Below the pieces are notes generated by a model. That model saw only the letters and a program-made list of their open reading frames with translations, had not been told where the DNA came from and ran no database searches. Of a stretch of 64,000 nt of DNA, positions 1 through 64,000 are shown in pieces. The DNA is from Falsochrobactrum tianjinense (lineage in GTDB: Bacteria > Pseudomonadota > Alphaproteobacteria > Rhizobiales > Rhizobiaceae): the NCBI RefSeq assembly GCF_019100495.1, contig NZ_JAHRVA010000007.1, positions 10,223-74,222 on the forward strand, written 5' to 3'. How positions within the stretch are numbered: position 1 is the stretch's first letter; every line of letters starts with the position of its first letter. A program made the position numbers and the translations under genes.

Positions 1-11
1 AAAACAAAGGC

Positions 12-54
12 TTAGAGCGGTTCTAATGATCCGTTTAAACAGAAACCGCTCTAA
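12..54. repeat. Inverted repeat, dispersed intergenic element
   Basis: An 11-bp perfect inverted repeat, TTAGAGCGGTT at 12-22 and AACCGCTCTAA at 44-54, with 21 nt between. The bases just before it (AAAACAAAGGCTTAGAGCGG) resemble the tail of the repeat seen near 22890 (AAAACAAAGATTTAAAGCG), so this is probably part of a dispersed non-coding repeat family. No coding capacity. Confidence 0.55.
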
Positions 55-60
55 AGTTGC

Positions 61-88
61 AGCCGGAGCCACAAGTTCCGGCTTTTAC
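61..88 (+). terminator. Rho-independent terminator of a gene left of the window
   Basis: Stem AGCCGGA (61-67) pairs with TCCGGCT (77-83), followed by TTTTACTT. It reads best on the plus strand and would end a transcript entering from the left. The rest of 90-323 shows no convincing gene. Confidence 0.5.
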
Positions 89-323
89 TTAAAAACAGGT
101 AGTTTAGCGCCCTATTTCTAGGACTATTGAGCGCATGACAAATAATTAAGATGAATTCTGCTATCGGGAAGCATAAATATCCCGATAAGATCAGTTGTTC
201 AGACAAAGAATGCGCCTGAAACATTGCCTTTCGGGTGCATTTTGTCCTGTTTCTACGTAAATCAGAATTGCAACGGGGAATGAACATGGCTCCACGCAAA
301 GACTGACTATCAGGGGTTAGAAG

Positions 324-1544
324 GTGCTTAAATCTACCGATTCTTCTCAAGCGGACCAGCGTCCGGCGTCACATAAGCGTGCGCGGCGCAAGCAGCGCCG
401 CTGGTGGCTTTGGGTGCTCATCGTCGCAGCTGCTCTGGGCACGGGCTGGTATTTTTTCAGCTCGCACGAAGCAGGCAGCGAAAAGAATGCCTATCTCGCC
501 GAAGCCGTGACGCGCGGCAATATTGAAAATGCCATCACCGCCGTCGGCACGTTGAACGCCTTGCGCAGCATTAATGTCGGCGCGCAGGTTTCCGGCCAGC
601 TCAAAAGCGTGCAGGTCCAGGTCGGCGATCAGGTCCAGCAGGGCGAGTTCCTGGCGGAGATCGACCCCTCTCCCTTTGAAAAGAAAGTCGAAATCGCAAG
701 TGCCCAACTCGACAATCTCCGGGCCCAGCTTCTGAGCAAGCAAGCGCAGCTCACACTCAAAAAGGCCAATGCGGCCCGCCAGCGCTCGCTTCTCGCAACC
801 CGCAACGCCTCGCAATCGACCATCGATCAGGCGGATGCCGAACTGGCCATGGCCGACGCGGATGTAAAGGCACTAGGCGCGCAAATCCGCCAGCAGGAAG
901 CCCAGCTTGCCAGCGACAAGGTGGACCTCGGCTATACCAAGATTTACAGCCCCATGGACGGGACCGTGGTCGATCAGAGCGCGAAGGAAGGCGAAACCCT
1001 CAATGCCGTGCAAAGCGCGCCAACCGTCGTCACGGTTGCCGATCTCAAAGTGATGACGGTGGAAGCACAAGTGTCGGAAGCCGACATCAGCAAATTGACG
1101 CCCGGAATGCCGGTCTATTTCACTCTGCTCGGCCAGCCGGAAAAGCGCTTTACGGGTACGCTCCGCCAGATCAAGCCAACGCCGGAAACCACCAATAATG
1201 TAGTGCTTTATTTCGCATTGTTCGACGTACCCAATCCCACCGGCGAACTCATGATCAATATGAGCGCGCAGGTCTATTTCGTGCTTGAACAAGCCGATGA
1301 TGTTCTGCTCGTCCCCACATCAGCCCTCAATCACAGCCGTGAAGGCGGTGAAGAACCGCAGACCAGCGTCGATGTAGTGGATACAAACGGTGTAGTCGTA
1401 AAACGCTCTGTGGAAATCGGCGTGCGTAACCGCGTTCAGGCCGAGGTCAAGAGCGGGCTTGAGGAAGGCGATCAGGTCGTCGTCACCAGCGCATCGGAGA
1501 CAACTCCACAAGGCCGCCGTAGATCCAGCATGCGCTTGTTCTGA
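324..1544 (+). CDS. macA: MacA-like periplasmic adaptor of an ABC efflux pump
   Basis: A membrane-fusion protein of the HlyD/MacA family, 406 residues, expected to link the inner-membrane ABC transporter MacB to an outer-membrane channel. A basic N-terminus precedes one anchor helix (about residues 27-45). A biotinyl-lipoyl-like half-motif ([19 protein letters not shown]) follows, then a long alanine/glutamine-rich coiled-coil hairpin (about 110-200) and beta-barrel segments. The start is GTG with AGGGG seven bases upstream. The stop overlaps the macB start in TGATG, so the two are translationally coupled. The substrate (macrolide, peptide or lipid-like) cannot be read from sequence. Confidence 0.85.
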
Positions 1545-3499
1545 TGAGGCCATCAGTGAACGGCACCCCCCTCATCAAGCTGGAAGAAATCAGCAAAACC
1601 TATCACAATGGCGATCTTGCCGTTGAGGTTCTGCACGGCATATCGCTCGATATTCGTGCTGGCGAGTTCGTCGCTATCATGGGCGCATCCGGCTCGGGCA
1701 AATCTACGCTGATGAATATCCTGGGCTGCCTCGATAGCCCGACCGGCGGACAATATCTGCTCGATGGTGAAGATGTTTCCACTCTCGACGCTGATGCTCT
1801 CGCTGCATTGCGACGCCGTACCTTCGGTTTCGTATTCCAGAGCTATAATCTCATTGCGACTTCGACTGCGCAGGAAAATGTCGAGGTTCCGGCCATTTAC
1901 GCGGGCATGCCTGCAGTTGAACGGCACGAACGCGCAGCAGAGCTGCTCACTTCGCTGAAATTGGGCGACCGGCTCGACCATCGCCCCAACCAGCTTTCCG
2001 GCGGTCAGCAGCAGCGCGTGTCCATTGCCCGAGCCCTGATGAATGGCGGGCAGATCATCCTTGCCGACGAACCGACTGGCGCACTCGACAGCCAAAGCGG
2101 CAAAGACGTGATGGCGCTTCTGCGCTCCATGCACGAGCAAGGCCATACGATTATCGTCATTACCCATGCTCGCGAAGTGGCCGAACGAGCCGACCGGGTG
2201 ATCGAGATTCGCGATGGGCAGATCCTTTCCGATACGGTCAAACGGAATGCACCCAACGATTCCGAAGCGAGAGCGTTCGGGCAAAAAGCCACAGGTCATG
2301 CGGCGCGCATCGCTGATATTTCCGAAGCCGTTAAAATGGCCATGCGCGCCTTGCGCGCAAATATATTCCGCACCATTCTGACGCTGCTGGGCATCATTAT
2401 CGGTGTCAGTTCTGTCGTCACGATGCTTGCCATCGGCACCGGCGCGCAGAATTCCATTCTCGACCGCATCAATGCCATGGGCACCGATCTGGTGCTGATT
2501 CGCCCGTCCATGCCGGGTTTTCGCGGCACAGGTTCTGTCGCGACGCTGGTGCCTGAAGATGCGGATGCAATCCTGCAATTGCCCAATGTGAAATCCGCCG
2601 TTCCCGAAGTAACCGGCAGCGTCACCCTGCGGCGGGGCAATATCGATTACCAATCGCAGGCCAACGGAACGGTTCCCGCCTTCCCAGAGGCCAAATCGTG
2701 GAAACTCGCAAGCGGGGATTTCATTACGCAACGCGACATGGAAGCTTATGCGCCAGTCGCCGTCCTCGGCGCGACGATAGTGAAAACCCTGTTTCCCGAT
2801 GGCGGCAATCCGGTAGGCCAACATATTCTGATCCAGAAAATCCCATTTCAGGTAATCGGAACATTGGAACCGAAAGGTGCAGGCTTCGGTGGGTCTGATC
2901 AGGACGATATCGTCATCGTACCGCTTTCGACCGGCAATCTTCGCCTTTTCGGCCAGAAATATGTCCGCACCATCACTGTGCAGGTCAAGGATTCAGACCT
3001 TATCGACACCACGCAGGATCAGATTCAGACGCTGCTGGATGATCGGCACAAGCAGCGCGATACGATGATTACCAATATGTCATCGATTCGCGACAATGCG
3101 ACCGCCATGTCTAATACCATGACGTTGTTTCTGGGTTCGGTCGCAGCAATCTCGCTTCTGGTTGGCGGTATCGGCGTAATGAACATCATGCTTGTCAGCG
3201 TCACCGAACGTACCCGCGAAATTGGCGTCCGAATGGCGACCGGTGCACGCAGGCGCGATATCCTGCTTCAATTCATCACCGAGGCGTTGACCGTTTCGGC
3301 CATAGGTGGCGCTTTCGGCGTGATGCTGGGCTTGGGCGCTGCTGCGCTGTTATCATTGGCCGGAATGCCGGTTGGCTTTAGCATCGGCCCCGTACTGCTT
3401 GCCTTTGCCTGCGCCTTCGCCACGGGACTGGTTTTCGGTTTTCTTCCCGCCCGCAAGGCCTCGCGCCTGCGACCTGCTGTTGCGCTGGCATCCGAATAA
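1544..3499 (+). CDS. macB: MacB-like ABC transporter, ATPase fused to FtsX-type permease
   Basis: 651 residues, the usual MacB length and order. The N-terminal nucleotide-binding domain has Walker [10 protein letters not shown], signature LSGGQQQR, Walker B IILADEP and the H-loop histidine (VITHA). It is followed by a MacB-PCD periplasmic domain and a C-terminal FtsX domain with four membrane helices, the first near residue 275 and three close to the C-terminus. MacB works as a mechanotransmission pump that drives substrates from the periplasm through an outer-membrane channel. No outer-membrane partner is encoded next to it, so a TolC-like protein elsewhere is presumed. Confidence 0.88.
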
Positions 3500-3512
3500 G
3501 CCAAAACAAATT

Positions 3513-3544
3513 CGGCCTGTCACAAAGCAACAGGCCGGATTTTC
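3513..3544 (+). terminator. Terminator after macB, possibly bidirectional
   Basis: CGGCCTGT (3513-3520) pairs with ACAGGCCG (3530-3537), followed by GATTTTCCC on the plus strand. On the minus strand the hairpin is followed by AATTTGTTTTGG. It lies between the convergent macB and tonB stops and could serve both. Confidence 0.65.
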
Positions 3545-3569
3545 CCAACATCCACTTTCGGGGGGTGCT

Positions 3570-4514
3570 TTACTTGAATAGCAACGGTAGGGTGATTGGC
3601 ATGCGCGCCTTGGCCATAGCGGTTGGCGGAGCAGGTACCGGAGATGCGCGGCGGGCAGCCTCCAGCGCCAGTTGATCGACTGAGGAATCACCCGACGAAC
3701 CTGCGAGACGCGCCGAGAGCACGTTTCCTGACGGATCAATAACAAATGTCACCCGAACCAGCCCCTTGGCATTTCTAGACTTGCGTTGCAGGAAACGGAC
3801 ATTGCGCGCCATATGCGCCTGCAATTTGGACGTCCACTTCGCGGAGCTGGCACCGGGAGACACAGAACTCTGTCCCTTGCGATTGGCTACGGCCTTCGAA
3901 CCGCTATCTGCGTCGATGCGCGGCGCACTTGCCTGCCGCGTTTTCTTGGCTTTCTTTACTGGCTTGGGCTTGGATTTTTCTGCCTGTTTAACCTGTTTGG
4001 ACTTCTCCGGCTTCGGCTTTTCGACCTTTGGCTTTTCCGGTTTTATTTCTGGCTTTTCCGCCGGAACAGGTACCACTAACTCCGGCATGGGGGCTTCGGT
4101 CACGTCGGGGATAGTTTCCTCCGGCTCATCGACAGGCTCCGGCTCCTGCACGGGTTCCATGACGGGTTCCGGCTCTGGCTCTGGCTCGGGTTTCTGTTCC
4201 TCTTGAGGAACATCCTCCGGCTCAACCGTCTCTTCCGGCTCGGTAGCGGTTTCTTCCTGCGCAACTTCCGACACCTGCTCTTCGGCAGGGGCCATCGGTT
4301 CAGGCGCAAGCTCTACGAGCATGGCCGCCACCTGCCCACCGTCGGGCTGGTCATCTTCCTGTGTCACATGAACGGCATAAGCACCCGCCGCATGCACGGT
4401 CAGAACAATAATGCCCGCACCGATCCAGCGCCCCGCATCGCGCCAGAGCGGATAAGAATGGCTATCCGGCGAGGCTATCTTTATCGGAGGATGATCGGGC
4501 GGAAGAATACTCAT
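3570..4514 (-). CDS. tonB: TonB-family energy transducer
   Basis: 314 residues with the TonB layout. A short cytoplasmic start is followed by one membrane helix (about residues 31-50), then a long Pro/Glu/Lys-rich spacer (roughly 75-200, many PEPEPEP-type units) that spans the periplasm. A C-terminal TonB fold of about 90 residues includes GLVRVTFVIDPSGNVL. It couples the proton motive force from ExbB-ExbD to outer-membrane receptors for iron complexes or vitamin B12. Its start overlaps the exbD stop in ATGA, confirming a three-gene operon exbB-exbD-tonB. The spacer is encoded by imperfect short DNA repeats that may vary in length between strains. Confidence 0.88.
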   Translation of the reverse strand: MSILPPDHPPIKIASPDSHSYPLWRDAGRWIGAGIIVLTVHAAGAYAVHVTQEDDQPDGGQVAAMLVELAPEPMAPAEEQVSEVAQEETATEPEETVEPEDVPQEEQKPEPEPEPEPVMEPVQEPEPVDEPEETIPDVTEAPMPELVVPVPAEKPEIKPEKPKVEKPKPEKSKQVKQAEKSKPKPVKKAKKTRQASAPRIDADSGSKAVANRKGQSSVSPGASSAKWTSKLQAHMARNVRFLQRKSRNAKGLVRVTFVIDPSGNVLSARLAGSSGDSSVDQLALEAARRASPVPAPPTAMAKARMPITLPLLFK

Positions 4515-4987
4515 TGCGCTGCTCCCTGCGCAGCGGGAGCAAGAACGGCGTCGTCGGGCGATGTAGCCCCTAGCGTTTCGAGTCCGACCAGCGCAATCTT
4601 GAGATAACCGGCTTCGCGCAGCAGGTTCATCACGCGCATCAGCTCGCCATAGCCGACATTCTTGTCCGCCCGCAAGAAAACGCGCGCTTCCTTGTTACGT
4701 TCCGAAAGACCGTCGAGGGCAGAGCCAAGTCCTTCCCTCACTACCGTATCGTTGCCGACACTGATGCTCAGATCGCCCTTGAGCGTCACATAAATCGGTT
4801 TATCGGGACGCGGCGCGGGTGCCGCCGTCGACGCAGGCAAATCGACGTTCACATCGACCGTCGCCAGCGGAGCCGCGACCATGAAAATGATAAGCAGCAC
4901 GAGCATGACGTCGATGAAAGGCGTCACATTGATCTCGTGATTCAGTTCCAGATCGTCACCATCGCTTTCGCGGATTCTGCCAGCCAT
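4511..4987 (-). CDS. exbD: ExbD, TonB-system energising subunit
   Basis: 158 residues, standard for ExbD/TolR. One N-terminal membrane helix is preceded by [20 protein letters not shown], which carries the essential membrane aspartate (D in FIDVML). The rest is a periplasmic domain (YVTLKGDLSISVGND onward). It forms the proton channel with ExbB, whose gene ends 5 nt upstream, and drives TonB. It is distinguished from tolR at 35160 by its neighbours and by sequence. Co-transcription with exbB and tonB is inferred from spacing. Confidence 0.9.
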   Translation of the reverse strand: MAGRIRESDGDDLELNHEINVTPFIDVMLVLLIIFMVAAPLATVDVNVDLPASTAAPAPRPDKPIYVTLKGDLSISVGNDTVVREGLGSALDGLSERNKEARVFLRADKNVGYGELMRVMNLLREAGYLKIALVGLETLGATSPDDAVLAPAAQGAAQ

Positions 4988-4992
4988 GACTT

Positions 4993-5964
4993 TTACTCCG
5001 CAGCGTGCAGCGTGCCTTTATGCACGCCCGCAGTTCTGAAATCGAGCTCGCGGCTTACAAGTCGCTCGACGCCGGCGGAAGCATCGGCCAAAAGCTGGCG
5101 ATAACCTGAAATAGCGCGGGCAAACACGTTGTAGATCACCACAGCGGGAATAGCGGCAACAAGTCCGATCGCCGTTGCAAGCAATGCCTCGGCGATGCCG
5201 GGGGCCACGACGGCGAGATTGGTCGTCTGTGCCTGGCTGATCCCGATGAAAGAATTCATTATGCCCCAGACCGTGCCAAACAGGCCGACGAAAGGTGCGA
5301 CGGAACCGATTGTTGCAAGAATACCGGTTCCTTTGGATATGCGCCGTACGGCCTTGGCCTCGATGCGCATGAGGCGCGAGGAAACGCGCTCCTTGATGCC
5401 CTCGCCGCTCACGCGCGGCAACGCAGGAGAAGAAAGCCGGACCTCGTCTTCCGCCGCGCGCACCAGAACGGTGGCTGGACCTTTCACGGCTTCCAGAACC
5501 CGAACCGCGTCGGACAATGTTGCCGAATGACCGATGACTTTCAGCGCCTTGTTGGCACGGCGGCGCGCACCGGCAAGCTCAAGCGATTTGGCAACCCAGA
5601 TCGTCCATGTCAGGAGCGAGGCGATGGCAAGACCGATCATGACCGATTTGACCACCCAGTCAGCCGCCATGAACATGCCCCATGGAGACAGATCATGCGG
5701 CAGGATCAGCCCGTTCTGTGTCTCCTCGGAAGCTGCCGGCTCTGCTACCGCTACCGCGTCTAGCTGCTGGATCGACTGTGCCTCGACCGGCTGCTGCACC
5801 GGCGCGGCATTCGGAGCCTGTGCGGCGGCAGGCTGCGAGGATGAAGGAGCCGGACTGGTGATGGCAGGATCAGACACTTCCTGCGCAAGGGAGGAACCTG
5901 CAAATGCGAGCAGCCCCACACCCATCGCCATGGCTATGCAGCCTTTTCGCCAGAAACCAGTCAT
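4993..5964 (-). CDS. exbB: ExbB, TonB-system proton channel subunit
   Basis: 323 residues. It is longer than the E. coli protein because it carries an N-terminal signal-like segment (ending around SSLAQE) and an Ala/Pro/Gln-rich periplasmic extension (about residues 30-80), as is common in Rhizobiales ExbB. Three membrane helices of the MotA/TolQ/ExbB channel follow, with the conserved stretches ATIGSVAPFVGLFGTVWGIM and APGIAEALLATAIGLVAAIP. It is the first gene of the exbB-exbD-tonB operon. A TGA-N9-TCA element about 100 bp upstream suggests iron control. Confidence 0.9.
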   Translation of the reverse strand: MTGFWRKGCIAMAMGVGLLAFAGSSLAQEVSDPAITSPAPSSSQPAAAQAPNAAPVQQPVEAQSIQQLDAVAVAEPAASEETQNGLILPHDLSPWGMFMAADWVVKSVMIGLAIASLLTWTIWVAKSLELAGARRRANKALKVIGHSATLSDAVRVLEAVKGPATVLVRAAEDEVRLSSPALPRVSGEGIKERVSSRLMRIEAKAVRRISKGTGILATIGSVAPFVGLFGTVWGIMNSFIGISQAQTTNLAVVAPGIAEALLATAIGLVAAIPAVVIYNVFARAISGYRQLLADASAGVERLVSRELDFRTAGVHKGTLHAAE

Positions 5965-6065
5965 CTTTGATCGCCTTTTGATTATTCAGTTCCGAGCGCG
6001 CATGACATATCATCCATGCAGGCCATCGCGCCGCTTGTCGGGCCTTTTCTTAACTCTCATTAATA

Positions 6066-6080
6066 TGATTATGCAAGTCA
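6066..6080 (-). promoter_or_regulatory. Candidate iron-responsive (RirA-type) operator upstream of exbB
   Basis: TGA-TTATGCAAG-TCA matches the TGA-N9-TCA pattern known for RirA iron-responsive boxes in rhizobia and relatives, and the flanks extend it to ATGA-N9-TCAT. It lies about 100 bp before the exbB start, a sensible place for control of a TonB system. The motif is short, so chance occurrence is possible. Confidence 0.4.
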
Positions 6081-6253
6081 TGTTTTGAGCTTAACGATAT
6101 TTCCCCACGCCAGCAGCATCGATATAGCGCGGACAGTGCAAGAAATCACACTTGCATAAACTCTGCAAATCAGACCTGATAGGACTGATCTGCCAACCAT
6201 TTTATTGTTTATAAAGCAGAACGGATCATGGGAAAACCGGGGAGAACATTCCG

Positions 6254-6412
6254 ATGATGCTCAAGGACATCCAGATACTCGAAAATGCGGCCCGCACCGC
6301 CATGGCGGGCAATGATGATCCCCTTCCCACTGAACGACGCATGCTAAAGCCGTCCCACCTTGGGCTGGCCATTCTCCTCCTCATCGGCGCTGCCTGTCTC
6401 TTGCTCATCTGA
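6254..6412 (+). CDS. Small membrane protein, 52 residues
   Basis: A short reading frame with a good ribosome binding site (GGGGAG about ten bases before ATG). The first half is soluble and contains NDDPLPTERR. The last 17 or so residues form one hydrophobic helix (HLGLAILLLIGAACLLLI) running to the C-terminus, so it looks tail-anchored. It precedes the YqjD/YqjE-like pair on the same strand. I do not recognise a family. Coding is supported by the start signal and the hydrophobic helix, not by homology. Confidence 0.5.
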   Translation: MMLKDIQILENAARTAMAGNDDPLPTERRMLKPSHLGLAILLLIGAACLLLI

Positions 6413-6534
6413 ACAGAAGGGCAGACTTTCGCTTGTCCACCTGCGGCCTTGCATGCAACCATTGCGCCTGCGAAGCGTTATCGGACTGCTGCCCCATGCA
6501 TGGTAGGATCCGCGATCACAATAGGAGGCTGGAT

Positions 6535-6888
6535 ATGGCGCGAGAGACCACGAAGACGAACAAAATCGAAGAAAATCTTGAAGAAGCATTCTCGGAGTCG
6601 AGCGCCGAAGATCTTCAAGCGCAGGTCGAGCAACTCAAGGAAGATATTGCCGCCATTGCTGCGACACTGGCTAATCTCGGTTCGCAAACGGTTCGTGACG
6701 CGGGACGCACTGCAAAACATACCTATAGAAGCGCCTATATGCAGGGAGAAGACGTTGTTGACGACCTCAAAAGCAAGGCGCAGGATGTTGAAGCGCAATT
6801 GTGCGCAACCGTCCGCGAAAGGCCCATCGCATCGCTGGTGACGGCGTTGGGCGTCGGCTATCTGCTTGCACTCCTCTCACGCCGCTGA
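6535..6888 (+). CDS. YqjD/ElaB-like membrane-anchored protein (DUF883)
   Basis: 117 residues. I start at the ATG preceded by AGGAGG rather than at the in-frame ATG 102 bases upstream, which has no ribosome binding site. The body is a helical, acidic coiled coil (EENLEEAFSESSAEDLQAQV onward), followed by a C-terminal membrane helix with a glycine-rich face (ASLVTALGVGYLLALLSRR). This is the DUF883 layout of E. coli ElaB, YgaM and YqjD, which are tail-anchored inner-membrane proteins linked to stationary phase and ribosome association. The next gene is YqjE-like, matching the E. coli yqjD-yqjE order. Function here is inferred. Confidence 0.72.
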   Translation: MARETTKTNKIEENLEEAFSESSAEDLQAQVEQLKEDIAAIAATLANLGSQTVRDAGRTAKHTYRSAYMQGEDVVDDLKSKAQDVEAQLCATVRERPIASLVTALGVGYLLALLSRR

Positions 6889-6896
6889 CGTGCTCC

Positions 6897-7325
6897 ATGC
6901 TGAAAATTCTCACACCTCTGCTGACAGCGCTGGCCGGTGAGGAGTTGAGACTCGCTACCAGGCGAGTCAGGCGGGCAGCGATTTTTGGAGCGGTGGTTGC
7001 CGTCTTCGGCCTCATCGCCCTCATCTTTCTCTGCGTCGCCGCTTTTCTGGCGCTGGCACAGAATTACGGTGGGCCGATTGCAGCCCTCATCCTCGCTGCC
7101 CTGTCTCTCATTATTGCCCTGCTTGTCCTCGCCGTTCTGAAAATTCAGGCTGCGGCAGAGGAGAAAAAGCGCAAGCAACGGATTGAAGCGGATAAGTCCG
7201 CCCTGATGGCGACTGCGGCAATCGCAACCGTGCCGTCCATTCTTAAACGTCCGATACTGGCGGTGGCCCTGCCTCTTGCAGGGGTCATTCTTGTCAATCT
7301 GCTTTCAGACAAAAAGAAACGATAA
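6897..7325 (+). CDS. YqjE-like phage-holin superfamily membrane protein
   Basis: 142 residues starting 8 nt after the stop of the DUF883 gene, so almost certainly co-transcribed. Two strong membrane helices (about residues 30-52 and 58-82) are followed by a charged stretch (AAEEKKRKQRIEADK) and a weaker hydrophobic C-terminus ending in DKKKR. This fits the Phage_holin_3_6/YqjE family, which accompanies YqjD-type proteins. The 32 extra upstream codons overlap the previous gene and lack a start signal, so they are excluded. The role is unknown; envelope stress is a guess from gene pairing. Confidence 0.65.
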   Translation: MLKILTPLLTALAGEELRLATRRVRRAAIFGAVVAVFGLIALIFLCVAAFLALAQNYGGPIAALILAALSLIIALLVLAVLKIQAAAEEKKRKQRIEADKSALMATAAIATVPSILKRPILAVALPLAGVILVNLLSDKKKR

Positions 7326-7332
7326 CATTATT

Positions 7333-7371
7333 AAAACGGGTGGCTTCTATCCTTGGATAGCCCCCCGTTTT
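7333..7371 (+). terminator. Bidirectional terminator between the yqjE-like and kinase genes
   Basis: AAAACGGG-TGGCT-TCTATCC pairs with GGATAGCC-CCCCGTTTT across a TT loop with one small bulge, and is A-rich before and T-rich after. The left arm reaches into the last codon of the convergent kinase gene (stop at 7347-7349). Confidence 0.6.
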
Positions 7372-8819
7372 GATTTGACCGCGTCTGTGTCGGGGAGTGC
7401 ATCGCAACTGGCAAGCTGTCCCTGCGCGAGCGAGGAAAGGCGAACCGTCACCCGTGTTCCTGTACCGTCTTCCATCGCGGCATAGATCGGCTTATCACCA
7501 AACTGCATGCATAATTGCTCAACAACCAGCATACCGAGTCCATTATGCGCACCCGGTTTTTCCAGATCTTTCCCTTGCCATCCCACGCCGTTGTCCTCGA
7601 CGACCAGTGCGGGCACATGATCGCTCTCGTCAAGCACGAACCTGACCAAAACCCGGCCTTCCTTGCGTCCCCGGAAAGCATGCTTGACCGCGTTGGTAAT
7701 CAATTCTCCGACAATAATGCCGATGGTCGTTACATCGCGGGCCTTGAGGTCGAGTGGCGCGAAATCCGTCTCGAAACTGATCTTTCCATCACTGCCGATG
7801 GCATTGCGTATATCATCGATGACCGTTGCGAGAAATTCATCGACGCGTGTTGATTCCATATCCTCTCCCAGCCGCAGCCTGCGGTGGGCGGTGGAAACTG
7901 TCTGCACACGGTCACGAGCGGCGGAAAGGGCTGCACGCGCTTCTTCGTTACGGATCTGCCGCAATTGCAATCCAAGCAATGAGGACACAGTCGCCAGGGA
8001 GTTGCCGATCCGGTGATTGGAATCCTGGAGCAGGATTTCCACGCGTTGGCGTTCCCTTTCGGCGATACGGCGCTCCTGATCGAGTTCGGCAGTGCGCTCC
8101 TGCACCCGTTTCTCCAGAAGCTCTTTTTCCGACAGCAGCGCGGACTGCCCATCGATCAGCGCTCGCGCATAGCGCTGGATGCGACTGAACAGCAGCAACC
8201 CCAGTATGACGGCCGAGGCCAATGCCACGATAGAAGTGGCTGCCATCCAGTAGCGTATCCGGTTGATATGCGCATTGCGCTTGAAAAGCTCCCGCTCCTC
8301 GATATCAGTGAATTGCGAAACCGTGTTGGAAAGCTGGTCGATGAGGACCTTTCCCTCATCCCCGCGCACTTTTTCAATGGCCTCATCTACCTTGCCTTCC
8401 TTGGCCAGATTGATGGTCTGGCGCACATCCTCATGCTCACGGTCGACCAGCGCGCTGATTTGCTGCACTCGGGCATCTTGTTGCGAATTATTTTGCGTCA
8501 GCAAAGCAAGTTCGGAAAGCGTCTGGTCTATGGAAAGGACCGAGCGCTGGTAGAGGTCGAGATAGGTTTCATCCAGCGTAAGGAGATAGCCCCGGCGGCT
8601 CATCTCGATATTATAGGTAAGCTGCGCTACCTTTTCGACTTGCTGGCGCAGATCGAAATTCCGTGCAATATCGACGACCTGCTTATTGACGCTCATCGAA
8701 AGAAACAAAGTCATCGCGGCTGAAAGCAACACCAGACCGAGCGAGACGATTACCGCGAGCGGTCGTAAGGATGGCTTGAACAGGTGTTGCGAAAAGGCTG
8801 ATGACAAGGGGCTATCCAC
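7347..8819 (-). CDS. CHASE3 sensor histidine kinase of the HWE/HisKA_2 class
   Basis: 490 residues. N-terminal helix (about 18-40), a periplasmic CHASE3-type helical sensor (about 41-190), and a second helix (about 190-215). A coiled coil then leads to a HisKA_2 dimerisation domain (NHRIGNSLATVSSLLGLQLR, histidine in NHR). The C-terminal ATPase domain has the N-box GELITNAVKHAF and G-box DNGVGWQG. Kinases of this class phosphorylate PhyR in the alphaproteobacterial general stress response, and phyR, nepR and ecfG lie next to it. That it feeds PhyR is inferred from class and location. The start is GTG with a weak ribosome binding site. Confidence 0.82.
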   Translation of the reverse strand: MDSPLSSAFSQHLFKPSLRPLAVIVSLGLVLLSAAMTLFLSMSVNKQVVDIARNFDLRQQVEKVAQLTYNIEMSRRGYLLTLDETYLDLYQRSVLSIDQTLSELALLTQNNSQQDARVQQISALVDREHEDVRQTINLAKEGKVDEAIEKVRGDEGKVLIDQLSNTVSQFTDIEERELFKRNAHINRIRYWMAATSIVALASAVILGLLLFSRIQRYARALIDGQSALLSEKELLEKRVQERTAELDQERRIAERERQRVEILLQDSNHRIGNSLATVSSLLGLQLRQIRNEEARAALSAARDRVQTVSTAHRRLRLGEDMESTRVDEFLATVIDDIRNAIGSDGKISFETDFAPLDLKARDVTTIGIIVGELITNAVKHAFRGRKEGRVLVRFVLDESDHVPALVVEDNGVGWQGKDLEKPGAHNGLGMLVVEQLCMQFGDKPIYAAMEDGTGTRVTVRLSSLAQGQLASCDALPDTDAVKSKRGAIQG

Positions 8820-8870
8820 GATAAGCGATTATTCCGCTAAAGCATAATGTACCAGAACCTGTTCAAGCAA

Positions 8871-8906
8871 TGCGCTTTATTCCTTTGTTTAACATGTCAT
8901 CCGAAA
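8871..8906. repeat. Degenerate copy of a dispersed intergenic repeat
   Basis: The reverse complement of this stretch (GACATG-TTAAACAAAGGAATAAAGCG) resembles the element at 22885-22910 (GACATGCGTTAAAACAAAGATTTAAAGCG). It lies in the gap between the ecfG and kinase genes. It is probably a decayed member of a short repeat family common in Rhizobiales intergenic DNA. Confidence 0.4.
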
Positions 8907-8913
8907 CAGGAAG

Positions 8914-8950
8914 CATTCACCCGATAACCGGAACGATTATTGGGTGAATG
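8914..8950 (-). terminator. Long inverted repeat downstream of ecfG, terminator or operator
   Basis: CATTCACCCGATA (8914-8926) and TATTGGGTGAATG (8938-8950) pair over 13 bp with one mismatch and an 11-nt loop. On the minus strand the hairpin is followed by CTTCCTGTTTCGG, a weak U-run. It lies 50 bp after the ecfG stop and about 95 bp before the kinase start, so it may end the nepR-ecfG message or bind a regulator of the kinase gene. Confidence 0.4.
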
Positions 8951-9000
8951 TTCAAATAAAGAAGTATCAGTGGAACTTGATATTTAACAGGCAGGAGGCC

Positions 9001-9576
9001 CTAAGCAAAGCTTCTCAGCGTGGCCCGTGAAGAACTTGCATCAGGTCCGTAATCGGTTGCATCCCCTTGAATTTGCAATATTTCCTGAAGTCGCGTCCGT
9101 GCACGGCTGACTCGGCTTTTAATTGTGCCGACAGCACAGCCGCAAATTTCCGCAGCCTCCTCATAGGCAAAGCCCGAAGCACCGATGAGAATGATCGCCT
9201 CGCGTTGATCGTCGGGCAACTGTTCCAGCGCCGCTTTGAAATCCTGAAGATCCAGCGAGCCATATTGCGACGGATGTACGGCAAGCTGCTCGCTGAATAC
9301 GCCATCCGTATCCTGCACCTCTCGGCTCCGCTTGCGCATCTGCGTGTAAAATTCATTACGTAGAATGGTGAATAGCCAAGCCTTCATATTGGTGCCCAGT
9401 TCAAAGGACTCCTGCTTGGCCCACGCTTTCATGATCGTATCCTGCACGAGATCATCTGCCCGATCATGCTGGCCGATCAGCGATATCGCGAATGCGCGCA
9501 AGCTCGGTAAAGCCGCCAGAAGCTCGCGCTTGAACTGCGGCGTTTCCTTAACTGGCGGAACCGGTTTTTTGCCCAC
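9001..9576 (-). CDS. ecfG: EcfG-type sigma factor of the general stress response
   Basis: An ECF sigma factor of 191 residues. Region 2 is around QHDRADDLVQDTIMKAWAK with the promoter-melting segment NMKAWLFTILRNEFYTQMRK. Region 4 is LEQLPDDQREAIILIGASGF plus a helix-turn-helix (EEAAEICGCAVGTIKSRVSR). It belongs to the ECF15 (EcfG) group and directs transcription from GGAAC-N16/17-CGTT promoters under stress. It is held inactive by NepR, encoded just upstream. I place the start at the GTG six bases after a perfect AGGAGG. The GTG at 9582 abuts that site and is less likely. The gene overlaps nepR by 29 nt, so translation is probably coupled. Confidence 0.9.
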   Translation of the reverse strand: MGKKPVPPVKETPQFKRELLAALPSLRAFAISLIGQHDRADDLVQDTIMKAWAKQESFELGTNMKAWLFTILRNEFYTQMRKRSREVQDTDGVFSEQLAVHPSQYGSLDLQDFKAALEQLPDDQREAIILIGASGFAYEEAAEICGCAVGTIKSRVSRARTRLQEILQIQGDATDYGPDASSSRATLRSFA

Positions 9577-9775
9577 GCACACCCTCCTGTTCGGCCTGAT
9601 CGAGTTTTTCCAGCAGATCGAGAAAACGATCCGGAATAATCTCGTCCTGTATCGAGGCGTAAAGCGCCTTGAGTTTCAGACCGACCTCGCAATTCGGTCC
9701 CAATATGTCCTTCCGGACGCGCCGAGTCGCCGATAGTCCGGCGCCATTCGCATGAAGGTTACTCTTTTGTGTCAT
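9548..9775 (-). CDS. nepR: NepR anti-sigma factor
   Basis: A 75-residue protein with the NepR core of two helices (LGPNCEVGLKLKALYASIQD and IIPDRFLDLLEKLDQAEQ) and disordered ends. NepR binds and blocks EcfG. Under stress, phosphorylated PhyR mimics the sigma factor and titrates NepR away. The gene overlaps ecfG in another frame and faces phyR across a shared promoter region, the typical arrangement. The start codon lacks a strong ribosome binding site, which may keep its level low, but no better in-frame start exists. Confidence 0.88.
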   Translation of the reverse strand: MTQKSNLHANGAGLSATRRVRKDILGPNCEVGLKLKALYASIQDEIIPDRFLDLLEKLDQAEQEGVRGQKTGSAS

Positions 9776-9833
9776 CTTTTGATCATTCTAGGCCCTATGC
9801 CCTTGATGTGTTATTGACCCAAGCTATTTGCTA

Positions 9834-9858
9834 AATGCGATCATGCACAAAAAGTTCC
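9834..9858 (-). promoter_or_regulatory. Near-consensus EcfG promoter for nepR-ecfG
   Basis: On the minus strand GGAAC is followed after 16 nt by CATT, one base off the EcfG consensus GGAAC-N16/17-CGTT. It lies about 60 bp before the nepR start and would give autoregulation. The mismatch makes it less certain than the phyR promoter. Confidence 0.5.
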
Positions 9859-9878
9859 TTAAATTGTCTCGCGCAGGC

Positions 9879-9903
9879 GGAACTTTTTTCAAGGGATGAC
9901 GTT
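9879..9903 (+). promoter_or_regulatory. EcfG-dependent promoter of phyR
   Basis: GGAAC (9879-9883), 16-nt spacer, CGTT (9900-9903): an exact match to the alphaproteobacterial general-stress promoter. It is on the plus strand about 105 bp before phyR and implies positive feedback on PhyR. Confidence 0.8.
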
Positions 9904-10008
9904 AACGATCCATAATGCCGCTCTCCGAAGCGTCTTCCCGATGATCTTAATGACTCTCGCACGGGTGATGCAAAAGATAAAGAATTGCGGCTGTGAGGAG
10001 TTTCGAAC

Positions 10009-10803
10009 ATGACGTTATCGACGCGTATAGCGCCGCACCTTCCTTATTTACGCCGTTTTTCGCGTGCGCTCACCGGCTCCCAAGTATCGGGCGATGCCTA
10101 CGTAGCAGCCACTTTGGAAGCCTTGATCGCTGATATAAGCATCTTCCCTGACGCATCGACAGATCGGATCGCGCTGTATCGGCTGTTCTGCAACCTTTAT
10201 AAAACTGCTTCCATCCCTATGCCGGAGCCCACATCCGAACTCACATGGGAGAAGCATACGGCACGCAATCTCTCGCATATCGCGCCCCTTCCCCGTCAGG
10301 CATTTCTTCTGGTCGCGGTCGAAGGCTTCAGTGATCATGAGGCAGCGGAAGTTCTTGAAACGAACGAAGCCGATTTCGGCCTTCTTCTGTCTTCTGCTTC
10401 CGCCGAAATTTCAAAACAGGTCGCAACCCGCCTCATGATTATTGAGGACGAGCCCCTGATCGCCATGGATATCGAACAAATGGTCGAGAGTCTGGGCCAC
10501 GAAGTCGTCGGCATCGCACGCACCAAGGAGGAGGCGCTGACGCTTTACAGGCAAGAAAAGCCACGCATGATTCTGGCGGATATCCAACTTGCTGACGGCA
10601 GCTCCGGGATCGACGCCGTCAATGAAATATTGCAGGACGATACGGTCCCCGTCATTTTCATCACAGCGTTCCCGGAACGATTGTTGACCGGTGAAAGACC
10701 GGAGCCGACATTCCTTGTGACCAAGCCCTTCAACCCCGATATGGTTAAAGCCTTGATCAGTCAGGCGCTGTTCTTTGAAGAATCGGCGCAAGTCGCAGCC
10801 TGA
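10009..10803 (+). CDS. phyR: PhyR, anti-anti-sigma response regulator
   Basis: 264 residues with the unique PhyR layout: an N-terminal sigma-like domain (about 1-130) and a C-terminal receiver domain (about 140-260). The receiver keeps the acidic pair (IIEDEP, near 146-148), the phosphoryl-accepting Asp191 in MILADIQLADG, Thr219 (VIFITAF) and Lys239 (VTKPF). On phosphorylation the sigma-like domain binds NepR and frees EcfG. It is divergent from nepR-ecfG with an exact EcfG promoter upstream. Likely phosphodonors are the HWE/HisKA_2 kinases at 7347 and 11448 or others elsewhere. Confidence 0.93.
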   Translation: MTLSTRIAPHLPYLRRFSRALTGSQVSGDAYVAATLEALIADISIFPDASTDRIALYRLFCNLYKTASIPMPEPTSELTWEKHTARNLSHIAPLPRQAFLLVAVEGFSDHEAAEVLETNEADFGLLLSSASAEISKQVATRLMIIEDEPLIAMDIEQMVESLGHEVVGIARTKEEALTLYRQEKPRMILADIQLADGSSGIDAVNEILQDDTVPVIFITAFPERLLTGERPEPTFLVTKPFNPDMVKALISQALFFEESAQVAA

Positions 10804-10940
10804 AACGCATAAACCGGCCAGCCCGATCCATTATGCTCCTGTGAAGAGAAATCTTTACAGGGACAAAACAGCAGACAAAGCTTGCATTCGCTAAGGAAAC
10901 AAGCGTTTGATTGTCCGGATTTTAAACTTGCCAATCGACA

Positions 10941-10966
10941 GGAACCAAAGCCCCCTATCCCGCGTT
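10941..10966 (+). promoter_or_regulatory. EcfG-dependent promoter of the DUF1328 gene
   Basis: GGAAC (10941-10945), 17-nt spacer, CGTT (10963-10966), exact consensus, 31 bp before the start of the small membrane protein gene. This makes the gene a probable direct member of the EcfG regulon. Confidence 0.75.
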
Positions 10967-10997
10967 ATCTCTTCAATCGATGAAGAGGAGAACGGAT

Positions 10998-11162
10998 ATG
11001 CTTTATTATGCTCTTGTATTTCTTGTTGTCGCACTCGTCGCGGGCGCTCTCGGTTTTGGCGGCATAGCAGGCGCATCAGCCGGTATCGCTCAGATTCTGT
11101 TTTTCGTATTTCTGGCGCTGCTTGTCATATCTCTTATCGCATCAGCCATACGCAAAGCGTGA
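10998..11162 (+). CDS. DUF1328 small membrane protein
   Basis: 54 residues, two hydrophobic helices separated by a glycine-rich turn ([19 protein letters not shown]), ending IASAIRKA. This is the DUF1328 (YtjA-like) family of short inner-membrane proteins, often induced in stationary phase or osmotic stress. The ATG follows GAGGAG at good spacing; an upstream in-frame ATG overlaps the ribosome binding site and is not used. An exact EcfG promoter precedes it, so it is probably a stress-induced effector. Biochemical function is unknown. Confidence 0.8.
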
Positions 11163-11266
11163 TCCCCGGATATCTCAGGACAAATTCAAAGGGCGACGTT
11201 CCTTCAGCGCCTGTGCTTCTGCCGGGTGACGACGGTAAGGGACGAGCCGCTCCACAAGATCATTTA

Positions 11267-11300
11267 ATGATCGTGCGGCCTCAACGGCTGGCACGATCAT
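11267..11300. repeat. Perfect 10-bp inverted repeat between DUF1328 and HWE-kinase genes
   Basis: ATGATCGTGC (11267-11276) and GCACGATCAT (11291-11300), loop 14 nt. It is preceded by a smaller palindrome GATCATTTAATGATC. No U-run follows on either strand, so an operator or RNA structure is as likely as a terminator. The rest of 11163-11447 shows no gene. Confidence 0.45.
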
Positions 11301-11447
11301 TATCATTCACCAATTACGAATTATCTAGCGTCATGAAAGTCAGCACAATCAAAACCCCAGTGCGCAATGCTGGGTGTGGTATCCCATCAGCAACTCCGCG
11401 CTGGCGTTCATGTCGCGGGCAGTCCACACATGGGAGCTGAGGCATTC

Positions 11448-12455
11448 ATGACTGCGCCGCACCCACCTTTTCAGGAAACAGAACCGGACGCCGGACGCCT
11501 GCGGGCGCTGCTTAGGGCGGTGCGCAACAGCAATGTATGCGTTCTCTACCAGAGCCTCGATTTGCGCTATTTATGGGGCGAGAATTTGCCATCTTACTGG
11601 CAGGAAAAATGGAAAGTCGGCGGCCAGGACTGCGATTTCATTTTCTCCACATCCATGTCGCGCCTCGACCATGCAAAACGCGCCGCACTTGAAAGCGGTA
11701 CGGCACAGAATGTTGAATTGGCGATAAACGATGGTGACATGCTCCGCTGGATAGAGTTTCACATTGATTGCGATCGCGACGCGCAGGGAAACGTTCTCGG
11801 TCTCGTCACCACGGCGCTTGAAATCAGTGAACTCAAGCGGCGTGAACAGATTTTGAAGACACTGCTGCGCGAAGTTAGCCACCGTTCGAAGAATCTCCTG
11901 GCCATTGTGCAAAGCATCGCCAGCCAGACCGCGCGGTTTACCGATTCCATTGACGACTTCCTGCTCAAATTCCGCGGGCGTATCCAGTCTCTTTCCTATT
12001 CGCAGGATCTAGTGACCGATTCGAACTGGCATGGGGCACTGTTTCTTGACCTTTTTCATTCACAGATCGAAAAATACATCGATATCAACGATGAACGCCT
12101 CATCATAGACAGCGACAATCCCTATCTCTTTCCCGGTGCGGCCTTGCATCTGGGCCTCGCCCTTCATGAATTGATCGTCAATGCTACATCGTTCGGCGGT
12201 CTGTCCATCCCCTATGGCCGTGTGCTTGTCACAGCAAAAGTCTTGCATATGGAAGATGGCGGTGAACAATTCTTCTTCCGCTGGGAAGAAACCAATCCAG
12301 CCATGCCCGAAGTCTACAAGCACGATCCACGTTTCGGCAGCGCCGTCCTGCAACGCATCGTGCCTGCCGCGGTCAGCGGCACGGCGGAATACCGCGTCGA
12401 CGGATCAGGTGCGATTTACTCGCTGACAATCCCCTCCGAACAGTTCGATTCCTGA
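11448..12455 (+). CDS. Soluble HWE-family sensor histidine kinase with PAS-like domain
   Basis: 335 residues from the chosen ATG (GGGAG upstream); an in-frame ATG at 11367 would add 27. No membrane helix. The N-terminal part (about 15-130) looks like a PAS fold ending in VLGLVTTALEISELKRRE. The HWE dimerisation domain follows, with histidine in REVSHRSKNLLAIVQSIASQ and the diagnostic Trp region (DSNWHGALF). The ATPase N-box is LGLALHELIVNATSFGGLS. HWE kinases often feed PhyR in this group, and the gene sits two genes from phyR. Input signal and direct target are not readable. Confidence 0.75.
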   Translation: MTAPHPPFQETEPDAGRLRALLRAVRNSNVCVLYQSLDLRYLWGENLPSYWQEKWKVGGQDCDFIFSTSMSRLDHAKRAALESGTAQNVELAINDGDMLRWIEFHIDCDRDAQGNVLGLVTTALEISELKRREQILKTLLREVSHRSKNLLAIVQSIASQTARFTDSIDDFLLKFRGRIQSLSYSQDLVTDSNWHGALFLDLFHSQIEKYIDINDERLIIDSDNPYLFPGAALHLGLALHELIVNATSFGGLSIPYGRVLVTAKVLHMEDGGEQFFFRWEETNPAMPEVYKHDPRFGSAVLQRIVPAAVSGTAEYRVDGSGAIYSLTIPSEQFDS

Positions 12456-12774
12456 CCGCCCGGTTTCATTTTTGAGTGTCACAGAAAAGCCGCCATGACG
12501 TTAAGCCATGGCGGCTCTGAAGATACGGAATACCTGCTGCATCACGGACGGTCGTCAAGTACCCTCTGGACGCATAAAAGATGCGTCTGTTTGAACCTCC
12601 GCATCATATCTGCCAAAATCAATCCGATTTTTCAGTCCGATGCAGCGGGCCGTTGCGCGGCATTCTCGTCGTCCGCTTCGTACGGGGAGTTTGAAGCAGA
12701 CTCTGAAGACCGCTTGCGGGGCGGGGGATGCGGCCTTCATGATCGTAGAACGCCGGTTTAATAGTTTGGTTCCG
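12456..12774. other. Intergenic region with two hairpins, no supported gene
   Basis: Between the convergent HWE-kinase and mur genes. It holds AGCCGCCATG/CATGGCGGCT (12488-12497 and 12507-12516), which on the minus strand runs into TTTTCTGT and so can terminate leftward transcription, and GACGCAT-aaaag-ATGCGTC (12569-12587). The open frames here lack start signals and plausible protein sequence. Confidence 0.5.
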
Positions 12775-13200
12775 TCAGGAATTGATTTTTTTGCAATAAA
12801 GCTCAAGGCGATGATGTACGATCTCATAACCGAGCGATCGGGCTATCTCGTCCTGCAGTTTTTCGATCTTGTCGGAATGGAACTCAACGACTTCGCCTGA
12901 ATCCATATCGATAATATGATCGTGATGCGTGCCGGTTGCCTGCTCGAAGCGCGACGGACCCCCATCAAAAGCATGGCGGTGGATGGCTCCGCGCTCTTCC
13001 AGAAGCGTCATGGTCCGGTAAACGGTCGATAGCGAGATATTATTGTCGATCTCGACCGCGCGGCGGAAAATCTCAAGCGCATCAGGATGATCGTCGGTAT
13101 CGCTCAATATGCCCAGAATGATGCGCCGGGGTCGCGTGATGCGCACGCCCGCCTGCCTCAGTTCCTGCTCATAATCGGGTCTTGGCTGCAATTGTCTCAT
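12775..13200 (-). CDS. mur: Fur-superfamily regulator, Mur-like (manganese)
   Basis: 141 residues from the ATG at 13200. A winged-helix DNA-binding domain ([33 protein letters not shown]) is followed by the dimerisation and metal domain with [20 protein letters not shown]. It lacks the CxxC zinc pairs of many Fur proteins. The HHDHxID-GxVxEF pattern is that of rhizobial Fur/Mur proteins, which sense manganese, and not of Irr. An upstream GTG (13215) and a longer frame to 13302 are possible, but the longer frame would run through a perfect palindrome that is more likely its operator. Ferric control remains an alternative. Confidence 0.8.
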
Positions 13201-13220
13201 AATGCGATTATGCACCCCCG

Positions 13221-13254
13221 CCGCGCCAGTTGCAAATTTTTGCAACTGGCGCGG
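13221..13254. promoter_or_regulatory. Perfect 16-bp palindrome upstream of mur, operator candidate
   Basis: CCGCGCCAGTTGCAAA (13221-13236), TT, TTTGCAACTGGCGCGG (13239-13254). It starts 21 bp before the mur ATG. The AT-rich core TTGCAAATTTTTGCAA has the size and symmetry expected of a Fur/Mur-type box, suggesting autoregulation. As RNA it would form a very stable hairpin, so attenuation is the alternative. Confidence 0.6.
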
Positions 13255-13454
13255 AACAATCTCCCCAATCCTTTTCATAGATCGTAGATTATGGCGCGAC
13301 ACTACTCAGGTCGACAGCTCAAGCCTGCCTGCATTCCCTGCAAGCTTGACTGTTTGGCGAGGTTTTTTTCCGCATTCGCAAGCGCATGAAGTTTGCGCTA
13401 TCGCAAATAGGCTGGTGCTGATTTCCTCTATGGTAGCCTCGATGGAGGAACAGC

Positions 13455-13610
13455 ATGAAAAAAGAACGCCTTTCGCCCAAACGAGCGGTTTCTATTAGCG
13501 GAGATCAGTCGAGCGGCGGCGATTCAAAAGGAAGTACGCTTGCCCCCATGCTGATTGCAGGACTAATTCTTGTCATTCTGGGCGGCATTGGCGTTATGAT
13601 GTTTGTCTGA
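13455..13610 (+). CDS. Small membrane protein, 51 residues
   Basis: ATG preceded by GGAGGAACAGC. The N-terminal half is basic and polar (KKERLSPKRAVSISGDQSSG) and the C-terminal half is a single membrane helix (APMLIAGLILVILGGIGVMM) ending FV. It has the look of a tail-anchored small protein. It is divergent from mur. I do not recognise a family. Coding is supported by the strong ribosome binding site and the clean helix. Confidence 0.6.
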   Translation: MKKERLSPKRAVSISGDQSSGGDSKGSTLAPMLIAGLILVILGGIGVMMFV

Positions 13611-13660
13611 CATATCCCGCCGTTCCATAAGCTCGTCGGGATATTCAGGTGGAGCCAGTT

Positions 13661-14137
13661 TCATGTTGTGCGGTACAAGATATGCAGCCTGTGTACCTGA
13701 TCTTTAAATTCCTCCACCGGCCCTTCGGTTACCGCGTCATTTATGACCTCGCCAATGGATAAGGCCCGCACTGGAGAGGGCGGCATGCCAAGCTCTGAAA
13801 GCCATTTGCTTAGTTGTTTCGATGAACTGGCGTAGACAATTCTACCCAATCCAACCCAGCCATGCGCGGCAGCGCACATTGGGCAATGTTCGCCAGACGT
13901 ATAAACCGTCGCCTTGGCCCGTTCCGAAGCGCTCATATTCTGTGCTGCCCATCGGGCAATGGCGAATTCCGGATGCTGGGTATGGTCGCCTCCTGAAACG
14001 CGATTATGATCTTCAAACAAAACCTCACCCTCAGCGGAAACCAGAACTGAACCAAACGGCTCATCACCTTTGGCAAGCGCTTCTGCTGCCAGATCTACGC
14101 AGCGCTGAAGGTATTTTTGATCGGCGTTACTGATCAT
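13661..14137 (-). CDS. Nucleoside/nucleobase deaminase, CMP/dCMP deaminase fold
   Basis: 158 residues from the ATG at 14137 (GGAAGAG just upstream; the longer frame runs into non-coding DNA). The zinc site is complete: HPEFAIARWA gives the His and catalytic Glu, and TSGEHCPMCAAA gives the two cysteines. The closing HILY region is typical of guanine or tRNA-adenosine deaminase relatives. It resembles guanine-deaminase-like enzymes more than TadA, but the substrate cannot be fixed from sequence. It stands alone between a small gene pair and mur. Confidence 0.72.
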   Translation of the reverse strand: MISNADQKYLQRCVDLAAEALAKGDEPFGSVLVSAEGEVLFEDHNRVSGGDHTQHPEFAIARWAAQNMSASERAKATVYTSGEHCPMCAAAHGWVGLGRIVYASSSKQLSKWLSELGMPPSPVRALSIGEVINDAVTEGPVEEFKDQVHRLHILYRTT

Positions 14138-14318
14138 GGCTCTTCCAATAAAATAACTCTTTTCACACATACATATAGTTATCTGAACAGGTATTTTGAG
14201 ATAGCGACCAAACATATTCGGGCGTGTAAACCCGCAAACAGCAGGAACTGGCGAAAGCGGGGAACACTCCGGCTTTGGTCGTACTCCCCTCAACTTCGCT
14301 ATCGCCTTTGGAAAGAAG

Positions 14319-14420
14319 CTATAAAATTGAATATATGGTCGTGACCAGCATGCCAAAAGCGATTGCAAGCCACCATTTTTCTATATTTCTGAATGTTACC
14401 CTCTGACGTACATTGCTCAT
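14319..14420 (-). CDS. Very small membrane protein, 33 residues
   Basis: A 33-codon frame with a strong GGGAGGAACTC ribosome binding site. The N-terminus is basic (MSNVRQRVTFRNIEKWW) and runs into one hydrophobic helix (LAIAFGMLVTTIYSIL). The double tryptophan at the interface and the basic first half predict an N-in single-pass protein. It lies between tRNA-Glu and the deaminase gene, on the same strand as both. No family recognised. It is too short for routine gene callers. Confidence rests on the start signal and amphipathic design. Confidence 0.5.
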   Translation of the reverse strand: MSNVRQRVTFRNIEKWWLAIAFGMLVTTIYSIL

Positions 14421-14585
14421 GAGTTCCTCCCTCTCATTAGCTGCAACGCAATGAAAGCCCAAGCGCCGTCAAATGGCAAGCAGGGAAATACCCATTTCAT
14501 ATGCTTCCGGAAGCATCGATAGAACGCCAGAGCGATCAGCTTCCGAAGAAGTCAATTCAGGTCGATTTGCAAAACATAGATTTGC

Positions 14586-14660
14586 TGGTACGCCCAAGGG
14601 GAATCGAACCCCTGTTTGCGCCGTGAGAGGGCGCCGTCCTGACCGCTAGACGATGGGCGC
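14586..14660 (-). tRNA. tRNA-Glu (anticodon CTC)
   Basis: On the minus strand GCGCCCA (acceptor 5' side) pairs with TGGGCGT, followed by A and an encoded CCA. The anticodon loop CT-CTC-AC is closed by the GGCGC/GCGCC stem. The T-arm GGGG-TTCGATT-CCCC is standard. Length is 75 nt including CCA. Confidence 0.93.
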
Positions 14661-14785
14661 TCAGCGGCATATAAATATCACGGATATATGCCGAAAGCAG
14701 AGCGTCGATATAAGCGGCATTCGCCAAAAGCGCAATGCCGTTGTACGAAATAAATGAGCAGCCTATACAGGCCGCCCGGCGATTT

Positions 14786-15259
14786 TTACTCGACATTACC
14801 GAGCTTGATCCGCCCGATGACACGAGATTCCCGATAATCGTAAACGAGAATTTCCGTACCCCCGTCAGGCAGCAGTGTTTCCAGCGAAAGCTGACCACCA
14901 GATAGGCTTTGCGACAAAAGGCGAGTGCCGGGCGCAAGCTCGATTTGCGACTCGATCAGCTTGACGGGTTCGGGCTGAACCGGAGCGGTTTGCCCCGGAA
15001 TGTCTGAACGCGCTTCTTCGACCGCCGCAGCATCGGGGGCGCGATTGATCTTGTAGACAACGGCGACGAGCACAGCCATAAGACCGATCAACATAACGCC
15101 GATGGAAACTGCAAGCAGCCGAATCATCTTGCGACGGACCCGTTCCATTGCGGGATCGAGCGGAGGCTCCGGCTGTTCATCCGGATAGTATCCCTGCTGA
15201 TGGTCCTGATATCCTGAATCCTGGTGATTTTGATATCGGGGGTAGTGTGGATCCTGCAT
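14786..15259 (-). CDS. Single-pass membrane protein of unknown function
   Basis: 157 residues from the ATG at 15259 (GGAG seven bases upstream). The N-terminus is rich in Tyr, Gln, Asp, His and Pro (about 1-40). A basic patch (ERVRRKMIR) precedes one membrane helix (about 47-68). A periplasmic segment then ends in a compact beta-rich module (PDGGTEILVYDYRESRVIGRI). I believe similar proteins occur next to rluD in related genomes but cannot name the family. It is divergent from the pseudouridine synthase gene, with starts 56 bp apart. Confidence 0.7.
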   Translation of the reverse strand: MQDPHYPRYQNHQDSGYQDHQQGYYPDEQPEPPLDPAMERVRRKMIRLLAVSIGVMLIGLMAVLVAVVYKINRAPDAAAVEEARSDIPGQTAPVQPEPVKLIESQIELAPGTRLLSQSLSGGQLSLETLLPDGGTEILVYDYRESRVIGRIKLGNVE

Positions 15260-15315
15260 TAAAAGACTCCGGTTCATGCATCCGCGTGGCGCGTGATAAC
15301 GAAGGGAAGACACGA

Positions 15316-16320
15316 TTGAAAGAGCTAATTGCCGACACCGATGCCGCAGGCAAGCGTCTGGACCAGTGGCTGGCCGCAGCATTGGGGCCGGAACTCTCGC
15401 GCAGCCGCGTTCAGTCCCTGATAGCCGAAGGCCATGTGACCGTCGACGGCGCGCCTGCCCGCGAAGCCAAACAAAAGCTGCGCGAAGGCATGAAGATTGC
15501 CATCGTACTGCCTGAGCCTGAGCCTGCCGAACCGGAAGGGGAGAACATCCCGCTCGATATTCTTTACGAGGACGATGATCTTATCGTGATCAACAAGCCC
15601 GCCGGGCTTGTGGTTCACCCCGGCAACGGCAACTGGACGGGAACGCTGGTTAATGCCCTCATATATCATTGTGGCGATAGCTTGTCCGGAATTGGCGGAA
15701 TACGACGTCCGGGCATCGTTCATCGCCTCGACAAGGATACGAGCGGCGTCATGGTCGTCGCCAAGAATGACCGCTCGCACCGGCATTTGAGCGAACAATT
15801 CGCCGACCATGGCCGCACCGGCGATCTGGAACGCGCCTATCTCGCACTCGTCTGGGGCATGACCGAGCGTCCCCAGGGCACCATCAACGCCCATCTCGGG
15901 CGCTCCCATCGCGACCGCACCAAACAGGCAGTCGTGCGCGAAGAACGCGAGGACGCGCGCCACGCCGTCACCCATTACGCGATGATGGAAAAATTCGGAC
16001 CCCGCGACGATGCCACAGCCCTCGCCTCCCTGGTCGAATGCCGTCTTGAAACAGGCCGTACGCACCAGATTCGCGTGCACATGGCTCATATCGGCCATCC
16101 GCTTGTCGGCGATATGGATTATGGCAGCGCCTACAAAACAAAAGCCAACAAACTGCCCGCACCGTTGCAGGATGCCGTGCGGGGATTTCATAGACAGGCG
16201 CTGCATGCTTGGCTGCTGGCCTTCACGCATCCGGCAACGGATAAGTTGATGCGCTTTGAAGCGGCAGTACCGGAAGATATGGAGCATCTACTGGAAAGTT
16301 TCCGCAACTCCTCTATATAG
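15316..16320 (+). CDS. rluD: 23S rRNA pseudouridine synthase, RluD/RluA family
   Basis: 334 residues from a TTG start preceded by AAGGGAAG. Other in-frame starts upstream (GTG at 15286 or the frame from 15148) lack a ribosome binding site and run into the divergent gene. An S4 RNA-binding domain is at about 15-75 (RLDQWLAAALGPELSRSRVQ). The catalytic domain contains the RluA/RluD motif GIVHRLDKDTSGVMVVAK with the catalytic aspartate. C-terminal HQIRVHMAHIGHPLVGD is typical. RluD modifies helix 69 of 23S rRNA. RluC-type specificity is not excluded, but the order before rpoH fits the RluD group in Rhizobiales. Confidence 0.85.
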   Translation: MKELIADTDAAGKRLDQWLAAALGPELSRSRVQSLIAEGHVTVDGAPAREAKQKLREGMKIAIVLPEPEPAEPEGENIPLDILYEDDDLIVINKPAGLVVHPGNGNWTGTLVNALIYHCGDSLSGIGGIRRPGIVHRLDKDTSGVMVVAKNDRSHRHLSEQFADHGRTGDLERAYLALVWGMTERPQGTINAHLGRSHRDRTKQAVVREEREDARHAVTHYAMMEKFGPRDDATALASLVECRLETGRTHQIRVHMAHIGHPLVGDMDYGSAYKTKANKLPAPLQDAVRGFHRQALHAWLLAFTHPATDKLMRFEAAVPEDMEHLLESFRNSSI

Positions 16321-16578
16321 CCCTGTAAATAACATCAGCTCCGAAACAGCTTGAAGCTGTGTAACTGTTGTATTGAGCTGGTCGCTGATCTCCATTCTTG
16401 GAGATATCTGCGGTTCAAGCCGCGTTCACATTGTAGTGACACATTGTTTCATGAGTTAAAGCATCGTGTTTTTGCCAAAATGATGCTTATATATGAAGGC
16501 TCGCGTTGGAAGTGCAGGAGGCAGCCGACGCGACAGGTTCGCCAGATGGGAGCCTGAAATTATAAAGGAGGGTGCTCT
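16321..16578 (+). promoter_or_regulatory. Long structured leader/promoter region of rpoH
   Basis: 258 bp with no gene. It contains several potential hairpins: CAGCTTGAAGCTG (near 16348), ATCTCC-ATTCTT-GGAGAT (about 16390-16407) and GCGGTTCAAGCCGC next to it. A GCATC...GATGC pairing (about 16462-16485) lies closer to the start. rpoH genes are often controlled through several promoters or by mRNA structure. Which applies here cannot be decided from sequence. Confidence 0.35.
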
Positions 16579-17490
16579 ATGGCCCAGATGAATCTCCCTA
16601 GCGTTACGACCGGTGACGGTGGACTCACTCGTTATCTGGAAGAAATCCGCCGTTTTCCCATGCTTCAGCCGCAGGAAGAATATATGCTGGCGAAGCGTTA
16701 TCATGAACATAGCGATCCCAAGGCTGCTCATAAGCTGGTAACAAGCCATCTTCGTCTCGTCGCAAAGATCGCGATGGGTTATCGCGGTTATGGCCTGCCG
16801 ATCGGTGAGGTAATTTCCGAAGGCAATGTCGGCCTTATGCAGGCGGTCAAGCGCTTTGAGCCGGAACGCGGTTTCCGTCTCGCTACTTATGCAATGTGGT
16901 GGATCAAAGCCTCGATTCAGGAATATGTCCTGCGCTCGTGGAGCCTTGTGAAAATGGGTACGACCGCCAACCAGAAGCGGCTGTTCTTTAATTTGCGCAA
17001 GATGAAGAGCAAGATTCAGGCGTTGGATGACGGCGATCTCAATCCCGATCAGATCAAGCAGATCGCCACCAAGCTACAGGTCAGCGAAGATGAGGTGGTT
17101 TCCATGAACCGCCGTCTTTCGGGCGACGCCTCGCTCAATGCGCCATTGCGTGCAAGCGAAGGCGAATCCGGCGAGTGGCAGGATTGGCTTGTCGACGATA
17201 GCGACAGCCAAGAACAAACACTCATCGAGCAGGACGAGCTGGAAAACCGCCGCTCCATGCTGGAACAGGCCATGGACACGCTCAATGATCGCGAACGGCG
17301 CATCTTTCGGGCGCGCCGCCTGTCGGAAGACCCGATAACGCTGGAAGATCTTTCCGGAGAGTTCGGCATCAGCCGCGAACGCGTACGCCAGATTGAAGTG
17401 CGTGCTTTTGAAAAAGTTCAGGCTGCGGTCAAGGCTGCGGCTCTCAAGCAGCAAAAGGCACTCACCCCGCTGGAGCCAGCCCACGCCTGA
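16579..17490 (+). CDS. rpoH: RNA polymerase heat-shock sigma factor RpoH
   Basis: 303 residues, normal for sigma-32. Region 2 contains GYGLPIGEVISEGNVGLMQA and the promoter-contacting FRLATYAMWWIKASIQEYVL. The RpoH box QKRLFFNLR confirms the family. Region 4 carries the helix-turn-helix (LSGEFGISRERVRQIEVRAF). A GGAGG lies before the ATG. It directs heat-shock genes such as chaperones and proteases; FtsH, encoded at 27121, is the protease that degrades RpoH in other bacteria. Rhizobiales often carry two rpoH copies. This one looks like the RpoH1 type. Confidence 0.93.
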   Translation: MAQMNLPSVTTGDGGLTRYLEEIRRFPMLQPQEEYMLAKRYHEHSDPKAAHKLVTSHLRLVAKIAMGYRGYGLPIGEVISEGNVGLMQAVKRFEPERGFRLATYAMWWIKASIQEYVLRSWSLVKMGTTANQKRLFFNLRKMKSKIQALDDGDLNPDQIKQIATKLQVSEDEVVSMNRRLSGDASLNAPLRASEGESGEWQDWLVDDSDSQEQTLIEQDELENRRSMLEQAMDTLNDRERRIFRARRLSEDPITLEDLSGEFGISRERVRQIEVRAFEKVQAAVKAAALKQQKALTPLEPAHA

Positions 17491-17510
17491 TTATCGCTGA
17501 TAACCCTTAT

Positions 17511-17539
17511 AAAAGGCCGCAGCAAGCGGCCTTTTATTT
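17511..17539 (+). terminator. Terminator of rpoH
   Basis: AAAAGGCCGC (17511-17520), loop AGCAA, GCGGCCTTTT (17526-17535), then ATTTG. A near-perfect intrinsic terminator 20 bp after the rpoH stop, also usable from the opposite side. Confidence 0.85.
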
Positions 17540-17574
17540 GTCTCATGCTCGATCCCGCTTTTGCTGGAAATGCT

Positions 17575-18987
17575 CTAGCCCGCACTGAGGACTTCATTAA
17601 AGACTTTCTCGCCCGGAACGCCCTTTTCGAGGCTGATCAAGGCGCGACGGCCATTGCGGTAGGAAACCGGAATATCGATCCATTGCAGGCGCCGCATCAG
17701 CGAAAGATTGGTATCCTGCGCTGTGCGGGCATCATTGAGCCATATAATAAAGAAATTATCCGCGATCTTGGACGGCACGGCAATCAACGGGTTGCCCGCC
17801 GCTTGTTCCGTATCCTTGAAAGTGATGCGCTGCACATTATCGACCACACCGCCAGAAAAGTCTTCCGGCACGGTAAAGACCATTTCGATCAGATGACTAG
17901 CCGGAATCGACTGATCCGTATTCTTGCGGATCGTCATTTTCAATTCGACCTTGCTGTCAGGCATAGTGACATTGCCCCGAATAGCAGGCTCGGCCGGCTC
18001 ACCCTCGTTCGGGCTTTCCTCGATCACCGACCAGACCACATTGCCGCGCTCCACCGAGCCGGAATCCGTGCCGCCGCGCTCTTCATAAAGGAGCGCCTGC
18101 TGTCCTACGGCCACGGCCTGGCCTGGCTGCGGCTGATTCTGGTTCGCAGCCCCGGCCCCAGATGTGGAGGAGGGCGTGGAAGCTGCCGTTGAGGTGCCTT
18201 CGCCTATTCCGGCTTCGCCACCAGCGGGTCCCTCATCGACTTCGCTGCCATCCGGCATGAGGCGCTGCGTCAGTTTCTGCTCCTCCGCAGGTGTCTGGGG
18301 TGTTTCTTCCCCGCCTGTCGCCTCGTCCGCAGGCGGTGTTTCCTCGCCAGACTGACTCTGCGTATCATCACCCGGCGCATCGCTACGGCCAATGCTTGAC
18401 GCGAATTCCTGTAGCTTGTCCTTGTTGGCCCAGATTCCGTAGCCTGCGCCGCCAAGCAGCAGGATAGCGACAAGACCGGCAATCAACCCCTTATAGGAGC
18501 GCTTCTCGCCCAAAGTGTCGGGATCAGTATACTCGCTGCGGCGGGGGGACTCGTTCTCCACGATGCGATCATGATCGCGTTCCATCGCCCATTCATCGTC
18601 GCGACTGCTACGAGCGGAAGAAGCGTCATTTTCCGGCAAGCCATTCTCGTCCGGTAATTTGGCCAGCGGCTCAGCAGCAGCTTCTCCACCACTGCCATGG
18701 GAAGAAGATTGCGATGTGTGCGTCGATTCCTGCAGGAAATCTTCCAACGGATCATTCAGCGGCTCTTCAACCACAGGTTCCGATGGTGCGTAAAAGGTCT
18801 CAGTTTCTTCGATAGCGTCTTCAAGAAGTTTGCGCTGCCGCACGGCTACGGCCTGCGAGGCGTTTGCCGTTACAAGCTTCTGCTCAATCGTCGCCCGTGC
18901 TTTCGCATAGACACGCTGGCGAAGCTCGGGCGATTTATCCGCCTGCGCATCAATCGTCTTTTTCAGGACCGCTACAAAATCTGCCAT
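17575..18987 (-). CDS. Large anchored protein of unknown function, Rhizobiales type
   Basis: 470 residues. The N-terminal helical part (about 1-65, RQRVYAKARATIEQKLVTAN) is cytoplasmic. An acidic, Ser/Glu-rich linker leads to a single membrane helix (about 168-188, GLIAGLVAILLLGGAGYGIW). A low-complexity Glu/Pro/Gly/Gln stretch (about 200-300) follows, and then a folded periplasmic domain of about 160 residues. That domain contains VELKMTIRKNTDQSIPASHL and DIPVSYRNGRRALISLEKG. I do not recognise a named family. It is convergent with rpoH and has its own transcript start before 18988. Confidence 0.75.
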   Translation of the reverse strand: MADFVAVLKKTIDAQADKSPELRQRVYAKARATIEQKLVTANASQAVAVRQRKLLEDAIEETETFYAPSEPVVEEPLNDPLEDFLQESTHTSQSSSHGSGGEAAAEPLAKLPDENGLPENDASSARSSRDDEWAMERDHDRIVENESPRRSEYTDPDTLGEKRSYKGLIAGLVAILLLGGAGYGIWANKDKLQEFASSIGRSDAPGDDTQSQSGEETPPADEATGGEETPQTPAEEQKLTQRLMPDGSEVDEGPAGGEAGIGEGTSTAASTPSSTSGAGAANQNQPQPGQAVAVGQQALLYEERGGTDSGSVERGNVVWSVIEESPNEGEPAEPAIRGNVTMPDSKVELKMTIRKNTDQSIPASHLIEMVFTVPEDFSGGVVDNVQRITFKDTEQAAGNPLIAVPSKIADNFFIIWLNDARTAQDTNLSLMRRLQWIDIPVSYRNGRRALISLEKGVPGEKVFNEVLSAG

Positions 18988-19123
18988 GCCGTCTTACCCA
19001 GTTTCCGCGAGTACGAGATGCAATAAATGCCTCAATAATCATAATAATCAAGGGAAAGCAAAGCTTGAGACAATGATTAAGTGAAGCCTTTCAGAAGGAT
19101 CGGTCAAATAAAGGCGATATTGC

Positions 19124-19152
19124 GCCCGGTCGGCAGGCTTCGCCAACCGGGC
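19124..19152. terminator. Hairpin downstream of purA
   Basis: GCCCGGT (19124-19130) pairs with ACCGGGC (19146-19152), extended by an inner GGC/GCC. The plus-strand side is followed by ATTTCAATTTTG and the minus side by GCAATATCGCC. It is probably the transcription end for purA (minus strand), though the U-run is on the other side. Confidence 0.4.
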
Positions 19153-19164
19153 ATTTCAATTTTG

Positions 19165-20454
19165 TCAATCGTGGAATGGGTCCGTTACCAGGACAGTATC
19201 GTCGCGTTCCGGACTTGTCGAAAGCATGGCGACCGGCGCGCCGATCAATTCTTCGATATGACGAACATATTTGACCGCCTGTGCCGGAAGCTCGTTCCAC
19301 GAACGCGCGCCTGCGGTGGTCTCCGACCAGCCGGGAAGCGTTTCATAGATTGGCTTCACGCGCGCCTGCGCGCCCATCGAGGACGGCAGATAGTCGATGC
19401 GCTTGCCGTGGAGTTCATAAGCCACGCAGATCTTGATTTCCTCCAGACCGTCAAGAACGTCGAGCTTGGTCAGCGCAATGCCATTGATGCCGGACGTACG
19501 CACCGTCTGGCGCACAATGACGGCATCAAACCAGCCGCAACGGCGCTTGCGGCCTGTCACCACCCCGAATTCATGGCCCTTGGTACCGAGAAATTCGCCG
19601 ATCTCGTCATCAAGTTCGGTCGGAAACGGGCCTTCGCCCACCCGCGTCGTATAAGCTTTGGTAATACCGAGCACATAGCCGATGGCCGTGGGCCCAAGGC
19701 CCGAACCGGCAGCAGCCTGACCGGCAACCGTGTTGGACGAGGTGACGAATGGATAGGTGCCGTGGTCATTGTCGAGCAGCGCGCCCTGCGCGCCTTCGAA
19801 CAGGATGCGGGCACCAGCCTTGCGGCGCTCATCGAGAACGCGCCAGACCTGATCGATATAGGGCAGAATTTTATCGGCCACGGACGTCAGTTCTTCGAGA
19901 ATCGTTTCAACTGCGATTTCCTCAAGGCCCATGCCGCGGCGAAGCAGATTGTGGTGCGTGAGCAGGCGTTCAACCTTCGGCGCCAGTGTTTCTGGCTCGG
20001 TCAGATCGATGACGCGGATGGCGCGACGACCAACTTTGTCTTCATAAGCGGGACCGATGCCGCGCTTGGTGGTGCCGATCTTGAGGCCGCTCGTCGAGCC
20101 TTCGCGCATGGCGTCGAGCTCGCGATGAACCGACAGGATCAGCGGTGCATTTTCAGCGACACGCAGCACATCGGGGTTAATTTCAACACCCTGCCCGCGC
20201 AGTTTTTCGATTTCCATCACGAAATGATGAGGATCAACGACCACGCCATTGCCGATCACGCTCAGTTTCCCGCGCACAAGGCCGGATGGCAGAAGCGAAA
20301 GCTTGTAACTGACGCCATCGATGACAAGCGTATGACCGGCATTATGGCCGCCCTGATAGCGCACGATCACATCGGCGCGCTCGGACAGCCAGTCCACGAT
20401 CTTTCCCTTGCCCTCGTCGCCCCATTGCGACCCGACGACAACTACATTCGCCAT
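19165..20454 (-). CDS. purA: Adenylosuccinate synthetase PurA
   Basis: 429 residues from the ATG preceded by GAGGAG; the frame extends eight codons further but without a ribosome binding site. It joins IMP and aspartate using GTP to make adenylosuccinate, the first committed step to AMP. The GTP loop [11 protein letters not shown] is at 8-18 with catalytic Asp13, and His41 sits in GGHNAGHTL. The signature [16 protein letters not shown] and the terminal NTK/TD-type nucleotide contacts ([10 protein letters not shown]-like) are present. It is monocistronic by spacing. A perfect palindrome lies 150 bp upstream. Confidence 0.96.
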
Positions 20455-20605
20455 TGAGAAAACTCCTCGGTCCGGCATTCAGCCGCGTTAACTAGCCCAA
20501 GGATCGCAAGCAGCCCGTTAATGCAACGCGGGGTGCTGATCCCTCGTCTCTATACAGATTGAATCCCGCTCGCGCGACTCTTTCGTGCGACAAACGTGTA
20601 AATAA

Positions 20606-20621
20606 CGTGAAAATTTTCACG
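20606..20621. promoter_or_regulatory. Perfect 16-bp palindrome upstream of purA
   Basis: CGTGAAAATTTTCACG, fully symmetric, in the 253-bp gap between purA and the GNAT gene, about 150 bp before the purA start. Size and symmetry suit a dimeric repressor site. No family consensus is recognised with confidence. The remainder of 20455-20707 shows no gene. Confidence 0.45.
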
Positions 20622-20707
20622 CGAATGTTGAAAAAGATGGCATCAGGTTGCTTGAGATTCTGATTATGGTGCGGCGAAAAGACTGCCAGAACCTGACTAT
20701 GTGCGGC

Positions 20708-21217
20708 CTACCCCGCGCGCACCATATAGAGCGCTTCATCTGAATAACCTTTAAGCTTTTCTTCAAGCGCGGGAACGTCACGCACGATAAAGCCTTTCTT
20801 TTCCCAGAAGCCTTGCGAGTCATTGACGGCAGCGAGCGCCATGGTGACAAAGCCGTCGCGTTCCGCCTGCCCAGCCATCAGTTCCACAACGCGCGATGCC
20901 TGCCCGCCCGAGCGTGCTTGCGGCAAAAGCGCTATGTCGTGGATATAATAGGTGGTCGGATCCTGCGGTAGTTCACCAAGAACCGAATCAAGTGCGGGCA
21001 CCGAATCGAGTTGCCAGGGATGGCTGATACCATAGCCAAGAATCTCATCCCCCCGGCCCAACACGAAACAACCCGCCGGATAGAGTTTGAAGCGGTCCCG
21101 GAAGACCGCCTCATCCTCGAAGAAATCGGAATGAACACTATTACCCACGACACTTACCCGCGCAATATCCTGCTCGCGCATGCGCCGCCATTGCGGTCGT
21201 TCGATTTCTTCGGTCAT
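20708..21217 (-). CDS. GNAT-family acetyltransferase
   Basis: 169 residues. The GNAT fold is visible: an N-terminal strand-helix (RMREQDIARVSVV), the core strand before the acetyl-CoA loop (YYIHDIALLPQARSGGQASR, in which QARSGGQA replaces the usual Q/RxxGxG/A), and the C-terminal NDSQGFWEKKGFIV typical of motif B. It starts 5 nt after the serA stop, so it is probably translated from the same message. Substrate unknown; pairing with serA might hint at a small metabolite, but this is weak. Confidence 0.75.
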   Translation of the reverse strand: MTEEIERPQWRRMREQDIARVSVVGNSVHSDFFEDEAVFRDRFKLYPAGCFVLGRGDEILGYGISHPWQLDSVPALDSVLGELPQDPTTYYIHDIALLPQARSGGQASRVVELMAGQAERDGFVTMALAAVNDSQGFWEKKGFIVRDVPALEEKLKGYSDEALYMVRAG

Positions 21218-21222
21218 ATCGC

Positions 21223-22824
21223 TCAGGCTTCCTCGATATTGAATTCCAGTGGCCGTGCCGACTTGATTGCCTCCTGCGCCGTCAGTTCGTCAAGCACCGC
21301 CTGCGGAATTCTTTCATCGACATAAAGCATCGCAATTGCATCGCCGCCGGGGTGGTTACGCCCGAGAGCAAAATTGGCGATATTAACATCATGCTTGCCG
21401 CAGATGGTGCCGAGCAGGCCGATCATACCCGGAATATCGACATTGGTCACATAGAGCATATGCGGCCCGACTTCCGCATCGAGATTGATGCCCTTGATCT
21501 GGATGAAGCGCGCCTTGCCGTCAGAAAAGCATGTGCCCGCAATGGCCCGCTCGCGCGTTGTCGTCTTGACGGCAAGCTTGATATAGCCATCGAAAATGCC
21601 CGACTTGTCGCGCTTGACCTCGGAAACGATGATGCCGCGCTCCTTGACCATGATCGGCGCGGAAACCATATTCACATCGGCGACCTGCGGACGAATGAGA
21701 CCCGCCAGCGCCGCGCTGACCAGCGCGCGCGTGTTCATACCCGCCGTCGAGCCGTCGAAAAGCACTTCCACTTCCTGAATGGGTTCGTCCGTCACCTGGC
21801 CGACAAAAGCGCCCAGCACTTCGGCAAGCTTCACGAACGGCTTGAGGCGCGGTGCTTCTTCCGCCGTGATCGAGGGCATGTTGATCGCATTGGATACCGC
21901 GCCCTTGATGAGATAATCCGACATCTGCTCGGCTACTTGAATCGCTACATTTTCCTGCGCTTCGGACGTAGACGCACCAAGATGCGGTGTACAAACGACA
22001 TTGGGCAGGTCGAAAAGCTCATTTTCGGTTGCGGGCTCGGTCTCGAACACATCAATACCAGCTCCCGCCACATGGCCGGATTTCAGAGCCTCGACCAGAT
22101 CCTTTTCGACAATCAGACCGCCCCGGGCGCAATTGATGATGCGAACGCCTTTTTTGGTCTTGGCGAGTGCTCCAGCATTAATGATACCGCGCGTCTTGTC
22201 GGTCAACGGCGTGTGCAGCGTGATGAAATCGGCACGCGCCAGGAGCTCGCCCAGCTCCACCTTCTCCACGCCCAGTTCCTGCGCACGGCCTTCTGAAAGG
22301 AACGGATCAAAGGCGACCACATGCATTTTCAGCCCGATGGCGCGCGTCGCCACAACTGCACCGATATTGCCACAGCCGATGACGCCCAGCGTCTTGCCGG
22401 TGATTTCAACGCCCATGAAGCGGTTCTTTTCCCACTTGCCGGTGCGCGTGGAAATATCCGCTTCCGGCAGCTGGCGCGCAACGGCAAACATAAGGGCGAT
22501 AGCATGTTCGGCAGTGGTGATCGAATTGCCGAAAGGTGTGTTCATCACGATGATGCCGCGCCGCGATGCGGCGGGAATATCGACATTATCGACACCGATA
22601 CCGGCGCGACCCACAACCTTGAGGTTTTTAGCGGCAGCGATCAGTTTTTCCGTGACCTTTGTGGCCGAGCGAATAGCCAAACCGTCATATTGGCCGATGA
22701 CTTCAAGAAGCTTTTCCTTGTCCTTGCCAAGGTCGGGCAGATAATCGACTTCAACGCCGCGATCCTTGAAAATCTGAACAGCCGTTGGCGACAATTTATC
22801 GGATACGAGAACGCGAGGTGCCAT
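21223..22824 (-). CDS. serA: D-3-phosphoglycerate dehydrogenase SerA
   Basis: 533 residues, the long form with an extra substrate-binding domain and a C-terminal ACT domain. It oxidises 3-phosphoglycerate to phosphohydroxypyruvate, the first step of serine synthesis. The NAD-binding motif is GKTLGVIGCGNIGAVVATRA, and the catalytic Arg, Glu and His are in NCARGGLI, DVFETEPA and CTPHLGAST. The ACT part (NVDIPGMIGLLGTICGKHDV) suggests serine feedback. I start at the ATG (GGAGG upstream) that gives MAPRVLVSDKL. serC lies upstream on the same strand across about 200 bp that holds a repeat element, so the two are separately initiated or only loosely linked. Confidence 0.95.
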   Translation of the reverse strand: MAPRVLVSDKLSPTAVQIFKDRGVEVDYLPDLGKDKEKLLEVIGQYDGLAIRSATKVTEKLIAAAKNLKVVGRAGIGVDNVDIPAASRRGIIVMNTPFGNSITTAEHAIALMFAVARQLPEADISTRTGKWEKNRFMGVEITGKTLGVIGCGNIGAVVATRAIGLKMHVVAFDPFLSEGRAQELGVEKVELGELLARADFITLHTPLTDKTRGIINAGALAKTKKGVRIINCARGGLIVEKDLVEALKSGHVAGAGIDVFETEPATENELFDLPNVVCTPHLGASTSEAQENVAIQVAEQMSDYLIKGAVSNAINMPSITAEEAPRLKPFVKLAEVLGAFVGQVTDEPIQEVEVLFDGSTAGMNTRALVSAALAGLIRPQVADVNMVSAPIMVKERGIIVSEVKRDKSGIFDGYIKLAVKTTTRERAIAGTCFSDGKARFIQIKGINLDAEVGPHMLYVTNVDIPGMIGLLGTICGKHDVNIANFALGRNHPGGDAIAMLYVDERIPQAVLDELTAQEAIKSARPLEFNIEEA

Positions 22825-22843
22825 AATGGCCTCCATCAACTAA

Positions 22844-22925
22844 GCATGCTTCCCAAAAGCGGAAACCGGTTTTGGGTTTAAAGACATGCGTTAAAACAAA
22901 GATTTAAAGCGTGTCGCATGACTAT
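22844..22925. repeat. Dispersed palindromic intergenic repeat
   Basis: Nested symmetry: GCATG (22844-22848) with CATGC (22885-22889), and CCCAAAA (22852-22858) with TTTTGGG (22870-22876) around an ACCGGT centre. A tail TTAAAACAAAGATTTAAAGCG follows. Similar tails occur at 1-20 and, reversed, at 8871-8906. This matches the short palindromic elements scattered between genes in Brucella and relatives. Confidence 0.6.
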
Positions 22926-23020
22926 TATTAAACGCGGCACGTTTTAAAATGATCTCAATAAGGAGAAATGCAGGCCGTGACCGCCCCAACGCAATCACGG
23001 CTTGATGCATAAATGTCCGA

Positions 23021-24196
<1,176 letters not shown>

Positions 24197-24258
24197 GATG
24201 TTTCCTATCCTCTCAGATAGCACGCGCCTCGTTGGGGAAGCGTGGCCCACTGATGAAA
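24197..24258 (-). promoter_or_regulatory. Structured 5' leader of serC (serC RNA motif candidate)
   Basis: On the minus strand CACGC...GCGTG (24240-24244 with 24221-24225) is followed directly by CTATC-TGAGAG-GATAG (24216-24220 with 24205-24209), then GAAAC and the start codon. Two adjacent hairpins just before the start match what is described for the serC motif of alphaproteobacteria, a cis-regulatory leader found upstream of serC. The ribosome binding site lies in the second stem, so occlusion is a plausible mechanism. Ligand, if any, is unknown. Confidence 0.6.
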
Positions 24259-24380
24259 ATACCGGAAACGGCAATTTTAACAATAGCACTTTTCAGGATT
24301 ATTTTTCAAACTCGTCCAAGCTGGCTTGATGATGCCCGCCAGCAGCAAAAATGCCCAATACGGCAAATATAACCAGGCAG

Positions 24381-24407
24381 TGAAAGGCCCGGAAACAGGG
24401 CCTTTCA
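24381..24407 (-). terminator. Terminator of the outer-membrane protein gene
   Basis: TGAAAGGCCC (24381-24390) pairs with GGGCCTTTCA (24398-24407), a perfect 10-bp stem with a 7-nt loop, 20 bp beyond the stop of the minus-strand gene. The U-run is short. Confidence 0.65.
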
Positions 24408-24427
24408 GGGAATAAGGATGGCTGGAT

Positions 24428-25213
24428 TTATCCGCCGAACATATAGCGCAGGCCGACGCGGACATCGTGGATATGCATGCCCTTGTCGTAGCCGTCGCCC
24501 AGCCACGGATTACCTTCGAACATCTTGCCGCCATTGACATGACGATAGCGGTAGCCCGCATCAAGCTTGAGATTATGCGTGAGGTCAACCGATGCGCCGG
24601 CCATGAGAGCATAGGTGAAGCGCCAGTTTGCCGCCCCTTCCTGCGTGCCCCCATAACGCACGTCATGTAGATCGGCCCATTTCACGCGCGTACCGCCTAG
24701 ACCGGCACCGATATACGGCGTAACCCCGCCGAAATTACCCAGATCGACATAGGCATTCGCGAGAATCGACAATGCCGAGAAATGCCCACGTTCATCCGAG
24801 GCACAATCAATATTGCCGTCACAATTTGCACCATAGGTATTTCCGTTGAATTTGGCGCGCGTCATATAATCCAAGGTCAGGTCGGTACGGAAATAATCTG
24901 TCACCTGATAACCGACACCGCCGCCAATCAGGAAAGAGCCCTTGAGATCGCCATGGAGCGTGTTGCTGCCAAAAGTAGGCGAGCCAGCGCCGCACCCCAC
25001 ACAATTATCGATTGTGGCATAATCGGCATTCTTGAATTTGCTCCAGGAATAGCCAATATCCCCGCGCAGATACCAGCCACCAATTGCTGGCGGAGCAATA
25101 ACCACTTCGGGCACTGGTTCGATATAATCTGCCGTCAAGCCAGCCGATGCGCCAGCCACCAAAACAACCGATGCCGCGAGACCGGCGTAAAAAGTTCTAA
25201 CAAGACCGTTCAT
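24428..25213 (-). CDS. Outer-membrane beta-barrel protein, Omp25/Omp31-like superfamily
   Basis: 261 residues with an N-terminal signal peptide (cleavage probably after GASAGLTA). The mature part opens with a YIEPVPEVVIAPP linker and IGGWYLRGDIGYSWSKF, then alternating amphipathic strands, and ends in the C-terminal aromatic motif RVGLRYMFGG. This is the small opacity-type eight-stranded barrel of Rhizobiales surface proteins. A CVGCG loop and an ANCDGNIDC loop could each form a disulphide. It is monocistronic. It may act in envelope stability or host contact, but it is not one of the major Omp25/Omp31 proteins as far as I can tell. Confidence 0.8.
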   Translation of the reverse strand: MNGLVRTFYAGLAASVVLVAGASAGLTADYIEPVPEVVIAPPAIGGWYLRGDIGYSWSKFKNADYATIDNCVGCGAGSPTFGSNTLHGDLKGSFLIGGGVGYQVTDYFRTDLTLDYMTRAKFNGNTYGANCDGNIDCASDERGHFSALSILANAYVDLGNFGGVTPYIGAGLGGTRVKWADLHDVRYGGTQEGAANWRFTYALMAGASVDLTHNLKLDAGYRYRHVNGGKMFEGNPWLGDGYDKGMHIHDVRVGLRYMFGG

Positions 25214-25372
25214 TTATCTGTCCCATCGAATTGTCACGCCGCAATCGCGCCGGAGACGAATATTCGAGAACAGACTATGCATGAAAAGTTAAATACAACT
25301 TAACCTTGTTTTTTTACTATATTTATTAAGCATTACTAAAAAATACTCTGGCCGAGACGGCATAGCACACAC

Positions 25373-25407
25373 AACAAAATGGCCCGGTCGTGCCGCGCCA
25401 TTTTGTT
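25373..25407 (-). terminator. Terminator of glmM
   Basis: AACAAAATGGC (25373-25383) pairs with GCCATTTTGTT (25397-25407), an 11-bp stem with a GC-rich loop, about 20 bp past the glmM stop. On the minus strand it ends in TTTTGTTGTGTG. Confidence 0.65.
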
Positions 25408-25427
25408 TCGATGTACCCTGAATTTTC

Positions 25428-26780
25428 TCAGGCAGCAGTGCTGTTCGAAGAAATCACGCCGACAATATCATTCACCACCTTCTCGATCAGGCTGCGGTCG
25501 TCACCTTCGGCCATGACGCGAATGAGCGGTTCGGTCCCCGACGGACGGATGACCAGACGGCCCTGCACTCCAAGCCGGTCGCGCGCTTCGTCGATAGCGC
25601 ACTTGACCGTTTTGTTTTCAAGCGGCTTACCGCCCGTGGTGCGGACGTTTTTGAGCAGCTGCGGCACCGGCTCGAACTTGTGGCAAAGCTCGCTCAGCGG
25701 TTTGTTTTCTTCTTGCGCGACCGCGAGTATCTGCAAGGCCGAGATCAGGCCATCGCCGGTCGTTGCAAAATCAGACAGGACAATATGACCCGACTGTTCG
25801 CCGCCGACATTGAAGCCATGTTGGCGCATATGCTCGACGACATAGCGGTCGCCCACTTTCGTCCGGGCGAGCGACAGATTGCGTTCGTTCAGAAAACGTT
25901 CCAATCCGAGATTGGACATGATCGTGGCCACGATGCCGCCGCCCTGAAGCCGATCCGTATTCGCCCATGATTCGGCGATCACTGCCATGAGTTGGTCGCC
26001 ATCAATCACAGTTCCGGTTTCATCGACCAGCAGCACGCGATCCGCATCACCATCGAGTGCGATACCAACATCAGCGCGCACTTCATGCACCTTCTTCATC
26101 AGACCGATCGGATGGGTGGAACCGCAATCCTCATTGATGTTGAGGCCATTCGGCTCATCATTGATGGTGATGACTTCCGCGCCCATTTCCCACAGGGCGG
26201 CTGGCGCGACCTTGTAGCCCGCGCCATTGGCGCAATCGACCACGACGCGCAGACCGTTGAGCGAGATATTGCGCGGCAAAGTGCGCTTGGCAAATTCAAT
26301 ATAGCGATAAATATCGCCATCCACGCGCTTGGCCTTGCCCACCTCGCCATGGCTGGCCAGATGCGAAGAAAGATCGCCATCGATGAGGCTTTCGATCTGA
26401 AGCTCGATATTGTCCGAAAGCTTGTAGCCGTCCGGGCCGAAAAGCTTGATGCCATTATCGTAGAAAGGATTGTGCGACGCGGAAATCATCACCCCTATAT
26501 CTGCACGCAGGGAGCGACACAGCATGGCGACTGCAGGGGTCGGAATGGGGCCTAGCAGAAAGACGTCCATGCCCGCCGCCGTGAAGCCCGCCACCAGCGC
26601 GTTCTCCAGCATATAGCCCGAACGCCGCGTATCCTTGCCAATCACGACACGGGACGCCTGCCCATTGCGGCGAAAGATATGGCCGACCGCCATACCGACT
26701 TTCATGGCGATTTCCGGTGTCATTGGAAAACTGTTTGCCTGACCACGAATGCCGTCGGTCCCAAAATATTTCCGTGTCAT
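25428..26780 (-). CDS. glmM: Phosphoglucosamine mutase GlmM
   Basis: 450 residues from the ATG giving [13 protein letters not shown], the standard N-terminus; the extra 19 upstream codons lack a start signal. It converts glucosamine-6-phosphate to glucosamine-1-phosphate for peptidoglycan and lipopolysaccharide precursors. Catalytic Ser102 sits in [16 protein letters not shown]. The metal loop DGDADR and the phosphate loop [12 protein letters not shown] follow in order. ftsH lies upstream on the same strand, but a terminator separates them, so glmM has its own promoter, unlike the ftsH-folP-glmM order of enterobacteria. Confidence 0.95.
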
Positions 26781-27120
26781 AATTTTAGCCTTGCGTTGAG
26801 CCATAGGGCGATCTGGAAGCTCCTGACTATCTGCCACTTATAAAAACGAAACAGCAATAACTGACCGGGAACCCGAACCCGGTAGGTAATACCAGATGCG
26901 TTATTAACGCATAAACCCTCTACGTTGCAATTTCGCTTTTACAACGGCTTAAACGGATTTCGCATCTGAAAGATGCGAACAATTCATATGAGGACAGGAT
27001 GCGCCGAAATCCTTAACCAAGCGTTTTCAGGCTACCTGCTTGATTGCGCATATTCTACGCGGATCGAGGAATGAAGAAAGCCGGGCAATTTGCCCGGCTT
27101 TTAAAGACTGTTACAGGCGC
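26781..27120 (-). promoter_or_regulatory. glmM leader/promoter region with two hairpins
   Basis: 340 bp between ftsH and glmM without a gene. It contains ACCGGG-aacccgaa-CCCGGT (26864-26883), on the minus strand followed by a T-rich run that could act as an attenuator, and a perfect TTCGCATCT-GAA-AGATGCGAA hairpin (26959-26979). The ftsH terminator lies at the right end. Confidence 0.4.
27077..27102 (-). terminator. Terminator of ftsH
   Basis: AAAGCCGGGC (27077-27086) pairs with GCCCGGCTTT (27092-27101). On the minus strand it continues TTTCTTCATT. It starts 19 bp after the ftsH stop. Confidence 0.8.
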
Positions 27121-29055
27121 TTACTGGGGCTGTGGATTAGGCTCCATACCCGGCTCGCCTCCCGGTTCATCGCCTTTGCGTTTGCGCGGAGTGCCAGCCT
27201 TGGGCACGCCCGAACCGCGTGACGGCGTATCGTTGCCCTGATCGCGCGACGGCTTGTTGCCTGCGATCAGTTCCTTGATTTCGTCACCGCTGAGCGTTTC
27301 ATATTCAAGCAGCCCTTCGGCCAGCGCGATCCAGTCCTTCTTTTTGGTCGTCAGGATGCGCGTCGCTTCGGCATAGGCTTCGTCGATCAGGCGACGCACT
27401 TCGGCATCGATGATCTGCGCAGTTTCTTCCGAAACATTCTGCGTACGGGCTACCGAATGGCCGAGGAAGACTTCTTCCTGATTTTCGCCATAGGCTACAC
27501 GGCCAAGCTTATCCGAATAGCCCCACTGTGTCACCATTGCGCGAGCCAGCTTGGTGGCCTGCTGAATGTCGGAAGAAGCGCCGGAAGTAATATTCTCCTT
27601 GCCGAATTTCAGTTCTTCGGCAACGCGACCGCCCATCATGATGGCAAGACGCGAAACCATCCATGTATAGGTCGCCGAATAGCGATCGCCCTCAGGCAAC
27701 TGCATCACCATGCCCAGCGCGCGACCGCGTGGAATGATGGTAGCCTTGTGAACCGGATCAGCCTTGGGCACATTAATCGCCACGATGGCATGTCCGGCTT
27801 CGTGGTAAGCTGTATTGGCCTTTTCTTCAGGCGTCATGGCCGAGCGCCGTTCCGCGCCCATCATGATCTTGTCCTTGGCGTCCTCGAATTCCTGCATGGT
27901 CACGACGCGCTTGTTGCGGCGCGCAGCCATCAATGCCGCTTCGTTGACGAGGTTAGCCAGATCGGCACCCGAAAAGCCGGGGGTTCCGCGCGCCACGATC
28001 TTGAGATCGACATTAGGCGCGAGCGGTACATTGCGCACATGCACTTTCAGGATCTGCTCACGACCGACAATATCCGGGTTCGGCACAACGACCTGACGGT
28101 CGAAACGGCCCGGACGCAACAAGGCGGGGTCGAGAACATCGGGACGGTTGGTCGCGGCAATCAGAATGATCGATTCATTGGCTTCGAAACCGTCCATCTC
28201 CACGAGCAACTGGTTGAGCGTCTGTTCGCGCTCGTCATTGCCGCCGCCAAGCCCTGCGCCGCGATGACGGCCAACCGCATCGATTTCGTCGATGAAGATG
28301 ATGCAGGGCGCATTCTTCTTGGCTTGCTCGAACATGTCGCGTACACGGCTTGCGCCGACGCCTACGAACATTTCCACAAAGTCCGAACCGGAAATGGTGA
28401 AGAACGGAACATTCGCCTCACCAGCGACCGATCGTGCAAGCAGCGTCTTACCGGTTCCGGGAGGGCCGACGAGCAGCACACCACGCGGAATCTTGCCGCC
28501 CAGGCGCTGGAACTTCTGCGGATCGCGCAGGAACTCAACGATTTCTTCCAGATCCTGCTTGGCTTCCTCGACGCCCGCAACATCCTGAAATGTCACGCGC
28601 CCATGGGCTTCAGTCAAAAGCTTGGCCTTCGACTTGCCAAAACCCATCGCGCCGCGCGAGCCGCCCTGCATCTGGCGCATGAAGAAAATCCACACGCCAA
28701 GAATGAGGATCATCGGTAGCCACGAAAGCAGAATGCCTAGAAGCGAACTGGACCCATCGCTTTCAGGACGTGCCGTGATCGCCACATCCTTCGCCTCCAG
28801 TCGAGAGACGAGACCGGTATCGCCCGGAGAATAAGTCTGGAAAGTGGCGCCGTTATCGGCATATGTCCCGGTGATTCGCTCTCCCATGATCGTCACCGAT
28901 TTCACGCGTCCATTGGAAACGTCATCAATAAACTGGGAATAGGAAACTTCACTGGAATTCGTGCGCTGCCCAGGACTCTGGAACAGGTTGAACAACGCGA
29001 TCAGGAGCAGGGCAATGATCGCCCACAGGGCGAAGTTGCGATAGTTCGGATTCAT
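27121..29055 (-). CDS. ftsH: FtsH, membrane-bound ATP-dependent zinc protease
   Basis: 644 residues from the ATG giving [12 protein letters not shown]. Two membrane helices (about 7-25 and 98-122) flank a periplasmic domain. The AAA+ module has Walker A GPPGTGKT, Walker [12 protein letters not shown] and the second region of homology ([19 protein letters not shown]). The protease domain has the zinc motif HEAGH. The C-terminal tail is Pro/Gly/Lys-rich. FtsH removes misassembled membrane proteins and regulatory proteins such as RpoH and LpxC. It follows tilS on the same strand, an order widely conserved in bacteria. Confidence 0.96.
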
Positions 29056-29171
29056 AACGGGTCCAATCGATACCACTCTCACCCCGCGAGCACGGGACGA
29101 TATTTCGTACTAACATAGGATCGAAGAATGACCTTGCCAAGGCGCACAACACTCCTTGCCAGCAATTCTTG

Positions 29172-30572
29172 TCAGTCTGGTTTATAAAAATTAGGACATT
29201 TACGGCCAAATTGCCTTTCAACCGCATTTGCCAGCCCAAAATCATAGCCCGGCAGCACATGATCGAAGAGCGCAAAGTGCCTCTCGATATGGATTTGCCC
29301 CAGGTTTCCATCAGGGATTCCCTCCGCCGGATTCTGCTCATTGATGGATAGCAGACGCGCAAGCCTGCCGTCTGAGTAAAGCGCGGGCAGAACCAGCAAT
29401 GCCTCTCTTTGCACGGCATCGATTTCAAGCCCTGCGGCCTTGGCAAAATCCGACAGTTCCTGCCTGCCGGGCGCACCGACATCAAATATATGCTTACTCC
29501 GATTGGCCAGACGGAAGCGCCCATCCCACACGATATGTTCGCCTGGGGCCAGATGCATGGTCGGCAGATTGCGCCGCTCGCGCCGAAAGCAGTGTGCCAA
29601 GCGATTTTCGCCCCGTTCGATCAATGACCCGAACACCGTCAGCCGCCCGCTTTTCTCCTGCCCTGAAAGAACCCTTTCAATGCGGGAACGCTCCGTGTCT
29701 CCGGGAAGAAAGCGCCGCCCGCCCGCAATCGAAGCAAGCAGCCCCGACAACAAGCGGCGCGGATTTTCCGGCAAGGCTGTATAAATTCCCGCATCAAGGC
29801 AAATGGAGCCGAGCGGATCGATCGCAAGACTGTACGGATCGGCCAAAGCGGCGATCAGGGCGGCGTTGTCACGTTTGCGGGTAGCGCTCGCCAGTGCGAT
29901 CTGCGCAAGAACCACCTCCGGGTCTGCCTTGGCAGCAGTTGTGAGTCGCACGCGGGGTCTTTCGTAATCCGTGTTGGAATTGCTTGGATCGTCGATCCAG
30001 ACAATGCCGCGCCCGATCAGTTCATCGCGCAAATCTTGTCGTGATACGTCCAGCAGCGGACGAATCAGCTCGACCGAATTTTCCAGAATCGAACGCACCG
30101 CCATTGCCGCCAGCCCCCGCGCTTGCGAATGGCTGCTGCGTTCCCTGCGCATCAGAAAGGTTTCGATCTGGTCGTCCTGGGTGTGCCCGGTCGCAATGAA
30201 ATCCGCCCCCGCTTCCCGCGCCGCCTGCACCAGAAGCCGGTAACGCGCCGAACGCGCGGCAGCCGCAAGCCCTCCGGAGGGCTTTGGCTCGTCCCAGGCC
30301 AGAATACGATGGGCGATACCGTGGGCACCGCAAAGCACGCTGACATCTTCGGCCTCACGGCGCGATTCACCACGCAGCCGGTGATCGATGGTCACGGCGG
30401 TCAGCGGCGGTGCATCATCGAGCGTCGCCAGATAATCTTTCAGCAGGAACAACAGCGCAAGGGAATCGCCGCCACCGGAAACGGCAGCAACAATCCCCCG
30501 CGCGTGTTCAAGCCCAAAGGGCGCAAAAATATCGTTCGGGGAAAGCCCCACAGACGTCTCCGCTATCAGCAC
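29172..30572 (-). CDS. tilS: tRNA(Ile)-lysidine synthetase TilS
   Basis: 466 residues with a GTG start that overlaps the cpoB stop by 7 nt (GTGCTGA). The PP-loop SGGGDS is at 32-37. It attaches lysine to C34 of the CAU tRNA-Ile so that it reads AUA. The N-terminal ATP-pyrophosphatase domain is followed by the TilS-specific substrate-binding segment ([16 protein letters not shown]). A short C-terminal domain completes it. It is an essential gene in most bacteria and neighbours ftsH here as in many genomes. Confidence 0.93.
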
Positions 30573-31633
30573 TTGATCCGGCTGCGCTCGTCGGCAACCC
30601 GTTTCAGAATAGCCGGCGCGGCCTTGGGATAGCGTTCGGGAATCTGCTTGAAGGTAGCGCAGGCCACATCGCGATTGTCCATTTTCTCAAGCGTCATGCC
30701 AAGCTTGAACATATTTTCAGGCGCGCGCTTGGAATCGGGATAATCGCGCTGCATATCGATGAAAACTGTGGCCGCTTCCGGAAAGCGCCCCTGCCCAAAC
30801 AAGGATTCACCAAGCCAATAACGCGCTTCTGCGGTCATCGGATCGGCGGGATAACGCTTGACATGCTCCCGGAAACCGGTTTCCGCAGCCTTGTAGTCTC
30901 CCGACATCAGATACTGATAGGAAGCCTGATAAAGCGAGTTCGGATTATCATCGCTGGGAAGCGACGCCAGCATATCACCATCCGATGCATTCTCGCCCTG
31001 CTCGCCCCCCCTTTGCTCAACTGAGCGCGGCGTGGCATTGAGCGTTTCGCCGATTACATTGCCATTGGTGTCGAAACGGATGGAGCCAAGCGTTTGCGGC
31101 GGCTGGCCGCGCGCCGGACCGCTCTGCAAAGCCTCCGAACCAATAGCCACGGAATCGGCGCTCACAGCATTGCCCGCTGCCGCCTGATGAGAAGAAGCAG
31201 ACGAGGCATCTTGCGATGCCTCGTCTGTTGCGGAAGGGCGCGCGCTTGCGACCGCATGATCGCCATCGCTGCCCGCATCCGAACGCTTGTCTTTTTCCAG
31301 TTCCTGAAAACGGAATTCATTATCTTCCTGCGTCTTGCGCAACTGGTCCTGCAATTGAAGAATCTGGAAATTCAGCTCTTCGATCTTGCCTGAAAGCTGA
31401 CGAAGCTGCTCCTGAAGCTGGCCGACGCGTGGATCACCTACCTGCGCAAGCTGCACGGATTGTTCCGGCGTGGAAGTTCGCTTGCCGCCCCAACCCGGCA
31501 GCAGGCCATCGGCGAAAGCCGTCTGAACCGGTTTTGCAATCGGACCAACTCCGCTGGCGAACACACCGGCAGCGAAAGCTGGCGCACCCGCCAAAAGCGG
31601 CAGCATGACGATTGCCAGTGTCACTTTCCTCAT
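30566..31633 (-). CDS. cpoB: CpoB/YbgF, Tol-Pal-associated periplasmic protein
   Basis: 355 residues from the ATG with GAGG six bases upstream; an ATG four codons earlier is possible. A signal peptide ([20 protein letters not shown]) is followed by a trimerising coiled coil (about 65-110, [20 protein letters not shown]). A long Ala/Ser/Gln linker leads to a C-terminal TPR domain ([20 protein letters not shown]). CpoB coordinates peptidoglycan synthesis with Tol-dependent outer-membrane constriction. It closes the tol-pal cluster, after pal. The linker is longer than in E. coli. A 16-bp tandem repeat lies just upstream. Confidence 0.88.
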
Positions 31634-31654
31634 TCGTTTCCTCATTCCTTTTTG

Positions 31655-31700
31655 CCCCGTTTTCCTGGCTCCGTTTTTCCTGCACCCCGTTTTTCCTGCA
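31655..31700. repeat. Tandem repeat, three units of about 16 bp, before cpoB
   Basis: Units CCCCGTTTTCCTGG (14 bp, 31655-31668), CTCCGTTTTTCCTGCA (31669-31684) and CCCCGTTTTTCCTGCA (31685-31700). They lie 22-67 bp before the cpoB start, in its untranslated leader. The units differ slightly. Such repeats can change copy number by slippage. Confidence 0.7.
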
Positions 31701-31883
31701 CAATGAGTAGGGTATCGGATACCGTGCCTGAATGGTTTCTGAACAGTCCATTTGCGCGGTACTTGTGAGCTTTTAGAACAAATCATCAAAAAGCAAACAT
31801 GAAAAATAAAGACGCTTTCTCTATGACACCGCCGACTTCGGCCAAAATTTGTCCAAGCGGCGAAACTCTGCCTCAGAAACGAA

Positions 31884-31907
31884 AAAAGCGGCCCAAAGGC
31901 CGCTTTT
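31884..31907 (-). terminator. Terminator of pal
   Basis: AAAAGCGGCC (31884-31893), loop CAAA, GGCCGCTTTT (31898-31907). On the minus strand it ends in a run of six T. It separates pal from cpoB, so cpoB has its own promoter or depends on readthrough. Confidence 0.85.
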
Positions 31908-31933
31908 CCGTAATATCGTTGCATGATCGCAAA

Positions 31934-32437
31934 TTAGCTTCCGGCACCGTTGAGAACGGTGACAGCGCGGCGGTTCTGCGACCAGCAGGAGTCGCTGTCG
32001 CAAACGGCGACCGGGCGCTCATTGCCGTAGGAAATAGTGCGCATACGACTGGTCGGCACGCCACGAGCGGCGAGGAAGTCGCGCGTAGCGGCTGCACGGC
32101 GTTGCCCGAGAGCGAGGTTGTATTCACGCGTACCGCGTTCATCGGCATGGCCTTCGACCGTGATGGTGTACTGCGGATAACGCTGGAGCCACTGCGCCTG
32201 CTTCGATAATATCTGCTGCGCATCGGCACGGATCAGCGATGAATCGAGATCGAACAGAATACGGTCGCCGACATTCACGGTGAAGTCTTGCGAAGAGCCC
32301 GGCGTTGCTGCGCCAGCAAGGCCAAGATCACCGGCATTGTTTGGAAGGTTCTTCTTGGACGCGCAGCCGGCAACGGCGAGCGACATGAAAATGGCAATAG
32401 CGATAGGGCTACGTGCGATCGACTGGAAACGGCGCAT
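31934..32437 (-). CDS. pal: Pal, peptidoglycan-associated outer-membrane lipoprotein (Omp16)
   Basis: 167 residues. The signal peptide ends in the lipobox LAVAGC, giving a lipidated Cys24. The OmpA-like domain (about 55-165) binds peptidoglycan through the conserved NALGQRRAxxxxxxL-type helix (here YNLALGQRRAAATRDFLAAR) and contains TVEGHADERGTREYN. Pal links the outer membrane to peptidoglycan and is pulled by TolB/TolA at division. In Brucella this protein is known as Omp16, a major antigen. Confidence 0.95.
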   Translation of the reverse strand: MRRFQSIARSPIAIAIFMSLAVAGCASKKNLPNNAGDLGLAGAATPGSSQDFTVNVGDRILFDLDSSLIRADAQQILSKQAQWLQRYPQYTITVEGHADERGTREYNLALGQRRAAATRDFLAARGVPTSRMRTISYGNERPVAVCDSDSCWSQNRRAVTVLNGAGS

Positions 32438-32650
32438 GGGCCGGGGCTCCTTAAGATTTGATGTCCTGCGTAATCAACCAATAATCATATCGAGGTTAAA
32501 ACAGGCTCAAGAAGTATAGTTAACGTTTTCTTGCGGCCAGATGCAAGCCGGTCATTTCCCGGCAGCAATGCTGTTTGTAGCCCTGATGGTAAAATGCGGC
32601 AGAAACACGGCCTGAACGTTATGATTGTGGCGAATGATCGAAAATGAGGG

Positions 32651-32680
32651 CGCGGAATAGTCGTTCCGCGCTTTTTATTT
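32651..32680. terminator. Hairpin between tolB and pal
   Basis: CGCGGAA (32651-32657) pairs with TTCCGCG (32664-32670), followed on the plus strand by CTTTTTATTT. It lies directly after the tolB stop, though the U-run is on the opposite strand. Partial termination of the tol transcript before pal is possible. The rest of the 247-bp gap has no gene and probably holds the pal promoter. Confidence 0.4.
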
Positions 32681-32684
32681 GCCA

Positions 32685-34016
32685 TTATTCGAGAAGCGGC
32701 GACCAGGCCGGATCGGAGGCGAAGTTCGGCGTCTGTATCTGCCGTTCATTGCGTCCGGTCAGATCGATGGTGAAAAGCTTCGGGCCGCCGGCTCCCGCAG
32801 CCTTGCGGAAGAACATCAGCACGCGACCATTGGGGGCCCATGTCGGACCTTCATTGTGGAAGCCCGAAGTCAGCAGACGCTCGCCCGAACCGTCGGTCTT
32901 CATCACGCCGATGGAGAACTGCCCCTGCGACTGCTTGGTGAAGGCGATCAAATCGCCGCGCGGAGACCAGACAGGTGTCGAATAACTGCCGTCGCCAAAC
33001 GATATGCGGCGCGGGTTCGAGCCATCTGCGCCCATGAGGTAAAGCTGCGGGCGACCGCCGCGGTCGGAAGAGAACACGATCTGCGAACCATCGGGCGAAT
33101 AGGACGCGCTGGTGTCGATCGCCTGACTGCTGGTCAAGCGCGTTGTCGTACGATTACGCAGGTCCATCGTATAGATATTGGCGCTGCCATCGTCCTGAAG
33201 CAGGCTCATGGCGACCTTCTGGCCGTCAGGCGAGAAGCGAGGCGCGATGGTCATGCCGGGAAAATTGCCGACAAGTTCGCGCTGGCCGGTCTCGAGCTGA
33301 AGCAGGTAAACGCGCGGCTGGCCACCGGCAAAGGACATATAGGTCACTTCCTGGCGGTTCGGCGAAAAACGCGGCGTGAGTGCCATGGCGCGGCCATCCG
33401 AAAGATAACGCACATTGGCGCCGTCCTGATCCATGATGGCCAGGCGCTTCACGCGCTTCAGGGCCGGGCCGGATTCATCGACAAAAACGATACGCGTATC
33501 GAAATAGCCCTTTTCACCGGTCAGACGCTCATAGATGGCATCCGCGATGATATGGGCTACACGACGCCAGTTATCGGGCGTCGTGAAGAATTGCTGGCCG
33601 ATCATCTGCTGACCGCCGAAAGTGTCCCATAGACGGAATTCCGCCTTGAGCCTCCCGTCCGGCTGCTGCGTGATCCGGCCCGTAACGAGCGCCTGCGCAT
33701 TGATGACTTTCCAGTCCTCGAAACGTGGCGAAGCGTCGGGATTGGAGATCTTTTCTATGAAAGCGCCCTTGTCGATCGGCGCAAACAGACCCGAGCGTTC
33801 AAGGTCGGCTCCAATCACCGATGTAATGTTCGCTCCAAGCTGGTCTCCCGATAGAAAATCGGTGATCGCAATCGGTAATGGCTCAACCACGCCCTGATTG
33901 ATGTCGATCTCCACCACGGCACGCGCGGGCATGGTCGCAACAAGGCTTGCGGCAATCATACAGGCGAAAGCCGAAAGAATTGTCCGGATCTTTGTATTTA
34001 TGATGCCGATTTTCAT
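32685..34016 (-). CDS. tolB: TolB, periplasmic component of Tol-Pal
   Basis: 443 residues from the ATG giving [11 protein letters not shown] (AGAGG upstream). The signal peptide ends near MPARA. An N-terminal alpha/beta domain ([20 protein letters not shown], including the TolA-binding start of the mature protein) is followed by a six-bladed beta-propeller with repeated [24 protein letters not shown] motifs that bind Pal. It shuttles between Pal and TolA during envelope constriction. Confidence 0.95.
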
Positions 34017-34081
34017 GTCTATAGGGACCTCTTTGTCCTTGGCCTCATCAGGCATACGTTGAAATTGACCAGCCGGGCTGA

Positions 34082-35152
34082 TCAGAACATATCGCTCGGG
34101 TCGAAGTTGACGATAACCTCCGACCATGAATCATACTTGTCGCGCGGCAGATTGTAAGGCGCACAGCGCAGCACAGCGCGCTTGGCGCTTTCCGCAGCCG
34201 CTCTCCCCACCCCGGAATCGCCGCCGCCAGACGTGACTTGCGGCGCGCCTCGAATATCGCCGGATTCCGTCAGATGCATCCTGACGGTTACGACAAGTCC
34301 GGGCGCGTCAGCCACTCCGGCGGGCACGTTCCAGCATTTTGAAATCGCACCGCGCAACGCGTCCATTTCGCTCTGCGTCAGCTTCGAACCGCCTGTATTT
34401 CTTCTGCCGCCAAGCGAAGCCTGATCCGTAGAACGCTTTGCCCCGCCGCCAGACGCCTTTTCCTTGTTCAGGAGGGCTGCAACCTCGTCGGCAATAGCGT
34501 CATTCTTCGACTGGCTCGTCTGCGAAGCACTTGCTTTTTTCTTCGGCTCTTCGGCGGGCTTGCGGTCCGGCGTTTTGGCTGTATGCGCCTGCGGCGGCTT
34601 GGGCTTGGCCTGTGGCGCGGGCACATTATCGGGAAGCTTCGGCGCATCGGGTTCAGGCGTTTCGGCCTGTTTCTCGATGGCTTCCGCCACCGGATCCGGC
34701 TTCACTTCCTGTTTTGGCTCCGGCTTGGCCTGCACTTCCGTCGCGGGAACCGGCTCAGGCTTCTGTGCGGGCGCGGGTTCCGGTTTGGGTTCGGGCTCCG
34801 GCTCCGGCTTTTTTACCGGCTCAGGCTGGGCCTTCGGCTCTTCTGCGGCTTCGACAGGCTTGGGCTTGTTTTGAGGCTGCGGCGGCGTTGTGGTATCAAT
34901 CTCCTGATCACCCACATTTTCGGCATCGGGAACCGTTTGCGGCTTTGCCGTCGGCTTCGGCGCGGCTTTTTCGCTTATCGGCGCGGTCTTTTCGCCCTGC
35001 TGGATTTGCGTGATCGATTCAATCGGCACGATATCGACCGGGAACGACTCGGAATCCTGCACGTCGAATGCCTTCGGCGCGGAAAACGAGAACAGCCCCA
35101 ACGCAATGGCGATGGTATGCAGCGCTACGGAAGATGTCAGGCCAGCCTTCAT
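34082..35152 (-). CDS. tolA: TolA, Tol-Pal energy transducer
   Basis: 356 residues. One N-terminal membrane helix (about 4-24) anchors it to TolQ-TolR. The long central part (about 50-250) is rich in Pro, Glu and Lys with PEPEPKPEP-type units instead of the Ala/Lys helix of E. coli. The C-terminal domain (about 260-355) has [19 protein letters not shown] and DPSDMF at the end. It starts 7 nt after tolR, so it is part of the tolQRAB run. The repeats in the coding DNA (GGCTCCGGCT-like) could vary in number. Confidence 0.88.
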
Positions 35153-35159
35153 GATGGCG

Positions 35160-35612
35160 TCAGCTATCCTGCTCCTGGAGGGTCACAAGACCGATATTCC
35201 TGAAACCCGCGGCGGAAATACGCGCCATGACCTTCATGACGGTGCCGTAATCGGCAGCCTTGTCGCCGCGCACGAAAATACGCTCTTCATATCCGGTTTT
35301 GGCGATGGCCTGAAGTTTTGCCACCACCTCGTCAACGGGAACTTCCGTTTCCTGAAGATAGACTTTACCTTCATTGTTGACCGAAACCGTAATCGGCTGC
35401 GTGTCGGCATTCATGGCCTGGGCCTGTGTATCGGGCAGATCGATAGGCACGCCAACCGTCAGCAACGGTGCCGAAATCATGAAGATGATAAGCAGCACCA
35501 GCATCACATCCACGAATGGCGTAACGTTGATTTCGCTCATCAATGCTTTTTTGCGGCCACGCCTGCGGCGTCCGCCCGATTGCATTCCCTGATTTCCACC
35601 CGACATGCCCAT
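35160..35612 (-). CDS. tolR: TolR, Tol-Pal proton channel subunit
   Basis: 150 residues of the ExbD/TolR family. A basic start ([20 protein letters not shown]) precedes one membrane helix ([19 protein letters not shown]) with the conserved aspartate. The periplasmic domain follows ([20 protein letters not shown]). With TolQ it uses the proton motive force to move TolA. Its neighbours tolQ and tolA separate it from the paralogue exbD at 4511. Confidence 0.93.
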
Positions 35613-35657
35613 TGCAACATTCCCGAAGGCTTGAATTAGAGTATGGAGAGCCGCCGC

Positions 35658-36368
35658 TCAGTTACGCGGCGTTAGCTTCTCATCGATTTGGCGCGACAGT
35701 ATGGCAGAGAACTCGTCTGCAAAACCTTCAAGTCGCCCCGCGATCTTTCCCGCGTCGCCCGTAAGCTTGTTATAGGCAATAACCGCCGGAATTGCGGCGA
35801 GAAGGCCGATTGCCGTTGCAAGCAAGGCTTCCGCGATACCCGGAGCCACCACGGCCAGATTGGTATTCTTGGAAGCCGCAATGGCCTGAAACGCCGTCAT
35901 AATGCCCACAACCGTACCAAAAAGACCGATAAAGGGCGCAGCCGAACCAATTGTTGCAAGAAAGCCCAGGCGCGATTCCAGCTTGTCGCTTTCGCGCGCA
36001 AGCGCCACATCCATGGCCTTGTCGATACGCATTTGCAGCGCGATGGGTGAGCGTGCGCCTTTTTCAAAAGACTTCTTCCACTCGCGCATAGCTGCCATGA
36101 AAATAGAAGCCATGCCGGTCGTGCGCCGCTCATTGAGGTTGCGGTAAAGCTCTTCCAGCGACTGCCCCGACCAGAAAGTCTGCTCGAAACGATCCACGGC
36201 GCGCTTCGCCCGCCCATAAGAAATTGTCTTGTCCACGATGATCGCCCAGGTCCATACCGAGGCGACCAGCAAACCTAGCATAACCAGCTTGACCACCCAG
36301 TTCGCCTGCATGAACAAGCCCCAGAGGGTAACATCGGCGACCGGGGCCGCTAACGCAACATTTTCCAT
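35658..36368 (-). CDS. tolQ: TolQ, Tol-Pal proton channel subunit
   Basis: 236 residues from the ATG (GGTGGATTG upstream) giving MENVALAAPVADV. Three membrane helices; the second and third include ATIGSAAPFIGLFGTVVGIM and APGIAEALLATAIGLLAAIP, the MotA/TolQ/ExbB channel motif. It is first in the tolQ-tolR-tolA-tolB run. The frame extends 69 codons upstream but without a start signal or typical sequence. Confidence 0.94.
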   Translation of the reverse strand: MENVALAAPVADVTLWGLFMQANWVVKLVMLGLLVASVWTWAIIVDKTISYGRAKRAVDRFEQTFWSGQSLEELYRNLNERRTTGMASIFMAAMREWKKSFEKGARSPIALQMRIDKAMDVALARESDKLESRLGFLATIGSAAPFIGLFGTVVGIMTAFQAIAASKNTNLAVVAPGIAEALLATAIGLLAAIPAVIAYNKLTGDAGKIAGRLEGFADEFSAILSRQIDEKLTPRN

Positions 36369-36832
36369 CAATCCACCGTCCTGGAGCCTTTTCGTCCGGC
36401 CAAACCGGACAGCGCCCCGTACCTTGTGTTTTTCCGCATTTGTCGCCAGCAAAGCCGCTACGCACTTTTGCTGGAAATGCTTCTGAATCCAAACGCCCGG
36501 CCACATGACCGGGCGGCATCGCAAATCTTTTACGAAGCGTCCGCCACGGAACGCCGCAAACCTGCCCAGCTTCAATCAAGGAGTTTCCGCATATTCCGAC
36601 GAATATGCCGATATTCCATGCCGTAACCGCCATTGCCGGATTTCAATTTAAAACCTTCATGGCTTGTTACGGTTAATTTTGGTGAAAGGAAGGCGCTGCG
36701 TCTCAAGCCTGCCTCTCAACCGATTCCATCAGCATGATTCATGGAATATTATGGTTAAAGATGCGTTAGCATTCGCGCAGAAGGATGAAAACATTCCCGC
36801 ATTATTGTGAAAACGGGAGGCAGAAACCGCGA
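36369..36832. other. Intergenic region between ybgC and tolQ
   Basis: 464 bp with no supported gene. It contains GTCCGG-ccaaa-CCGGAC (36394-36410) near tolQ and CGCCCGG-ccacatga-CCGGGCG (36494-36515), the latter a possible end for the ruv-ybgC transcript. The tolQ promoter is presumed here. ybgC is thus separated from tolQ, unlike in E. coli where they adjoin. Confidence 0.45.
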
Positions 36833-37303
36833 TCAGTTGCGACCGTCTTTCGTGAAAGCCTCGCGCCATTCATCCGGAATACGGCGCGGATGACCCTGCT
36901 TTGTAATCATCACCGCCTCAACTCTCGCCTCGCAGAGCAAACGCTCCTGACAAGTGATCTTCTGCGTCATGATAACCCGCGCGCCGCGGATTTCGCTGAC
37001 CCGGGTTTCAATAGCGATGAGATCGTCCATACGCGCCGGTGCCCGATAATCAATCTCCATGCGCCGCACGACCCAGACCATTTCCTCGCCCAACGAACCA
37101 TCCGCGAGCTCGATATGGTGCACACCCTGAAGACGCAGGAAATCGGTGCGGCCACGTTCGAAAAATTCAAGATAACGGCCATGATAGACAAAGCCCGAAA
37201 AATCCGTATCGGCATAATAGATGCGCGCCAAAAGCCGATGGCCGCCGTCTTTCAACTCGCCAGATATAGATCTGCCCGGTGCCTGATATTTCCCGTCAGT
37301 CAT
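36833..37303 (-). CDS. ybgC: YbgC, Tol-Pal-associated acyl-CoA thioesterase
   Basis: 156 residues, hotdog fold of the 4-hydroxybenzoyl-CoA thioesterase family. The active-site region is [20 protein letters not shown] with the catalytic aspartate (YADTD). It hydrolyses short- to medium-chain acyl-CoA and is often encoded beside tolQ, with a role linked to phospholipid metabolism. Its start overlaps the ruvB stop in ATGA, so it is read with the ruv genes. Confidence 0.9.
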
Positions 37304-38343
37304 TCTTCTTCCATAAAAAGGCCGAACTGCGTCTGTCGAATAATTTCAGCAGGAGCAGGAAGCCCCATATGCTGCCATGCGACCGCCGTCAGTACGCGCC
37401 CGCGCGGCGTGCGCTGCAAAAAGCCTTGTTGGATAAGATAGGGCTCGATAATGTCCTCAATCGCGTCGCGCGGCTCCGACAGCCCTGCGGCAATCGTTTC
37501 GATGCCGACGGGACCACCGCCGAAATTGCGTGCGATCATGTCGAGATAACGCCGGTCGAGCTGGTCAAAGCCGCGATGATCGACTTCGAGGCGCGACAGC
37601 GCCTCGTCGGCGATCTTGCGGTCGATGACATCTGCGCCTGCGACCAGCGCGAAATCGCGCACGCGGCGCAAAAGACGTCCGGCAATACGCGGCGTACCAC
37701 GCGAACGGCGCGCGACTTCCAGCGCACCATCCGCCGAAATGCCCATCTGCATGATGCGCGCGCCGCGCCGCACGATATATTCCAGCTCCTCGACCGTATA
37801 GAAATTAAGCCGCACCGGAATGCCGAAACGGTCGCGCAACGGCGTGGTCAGTAGACCGAGACGGGTTGTGGCTGCAACCAGCGTAAACTTGGCAAGGTCG
37901 ATTTTCACCGAACGCGCCGCCGGTCCCTCGCCGATGATGAGATCAAGCTGGAAATCCTCCATCGCCGGATAGAGAATTTCCTCGACTGCCGGGCTGAGGC
38001 GGTGAATCTCGTCGATAAAGAGCACGTCGCGCTCTTCAAGATTGGTAAGCAGTGCCGCCAGATCGCCGGCCTTGGCGATGACCGGACCAGAGGTGGATCG
38101 GAAATTAACGCCAAGCTCCTTGGCCATGATCTGCGCCAGCGTGGTCTTGCCAAGACCGGGTGGCCCGACAAAAAGCACATGGTCGAGCGCTTCCCCACGC
38201 ACTTTGGCCGCCTCGATAAAAACCTTAAGATTGGCGCGCGCCGCCGCCTGCCCGACAAAATCGCCCAGCGTTTGCGGACGCAATGTGGTGTCGGCGTCTT
38301 CTCCGCGCTTGTCAGCATCAATGAGAGGATTACGATCGCTCAT
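37300..38343 (-). CDS. ruvB: RuvB, Holliday junction branch-migration helicase
   Basis: 347 residues. AAA+ ATPase with Walker [12 protein letters not shown], Walker [12 protein letters not shown] and sensor VAATTRLG, plus a C-terminal winged helix ([20 protein letters not shown]). It forms the hexameric motors that drive branch migration with RuvA. It belongs to the ruvC-ruvA-ruvB operon and precedes ybgC with a 4-nt overlap. The start gives [18 protein letters not shown]. Confidence 0.96.
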
Positions 38344-38383
38344 GGCGTTTTCCTCGCATGGACCCGGCTTTCAGGCAAGCGTC

Positions 38384-39001
38384 TCACCGCGACAGCTCCT
38401 TCAATCCAAGCCGGATGAGCTTGGCCGAATCAGCCCCCTCTCCCGCCTCCCTCATGGCCGCGGCCACCGCATTGGCGGCCTGGTCACGCGAATAGCCAAG
38501 ATTGGCAAGCGCCGAAACCGCATCCGCCACCGGAGCGGGGGCAGCGCCTGCGCCAAGCTCCTGCTTGAGCCCGATCGTGCCGCTGGCCTCGCCAGCAAAG
38601 GCGGGTGCCTTGTTCTTCAACTCGGTGACGATACGCTCGGCGACCTTCTTGCCGACACCGGGCGCGCGCGACACCATGGCAAGATCGCGCAGCGCAATCG
38701 CATTGGCGAGTTCAGAAGCAGACAAGGTTCCAAGTACGGCAAGCGCAACCTTGGCTCCCACCCCCTGCACATTCTGCAACAGGCGGAACCATTCGCGCTC
38801 AAGCTGCGAGGCGAAACCGTAAAGACGGATCATATCCTCGCGCACATAGGTTTCGATGAACAATATAACGGCTTCCCCCACGCCGCCGAGATTGCTCAGT
38901 GTTCTAGCCGAACAGAACGCGACATAGCCAACACCGTGTATATCGACAATGACATGATCATCGGCGATTTCATCGATTACGCCCTTCAGTTTACCGATCA
39001 T
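38384..39001 (-). CDS. ruvA: RuvA, Holliday junction DNA-binding protein
   Basis: 205 residues from the ATG giving [15 protein letters not shown]. Domain I is an OB fold ([23 protein letters not shown]), domain II has helix-hairpin-helix motifs ([17 protein letters not shown] and [13 protein letters not shown]), and domain III is a UBA-like C-terminal domain that contacts RuvB. It follows ruvC by 8 nt and precedes ruvB by 40 nt. Confidence 0.95.
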
Positions 39002-39009
39002 TACGCCCC

Positions 39010-39531
39010 TCAACCAGCCAGTAATGCCTGCATCCGGCGCGCGCTTACAATGCTCTGCCGATGATGGGCATGGCAAATGGCGATAGCCAGCGCATCGGCA
39101 GCGTCGCTCGTGTCGAACGTAGCGCGTGGCATCAACACCTTCACCATCATATGAATCTGCTGCTTCTCACCATGACCTACACCAATCACGGCTTTCTTGA
39201 CCGCATTGGGCGCATATTCCGCAACTGCGAGACCCGCCTGCGCCGGTGCCAGCAGCGCAATGCCGCGCGCCTGCCCCAGCTTCAGTGTCGCCGTGGCGTC
39301 CTTATTGACGAAAGTGTGCTCGACGGCTGCTTCATGCGGCATGTGATCATGCAGTACTTTCGCAAGCCCTTCATGCAGTTGACAGAGCCGTGAGGCGAGA
39401 TCCATTTCAGCATTCGAAGAGATCGTACCGGAGCCGATGAAATGCAGCGAATTTCCCAGCGATTCGACAATGCCCCAGCCGGTACGGCGCAGGCCCGGAT
39501 CGATACCAATGATGCGAATCGTTTCTTTCAT
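39010..39531 (-). CDS. ruvC: RuvC, Holliday junction resolvase
   Basis: 173 residues. RNase H-like fold with catalytic acidic residues: Asp11 in [15 protein letters not shown], Glu in AAVEHTFVN and Asp in the C-terminal [14 protein letters not shown]. It cuts Holliday junctions held by RuvA. First gene of the ruvC-ruvA-ruvB-ybgC run. Confidence 0.95.
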
Positions 39532-39640
39532 AAGTGAACCCTATCCCAGACGGATTCACTTGACACCACAAAAGTGAACAAAAGAGAAACATAAGTCACG
39601 CAATCCACAACCGGCTACAACCAGGCACGGGAGAACAGGC

Positions 39641-40210
39641 TTATGAGGCGCCGAAAGCAGTCTTGAGCAAGACGATCTGCTCCGAAACCGGATTGCCGCC
39701 GGAATGGCCTTGTAGAGAAACGACTTCGCCATAGACATTGCGGTCCATGCGACGCACACGGGACTGCAAACCTATCGAACGCTCGATAAGTTCGATGAAG
39801 TCCTCAGGCAACTCGCTCCAACCCGCTGCAGCTTCGCCCGCGGAAGGCGTATCGAGACGGATCTTGGATTTTTCGGCGGCGATCTGCTGGCGTGTCATCT
39901 CGCCGTTGCGCGCGGCGCGCTGCAATAGAAGCCACGAAGCGACCTGCATGAGACGCGTGGTCAGGCGCATTGATTCGGCCGCATAAAGCGTGGCCGCCAC
40001 CCGCGAGAGATTGCGCGCATTTTCGCGCCCCTCGCCGTCGAGATAGCTCGCGGCTTCCTCGACCATATCCATGCCTTCACCGTAAATCGGCTTGAAGGAG
40101 TCCGAGAAGACCATACGCTCGGCGAGGCTGATCATATTGCCCGGCATTTGTCCCTGTTCGCTAATCACTGCTCTGCCACCTTGCATAGCCGCGACAGGCG
40201 GCCAATCCAT
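39641..40210 (-). CDS. rcdA: RcdA-like protein (DUF1465)
   Basis: 189 residues as the longest frame. The conserved core begins around MISLAERMVFSDSF, so the true start may be one of several in-frame ATGs up to residue 26. DUF1465 includes Caulobacter RcdA, a three-helix dimer that is an adaptor for ClpXP degradation of CtrA and other substrates in the cell cycle. Visible core: DMVEEAASYLDGEGRENARN and ESMRLTTRLMQVASWLLLQR. It lies upstream of ruvC on the same strand, separated by 109 bp. The CtrA link is inferred from family. Confidence 0.82.
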   Translation of the reverse strand: MDWPPVAAMQGGRAVISEQGQMPGNMISLAERMVFSDSFKPIYGEGMDMVEEAASYLDGEGRENARNLSRVAATLYAAESMRLTTRLMQVASWLLLQRAARNGEMTRQQIAAEKSKIRLDTPSAGEAAAGWSELPEDFIELIERSIGLQSRVRRMDRNVYGEVVSLQGHSGGNPVSEQIVLLKTAFGAS

Positions 40211-40411
40211 TGCCCGCTTCCGCGCAATGCGGAGGCGAAATACTCATCGAACTTCTGTTCGATCATGGAGACGCTCAAGACGGAACAGGCAGATCAGATG
40301 AGTCCACGATAAACTGCACCTTCATGCACTGTGGCGCAAGTTTATGTTTAACGTTCGGTTAATATTTCACGGCTGTTTTGAAAGGATGGCGGGAACCGAC
40401 CTATTTTCGCC
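40211..40411. other. Intergenic DNA between the small RNA candidate and rcdA
   Basis: AT-rich stretches around 40320-40380 are compatible with the rcdA promoter. No gene or strong structure is seen. Confidence 0.3.
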
Positions 40412-40515
40412 CATAAAAAAAGAGCCGCAAAGGCGGCTCTCAGGAGTTTAACAGGGAGGCGTCAAACAGAGTGGCTAAACCACTCGGTAAGAATCCAGCC
40501 GAACTGGATGTAAAC
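40412..40515 (-). ncRNA. Candidate trans-acting small RNA
   Basis: On the minus strand: hairpin ATCCAG-ttcgg-CTGGAT (40493-40509), hairpin GAGTGG-tttag-CCACTC (40469-40485), a single-stranded CGCCTCCCTGTTAAACTCCTG, and a strong intrinsic terminator AGAGCCGC-ctttg... closing at 40421-40440 with seven T. No reading frame precedes this terminator, and the opgC-type gene upstream already has its own terminator at 40597-40618. The unpaired CUCCC next to the terminator hairpin is the anti-ribosome-binding-site design of alphaproteobacterial small RNAs such as the AbcR type. The 5' end is estimated. Confidence 0.55.
40414..40440 (-). terminator. Orphan intrinsic terminator (3' end of small RNA candidate)
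   Basis: AGAGCCGC (40421-40428) pairs with GCGGCTCT (40433-40440). The minus strand continues with TTTTTTTATGG. It is about 194 bp beyond the nearest minus-strand gene, which has another terminator. Confidence 0.8.
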
Positions 40516-40596
40516 CATTTAAAGCGATTAAGATTAATGAAAAGTTAATATCGTAAAATACAGTGGAATAATTCCGCGAAACATCGTTCTCAGTAA

Positions 40597-40618
40597 AAAG
40601 CCGCCCAGAGGCGGCTTT
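40597..40618 (-). terminator. Terminator of the OpgC-family gene
   Basis: AAAGCCGCC (40597-40605) pairs with GGCGGCTTT (40610-40618), loop CAGA. The minus strand continues TTACTGAG after five T. It starts 16 bp after the stop codon. Confidence 0.85.
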
Positions 40619-40633
40619 CTAGATGGGGAGCCA

Positions 40634-41836
40634 TCACACTTGCGGCAATACCTGCTTGGGCCGATTGGCGAGCGGCGCTTTCGCAGCTGCGGCAATTATT
40701 GCGGGTATGGGTTTGGCGGCGGGCTTCTTGCCCCAGCCGATGCTCGGCAGCCATTCAAGGTAATAGGCCAGAGCGAACTGCATCACCACACCGGTTGCAA
40801 TCAGCAGCGTGTCATAGGGCAGGCCGCCCGGATTTACGAGCTTCATCACCTGCGCCACCATCGCAAGCAACGTGCCGGCGATGAAAACGGGAAGCGAATG
40901 CTTGCCCAGAATGGCCAACGGATTGTGCGGCGCAGTCCGGGCAATGCTGTTGAGCGTCGGAACCACCGCAATCAGATAAGCTATCGCCAGCACATGCAGC
41001 AGACGCGGCGCGGACAGGAATGTCTTGTCGAAACCGGTGAGCACGGCGGGCATGCCCATCGACGCATCGATTCCCCAAAGCGGAATGCGAACCCAGGCAA
41101 GCGACAGCACCAGATAGCCGACGGCCACAGCGATCAACGCAGGATGCGCGAACAGCTTGCCGCCACGGCGCACATGCATCGTACCGGCAACGCCGATAGC
41201 GAACACGAACTGCCATGAAAACGGATTGAGAAACCATACGCCTTCCGTCGGATAATTGATCGGCGCAAAATGATAAAGTCCCGACAGCAGCCAGACCGCA
41301 CCCGATACGCCCAGCATCAGGAACAGATTGACGCGTGCCAGCAAAAGCATCAGCGGCGTCATCAAAAGCAGCACGGCATACATGGACAGGATATTATTAT
41401 AGCCAAGCTGATGGCCGAGCGTGACCAGACCCAGCAGGGCCTCCACCGGCTGCTTGACGAGCGGGCCGATATTGATCTGACTGAGAAGCTCGCCATGCTT
41501 GAGGAAGATGGCGGCGGCGGCGAATATGCCGATCGTGGCCAATGTCGTCATGATATGTGCCGTATAGAGCACACCGGCGCGCCGCCACATTTTCAGCGAC
41601 AGCAGCAAGCGGTTGCCTGGAGCAAATTTACTGCCATAGGCGAGCGCCACGGCCATGCCGGAGATAAGCACGAAAGCTTCGGCCGAGTCCGAAAAACCCA
41701 GATTCTTATGGGTGAAATGCTCGTAAACCGTTCCCGGAATATGATTGATGAAAATGGTCAGCAGCGCCAGTGCGCGGAAGACGTCAATGCGTGTATCCCG
41801 CCCTTGCGGCACCGTTTTTGCCGTTTCAATCGTCAT
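40634..41836 (-). CDS. opgC: OpgC-family membrane protein (periplasmic glucan succinylation)
   Basis: 400 residues, about ten membrane helices. The N-terminal signature RIDVFRALALLTIFINHIPG and FSDSAEAFVLISGMAVALAY are those of the OpgC family, an acyltransferase-like group. OpgC adds succinyl groups to osmoregulated periplasmic glucans. In Brucella and Rhizobium the equivalent (Cgm-type) protein modifies cyclic beta-1,2-glucan. It is monocistronic. The family may hold several paralogues, so assignment to the glucan modifier itself is not certain. Confidence 0.78.
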   Translation of the reverse strand: MTIETAKTVPQGRDTRIDVFRALALLTIFINHIPGTVYEHFTHKNLGFSDSAEAFVLISGMAVALAYGSKFAPGNRLLLSLKMWRRAGVLYTAHIMTTLATIGIFAAAAIFLKHGELLSQINIGPLVKQPVEALLGLVTLGHQLGYNNILSMYAVLLLMTPLMLLLARVNLFLMLGVSGAVWLLSGLYHFAPINYPTEGVWFLNPFSWQFVFAIGVAGTMHVRRGGKLFAHPALIAVAVGYLVLSLAWVRIPLWGIDASMGMPAVLTGFDKTFLSAPRLLHVLAIAYLIAVVPTLNSIARTAPHNPLAILGKHSLPVFIAGTLLAMVAQVMKLVNPGGLPYDTLLIATGVVMQFALAYYLEWLPSIGWGKKPAAKPIPAIIAAAAKAPLANRPKQVLPQV

Positions 41837-42055
41837 TTCGCCTGCCTGTCATCTATTTATCCGCCACTCGAAGACGGCTTTCATTTGATGGTATATAGCT
41901 GTTAATTCCGGCGAAACGCGGTTGGCCCCAATCAACTTTCCTTCCAACCTAAAACATAATGCCAGTATCGGGCACTCTGCCGCGAAAGGGCTGTTAAATG
42001 CCGGTCACTTACTTTATGCCCGAATTCCATCAATGTTTTTCGCTAGGTTAGCTTT

Positions 42056-42721
42056 ATGAACGCGCCCTCCACCACCAAACAACCCGAACGCTGCCGTGTC
42101 CTGCTCGTTGCCCCGCCGCTTGCAGATGCGAACGCACTCGCTGGTCTTCTAACAGCGGCCCTTTCGGGCGGTGATGTCGCAAGCGTGATCCTCGATTCAG
42201 GTGATCTTGACGAGGCAAGTTTTCAGGCAGCAGCGCAAAAAGCTGTCCCCGTCATTCAGGCGGCAGGCGCTGCCGCCATTATTCTCAACGATACGCGCAT
42301 TGCCGGTCGTGTTGGCGCGGATGGCATCCACATCGAAGGCAACACCGCCACGCTTGCGGAGGCCATCGAAAAGCATACGCCCAAAATGATTGTCGGAACC
42401 GGCAATCTGCGTGACCGTCACGGCGCGATGGAAATCGGAGAACTTCAGCCCGATTATGTTTTCTTCGGTAAGATTGGCGCTGATACAAAACCCGACGCCC
42501 ATCCGCGCAACCTCGCATTGGCGCAATGGTGGTCGGAAATGGTCGAGATTCCCAGTATCGCGCAGGCGGGCAATTCGCTGCAAAGCATTATTGCCACAGT
42601 CCGCACCGGCGCTGATTTCGTGGCGCTCGGACGCGCCGTCTTCGAAGCGGACGACCCCGCCAAGGCTGTAGCCGAAGCCAACCAGTTGCTCGATGAACAC
42701 GCTCCCTCTATTGAAAACTGA
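42056..42721 (+). CDS. ThiE/TenI-like TIM-barrel protein
   Basis: 221 residues. The barrel pattern of thiamine-phosphate synthase is present: AAGAAAIILNDTRIAGRVGADGIHIEG, MIVGTGNLRD (cf. iG-S-H motif), PDYVFFGKIG, SIAQAGNS and GADFVALGRAVFE. Several ThiE catalytic positions differ: the usual DxxD/HLGQxD is ADGIHIEG and the phosphate loop lacks the GGI. It may therefore be a ThiE paralogue with another role. No thiamine gene or THI-box riboswitch is adjacent. It is followed 24 nt later by the Sel1 protein gene. Confidence 0.72.
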   Translation: MNAPSTTKQPERCRVLLVAPPLADANALAGLLTAALSGGDVASVILDSGDLDEASFQAAAQKAVPVIQAAGAAAIILNDTRIAGRVGADGIHIEGNTATLAEAIEKHTPKMIVGTGNLRDRHGAMEIGELQPDYVFFGKIGADTKPDAHPRNLALAQWWSEMVEIPSIAQAGNSLQSIIATVRTGADFVALGRAVFEADDPAKAVAEANQLLDEHAPSIEN

Positions 42722-42745
42722 GTTCACCAAGGTCGCTTCGCCCTC

Positions 42746-43777
42746 ATGAAGAGCAGATTTCTTATCACCGCCGCTTTGATTTTTATGCTTTTCCCTCCAC
42801 TCGCACTGGCTGCGGGAGAAGCTATCGAAACGCATGGAAACGCAAACAACAAGGGCGACAGACCAGCGGAAAAACCCGTAATGCTGCCCCAGCCCGCCAC
42901 GACCGGGCCGATGCCCGCAATCGACCCGAACCGCTTTGGCGACAGGCCCCCTGATGAAGCTTTCGGAGCCTATCAGCGCGGCCTTTATCTCACAGCCTTC
43001 AACCTCGCCATGCCACTGGCCGAAAAAGGCGATCCGGCATCGCAGACGCTGGTTGCGGAAATATATGCGCGTGGCCTCGGTATCCCTGCTGATCAGGAAA
43101 AGGCTGCGCATTGGTATGCCAAGGCAGCGGAGCAAGGCGTCAACGAAGCGCAATTTCGCTATGCGGCTTTGTTGCTTCAGGGCAAATATGTCCAGAAAGA
43201 CCCGGCCAAAGCCGAAAAGTTGATGCAAAAGGCGGCCGAAGGCGGAAATACCATGGCGCAGTTCAATTACGGCCAGATTCTGCTGATGAAAACCTCTGGA
43301 AAGGTAGGGCTTGACGCCGCATTCCCGTGGTTTGAGAAAGCCGCCGAAGCAAAACTGCCCGATGGCGAATATGCGCTCAGCCAGATTTATGCCAATGGCT
43401 CTGTCAAGATTGCCCGCAACGATAAAAAGGCCCGTGAATATTTGTTGCGTGCTGCGCAAAAGGGATATGACACAGCACAATTCGATCTGGCGCGCTGGCT
43501 GGTCGAAGGCCGTGGCGGCGAGCGCAATTACGAGCAGGGCTTCGGCTGGATGTCTCTGGCCGCACAGCGAGGCACGGTTGCCGCGCAAACCTGGCTTGCG
43601 CGGCTTTATCGCGACGGCATCGGCACCGAAGGCAATACGGTCAAGGCTGCGGCATGGTATATCATCGCCCAGCGCGCCGGTTTTCGCGCGCCCGACCTCG
43701 ATGACATGATGGACGGGCTTACCGACGAACAGCTCAAGCAAGCCGTCGAAACGGCCAATAATCTGCGTGTGCGGTAG
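42746..43777 (+). CDS. Secreted Sel1-repeat (tetratricopeptide-like) protein
   Basis: 343 residues with a signal peptide ([21 protein letters not shown]). After a polar linker comes a solenoid of about six Sel1-like repeats. Examples are [53 protein letters not shown] and [23 protein letters not shown]. Sel1 repeats in periplasmic proteins mediate protein contacts. ExoR, which holds back a sensor kinase in rhizobia, is one example, but this protein is not recognisably ExoR. It is probably in one transcript with the ThiE-like gene. Confidence 0.78.
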
Positions 43778-43977
43778 ATTCAGGCTGTTTTTCGCTTTCA
43801 AAACCCTCTGATTGCCCGCTCAGGCTTGCACAAAGAGCCGTTTTGTGGTCTTGGAAACGCCGATTATTGTGGTCCGAGTTAAGATGGACGCAAGCCCCGT
43901 GCGCAAGCGGGAGATTGCCTTTCACTCATGATGCACCGGACCATGAACGATTCCACATTTATTCCCGGATCAAGCTT

Positions 43978-44538
43978 ATGAAAATCAATGGTAACGAAAT
44001 CCGCCCCGGCAATGTCATCGAGCACGATGGCAGCCTGTGGGTTGCGGTCAAGACCAATGCGGTCAAGCCCGGCAAGGGCGGCGCTTACAATCAGGTCGAA
44101 CTCAAGAACCTCATCAACGGCACCAAGCTCAACGAGCGTTTCCGTGCCGCTGAAACCGTCGAGCGCGTTCGTCTGGAGCAGAAGGACTTCTCGTTCCTTT
44201 ACGAACAGGGCGACGCGTTGATTTTCATGGATACCGAGTCCTACGAGCAGCTTGAACTGGCGAAGGATTTTGTCGGCGACCGTTCCGCCTTCCTTCAGGA
44301 CGGTATGATGGTGACTGTCGAGCTTTATGAAGAAAAGCCCATCGGCATCCGTCTGCCCGATCAGGTAACGTTGGCAATTACCGAAGCCGACCCGGTCGTC
44401 AAGGGCCAGACTGCAGCTTCTTCCTACAAGCCAGCCATACTTGAAAACGGTATCCGTATCCTCGTTCCGCCATTCATCGGATCGGGCGAGCGCGTGATCG
44501 TCGACACCAATGAACTGACCTACGTCAGCCGCGCCTGA
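43978..44538 (+). CDS. efp: Elongation factor P
   Basis: 186 residues from the ATG giving [11 protein letters not shown]. Three beta-barrel domains with the modification loop [11 protein letters not shown], whose Lys33 matches the site lysylated by EpmA in E. coli. It rescues ribosomes stalled at polyproline, relevant here because TonB and TolA carry many prolines. The upstream frame is non-coding. Confidence 0.95.
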
Positions 44539-44582
44539 TCCGGCGCTCCCGCCTCTTCTGGGAGCGGCGCCACTTTCGCTTT

Positions 44583-44605
44583 GCGGCGCCGCGACGTGGC
44601 GCCGC
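44583..44605. repeat. GC-rich hairpin between efp and the suhB-type gene
   Basis: GCGGCGCC (44583-44590) and GGCGCCGC (44598-44605) form a perfect 8-bp stem. A second GC-rich hairpin (GGCGC...GCGCC, about 44543-44572) lies just after the efp stop and may be its terminator, though neither has a U-run. Confidence 0.4.
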
Positions 44606-44675
44606 CGTCCAATGTCCGCCTGCGGGCATTGCGACAGTTCTTTCTCAGATTGCTCAGTTTTGAAGGACGATCAAA

Positions 44676-45467
44676 ATGGCTCGTTCAGCCCTCCTCAATG
44701 TTATGGTTCAGACCGCCATCAAGGCCGGACGCAGCCTTGCGCGCGATTTCGGCGAAGTCCAGAATCTTCAGGTTTCTCTCAAAGGCCCTGGCGATTATGT
44801 CAGCCAGGCAGACCGCCGCGCCGAAAAAATCATCTATACCGAACTGAGCCGTGCTCGCCCGGATTACGGTTTCCTGATGGAAGAATCGGGCGAGGTCGAA
44901 TCGAAAGACGGGCAGCATCGCTGGCTGGTCGATCCCCTCGACGGTACCACAAACTTCCTGCATGGCATTCCGCTTTTCGCCGTCTCTATCGCTCTTGAGC
45001 GTCAGGGACAGATCGTTGCAGGCGTCATCTACAATCCGGCCATGGACGAGCTTTACACTGCCGAACGCGGCGGCGGCGCGTTTCTCAATGATCGCCGCCT
45101 GCGTGTTGCCGCACGCGGCAAACTGGTCGATTCGGTCATCGGCACTGGCATTCCGCATCTGGGCCGAGGCCATCACGGTCATTATCTCGTCGAATTGCGC
45201 AATGTCATGGCCGAAACCGCTGGCATCCGCCGCATGGGTGCGGTCGCACTAGACCTCGCTTATGTCGCGGGCGGACGCCTGGACGGCTTCTGGGAAGACG
45301 GCATGCATCCATGGGATATGGGCGCAGGCATGCTGATGATCCGCGAGGCAGGCGGCTTCATATCCGACAAGAATGGCGGCCAGGAAATTTTTGCCACCAA
45401 AAGTATTGTTGCAGGCAACGAGGCTATTCACGGCGCACTTCTCAAGACGCTCAAAAAGCCGATCTGA
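44676..45467 (+). CDS. suhB: Inositol monophosphatase family protein, SuhB type
   Basis: 263 residues. Metal-dependent phosphatase with Glu69-Glu70 (FLMEESGE), the DPLDGTTNF motif (Asp86, Asp89) and WDMGAGMLMIREAGG near the C-terminus. It hydrolyses inositol-1-phosphate or related sugar phosphates. In E. coli SuhB also works with NusA/RNA polymerase in rRNA antitermination. Which role dominates here is not readable. It lies 137 bp after efp on the same strand. Confidence 0.88.
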   Translation: MARSALLNVMVQTAIKAGRSLARDFGEVQNLQVSLKGPGDYVSQADRRAEKIIYTELSRARPDYGFLMEESGEVESKDGQHRWLVDPLDGTTNFLHGIPLFAVSIALERQGQIVAGVIYNPAMDELYTAERGGGAFLNDRRLRVAARGKLVDSVIGTGIPHLGRGHHGHYLVELRNVMAETAGIRRMGAVALDLAYVAGGRLDGFWEDGMHPWDMGAGMLMIREAGGFISDKNGGQEIFATKSIVAGNEAIHGALLKTLKKPI

Positions 45468-45473
45468 AATAGA

Positions 45474-45499
45474 AAACCGGGCGATTTCCCGCCCGGTTT
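45474..45499 (+). terminator. Terminator of the suhB-type gene
   Basis: AAACCGGGC (45474-45482) pairs with GCCCGGTTT (45491-45499), then CCGATATTAAGATATTTTTAG. Just after the stop. Confidence 0.7.
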
Positions 45500-45893
45500 C
45501 CGATATTAAGATATTTTTAGCACGGACTAATTTGGAGTATCCGTATACAATGTATAGCTAAATATTAGCCATACATTGCTTGGAGTACATCCAGAAATTT
45601 GTGCCCCGAGGTAATAGCAACGTTAAACAGTAGTCCAGCAATAATACTTAACATATTTCACCATTTTCAATTTTGTATTTCTAACGATTCAATATTATTG
45701 ATGATCACGAAATATAACAATTCGCAATTTTGTATTTTTATATTAGCCCCAATTTTTTATATACCTATAGATGATACTGGCAAGCGAGCGCGCACCACAT
45801 CAGTGACACGGAATTTTCTTATTTGAAATGATTCCGCTTCGGGAAAGAATGCGATAGGCTCCCGGCCAGAAGCACATCCATGGAGCGAAACGC
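45500..45893. other. AT-rich intergenic stretch with an imperfect palindrome
   Basis: About 330 bp from 45500 to 45830 is far more AT-rich than the rest of the window. It holds CAATGTAT...ATACATTG (45548-45555 with 45571-45578), flanked on both sides by TTGGAGTA, and two copies of CAATTTTGTATTT (near 45669 and 45723). A GTG-started frame of 75 codons here has no ribosome binding site and a low-complexity AT-driven composition, so I do not call it. It may be a relic of transferred DNA or a regulatory region. Confidence 0.5.
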
Positions 45894-46940
45894 ATGAGCG
45901 ATTTGAGACTTTCAGGGGAGCGTCCGGGGCGGGAGCAACTGGACGGGGGCCGCGATTATGACCCGTACCGCCTGACAAGCCCACGGATCGTCATTCTGGC
46001 CATGGTGATCTTTCTCATTATCGTGGCCTTTCTGGCAGCGATATTGATGCGGCAGATCCATACGTTCTTCGTTACCAATCCCGGCCTGAACGGGCTGATC
46101 CTCGGCGTCCTTCTCGTAGGCATCCTGCTCGCCTTTGGACAGGTTCTGCGTCTCATGCCGGAAATCCGCTGGGTCAACTCCTTCCGCCATGGCGATGCGG
46201 ATGGCTCATCGCGCCCCCCGGTTCTGCTCGCGCCCATGCGTGCACTCATCGGGCGGCGGCAATCCATGGCCCTGTCACCGGCATCCATGCGCTCGATCCT
46301 CGATTCCATAGCCACCCGTCTGGATGAAAGCCGCGACATCTCGCGCTATCTGATCGGCCTTCTGGTCTTCCTCGGCCTGCTCGGCACTTTTTGGGGCCTG
46401 CTGGAAACAGTCAGCTCCATCGGTCGCACCATTCAATCGCTTGATCCAAGTTCAGGCAGTACAAGCGATGTGCTCGATTCGCTCAAGGCCGGGTTGCAAG
46501 CCCCCCTTTCGGGCATGGGGACAGCGTTTTCATCTTCCCTGTTCGGCCTTTCCGGCTCACTCATTCTGGGCTTTCTCGATCTGCAATCGGGCCGTGCCCA
46601 GAACCGCTTCTATACCGAACTTGAGAACTGGCTTTCTTCAGTAACCGATCTTGGCTCCGATCTCGCCACCGACACCGGGAATTCGGACGAAATCCGCGTT
46701 CTGGCGGACAGGTTGCAGAACATGCATGGCGCAGATGCCTCCGGCCAGCGCACCACCGCCGCTCTCGCCAATCTGGCCGAAGGCATTCAGGGACTGGTCA
46801 GGAGCATGCGAAACGAGCAGCAGATCATGCGCGACTGGGCCGAGAAACAGGCCGAGGAGCAAAAGGCCATCCGGCAAACCCTTGAGCGGCTTTCCGACGC
46901 CATAGGCGAACGTGCGCACGATCGCACCCGCTCGGAGTAA
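45894..46940 (+). CDS. MotA/TolQ/ExbB-like proton channel protein
   Basis: 348 residues. Two N-terminal helices (about 32-53 and 62-82) and a second pair around 150-172 and 208-230. LIGLLVFLGLLGTFWGLLET is the MotA/ExbB channel signature, followed by SGMGTAFSSSLFGLSGSLIL. The C-terminal 90 residues are a cytoplasmic coiled coil. Together with the next gene it makes a stator-like pair reminiscent of ZorA-ZorB but without the other Zorya genes. It is not a flagellar MotA by length or sequence. Role unknown. Confidence 0.78.
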   Translation: MSDLRLSGERPGREQLDGGRDYDPYRLTSPRIVILAMVIFLIIVAFLAAILMRQIHTFFVTNPGLNGLILGVLLVGILLAFGQVLRLMPEIRWVNSFRHGDADGSSRPPVLLAPMRALIGRRQSMALSPASMRSILDSIATRLDESRDISRYLIGLLVFLGLLGTFWGLLETVSSIGRTIQSLDPSSGSTSDVLDSLKAGLQAPLSGMGTAFSSSLFGLSGSLILGFLDLQSGRAQNRFYTELENWLSSVTDLGSDLATDTGNSDEIRVLADRLQNMHGADASGQRTTAALANLAEGIQGLVRSMRNEQQIMRDWAEKQAEEQKAIRQTLERLSDAIGERAHDRTRSE

Positions 46941-46946
46941 AGCGCC

Positions 46947-47978
46947 ATGGCTCTCGCTCGTAACCGCCGCCCGCAACGCCATATCGATTACTGGCCCGGC
47001 TTTGTCGATGCGCTGACCACCCTGCTTCTCGCCATCATGTTCCTGCTGACCGTTTTCGTGCTGGCGCAATTTCTGCTCAGTCGCGATGTCGACACCAAGG
47101 ACAGCGCTCTGGCTCGGCTTAACAGCCAGATACAGGAACTCACCCAGCTTCTCTCGCTTGAGCGCAGCAACACCCAGGATATGCAAGACACCATCGTCAA
47201 CCTGCAAGCTTCGCTCTCCAGCGCCGAAAGCGAACGCTCGCGGCTTCAGTCCCTGCTCAATGAAGGAAGCGGCGCGGGCGCTGCCGCCGAAAAACGGGCG
47301 GGCGAGCTTTCGCAAAACCTTGACGCGGAAAGGCAGGTCAGCGCACAGGCGCTCTCGCAGGTGGAACTGCTCAACCAGCAGATATCCGCGCTTCGCCGCC
47401 AGATTGCAGCACTCGAAGACGCGCTCGATGCATCCGAATCACGCGACCGCGAATCCAACGCCAAGATTGCAGATCTGGGACGGCGGCTTAATGTGGCGCT
47501 GGCGCAGCGTGTGCAGGAACTCAACCGTTATCGCTCCGATTTCTTCGGCCGTCTGCGGGCGATTCTCTCCGACAAGGAAAATATCCGCATAGTCGGGGAC
47601 CGCTTCGTCTTCCAGTCCGAAGTGCTCTTTCCCACCGGTTCTTCGGATATCAATCCAGCCGGTCTGGAAGAAATGAAGAAACTGGCCGATGCGGTCGTCA
47701 CGCTCAACCAGGAAATACCTGACGACATTAATTGGGTATTGCGCGTCGATGGTCATACCGACAATGTGCCGCTCGCCGGCACCGGACGCTTCCGCGACAA
47801 TTGGGAGCTTTCCTCAGCGCGTGCGACCGCCGTGGTCAAATATCTGATCGCAAACGGCGTACCGGCTAATCGCCTGGTCGCCGCAGGTTTTGGTGAATAT
47901 CAGCCGCTCGACAACGAAGACAGCGCCGAAGCGCGTGCCAAAAACCGCCGCATCGAACTCAAACTGACAGAGAGATAG
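46947..47978 (+). CDS. MotB/OmpA-like peptidoglycan-binding protein
   Basis: 343 residues. One membrane helix near the N-terminus (GFVDALTTLLLAIMFLLTVFVL) with the conserved proton-carrying aspartate in PGFVDALTT, as in MotB/ZorB. A long coiled coil (about 50-185) follows, and then an OmpA-like domain (GDRFVFQSEVLFPTGSSDIN; RVDGHTDNVPL; LSSARATAVVKYLIANGVP; AKNRRIELK). It starts 6 nt after the channel gene, so the two form a stator-type complex anchored to peptidoglycan. Substrate process unknown. Confidence 0.82.
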   Translation: MALARNRRPQRHIDYWPGFVDALTTLLLAIMFLLTVFVLAQFLLSRDVDTKDSALARLNSQIQELTQLLSLERSNTQDMQDTIVNLQASLSSAESERSRLQSLLNEGSGAGAAAEKRAGELSQNLDAERQVSAQALSQVELLNQQISALRRQIAALEDALDASESRDRESNAKIADLGRRLNVALAQRVQELNRYRSDFFGRLRAILSDKENIRIVGDRFVFQSEVLFPTGSSDINPAGLEEMKKLADAVVTLNQEIPDDINWVLRVDGHTDNVPLAGTGRFRDNWELSSARATAVVKYLIANGVPANRLVAAGFGEYQPLDNEDSAEARAKNRRIELKLTER

Positions 47979-48001
47979 AAAAACAGGAAGGGCTTCTGCC
48001 T

Positions 48002-49828
48002 TCATCTCCCCTGAAAGGCGTCCACGCCTGCTTCAAATTGCAGTCTGGCGAGGCGCGCATAAATTCCGTCTTTTTCGACGAGACTGCGATGCGTACCCTC
48101 TTCCACGATATGACCACGGTCAAGCACCAGAATACGGTCTGCTTTCAGCACCGTGGCAAGGCGATGCGCAACGACGAGCGTGGTGCGTCCCTTCATCAAA
48201 CCGTCCAGCGCCTTCTGCACCAGCATTTCGCTTTCGGCGTCCAGCGCCGAAGTGGCTTCATCAAGCAGCAATATGGGTGCCGCACGTAAAATGGCGCGCG
48301 CAATGGCAATACGCTGGCGCTGCCCGCCAGAAAGCGTAATCCCGCGCTCGCCGACCTGCGTTTCGTACCCTTTGTTCAGCGCCATGATGAAGTCGTGGGC
48401 AAGGGCGGCTCTTGCCGCAGCCTCTATGTCCTCGTCACTGGCTCCCGGCCTGCCAAAGCCGATATTTTCCCGGATGCTTGCGGCAAAAATCGTCACATCC
48501 TGCGGCACCACCGCGATACGCTGGCGTACGGCGGCAGGAGTCGCGTCCGGCAATGCCACCCCATCCATCAGCACCGCGCCCGACTGCGGATCGTAATAGC
48601 GCATGAGCAGCGAAAATACCGTGCTTTTGCCCGCCCCTGACGGACCAACAATTGCAACCGTCTCGCCCGGTTTGACAGTGAAGCTCACACCCTTGAGAGA
48701 GGGCGCGTCAGGACGAGTAGGATAGGAGAAATGCACCTGATCGAATACGACCTCGCCGCGAGGTGGCTCCGGCAAGGCCACAGGATTCGCAGGTGAGACA
48801 ATACCGGGATTTTCATCGAGAATTTCTGCCAGCCGCTCCGTGGCTCCCGCTGCCTGGGCAAGCTCGCCCCCCACTTCCGAGAGCGCTCCGAATGCACTGG
48901 CCGCAAAAACCGCATAGAGCACGAATTGCCCCAGCGTGCCTGCGGTAATGGTGCCGGAAAGCACGTCGCGCGAGCCGAACCACAGCACCGCGACGACGCT
49001 CGAAAAAATAAGGAAAATCGCAAAAGCGGTCAGGATCGCGCGCGCCTTGATAGAAGAGCGCGCCGCCTGATAGGCCATCTCGACAGCACGGCCAAAGCGG
49101 CCCACCACCATGGTTTCATTGGTGAAGGCTTGCAGGGTGCGCATGGCACCGATCTGTTCGCTGGCATAGGCGTTGGCGTCAGCGAGCATGTCCTGCATCC
49201 TGCGCGAGCGGCGGCGCACGGAACGGCCAAATGCAATCAGCGGTATGATAATCAGCGGTATGGCGGCAATTACCAACGCCGACAGTTTAGGGCTGGTTAT
49301 AACCATCATGATCAACGCGCCCACGCCCAGAATGATGTTGCGCAACGCCACGGAAGCGGTCGCGCCGACAGCCGATTTAATCTGCGTGGTATCGACGGCA
49401 AGACGCGAGACGATCTCGCCCGACTGCGACCGGTCGAAAAATTCCGGCGAAAGGCTGGTTACATGCGAAAAGACCGCATTGCGCAGATCAGCCACCACGC
49501 GCTCACCCAGCGAGATGACAAAGAAATAGCGCAGGCCCGACGCCAGTGCCAGCATCAGCGCCAGAAGCACGAGCATGCCGAAATAATTGTTGACGAAAAT
49601 GGCGTTTGCACCGGTGAAACCATGATCGATCATCCGGCGCACCGCTACCGGCACGGCAAGCGTAGTGACGGCAGCAAGAACCAGCGAAAACAGTGCGCCA
49701 GCGACGAGCGTCTTATAGCGCACAAGGAATGGAATCATTCGCTTCAGCGGCTTCAGGGAGCGGCGTTTACGGTCCTGCTGTGCATCGATATCGGGGTTCA
49801 TGCGAATTTGACTGCCTCTGCTGGCCAT
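48002..49828 (-). CDS. ABC exporter, fused permease-ATPase (MsbA/LmrA class)
   Basis: 608 residues from the ATG at 49828; in-frame starts at 49930 and 49801 are alternatives, and none has an ideal ribosome binding site. Six membrane helices (about 30-300) include the exporter motif EFFDRSQSGEIVSRL. The ATPase has Walker A GPSGAGKST, signature LSGGQRQR, Walker B ILLLDEATSALD and H-loop VVAHRL. Half-size exporters of this class move lipids, drugs or peptides as homodimers. The substrate is not readable. It is convergent with the MotB-like gene. Confidence 0.85.
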   Translation of the reverse strand: MASRGSQIRMNPDIDAQQDRKRRSLKPLKRMIPFLVRYKTLVAGALFSLVLAAVTTLAVPVAVRRMIDHGFTGANAIFVNNYFGMLVLLALMLALASGLRYFFVISLGERVVADLRNAVFSHVTSLSPEFFDRSQSGEIVSRLAVDTTQIKSAVGATASVALRNIILGVGALIMMVITSPKLSALVIAAIPLIIIPLIAFGRSVRRRSRRMQDMLADANAYASEQIGAMRTLQAFTNETMVVGRFGRAVEMAYQAARSSIKARAILTAFAIFLIFSSVVAVLWFGSRDVLSGTITAGTLGQFVLYAVFAASAFGALSEVGGELAQAAGATERLAEILDENPGIVSPANPVALPEPPRGEVVFDQVHFSYPTRPDAPSLKGVSFTVKPGETVAIVGPSGAGKSTVFSLLMRYYDPQSGAVLMDGVALPDATPAAVRQRIAVVPQDVTIFAASIRENIGFGRPGASDEDIEAAARAALAHDFIMALNKGYETQVGERGITLSGGQRQRIAIARAILRAAPILLLDEATSALDAESEMLVQKALDGLMKGRTTLVVAHRLATVLKADRILVLDRGHIVEEGTHRSLVEKDGIYARLARLQFEAGVDAFQGR

Positions 49829-49998
49829 TCTTGAGATTGTACCCTTGTTATTGGCGTGCGCCTGATGTATAGGCTCGCCAACCCTTTTGGAAGCCGTTGC
49901 ACGCAAGTAACGGGTCTTCATATCTGCCATAGGGCGGAAGTGCCGCAGTTTCCAATGTGAACTGCGCTTTCGCCTCCCAGATTTTCAGGATTGAGAAG

Positions 49999-50220
49999 AT
50001 GAAAGCCAATATCCATCCCGACTACCACACCATCAAGGTCGTGATGACCGATGGCACTGAATACATGACCCGTTCAACCTGGGGCAAGGAAGGCGATACG
50101 ATGAATCTCGATATCGATCCGACCACGCATCCGGCCTGGACCGGTGGTTCGCAGACCCTGCTTGATCGCGGTGGCCGCGTAACCAAGTTCAAAAACCGTT
50201 TCGGCAATCTCGGCATCTAA
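49999..50220 (+). CDS. rpmE: 50S ribosomal protein L31
   Basis: 73 residues from the ATG giving [16 protein letters not shown] (14 upstream codons of the frame have no start signal). It lacks the CxxC zinc cysteines and so is the zinc-free form. The L31 signature is [15 protein letters not shown] with a C-terminal [14 protein letters not shown]. It is divergent from the ABC exporter gene and followed by a strong terminator. Confidence 0.93.
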
Positions 50221-50242
50221 TACCGATTTTGTTGGATTTACG

Positions 50243-50269
50243 AAAAACCCCGCTCTGGCGGGGTTTTTT
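50243..50269 (+). terminator. Terminator of rpmE
   Basis: AAACCCCGC (50245-50253), loop TCTG, GCGGGGTTT (50258-50266), then TTT. Strong intrinsic terminator 22 bp after the stop. Confidence 0.9.
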
Positions 50270-50294
50270 ATTGCCTGCAAACTACGACACACAT

Positions 50295-50323
50295 AAAAAA
50301 ACTCCCGGTCGAGCCGGGAGTTT
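50295..50323 (-). terminator. Terminator of yebC
   Basis: AAACTCCCGG (50299-50308) pairs with CCGGGAGTTT (50314-50323). The minus strand ends in seven T. It faces the rpmE terminator back to back. Confidence 0.9.
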
Positions 50324-50347
50324 CGAGCTTTGACACTGAGCCTGAAA

Positions 50348-51094
50348 TCAAGCGCTGAGCTTTTCCATGATTTCATCGCTTACTTCGAAATTGGTGTAAA
50401 CGTTCTGCACATCATCATCATCTTCGAGCACATTGAGCAATTTGAGGACGGAGCGCGCCTTTTCCTCGTCAAGTTCGGTATTGGTCTGCGGCTTCCAGAT
50501 CGTCTTGATCGATTCGGCCTCCCCAAGCGCCGCTTCAAGCGATTTCGACACATCGCCGATGTCCTCGAAGGCGCACAGGATCACATGCTCTTCCTCGCCC
50601 GACTGGACATCCTCCGCACCCGCTTCAATGGCTGCTTCCATCACCTTGTCGGCATCGCCCACTTCGGCCTTGTAGATGATTTCGCCAACACGGTCGAACA
50701 TGAAGGAAACCGAGCCGGTTTCGCCGAGCGACCCGCCAGCCTTGGTGAAGGCCGCGCGCACATTGGAAGCAGTGCGGTTACGGTTGTCGGTCAGCGCCTC
50801 GACGATAACGGACACCCCACCGGGACCACGACCTTCATAGCGTACTTCATCATAGTTTTCACTGTCATTGCCCGCCGCCTTCTTGATGGCGCGCTCAATA
50901 TTGTCCTTGGGCATGGACTGCGCCTTGGCGTTCTGAATCGCCAACCGCAAGCGCGGGTTCATCGTCGGGTCGGGCATACCCTGCTTGGCGGCGACGGTAA
51001 TTTCGCGCCCCAGCTTGGAAAACATTTTCGACCGCACAGCATCCTGACGCCCTTTGCGGTGCATGATATTCTTAAACTGTGAATGGCCAGCCAT
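50348..51094 (-). CDS. yebC: YebC/PmpR-family translation or transcription factor
   Basis: 248 residues from the ATG giving [15 protein letters not shown], the diagnostic start of the family. The rest is the conserved three-domain fold ([40 protein letters not shown]). YebC proteins act on ribosomes stalled at proline stretches in recent work and were earlier described as DNA-binding regulators. In other genomes it often precedes ruvC; here ruvC is about 11 kb away. Confidence 0.92.
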
Positions 51095-51293
51095 AACACC
51101 CCTGTTCCGTTTAAATAAAACGCACAGACGAAGCATCACAAAATTGGGGCAGGCCGCAGCTCGGGCTGCCATGCTTTCCGTGCAGATGGGCGCGTTATAA
51201 GGAATTGAGCCCCATTCGTCCAGCAAAAGCACAGACTTGCAACTTTCCCTGTCGATAAAACAGTCGACACTCGACGCCGGGCAACAAAATAGA

Positions 51294-51303
51294 TTATCTA
51301 TAA
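51294..51303. promoter_or_regulatory. BioR box upstream of bioR
   Basis: TTATCTATAA, an exact match to the BioR operator of alphaproteobacteria, 4 bp before the bioR start codon. It implies autoregulation. Confidence 0.85.
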
Positions 51304-51307
51304 AATC

Positions 51308-51988
51308 ATGAATCAGCGCGCAAACGAACCCCACGGCGAAACGATAGCCGTTCGCATCAGCCGCATTCTGGCCGACCGCATCATTGCGGGCGAAATCGAA
51401 CCGGGCACGAAATTGCGGCAGGACCATATCGCGGCGGAGTTCGAAACCAGCCATGTGCCAGTACGTGAAGCTTTCCGCAGGCTCGAAGCACAGGGACTTG
51501 CGGTTTCTGAACCGCGTCGCGGCGTGCGCGTGGCCTCTTTCGACATTGGCGAAATCCGCGAAGTGGCGGAAATGCGCGCAGCGCTTGAAGTGCTGGCCCT
51601 GCATCATGCGGCACCGCATATAACCCGCGCCACTCTCGATGCGGCGGAAGAAGCAACGCTTGAAGGTGACAAATCGCGCGATGTAAAGAGTTGGGAAGAG
51701 GCAAATCGTCGCTTTCACCGGTTGATTCTCGATCCCTGCCGCATGCCGCGCCTACTGGCCGCCATTGACGATCTGCACGCGGCAAGCGCCCGTTTTCTCT
51801 TCGCGACCTGGCGCTCGGAATGGGAAACGCGGACCGACCATGACCATCGTGCCATTCTGGACGCATTGCGTCATAACGATATCGATCAGGCAGCGGCCAT
51901 CCTCGCGCGCCATGTTCAATGGATCGGCCATCGTCCGGTCAAGACAGCGTCGGGAAAGACCCGCGATTCGTTTGCGATCGTTGGCTGA
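51308..51988 (+). CDS. bioR: BioR, GntR-family repressor of biotin genes
   Basis: 226 residues. An N-terminal winged helix ([39 protein letters not shown]) and a C-terminal FCD ligand domain ([45 protein letters not shown]). The gene lies immediately before bioY, and the characteristic TTATCTATAA box precedes both genes, so BioR is the clear assignment. It represses biotin synthesis and uptake genes. The signal sensed is not readable. Confidence 0.9.
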
Positions 51989-52017
51989 CCTGCGTCCTTC
52001 TCCTTCCACTTTCTCTT

Positions 52018-52029
52018 CCCCCCCCCCCC
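52018..52029. repeat. Homopolymer tract of 12 C between bioR and bioY
   Basis: Twelve consecutive C, embedded in a pyrimidine-rich run (TCCTTCTCCTTCCACTTTCT before it). It lies 30-41 bp after the bioR stop and about 90 bp before the bioY operator. Such tracts are prone to slippage. Confidence 0.8.
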
Positions 52030-52115
52030 GCAACTCTCGTCGTTTTGCGGGCTTCTTATTTCTCGCTTGCAAATTTCTTCACTTCGCCGGAAATTAAATA
52101 GATCGAATCTCTATT

Positions 52116-52125
52116 TTATCTATAA
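52116..52125. promoter_or_regulatory. BioR box upstream of bioY
   Basis: TTATCTATAA, exact BioR operator, 12 bp before the bioY start codon. A repressor here would block transcription of bioY. Confidence 0.88.
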
Positions 52126-52137
52126 TTTGAGGAAACC

Positions 52138-52704
52138 ATGACAAACATCACCCAAACACACACATCCTTCAGCCCGCTTAGACTTGAAGCCCGTTCCCCG
52201 GCGCTGCGACTCGCAGCGGTCACTTTCGGCACATTGATCCTCGCGCTTACATCGCAGATTGAAGTTCCGATGATTCCGGTTCCAATCACGCTGCAAACGC
52301 TCATCGTGCCGCTCATCGGCGCGCTTTACGGCTGGCGCCTTGGCCTCGCCACCGTTCTGGCATGGCTCGGCGAAGCCATGATCGGCCTGCCGGTTCTTGC
52401 CGGTGGCGCTGGCGGCATTCATCATTTTGCAGGCTCCACCGGCGGATATCTGGTCGCCTTCCCGATCATCGCGGCAATGACTGGCTATCTGGCTGAACGC
52501 GGCTGGAACGGCCAGCGCGTCGGCCTTGCTTTCGTGTCGTTCCTCGCTGCCAATCTTCTTTGCCTTGCACTTGGCGCTTTATGGTTATCGAGCCTGATCG
52601 GCATGGAAAAGGCCGTCGCCTTCGGCATGACGCCCTTCCTTGCTGGCGCACTCATCAAATCGGCGCTTGGTGCTGCCATCCTCAAGGCTGCGGTCCGAAA
52701 ATAA
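52138..52704 (+). CDS. bioY: BioY, biotin transporter substrate-binding subunit
   Basis: 188 residues, about six membrane helices. The BioY signature is visible: QIEVPMIPVPITLQTLIVPL and LPVLAGGAGGIHHFAGSTGG. It imports biotin as the S-component of an ECF transporter or, without bioM and bioN, alone. Neither gene is adjacent. It is preceded by a BioR box and follows bioR. Confidence 0.95.
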   Translation: MTNITQTHTSFSPLRLEARSPALRLAAVTFGTLILALTSQIEVPMIPVPITLQTLIVPLIGALYGWRLGLATVLAWLGEAMIGLPVLAGGAGGIHHFAGSTGGYLVAFPIIAAMTGYLAERGWNGQRVGLAFVSFLAANLLCLALGALWLSSLIGMEKAVAFGMTPFLAGALIKSALGAAILKAAVRK

Positions 52705-52723
52705 GCCCAGATCCCAAAAACGG

Positions 52724-52760
52724 AAAAAGCCGCCCTTTTGCCAATGGCGGCTTTTTCATT
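52724..52760 (+). terminator. Terminator of bioY
   Basis: AAAAAGCCGCC (52724-52734) pairs with GGCGGCTTTTT (52746-52756), then CATTTTG. It lies between bioY and the convergent terC-type gene. Confidence 0.85.
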
Positions 52761-52778
52761 TTGTCTAGCGCATAGAAT

Positions 52779-53522
52779 TTATTGCTGTTTTCGCCTGCGC
52801 CGCGCCAACATGTTGAGTGCCTCGACCAGCGCCGAGAACCCCATGGCCGCGTATATATAGCCCTTCGGCACATGATAGCCGAAGCCATCCGCGATCAGCG
52901 TCATGCCGATCATCAGCAGGAAACCCAGCGCCAGCATGACGATCGTCGGATTGGCGGCGATGAAGCGCGACAGTGGATCGGCGGCTAGCAGCATGACCGA
53001 AACGGCTGCAACAACTGCAATGACCATGATAGCGATTTCATCGGTCATCCCCACGGCGGTAATGATCGAGTCGACCGAGAAAACCAGATCAAGCAACAGA
53101 ATCTGCACGATAGCTGCCCCGATGGTCAGTTGAGCGACCTTGCCGCCGATATTCTCCTTGCCGTCATCGGGATCGACCGTGTGGTGAATCTCCTTGGTCG
53201 CCTTCCAGACAAGGAAAAGTCCGCCTGCGATCAGAATGATGTCGCGCCATGAAAAGCCATGGCCGAAAGCCTCAAAGACCGGCTCTCTCAACTGCACGAT
53301 AATGGAAATAGTGAAGAGAAGCGCCAGACGCAGAATGAGGGCCGCGCCGATACCGATCCGCCGGGCGCGCGACTGCTGCTCCGCCGGAAGCTTGTTGGTG
53401 AGGATCGATATGAAGATCAGGTTGTCGATGCCAAGCACGATTTCCATCGTAACCAGCGTCACAAGTGCGGCCCATCCGGCAGGACTTTCGAGAAAGGCCA
53501 GGTGCTCGGCAAAAAACTCCAT
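52779..53522 (-). CDS. TerC-family integral membrane protein
   Basis: 247 residues, about seven membrane helices. TerC signatures: [18 protein letters not shown] (paired acidic residues Glu and Asp in the helix) and [17 protein letters not shown]. Members export manganese or other metals or load metal onto secreted proteins (Alx, MeeF/MeeY), and were first known from tellurite resistance. No manganese riboswitch (yybP-ykoY type) is seen upstream. It lies about 104 bp after the ymdB-type gene on the same strand. Confidence 0.85.
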
Positions 53523-53626
53523 GTAATCTCCTTACGAAACAATTGCGCCCGTCGGCCCGATGCAAACAGACATGTCGCAAGAAAATAGGGTGCGGCAGCA
53601 CGCTTTCAATTAGCTGTTCGCAAAAA

Positions 53627-54451
53627 TCAACACCAGAAGTGCGGAATAGTTTCTTCGAGCCTTGGACCCATACGCAAAGGAGCGATTTTTTCTGCAAGGC
53701 CCGTGCGGTCGGAAATCTCAATCCCGACGCCGCACAGGGTTGCTTCTCCATTGGCCGCTTCAAAGCGTCTTTTGGACACTTTGGAGAGGAAGCGGTTCAG
53801 CGGCTCTTCTTTGTCCATGCCAAGCGAGGAATCATAATCGCCGCACATGCCCGCATCCGACATATAGCCGGTGCTACCGCGCAGAATCTGGCAATCGGCC
53901 GTGGGTACATGCGTATGCGTACCGATCACCGCACTGGCGCGGCCATCCACAAAATGGGCGAAACATTGCTTTTCGCTTGTCGCCTCCGCATGGAAATCGA
54001 AAAAGACTGCATCTGCCTGCTCACCGAGCGGACAGGCTTCAAGAATTCTCTCGGCCGCCACGAACGGATCATCGAGATCGGGGTGCATGAAGACGCGTCC
54101 CATCACATTGGCAACGAGTACGCGTGCGCCGTTGCGGGCGATATAAAGCCCCTCGCCCTTGCCAGCCGTCCCTTTGGGAAAATTGGCCGGGCGAAGAAAA
54201 CGCTCTTCGCGCTTGGAAAAATCCAGCGCCTCGCGCTGATCCCACACATGGTTGCCAGTGGTAACAACATCCGCACCCGCACGGATAGTGTCATGAAATA
54301 TCTCTTCGGTAATCCCGAAGCCGCCCGCAGCGTTTTCGCCGTTGACGATCACAAAATCCAGTTTGAGGTCGGAAACCAATCCCGGTAGCTTATCATATAC
54401 CGCCGTGCGCCCCGATCGCCCCACCATGTCGCCAAGAAAAAGTAATCTCAT
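53627..54451 (-). CDS. ymdB: YmdB-family metallophosphoesterase
   Basis: 274 residues. Calcineurin-like phosphoesterase with the conserved metal motifs: LFLGDMVGRSGR, VNGENAAGGFGI, TGNHVWDQRE, and C-terminal IGTHTHVPTAD. The TIGR00282 group includes Bacillus YmdB, a 2',3'-cyclic nucleotide phosphodiesterase involved in multicellular behaviour. It follows the cyclo-ligase gene by 13 nt, so the two are co-transcribed. Confidence 0.9.
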   Translation of the reverse strand: MRLLFLGDMVGRSGRTAVYDKLPGLVSDLKLDFVIVNGENAAGGFGITEEIFHDTIRAGADVVTTGNHVWDQREALDFSKREERFLRPANFPKGTAGKGEGLYIARNGARVLVANVMGRVFMHPDLDDPFVAAERILEACPLGEQADAVFFDFHAEATSEKQCFAHFVDGRASAVIGTHTHVPTADCQILRGSTGYMSDAGMCGDYDSSLGMDKEEPLNRFLSKVSKRRFEAANGEATLCGVGIEISDRTGLAEKIAPLRMGPRLEETIPHFWC

Positions 54452-54464
54452 GAAAAGGTCTTTA

Positions 54465-55061
54465 TCAGCCTTGATCGAAAAAGCGCAAGCCGCTCTCAGT
54501 CAGTATCTGATTAAGAGCAATATCATGCGGCTCATTAGGTACATATGCGACTTCCTGACAATCGAAAGCCATGCCGATCAGCAACGGCTGCAGCCCACGG
54601 CTGGAAAACCCGGCCAGCGCCCGGTCGTAATGCCCCGCGCCATAGCCCAGCCGGTGTCCTCGCCCGTCAAACCCGGCCAGTGGCATCAGCATGACGGCCG
54701 GCTCCGCCAGAGGCGCGTCTTCATCCGGCCCCATGGTGCCAAAACCGGTGGGTACCAGTTCGGCGTCGGGCAGGAATTCACGAAAGGCAATGGTTTCCCG
54801 GTCCAGCACCACGGGCAGACAAAGCCTCGCGCCTTTGGTGCGCAATGCGGACAAAAGCGGGCGCGGATCGATTTCAGAGCGGATCGGCCAGTAACCGGCC
54901 ACCATCGCCTTATCGGGAAGCGCAATCGTTGCTTCCGCCTCCTGCGCCGCACTAAGCGAAGCCTCATAACGATAGCGCGGGTCGAGTGCATCACGGCGCG
55001 CGAGAACTTCGCGCCTGAGTGCCTGCTTGTCGTCATTGCGGCTTTCCCCCGCTTGCGCCAT
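54465..55061 (-). CDS. ygfA: 5-formyltetrahydrofolate cyclo-ligase
   Basis: 198 residues from the ATG giving MAQAGESRNDDKQALR (GGAG upstream). It converts 5-formyl-THF to methenyl-THF with ATP. Family marks: ALRREVLARRDAL, VAGYWPIRSEIDPRPLL, and the C-terminal phosphate loop region MPLAGFDGRGHRLGYGAGHYDRAL. It lies immediately after the 6S RNA, an arrangement (zapA-ssrS-ygfA) widely conserved in proteobacteria. Confidence 0.93.
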   Translation of the reverse strand: MAQAGESRNDDKQALRREVLARRDALDPRYRYEASLSAAQEAEATIALPDKAMVAGYWPIRSEIDPRPLLSALRTKGARLCLPVVLDRETIAFREFLPDAELVPTGFGTMGPDEDAPLAEPAVMLMPLAGFDGRGHRLGYGAGHYDRALAGFSSRGLQPLLIGMAFDCQEVAYVPNEPHDIALNQILTESGLRFFDQG

Positions 55062-55207
55062 CGTGGCTCCTCCAATTTGCGTCAGGACTTTCACAAGGCT
55101 TTTCAAGAACCAATAAAAAATGCCCTGAACCGTGCAAACAGTCAATTTCGGCCATAATAACCGCCGCGCAATGCAGCGCCGGAAAGTATCAGAACCATGA
55201 GCAGGGA

Positions 55208-55372
55208 AGGAAGCGGCGACCACGACAGCCGATGGAAGAGATTGATCCCGGGAACCTACAAAGTAGGTGGGCGCCATATGCGAAAGCCCACGGGCCTCCA
55301 CAGGGATAGCTCCCTTTAAGATCAATAAGGCCCCGGGGATGCTATTACTCCTGTCGGGAAGCGCAGTTCGCC
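55208..55372 (-). ncRNA. ssrS: 6S RNA
   Basis: Between zapA and ygfA, where 6S RNA lies in most proteobacteria. The 5' and 3' parts form a long irregular helix (CGACAG at 55351-55356 on the minus strand with CTGTCG from 55223-55228), enclosing an open central bubble. An internal hairpin GCCCACCTACTTTGTAGG (about 55254-55271) is typical of the rhizobial form. TTATAT at about 55379-55384 could be its -10 box. It mimics an open promoter and sequesters RNA polymerase. The ends are approximate. Confidence 0.85.
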
Positions 55373-55455
55373 AATGCCTATATAATCCTTGTTGCAGCCC
55401 GGCGCCAGTGGCTTACACGGCCTTGGCGAAGAAACTTTCACAAGACAGGATTATG

Positions 55456-55827
55456 TCAGGAAGTGCCTGAGGCAGGCAGGATGCGCGCCGCAGCCTGTTC
55501 GATACGCACCGCCACTTCCGAAAGCATGTCCGTCAGCACCGCATCATTCCTGTCAGCGCTCGCAAGGGCTTCATCGCGCGATCGGCGCAAGGTTTCCGCT
55601 TCACTTTCCAGTCCTGTGATGCGCTTCTGCAATTCAGCAAGCTCATCGATCACCATGATACCAGCCATCACTGTGAGGCGCAGGTCGCCTATCTCCCCGA
55701 AGGACGATTTGAGATGGGTAACGTATTGATCGAAACGGTCGGCTAGCCCGGCAAGATGTTCTTCCTGCCCTTCGTCGCAAGCCATCCGATAGGCCTTGCC
55801 ATCGATGGTAACGGTTACGGTTGCCAT
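55456..55827 (-). CDS. zapA: ZapA, cell-division protein
   Basis: 123 residues from the ATG giving MATVTVTIDGKAYRM. ZapA family: an N-terminal beta-hairpin domain (TIDGKAYRMACDEGQEEHL), followed by GDLRLTVMAGIMVIDELAEL and a C-terminal coiled coil. It bundles FtsZ filaments at the Z-ring. It starts 10 nt after the stop of the DUF4164 gene, so the two are co-transcribed ahead of 6S RNA. Confidence 0.92.
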   Translation of the reverse strand: MATVTVTIDGKAYRMACDEGQEEHLAGLADRFDQYVTHLKSSFGEIGDLRLTVMAGIMVIDELAELQKRITGLESEAETLRRSRDEALASADRNDAVLTDMLSEVAVRIEQAAARILPASGTS

Positions 55828-55837
55828 GGAGCCTCTC

Positions 55838-56110
55838 CTATCGATCCAGAACGGCGCGGATTGTCTCCATTGCCGTGACAAGGCGGCGCGATACTTCGCG
55901 GTTTGCGGCCTCCAGCCGCTCGGCGCGTGCTTCCGACTGGTCCAGTTCCTGGGCAAGCCGACTGCGATCAGCATTCATGCGCTGCACCTCTTCCTCAGCT
56001 TCGACAAAGTCGCCTTCCTTGTCCAGCCGCAAGTCAACCGCTTCTTCAAGCGTGTTGAGTGCCTTTTCCAGCCGTTCCAGGACTTGCCTGAGGGTTGTTT
56101 CGGGTGCCAT
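55838..56110 (-). CDS. DUF4164 coiled-coil protein
   Basis: 90 residues from the ATG giving MAPETTLRQVLER (AAGGATATGG upstream). It is almost entirely heptad-patterned helix (EKALNTLEEAVDLRLDKEGD; EEEVQRMNADRSRLAQELDQ), probably a coiled-coil dimer. The family occurs with zapA in Rhizobiales, which suggests a role in division-ring organisation. That role is inferred from context. Confidence 0.75.
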   Translation of the reverse strand: MAPETTLRQVLERLEKALNTLEEAVDLRLDKEGDFVEAEEEVQRMNADRSRLAQELDQSEARAERLEAANREVSRRLVTAMETIRAVLDR

Positions 56111-56511
56111 CCATATCCTTTCCAGCGTGGCGGTTCTGAATTTTGCATCACTTCGAAGCGACACCGGCGACAAATTCAGTACCAAAGGGCAACTATCTGG
56201 CATGGTGTCGCAGGCATCGAATCGTACCAGCCCGACAAGCCTCTTTCAAAAGACTGTAATAATCAGCTCCGCGATAAGCAACAAATGAGGGGGGCAAGCA
56301 TGGATTCATGCACCGTTATCCGCTCAAAAACGGCTTTTCGGTGGTAGAAGACGAAGCTCCTCCCACTTTATTGGTGCAATCGTGAAGCGTTTACGGCCCA
56401 AAACTCATCGATTTATTGACTCCTTATGCGCAGGTGCTATGTGTCCCCATGCCTAAACCAAAGGCATCGCCGCAACCCCGTTAAACCCTCTATGGAAAGA
56501 CGGCTGAGACC
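56111..56511 (+). promoter_or_regulatory. Promoter region of tkt, no gene seen
   Basis: 401 bp between the divergent DUF4164 and tkt genes. It contains GCGACACC (56158-56165) with GGTGTCGC (56204-56211), a long-range 8-bp inverted repeat, and AAAACGGC-rich sequence about 190 bp before tkt. No reading frame with a start signal is found. Confidence 0.35.
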
Positions 56512-58506
56512 ATGACCAATTCCGACAAACAGAACCAGATGGCCAACGCAATCCGCTTTCTCTCGATCGACGCGGTCGAGAAAGCCAACTCCGGCCATCC
56601 CGGCCTGCCCATGGGCGCAGCCGACATAGCGACCACGCTTTACACCCGCTTTCTCTCGCACGACCCGCAGAACCCGCATTGGCCGGATCGCGACCGTTTC
56701 GTGCTTTCTGCCGGTCACGGCTCGATGCTGCTCTATTCGCTGCTTTATCTTTCGGGCTACGAAGACATCACCATCGATGAAATCAAGAATTTCCGTCAAC
56801 TCGGTTCGCGCACTGCCGGCCATCCCGAATATGGTCACGCCGCAGGCATCGAGACGACAACCGGCCCGCTCGGTCAGGGCATTGCCAATGCCGTCGGCAT
56901 GGCGCTGTCCGAACGCATTCTCAATGCCCAGTTCGGCGACAGCCTTGTCGATCACTATACTTATGTGATCGCTGGTGACGGCTGTCTCATGGAAGGCATC
57001 AGCCAGGAAGCCATCGCGCTTGCCGGCCATCTCAAGCTCAACAAGCTCATCGTCTTCTGGGATGACAACAACATTTCCATCGACGGCCCTGTCACGCTTT
57101 CCGACAATACCAATCAGCCTGCCCGTTTCGCCGCTTCCGGCTGGAATACGATGGCTGTCGACGGTCACGATCAGGAAGCCATCGCCAAGGCCATCGAACT
57201 GGCTAAAGTTTCCGACCGCCCGACCCTGATTGCTTGCAAGACGACCATTGGTTTCGGCTCGCCCAACAAGGCTGGAACCAACAAGGTCCACGGTTCGCCA
57301 CTGGGCGCGGAAGAAATCGCCGCGACCCGCAAGGCTCTTGGCTGGACTGCCGAACCTTTTACCGTTCCGGCGGAAATTCTCGATGGCTGGCGCGTGGCTG
57401 GCCTCAATGCCGCCAAGAAGCGTCAGGAATGGGAAAAGCGTTTCGCTGCCGTTGATGCGGATACCCGCGCCGAATTTGAGCGTCGTATGCGTGGCGACCT
57501 GCCCGTCGGTTTCGATGATGTGATCAACGAATACAAGAAGAAGCTTTCCGCAGAAAAGCCGAAGGTCGCGACCCGCAAATCCTCGGAAATGGCGCTGGAA
57601 GTCATCAATGGCGTTGTGCCGGAAACAGTCGGCGGCTCCGCTGACCTGACCGGCTCCAACAATACCAAGACCAGCCAGACCAAGGCTGTTACCCCGGAAA
57701 ATTATGGTGGCCGTTATATCCACTATGGCATCCGCGAACATGGCATGGCTGCTGCAATGAACGGAATCACGCTGCATGGCGGCCTGATTCCTTATTCCGG
57801 CACCTTCCTGACGTTCTCGGATTATGCCCGTCCGGCCATGCGTCTTTCTTCGCTGATGGGCATCCGCGTCGTCTATGTCATGACGCATGATTCCATCGGT
57901 CTTGGTGAAGACGGCCCGACCCACCAGCCGGTCGAGCATCTGGCCGTGTTGCGCGCCATCCCCAATCATAATGTCTTCCGCCCGGCAGATGCCGTAGAAG
58001 CGGCAGAATGCTGGCAACTGGCGCTCAAGTCGAAAAAGACCCCTTCGACATTGGCGCTGACCCGCCAGAATCTGCCGACCGTGCGCACCGAGCATCACGA
58101 CGAGAACCTCTGCGCCCATGGCGCTTACGAACTCGCCGCCGCAAGCAGTGACGCCAAAGTCACGATCTTCGCATCCGGATCGGAAGTGGAAATCGCTCTG
58201 AAAGCGCGCACTCTGCTGGAAGGCAAGGGCATTGCGACTCGCGTGGTTTCCGTGCCCTGCTTCGAACTGTTTGAAGAGCAGAGCGACGCCTACAAGCAGG
58301 CGACCCTCGGCAATGCGCCAGTCAAGGTTGCCATCGAAGCGGCAATTTCGCTGGGCTGGGAACGCTTCATCGGCGAGAACGGCGTCTTTATCGGCATGAA
58401 GGGTTTTGGCGCTTCCGGCGAGATCAACGATCTCTACAAGCATTTCGGAATCACCGCCGAACATGCTGCCGAGGCTGCGGAAAAGAAGCTCACCACCGCC
58501 GCATGA
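56512..58506 (+). CDS. tkt: Transketolase
   Basis: 664 residues. Thiamine diphosphate enzyme of the pentose phosphate pathway and Entner-type carbon flow. Cofactor motif [20 protein letters not shown] with the following [16 protein letters not shown]. The N-terminal [13 protein letters not shown] and the catalytic [19 protein letters not shown] are intact. It is followed by gap and pgk on the same strand, an order conserved in Rhizobiales, but with hairpins between, so expression may be only partly coupled. Confidence 0.96.
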
Positions 58507-58513
58507 TTTTTGG

Positions 58514-58543
58514 AACGCCGGTGTCGCAAAACGCCGGCGTTTG
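58514..58543 (+). terminator. Terminator between tkt and gap
   Basis: AACGCCGG (58514-58521) pairs with CCGGCGTT (58534-58541), then TG. Close to the tkt stop. Confidence 0.6.
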
Positions 58544-58624
58544 TCTTTCCAGTCAGGATTACCCAAATAACACTGGCTGAATTACAGCCCTATATGCAGA
58601 ACCCCGTCGGGAGATTTAGAGAAA

Positions 58625-59632
58625 ATGGCAGTTCGCGTCGCAATCAACGGTTTTGGCCGCATCGGCCGCAATGTCCTTCGCGCTATCGTCGAGTCGGGCC
58701 GCACCGACATTCAGGTCGTTGCGATCAACGATCTCGGCCCGGTCGAGACCAACGCGCATCTTTTGCGTTATGACAGCGTCCATGGGCGTTTCCCCCATGA
58801 GGTGAAGGTTGCTGGCGACACCATTGATGTGGGCTACGGCCCGATCAGGGTTCATGCGGTTCGCAACCCAGCCGAACTGCCCTGGAAAGAAGAAGGCGTG
58901 GATATCGCCCTTGAATGCACCGGCATCTTTACTGCCCGCGACAAGGCAGCACAGCATCTGGAAGCTGGCGCAAAGCGCGTTCTCGTTTCGGCTCCCGGCG
59001 ATGGCGCTGACCTGACCGTCGTATACGGCGTCAACCATGACAAGCTGACCAAGGATCACATCGTCGTTTCCAACGCCTCGTGCACCACCAACTGCCTTGC
59101 GCCGGTGGCCATGATCCTCAACAATGCTTTCGGCATTGAAAAAGGCTTCATGACGACGATCCACGCCTATACGGGTGATCAGCCGACGCTCGACACCATG
59201 CATAAGGATCTCTACCGCGCACGCGCTGCCGCCATGTCGATGATCCCGACATCAACGGGCGCTGCCAAGGCTGTCGGCCTCGTTCTGCCGGAACTCAAGG
59301 GCAAGCTCGACGGCACGTCCATTCGCGTTCCGACCCCGAACGTTTCGGTCATCGACTTCAAGTTCCTGGCGAAGAAGAATGTGACCGTCGAAGAAGTGAA
59401 CGCCGTTTTGGTCGCTGCTTCCGAAGGTCCGCTCAAGGGCATTCTGGCCTATACGAACGACCCGCTCGTCTCCATCGACCTCAACCACAATCCGGCATCG
59501 TCCACCTTCGCCCTTGACCAGACCAAGGTCATCGAAGGCAATCTCGTGCGCGTGATGTCCTGGTACGACAATGAATGGGGCTTCTCCAACCGTATGTCCG
59601 ATACGGCTGTTGCCATGGGCAAGCTGCTCTGA
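58625..59632 (+). CDS. gap: Glyceraldehyde-3-phosphate dehydrogenase
   Basis: 335 residues. NAD-binding [12 protein letters not shown], catalytic Cys153 in [12 protein letters not shown], the His partner in THAYTGDQP, and [12 protein letters not shown] at the C-terminus. It has the phosphorylating GapA layout and serves both glycolysis and gluconeogenesis. A ribosome binding site GGGAG is nearby. It lies between tkt and pgk. Confidence 0.96.
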
Positions 59633-59640
59633 TTTGTGAA

Positions 59641-59668
59641 TAACGCCCCTTCATCCGGAGGGGCGTTA
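59641..59668 (+). terminator. Hairpin between gap and pgk
   Basis: TAACGCCCCT (59641-59650) pairs with AGGGGCGTTA (59659-59668), a perfect 10-bp stem, followed by TTCGTTCTGCC. A partial terminator or mRNA-stabilising structure that may let gap outrun pgk. Confidence 0.65.
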
Positions 59669-59705
59669 TTCGTTCTGCCATGAAGAATTTTCAAGGATCA
59701 TGCCA

Positions 59706-60896
59706 ATGAGTTTCCGCACTCTCGACGATGCCGACGTCAAATCGAAACGCGTTCTTGTCCGGGTTGACCTCAATGTGCCGATGGCTGACGGAGACGTCAC
59801 CGATCTGACCCGTATCGAACGTATTGTGCCAACCATCAAGGAACTCACGCAGAAGGGCGCGAAGGTCATCCTGCTGGCCCATTTCGGCCGTCCCAAGGGC
59901 GTTGCGTCGGATGAGAATTCGCTCCGACAGGTCGTCAAGCCGCTGGCCAAAGTGCTTGGCCACGCCGTTCACTTCGCTGACGACTGCATTGGCGACAAGG
60001 CCAAAGCCGCTATTGACGCGCTCAAGGATAGCGACATCCTGCTTCTCGAAAATACCCGCTTTCATAAGGGCGAGGAAAAGAACGATCCCGAATTCGTGCA
60101 GGCTCTTGCCGCCAATGGCGATCTTTACGTCAATGACGCCTTTTCCGCCGCTCACCGTGCCCATGCATCGACGGAAGGCCTGGCGCATGTGCTGCCAGCC
60201 TATGCCGGTCGCGCCATGCAGGCGGAACTCGAAGCGCTGGAAAAGGGTCTCGGCGATCCCGCCCGTCCCGTGGTGGCGATCGTCGGCGGCGCCAAGGTTT
60301 CAACCAAGCTCGATCTGCTCTCCAATCTGATTGAAAAGGTCGATGCACTGGTCATTGGCGGCGGCATGGCCAATACGTTCCTTGCAGCCCAGGGCCACGA
60401 TGTCGGCAAATCGCTGTGCGAACATGACCTTGCCCAGACCGCGCGCGACATCATGGCGAAGGCGGAAAAAACCAAATGCGCCATCATCCTGCCTGTTGAC
60501 GCGGTTGTGGGCTGGCATTTTGCCGCCGACACGCCCAACCAGACCTATGGCATCGATGCCGTCCCCGCTGACGGCATGATTCTCGATGCGGGCAGCCTGT
60601 CCACAGACCTGATTGCGTCCGCCGTAGACGACGCGGCAACGCTCATCTGGAACGGGCCGCTCGGCGCTTTTGAATTGCGCCCCTTTGATGCGGCAACCGT
60701 CAAGACGGCGCGCCATGTCGCAGCCCGCACCAAGGCTGGCAAGCTCGTTTCAGTGGGCGGCGGCGGTGACACCGTAGCAGCCCTCAACCATGCGGGCGTG
60801 GCCGATGATTTCACCTATATTTCGACGGCAGGCGGCGCTTTCCTCGAATGGATGGAAGGCAAACCGCTGCCCGGTGTGAATATGCTGAAGAAATAG
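59706..60896 (+). CDS. pgk: Phosphoglycerate kinase
   Basis: 396 residues, the usual length, from the ATG giving [14 protein letters not shown] with AAGGA eight bases upstream. Substrate motif [22 protein letters not shown], the hinge and ATP site ([31 protein letters not shown]). It makes ATP from 1,3-bisphosphoglycerate. Its stop is 2 bp from the stop of the convergent gene, so the two transcripts must overlap at their 3' ends. Confidence 0.96.
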
Positions 60897-60898
60897 GC

Positions 60899-62047
60899 TT
60901 ATTCTTTCGGGGTCAGCCGCAGCAATCGGCCCGGATTATCGTCCTCGATCAGCCAAATTGCGCCATCGGACGCAACGGCTACATCGCGGATGCGGTTTTC
61001 CATGGTAAAGCGCTCGGCCTCGTCGGGCTGTCCATCGCTGTTGATGACGACACGCACCAACGCCATGACCGAAAGCCCCCCAATCAAGGCCGAACCGTCC
61101 CAATCAGCAAACATCTTGCCTTTATAGAAGGCCAACCCCGCCGGAGCGATCACCGGCGTCCAGAACAAAGGCGGGGCCTCAAAGTCCGGTCGAGTGCTAT
61201 GGCGTGGAATCGGCCTGCCGCTATAATTGTCGCCATTGGAAACCAGCGGCCAGCCATAATTGAGGCCCGACTTGATGTGATTAAACTCATCGCCTCCACG
61301 CGGCCCCATTTCATGCTCCCATAATTTTCCATCCGCCGCGAAAGCAAGACCATACGGATTGCGATGGCCAGTCGACCATGTCAGCGCTTTTATGCCGTCC
61401 TCATTTGCATAGGGATTGTCCGCAGGCACGGAACCGTCGAGATTCATACGCAAGATTTTGCCCATGGGCGCATTGTCGTTCTGGGCAGTTGCAGGCTCCA
61501 TGCGGTCGCCGACCGTAAGAAACAGATGCTTACCGTCCGGCGCAAAGGCGATAATTCCGCCCGGCTGGCCGCCGCGTGCGGCAACCGTCTGTTCCCAGAT
61601 TGCCACTTTGTCTTCAAGCTTCGCCTTGCCGCCATTTTCATTGAGTATCGCGCGTGCCAGAATAACCCTGCTGCCACCGTTCGCCGGGGCATTGAAGGTG
61701 AAATAGATTGCCTTGCTCGTTTTGAAATCGGGCGCTGGCGCAATATCCAGCAAGCCATTCTGGCCGCTATAAGAAACCTCGGGAACCCCCGCGACTTTCG
61801 TCTTTTCGCCCCCCTGGGTAATGATGAAAACCCTGCCGCCCTTTTCCGTGAGAAGCAGCCGGTCGTCGGGCAGGAACGCTATCGCCCATGGCGTGTCGAA
61901 TTCTGCGATGGCGGTGATATTGAACGGCGCTTGCGTCCTTGCTTCGCGTCCGCCCGCATTGATGCTTTCCGCACGGACAATTTGCGGCGCAAGGACGATC
62001 ATGAATGCCGCCAGAAACATTGGCAGATCTGCAAGAATCCGACGCAT
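60899..62047 (-). CDS. PQQ-dependent sugar dehydrogenase-like secreted protein
   Basis: 382 residues from the ATG (GGAGGA upstream) giving MRRILADLPMFLAAF, with a signal peptide ending near VRA. Six-bladed beta-propeller of the glucose/sorbosone dehydrogenase family (YliI/Asd type): DTPWAIAFLPDDRLLLTEKG, SYSGQNGLLDIAPAPDF, STGHRNPYGLAF and HEMGPRGGDEFN. It is a periplasmic aldose oxidation enzyme that would need PQQ from outside, as no pqq genes are seen here. It is convergent with pgk. Substrate unknown. Confidence 0.85.
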   Translation of the reverse strand: MRRILADLPMFLAAFMIVLAPQIVRAESINAGGREARTQAPFNITAIAEFDTPWAIAFLPDDRLLLTEKGGRVFIITQGGEKTKVAGVPEVSYSGQNGLLDIAPAPDFKTSKAIYFTFNAPANGGSRVILARAILNENGGKAKLEDKVAIWEQTVAARGGQPGGIIAFAPDGKHLFLTVGDRMEPATAQNDNAPMGKILRMNLDGSVPADNPYANEDGIKALTWSTGHRNPYGLAFAADGKLWEHEMGPRGGDEFNHIKSGLNYGWPLVSNGDNYSGRPIPRHSTRPDFEAPPLFWTPVIAPAGLAFYKGKMFADWDGSALIGGLSVMALVRVVINSDGQPDEAERFTMENRIRDVAVASDGAIWLIEDDNPGRLLRLTPKE

Positions 62048-62145
62048 TTCTCCTCCTTTTTCTATCTCCATTAAATGGGGTTTGGCACGCCAATGTCAAA
62101 GAGCGCACTTGAGAGAGGACGGAACTTGCGATTTTGCGATCGGGC

Positions 62146-62310
62146 TTATGTTCCCGTGAAATGAAAACCGAGGGTCAGCGCCATAATCAGAATGGCCACA
62201 ACGGCGATCTTCCAGAAATCACCCCGCCGCCTTAGCCCCGGCAAACCGAGCGGCTTGATGATATGCAATCCCATAAGCGCCAATAACAGTACGGGCAAAA
62301 TCTTGGTCAC
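62146..62310 (-). CDS. Small membrane protein, 54 residues
   Basis: GTG start with AAGG upstream. Two hydrophobic helices (KILPVLLLALMGLHIIKPL and FWKIAVVAILIMALTLGFHF) flank a basic loop GLRRRGD. Similar short proteins are widespread in Rhizobiales, to my recollection, but I know no function. It is divergent from the acyl-CoA synthetase gene and upstream of the sugar dehydrogenase gene, from which it is separated by about 98 bp. Confidence 0.6.
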   Translation of the reverse strand: MTKILPVLLLALMGLHIIKPLGLPGLRRRGDFWKIAVVAILIMALTLGFHFTGT

Positions 62311-62483
62311 AACATGCCTTTGCTTTCCTGATCGTTTCTTGTGCCGCAGTCGCATCGAAGCTGCAAGTACACAAACACTTGCCAATCATTCTGTATCGTA
62401 TCAATCTTAAGTTTGATGGACGCGGCCACGCTGCTTTGCTCTGTCCCAGGGCAGAACCTTGTCGTGTTTCTCGGAGGAGCAAT

Positions 62484-64000
62484 ATGACTTCAAAATATGC
62501 TGAAACCTATGGGGCCTGGCAGAGCAACCCGGAAGCCTTCTGGGCGGATGCCGCTGGAGCGGTCGACTGGTTCAAGCCATGGGATCAGGTTTTTGCAGCA
62601 GATCAGGGTATTTATGGCCGCTGGTTTGCAGGAGCGCAGTGCAATACCTGCTACAATGCGCTCGACCGGCATGTGGCCAACGGGCGAGGCGACCAGATCG
62701 CCCTCATCTATGAAAGCCCTGTCACCAATCGGGTGCGCAAGATCACCTATCGCGAATTGCTCGAAGAGGTCGAGGCGCTTTCCGCAGTCATGATCGATCA
62801 TGGCGCAAAAAAAGGCGACCGTATTCTCATCTATATGCCCATGGTGCCGGAAGCTGCCGTCGCCATGCTCGCATGCGCGCGTATCGGAGCTGTACATTCC
62901 GTGGTCTTTGGCGGTTTCGCCGCCAGCGAACTGGCGACCCGCATCGACGACGCCCGGCCTGTCATGATCGTCGCAGGCTCCTGCGGCATCGAGCCGACGC
63001 GCGTAGTTCCCTATCAGGACATGCTCGACAAGGCCATCGACCTCGCCCGACACAAGGTTTCGCATTGCATTATCCTGCAACGACCCGAGCATCAGCACCA
63101 ACTGGTCGAGGGCCGCGACATCGACTACAAGGCCGCAGTGGACGCTGTGCGGGGCCGTCACATCCCCTGCACGCCGGTCGACGCCACCGACCCGCTCTAT
63201 GTGCTCTACACTTCCGGCACGACGGGCGAACCCAAGGGAGTCGTGCGTGATAATGGCGGCCATATGGTGGCACTTATCTGGTCGATGAAACATGTCTTCG
63301 ACGTCAGCCCTGGACAGGTCTTCTGGGCCGCGTCCGATGTTGGCTGGGTTGTCGGCCATTCCTACATCGTCTATGCGCCGCTGCTCGCAGGGGCCACAAG
63401 CATTCTCTTCGAAGGCAAGCCCATCGGCACACCCGATGCGGGTACTTACTGGCGCATTATCGCCGAACATGGCGTCGAAGTGATGTTCACCGCACCGACC
63501 GCCCTGCGCGCCATCAAGAAGGAAGATGCCGACGGCAATTTTGTCCGCCGCTACGACCTGTCGAAATTCCGCGCACTCTTTCTGGCCGGAGAGCGCGCCG
63601 ATCCCGACACGATCCACTGGGCAGAAAATCTGCTGGGCTGTCCGGTCATTGATCATTGGTGGCAGACCGAAAGCGGTTGGCCGATGGTGGCGAACCCGCT
63701 TGGCCTGGGACTGCTCGAAACCAGATATGGCTCGCCCGCCGTCTGCCTGCCGGGCTACGATATTCATGTTCTGGATGATGAAGGCCATGAAGTGGAACGC
63801 GGCCAGCTTGGCAATATTCTCATCCGGCTGCCTCTGCCGCCCGGTTGCCTGCCGACGCTATGGAATGCCGATGATCGCTTCCGCAAGGCCTATCTCGCCG
63901 AGTTTCCCGGCTATTATAAAACAGCCGATGCCGGCTACATGGACCGCGATGGCTATCTCTATATCATGAGCCGCACCGACGACATTATCAACATTGCCGG
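62484..64000 (+). CDS. prpE: Propionyl-CoA synthetase (acetyl-CoA synthetase family), truncated by window end
   Basis: Open to the right edge, 505 codons seen. The ATG follows GGAGGAGC. ANL-superfamily adenylating enzyme: AMP loop LYTSGTTGEPKGVVRD, A5-type motif DHWWQTESGWP, hinge-proximal KTADAGYMDRDGYLYI and SRTDDIINIA. WFAGAQCNTCYNALDRHV and the short N-terminus match PrpE rather than Acs. It activates propionate for the methylcitrate or methylmalonyl routes. The remaining C-terminal part with the acylation lysine lies outside the window. Confidence 0.9.
   Translation, partial: MTSKYAETYGAWQSNPEAFWADAAGAVDWFKPWDQVFAADQGIYGRWFAGAQCNTCYNALDRHVANGRGDQIALIYESPVTNRVRKITYRELLEEVEALSAVMIDHGAKKGDRILIYMPMVPEAAVAMLACARIGAVHSVVFGGFAASELATRIDDARPVMIVAGSCGIEPTRVVPYQDMLDKAIDLARHKVSHCIILQRPEHQHQLVEGRDIDYKAAVDAVRGRHIPCTPVDATDPLYVLYTSGTTGEPKGVVRDNGGHMVALIWSMKHVFDVSPGQVFWAASDVGWVVGHSYIVYAPLLAGATSILFEGKPIGTPDAGTYWRIIAEHGVEVMFTAPTALRAIKKEDADGNFVRRYDLSKFRALFLAGERADPDTIHWAENLLGCPVIDHWWQTESGWPMVANPLGLGLLETRYGSPAVCLPGYDIHVLDDEGHEVERGQLGNILIRLPLPPGCLPTLWNADDRFRKAYLAEFPGYYKTADAGYMDRDGYLYIMSRTDDIINIA

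What the first reader, a model, noticed from the sequence alone, without database searches (positions are those of the whole stretch)
40412..40515. Orphan terminator and hairpins point to an unannotated small RNA next to opgC
Two intrinsic terminators of similar sequence lie on the minus strand beyond the OpgC-type gene. The first (40597-40618) ends that gene; the second (40414-40440) has no gene before it. The 75 nt in front of it fold into two tidy hairpins and leave a single-stranded CCUCCC...ACUCC able to pair with ribosome binding sites. This is the classic layout of Hfq-type trans small RNAs in Rhizobiales. The likeness to AbcR-type RNAs is from memory.
Basis: partly seen in the sequence, partly recalled or inferred. 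Interest (0 to 1): 0.7.

Follow-up and report, generated by a model that had tools for sequence, protein, structure and literature searches.

The report
CtrA-boxed small RNA beside rcdA
The proposed small RNA is real and belongs to a known but uncharacterised family, and it turns out to sit beside the cell-cycle gene rcdA behind a deeply conserved candidate binding site for the master regulator CtrA, which suggests that it is a cell-cycle-controlled regulator.

Summary
The orphan terminator does end a small RNA gene. It is a member of a known family, Rfam RF02356 (BjrC1505; 78.7 bits, cut-off 50), and is probably the counterpart of S. meliloti SmelC671/sm84, an RNA detected there, for which I found no function. 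It is not AbcR. Three hairpins show compensatory changes across 51 diverse sequences. The core TTTGACGCCTCCCTGT hardly varies, and its CCUCCC lies in a predicted loop. Two things were not in the finding. First, the conserved neighbour is not opgC but rcdA, the adaptor for CtrA proteolysis (adjacent in 34/34 distinct genus loci and 122/129 others). Second, the promoter region carries TTAA-N7-TTAA, the CtrA box, at a nearly fixed place (34/34 in the genus; 145/149 elsewhere with at most one mismatch, against about 14 in shuffles). Where the RNA lies apart from rcdA, the box stays with it. I conclude that it is a trans-acting, CtrA-controlled anti-Shine-Dalgarno sRNA. It may also explain why CtrA binds the 'rcdA promoter' of S. 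meliloti without affecting rcdA mRNA. Expression in this organism, CtrA binding and targets are inferred; predicted pairing with ctrA, gcrA or rcdA here does not exceed background.

The parts
40415..40511 (-). BjrC1505-family small RNA, predicted transcript of 97 nt (5' end inferred)
   Evidence: RF02356, 78.7 bits over 40415-40555; near-constant from ATCCAG (40509) to the T run in 35 genus rows; fold z -7.0; S. meliloti SmelC671 is given as 100 nt
40534..40548 (-). CtrA box TTAACTTTTCATTAA (TTAA-N7-TTAA), -37 to -23 if the start is 40511
   Evidence: 34/34 distinct genus loci; 145/149 others with at most 1 mismatch; shuffles mean 14.4; one of 15 distinct TTAAC-N6-TTAA sites in the genome
40517..40522 (-). 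-10-like hexamer TTAAAT
   Evidence: sequence and position relative to the box; inferred
40493..40509 (-). hairpin 1
   Evidence: 99.3% of cells paired, 3 of 6 pairs with changes on both sides
40469..40485 (-). hairpin 2 (GAGTGG/CCACTC)
   Evidence: 100% of cells paired, 3 of 6 pairs with changes on both sides
40446..40467 (-). predicted hairpin 3 with loop CCUCCC (40459-40454), within the nearly invariant core
   Evidence: MFE; inner pairs kept but without covariation, outer pairs often broken
40415..40441 (-). intrinsic terminator of the sRNA
   Evidence: 99.1% of cells paired, 2 pairs with changes on both sides
40348..40362 (.). second CtrA box TTAACGTTCGGTTAA (near-palindromic), between the sRNA terminator and rcdA
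   Evidence: 32/34 genus loci, 25/149 others exact
39641..40168 (-). rcdA, protease adaptor for CtrA; likely start GTG 40168 (inferred; ORF open from 40210)
   Evidence: NF051867 208 bits, cut-off 170; PDB 3ctw RcdA 1.8e-32; AAGGTGG before GTG kept in many genus rows
40592..40618 (-). terminator of the opgC gene
   Evidence: sequence; GCCGCC/GGCGGC hairpin near this place in 20 of 35 genus rows
40634..41836 (-). OpgC-type membrane protein gene
   Evidence: PF10129, 356.5 bits; upstream neighbour in 36 of 36 genus loci, 5 of 152 others

Best explanation
A small RNA gene of the BjrC1505 family (RF02356), transcribed on the minus strand from about 40511 to 40415 by a promoter with a CtrA box where a -35 element would lie, so that its synthesis follows active CtrA in the cell cycle. 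The RNA has two covarying hairpins, a nearly invariant core that is predicted to show CCUCCC in a small loop, and a terminator. It most likely acts in trans by pairing the loop with G-rich Shine-Dalgarno regions of mRNAs. Shown here: family membership, conserved structure, conserved CtrA box, linkage to rcdA, survival of RNA and box where that linkage is lost. Inferred: transcription in this organism, CtrA binding, pairing mechanism, targets. Suspected but not shown: feedback on the CtrA circuit, which would make it a Hyphomicrobiales analogue of Caulobacter CcnA.
For: Rfam match far above cut-off, and over cut-off in 55 of 60 genomes drawn as relatives, own included. Covariation in hairpins 1, 2 and 4 (8 pairs, 30 cells; shuffles 2.6 and 4.3). 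The box spacing is specific outside the genus: N7 70/149 exact, other spacers 0-4. CtrA is in the genome (420 bits, cut-off 350); three of the other TTAAC-N6-TTAA sites lie before a flagellin gene, a PdhS-like kinase gene and a response regulator gene 8 kb from the flagellin. RcdA lies elsewhere in four genomes whose sRNA keeps the core, with the box exact in two and 1 mismatch away in two. A 98%-complete genome without a detectable RcdA (G052) has two copies, each with an exact box. In S. meliloti, SmelC671/sm84 was seen by deep sequencing and at ~80 nt (PMC2873474, PMC2573895, PMC7011215; passages), and CtrA bound the rcdA promoter region while rcdA mRNA did not respond to CtrA depletion (PMC4433202, passages).
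Against: No transcript data for this organism. In Bradyrhizobium-type genomes the box is TTTA-N7-TTAA, one mismatch. TTAAC-N6-TTAA is not enriched in the whole genome (25 strand hits, control 27), and most of the genes next to the other sites have no known cell-cycle role. No target found: apart from the gene itself the best complement of a 15-nt core stretch in the genome has 3 mismatches, and the control does better (55 hits against 85); ctrA, gcrA and rcdA rank at 0.50, 0.43 and 0.30-0.42 of control genes. Hairpin 3 has no covariation. Both G052 copies have lost the CCCTGT part of the core. The S. meliloti link rests on position, size and distribution, not on its sequence.
Confidence: 0.7

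Rival explanations
1. It is the 5' leader of rcdA: the CtrA-box promoter serves rcdA, the hairpins and terminator form an attenuator, and read-through makes the rcdA mRNA.
For: Same strand, with the RcdA match beginning 144-647 nt after the core, in 34/34 and 122/129 distinct loci. Agrobacteria show several TSSs for rcdA, with CtrA sites further upstream than in Caulobacter (PMC10469942, section 10).
Against: In G085 rcdA lies 338 kb away; in G183, G044 and G051 it is on another contig while the sRNA contig goes on without it; the core and box persist there. G044 and G051 are fragmented, 84% and 88% complete. G052 has the RNA but no detectable RcdA. The terminator is strong and conserved. In this genus a second CtrA box stands between the terminator and rcdA in 32/34 loci. 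S. meliloti shows a discrete 80-100 nt RNA.
Confidence: 0.15
2. An ordinary trans sRNA with a housekeeping promoter; the TTAA-N7-TTAA is an AT-rich promoter feature or the site of another regulator.
For: Valverde et al. enter s70 as the promoter of sm84 (PMC2573895, table passage). A conserved GCTTT directly after the box (70 of the 145 non-genus loci with a box) is unexplained. In the genus other spacers also score (5, 6, 11 and 12) because a third TTAA is conserved.
Against: Outside the genus only spacer 7 stands out; a control stretch 85 nt further up has 0 exact in 34 + 149 loci. The S. meliloti table shows no sigma motif for SmelC671, unlike many other sRNAs in it (PMC7143759, Table 1 passage).
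Confidence: 0.2
3. AbcR-type or other Hfq-dependent sRNA.
For: Similar general layout with a C-rich anti-Shine-Dalgarno element; a weak sub-threshold likeness to mmgR (23.5 bits, cut-off 41).
Against: No AbcR family in the Rfam searches; the sequence is a clear RF02356 member. Hfq binding is unknown.
Confidence: 0.03
4. A small protein of 18 codons (MVYIQFGWILTEWFSHSV) is the conserved product.
For: Open in the window.
Against: Intact in 19 of 35 genus members only; start codon lost or frame broken in the rest; covariation favours RNA.
Confidence: 0.01

Closest known systems
BjrC1505 (Rfam RF02356)
   Same: Full-length covariance match, same hairpins, core and terminator; the Bradyrhizobium altum member L036 scores 133.9 bits
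   Different: The Rfam model starts about 44 nt further upstream and so takes in what I read as the CtrA-box promoter. I saw only the title and consensus of the family entry
SmelC671 / sm84 of Sinorhizobium meliloti (ReC71 in R. etli)
   Same: 100-nt intergenic RNA with terminator; family spread over Rhizobiaceae, Brucellaceae, Phyllobacteriaceae, Bradyrhizobiaceae, Methylobacteriaceae (PMC3927594, passages); lies 14.2 kb from 6S RNA, as RF02356 does in many relatives (within 35 kb in 28 of 40 genomes, 12 of them in the opposite orientation as in S. meliloti)
   Different: Identity not tested on sequence; its flanks are given only as SMc03988 and SMc03989, and I could not confirm that SMc03989 is rcdA
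CcnA of Caulobacter crescentus
   Same: ncRNA with a predicted CtrA site in its promoter and a C-rich loop for G-rich leader motifs; raises CtrA even when expressed in S. meliloti, where no clear homologue was detected (PMC8959179, section 12 and passages)
   Different: CcnA lies at the replication origin and binds ctrA and gcrA leaders; RF02356 has no match in the Caulobacter control genome, and predicted pairing with ctrA and gcrA here is average
EcpR1 (SmelC291)
   Same: Conserved Rhizobiales sRNA acting on cell-cycle mRNAs through a conserved loop (PMC4414408, abstract and passages)
   Different: Different locus (divK-pleD / rpmG) and a separate family
AbcR / alpha-r15
   Same: Anti-Shine-Dalgarno style (recalled)
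   Different: No Rfam match

Membership tests
BjrC1505 (RF02356) | Covariance score over the gathering cut-off (50 bits) | tested here: met
   78.7 bits, model 1-140
BjrC1505 (RF02356) | Consensus hairpins and terminator | tested here: met
   the 5' third of the model fits poorly in sequence
BjrC1505 (RF02356) | Expressed RNA | not testable with these tools
   No transcript data held for this genome
SmelC671/sm84 | Same gene by sequence | tested here: inconclusive
   No S. meliloti chromosome identified among the loci; position relative to 6S, length and taxonomic spread agree
AbcR (alpha-r15) | Match to an AbcR/alpha-r15 model | tested here: not met
   Not among Rfam matches at gathering or at E up to 1
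mmgR (RF00519) | Score over cut-off 41 | tested here: not met
   23.5 bits
CtrA-activated promoter | Conserved TTAA-N7-TTAA upstream of the predicted start | tested here: met
   with spacer, shuffle and upstream controls
CtrA-activated promoter | CtrA binds and drives transcription | not testable with these tools
   Only indirect: ChIP binding at the rcdA promoter region in S. meliloti (PMC4433202)
CcnA | CtrA site in promoter and C-rich loop | tested here: met
   (loop predicted, no covariation)
CcnA | Pairs with ctrA and gcrA leaders | tested here: inconclusive
   Duplex energies at 0.50 and 0.43 of control genes, so no support; a crude test of -30 to +9 only
CcnA | Sequence homology to CcnA | not tested
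   No CcnA sequence was fetched
Hfq-dependent trans sRNA | Binds Hfq | not testable with these tools
   No binding data

The most novel reading that the evidence does not exclude
BjrC1505/SmelC671 is the CtrA-activated, cell-cycle-phased sRNA of the Hyphomicrobiales, a counterpart of CcnA. CtrA switches it on, and its CCUCCC loop feeds back on the CtrA circuit by covering ribosome binding sites (rcdA in Bradyrhizobium-like lineages, where the RBS GAGGCGTTAA pairs with ACGCCUC). The CtrA binding and the extra upstream TSSs assigned to rcdA in rhizobia and agrobacteria belong to this RNA.
Probability: 0.3. Interest if true: 0.8.

Novelty: new member of a known kind. Interest (0 to 1): 0.58.

Why it matters
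The S. meliloti family was modelled in 2011 and I found no regulator or function for it (searches named under Tried and rejected). A CtrA box conserved across the order at its promoter, beside the gene for the CtrA proteolysis adaptor, places it in the cell-cycle circuit. It gives a concrete reason why CtrA binds the rcdA promoter region in S. meliloti without changing rcdA mRNA (PMC4433202), and a candidate for the CcnA-like RNA that was sought there and not clearly detected (PMC8959179). Both can be tested in S. meliloti. It also suggests that the Rfam model includes promoter sequence at its 5' end.

Tried and rejected
AbcR membership: no Rfam match. EcpR1: I first suspected it from memory; the paper shows another locus. 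Small ORF: intact in 19 of 35.

Target search: a 15-nt complement of the core in the own genome gave 55 hits at up to 3 mismatches, the gene itself included, against 85 for the reversed pattern, so nothing stands out. First test of rcdA pairing: 93 rcdA starts paired better than 1187 other ORFs (median -14.8 against -12.3 kcal/mol; genus p 5e-4, others p 2e-6; GAGGCGT in 8 of 93 against 8 of 1187), but many rcdA starts were wrongly picked and strong Shine-Dalgarno sites alone would give such a result, so I do not rest on it. Second test: the real seed against 200 random seeds that kept CCTCC; genus median percentile 0.415 (1 of 29 at or under 0.05), others 0.26 (30 of 145 at or under 0.05, of which 18 have the Bradyrhizobium-like GCGTTAA). 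So an effect in part of the order, not in this genus. A few rows also have doubtful starts (for example L004, L109). ctrA and gcrA: average (first took a wrong ORF for gcrA and one search corrected it). Their control set is the 1187 ORF starts, chosen mechanically.

Second RF02356 matches in G018 and G020 (32-38 bits) showed no core; that in G058 (57.7 bits) keeps GACGCCTCCCTGTT, but the genome is listed with 6% contamination. No match in the plasmid collection. Brucella literature: one paper on Bsr sRNAs, whose text as I saw it (outline and passages) gives no positions, and others seen only as a listing, so I cannot say whether this RNA has been seen there. Not found in print: CtrA control of, or a function for, BjrC1505/SmelC671 (paper searches only, in an open-licence library; supplements not available).

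Counting notes: one search counts loci (177 of 185 with RcdA downstream), with G021 and several order-level genomes held twice; one search gives distinct loci. One search's core search (up to 4 substitutions in 23 nt) found 216 of 218 loci; L199 and L213 were left out of later counts, so core invariance is partly by selection. TTTGACGCCTCCCTGT is exact in 213 of those 216, and in 93 of 96 when the loci fetched by a core pattern are set aside. Further divergent cores exist (L199, L213, L267, L273, L274). Searches kept only distinct loci with enough flank (183 and 163 of 216). The alignment uses 51 of 73 thinned sequences, themselves limited to at most 2 errors in the core; truncated or odd ones were left out. 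The 40 genomes were picked by me for long contigs.

Full report
What is there. A scan of the window against Rfam gives four matches; one is RF02356, BjrC1505, at 40415-40555 on the minus strand with 78.7 bits against a cut-off of 50, and it stays the only family over its cut-off when the 261-nt locus is scanned at E up to 1. So the RNA is real in the sense of a conserved family, and it is already described as one. AbcR is not among the matches; mmgR is far below its cut-off (23.5 against 41).

Extent and structure. In 35 genomes of the genus (one locus each) the sequence is nearly constant from ATCCAG (40509) to the T run of the terminator and variable after it; upstream lies a second conserved block, read below as the promoter. 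The 97-nt predicted RNA folds at -39.3 kcal/mol, z -7.0: hairpin 1, hairpin 2, a third hairpin with CCUCCC in its loop, and the terminator. In an alignment of 51 divergent sequences, hairpins 1, 2 and 4 are paired in 99-100% of cells with 3, 3 and 2 pairs changed on both sides; the totals (8 pairs, 30 cells) exceed all 500 shuffles (means 2.6 and 4.3). Hairpin 3 has inner pairs in nearly all rows, no covariation, and outer pairs that often fail, so it is possible but unproven. TTTGACGCCTCCCTGT is exact in 93 of the 96 core-bearing loci that were not fetched by a core pattern; those 96 had been required to match 23 nt with at most 4 substitutions, and two loci, and some fetched later, have diverged cores.

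Distribution. RF02356 is found at E <= 0.001 in 57 of 60 genomes drawn as relatives (55 over cut-off), 156 of 199 drawn from the family (110 over cut-off), and 10 of 115 drawn from the class (5 over cut-off), the own genome counted each time. None of 14 control genomes, Caulobacter among them, has it.

The conserved neighbour is rcdA. The DUF1465 gene downstream is RcdA: NCBIfam equivalog NF051867 at 208 bits (cut-off 170), and the solved RcdA structure 3ctw at 1.8e-32. RcdA lies downstream on the same strand in 34 of 34 distinct genus loci and 122 of 129 distinct other loci with at least 1.5 kb of downstream DNA; the match begins 144-647 nt after the core. OpgC is upstream in 36 of 36 genus loci but in only 5 of 152 others.

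The promoter region has a CtrA box. At 40548-40534 the minus strand reads TTAACTTTTCATTAA. In the 85 nt upstream, TTAA-N7-TTAA is present exactly in 34 of 34 distinct genus loci and 70 of 149 other loci, and with at most one mismatch in 145 of 149. For the 149, shuffles give 0.96 exact and 14.4 with at most one mismatch, and the adjacent 85 nt further up give 0 and 2; other spacers give 0-4 exact. In the genus, spacers 5, 6, 11 and 12 also score (7-25 exact) because a third TTAA is conserved there. TTAA-N7-TTAA is the CtrA motif reported for Methylosinus (PMC12403871, passage), close to that of S. meliloti (TAA-N7-TTAAC; PMC3616915, passage). In the window the motif occurs three times (0.39 expected), and two of the three flank this RNA. 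In the genome TTAAC-N6-TTAA occurs at 15 distinct places, 25 strand hits against 27 for the reversed control, so the motif alone is not evidence. Of the other places one precedes a flagellin gene, one a PdhS-like cell-division kinase gene (849 bits over the first half of the model; the locus cuts the gene, so the 2000-bit cut-off cannot be judged) and one a response regulator gene 8 kb from the flagellin; others precede genes with no known cell-cycle role (a cysteine proteinase, a phosphatase, a META-domain protein, a Crp-type regulator and an ABC transporter, a CAAX protease-like gene) or no clear gene. CtrA itself is encoded (420 bits, cut-off 350). The box ends 11 nt before a -10-like TTAAAT, which would put it over the -35 region; that such placement is typical of CtrA-activated promoters is recalled knowledge.

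Trans RNA or rcdA leader. The linkage makes a cis leader a serious rival. Against it: in G085 rcdA lies 338 kb from the RNA, and in G183, G044 and G051 on another contig (G044 and G051 are fragmented); the RNA keeps its core there, and its box is exact in two and one mismatch away in two. G052 shows no RcdA at E <= 0.001 (98% complete) but has a 63.5-bit and a 43.8-bit match, each with an exact box, although both have lost the CCCTGT part of the core. In this genus a second box stands after the sRNA terminator (40348-40362) in 32 of 34 loci, so rcdA may have its own. I therefore prefer an independent gene, with the rival at 0.15.

Link with published data. S. meliloti SmelC671/sm84 is a 100-nt RNA at 2986421-2986520 (PMC2873474, table passage), detected at ~80 nt, between SMc03988 and SMc03989 on the same strand as both (PMC2573895, table passage; PMC7011215, passage). 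Its family was modelled in 2011 with members from Rhizobiaceae to Bradyrhizobiaceae and Methylobacteriaceae, ReC71 of R. etli among them, and extensive microsynteny (PMC3927594, section 2.3 and passages). Its 6S RNA lies 14.2 kb away on the other strand (Table 1 of PMC7143759, passage); in 40 genomes that I picked for long contigs RF02356 lies within 35 kb of 6S RNA in 28, in 12 of these on the other strand. I regard identity as very likely but not tested. CtrA ChIP-seq in S. [quoted passage not shown] Agrobacteria have several TSSs for rcdA, and CtrA sites predicted further upstream than in Caulobacter (PMC10469942, section 10). Both observations fit an unrecognised CtrA-driven sRNA promoter upstream of rcdA. 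In Caulobacter, CcnA, with a predicted CtrA site, uses a CCCC loop on GGGG motifs of the ctrA and gcrA leaders, and raises CtrA in S. meliloti although no clear homologue was detected there (PMC8959179, section 12 and passages).

Mechanism. The C-rich loop is complementary to Shine-Dalgarno sequences, so sequestration of ribosome binding sites is the natural reading, but I found no convincing target. For rcdA, the real core pairs better than CCTCC-keeping random cores in part of the order (30 of 145 non-genus loci at or under the 5th percentile; 18 of these 30 have the Bradyrhizobium-like GCGTTAA) but not in this genus (median 0.415, 29 loci). For ctrA and gcrA the energies are average. The step 'acts back on CtrA' is therefore a hypothesis.

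Organism. The genome (3.5 Mb, 20 contigs) is not named. The only Brucella-named locus compared was B. endophytica, 75% identical over 5 kb; Brucella/Ochrobactrum kinship is an inference from that and from the genome sizes in the genus.

Verdict. Observation confirmed; interpretation partly right; the RNA belongs to a known family. The new part is the conserved CtrA box and the rcdA linkage, which give the family a likely regulator and make two open discrepancies testable.

Noticed in passing
40348-40362: A second, near-palindromic CtrA box between the sRNA terminator and rcdA, exact in 32 of 34 genus loci but in 25 of 149 others: rcdA and the sRNA may be separately CtrA-controlled here.
   Followed up: partly
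non-genus loci (L002 to L178 and others), upstream of the sRNA: In 70 of the 145 non-genus loci with a box, its second TTAA is followed directly by GCTTT, conserved across families and unexplained.
   Followed up: partly
40512-40555 (RF02356 model positions 1 to about 44): The 5' part of the Rfam model falls on the CtrA-box promoter region here, so the model may include untranscribed DNA.
   Followed up: partly
55214-55372: 6S RNA (RF00013, 70.5 bits) about 14.7 kb from the sRNA; in 28 of 40 genomes the two lie within 35 kb, but their relative orientation differs between lineages.
   Followed up: partly
24200-24252: serC leader (RF00517, 59.3 bits).
   Followed up: no
L266:1919-2061: Second RF02356 copy (57.7 bits) in genome G058 with GACGCCTCCCTGTT but different 5' hairpins; paralogue or contamination.
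   Followed up: partly
L032 and other Bradyrhizobium-like loci, rcdA start: rcdA ribosome binding site GAGGCGTTAACCATG, complementary to ACGCCUC of the sRNA core and also containing TTAACCAT, like a CtrA half-site, at the start codon.
   Followed up: partly
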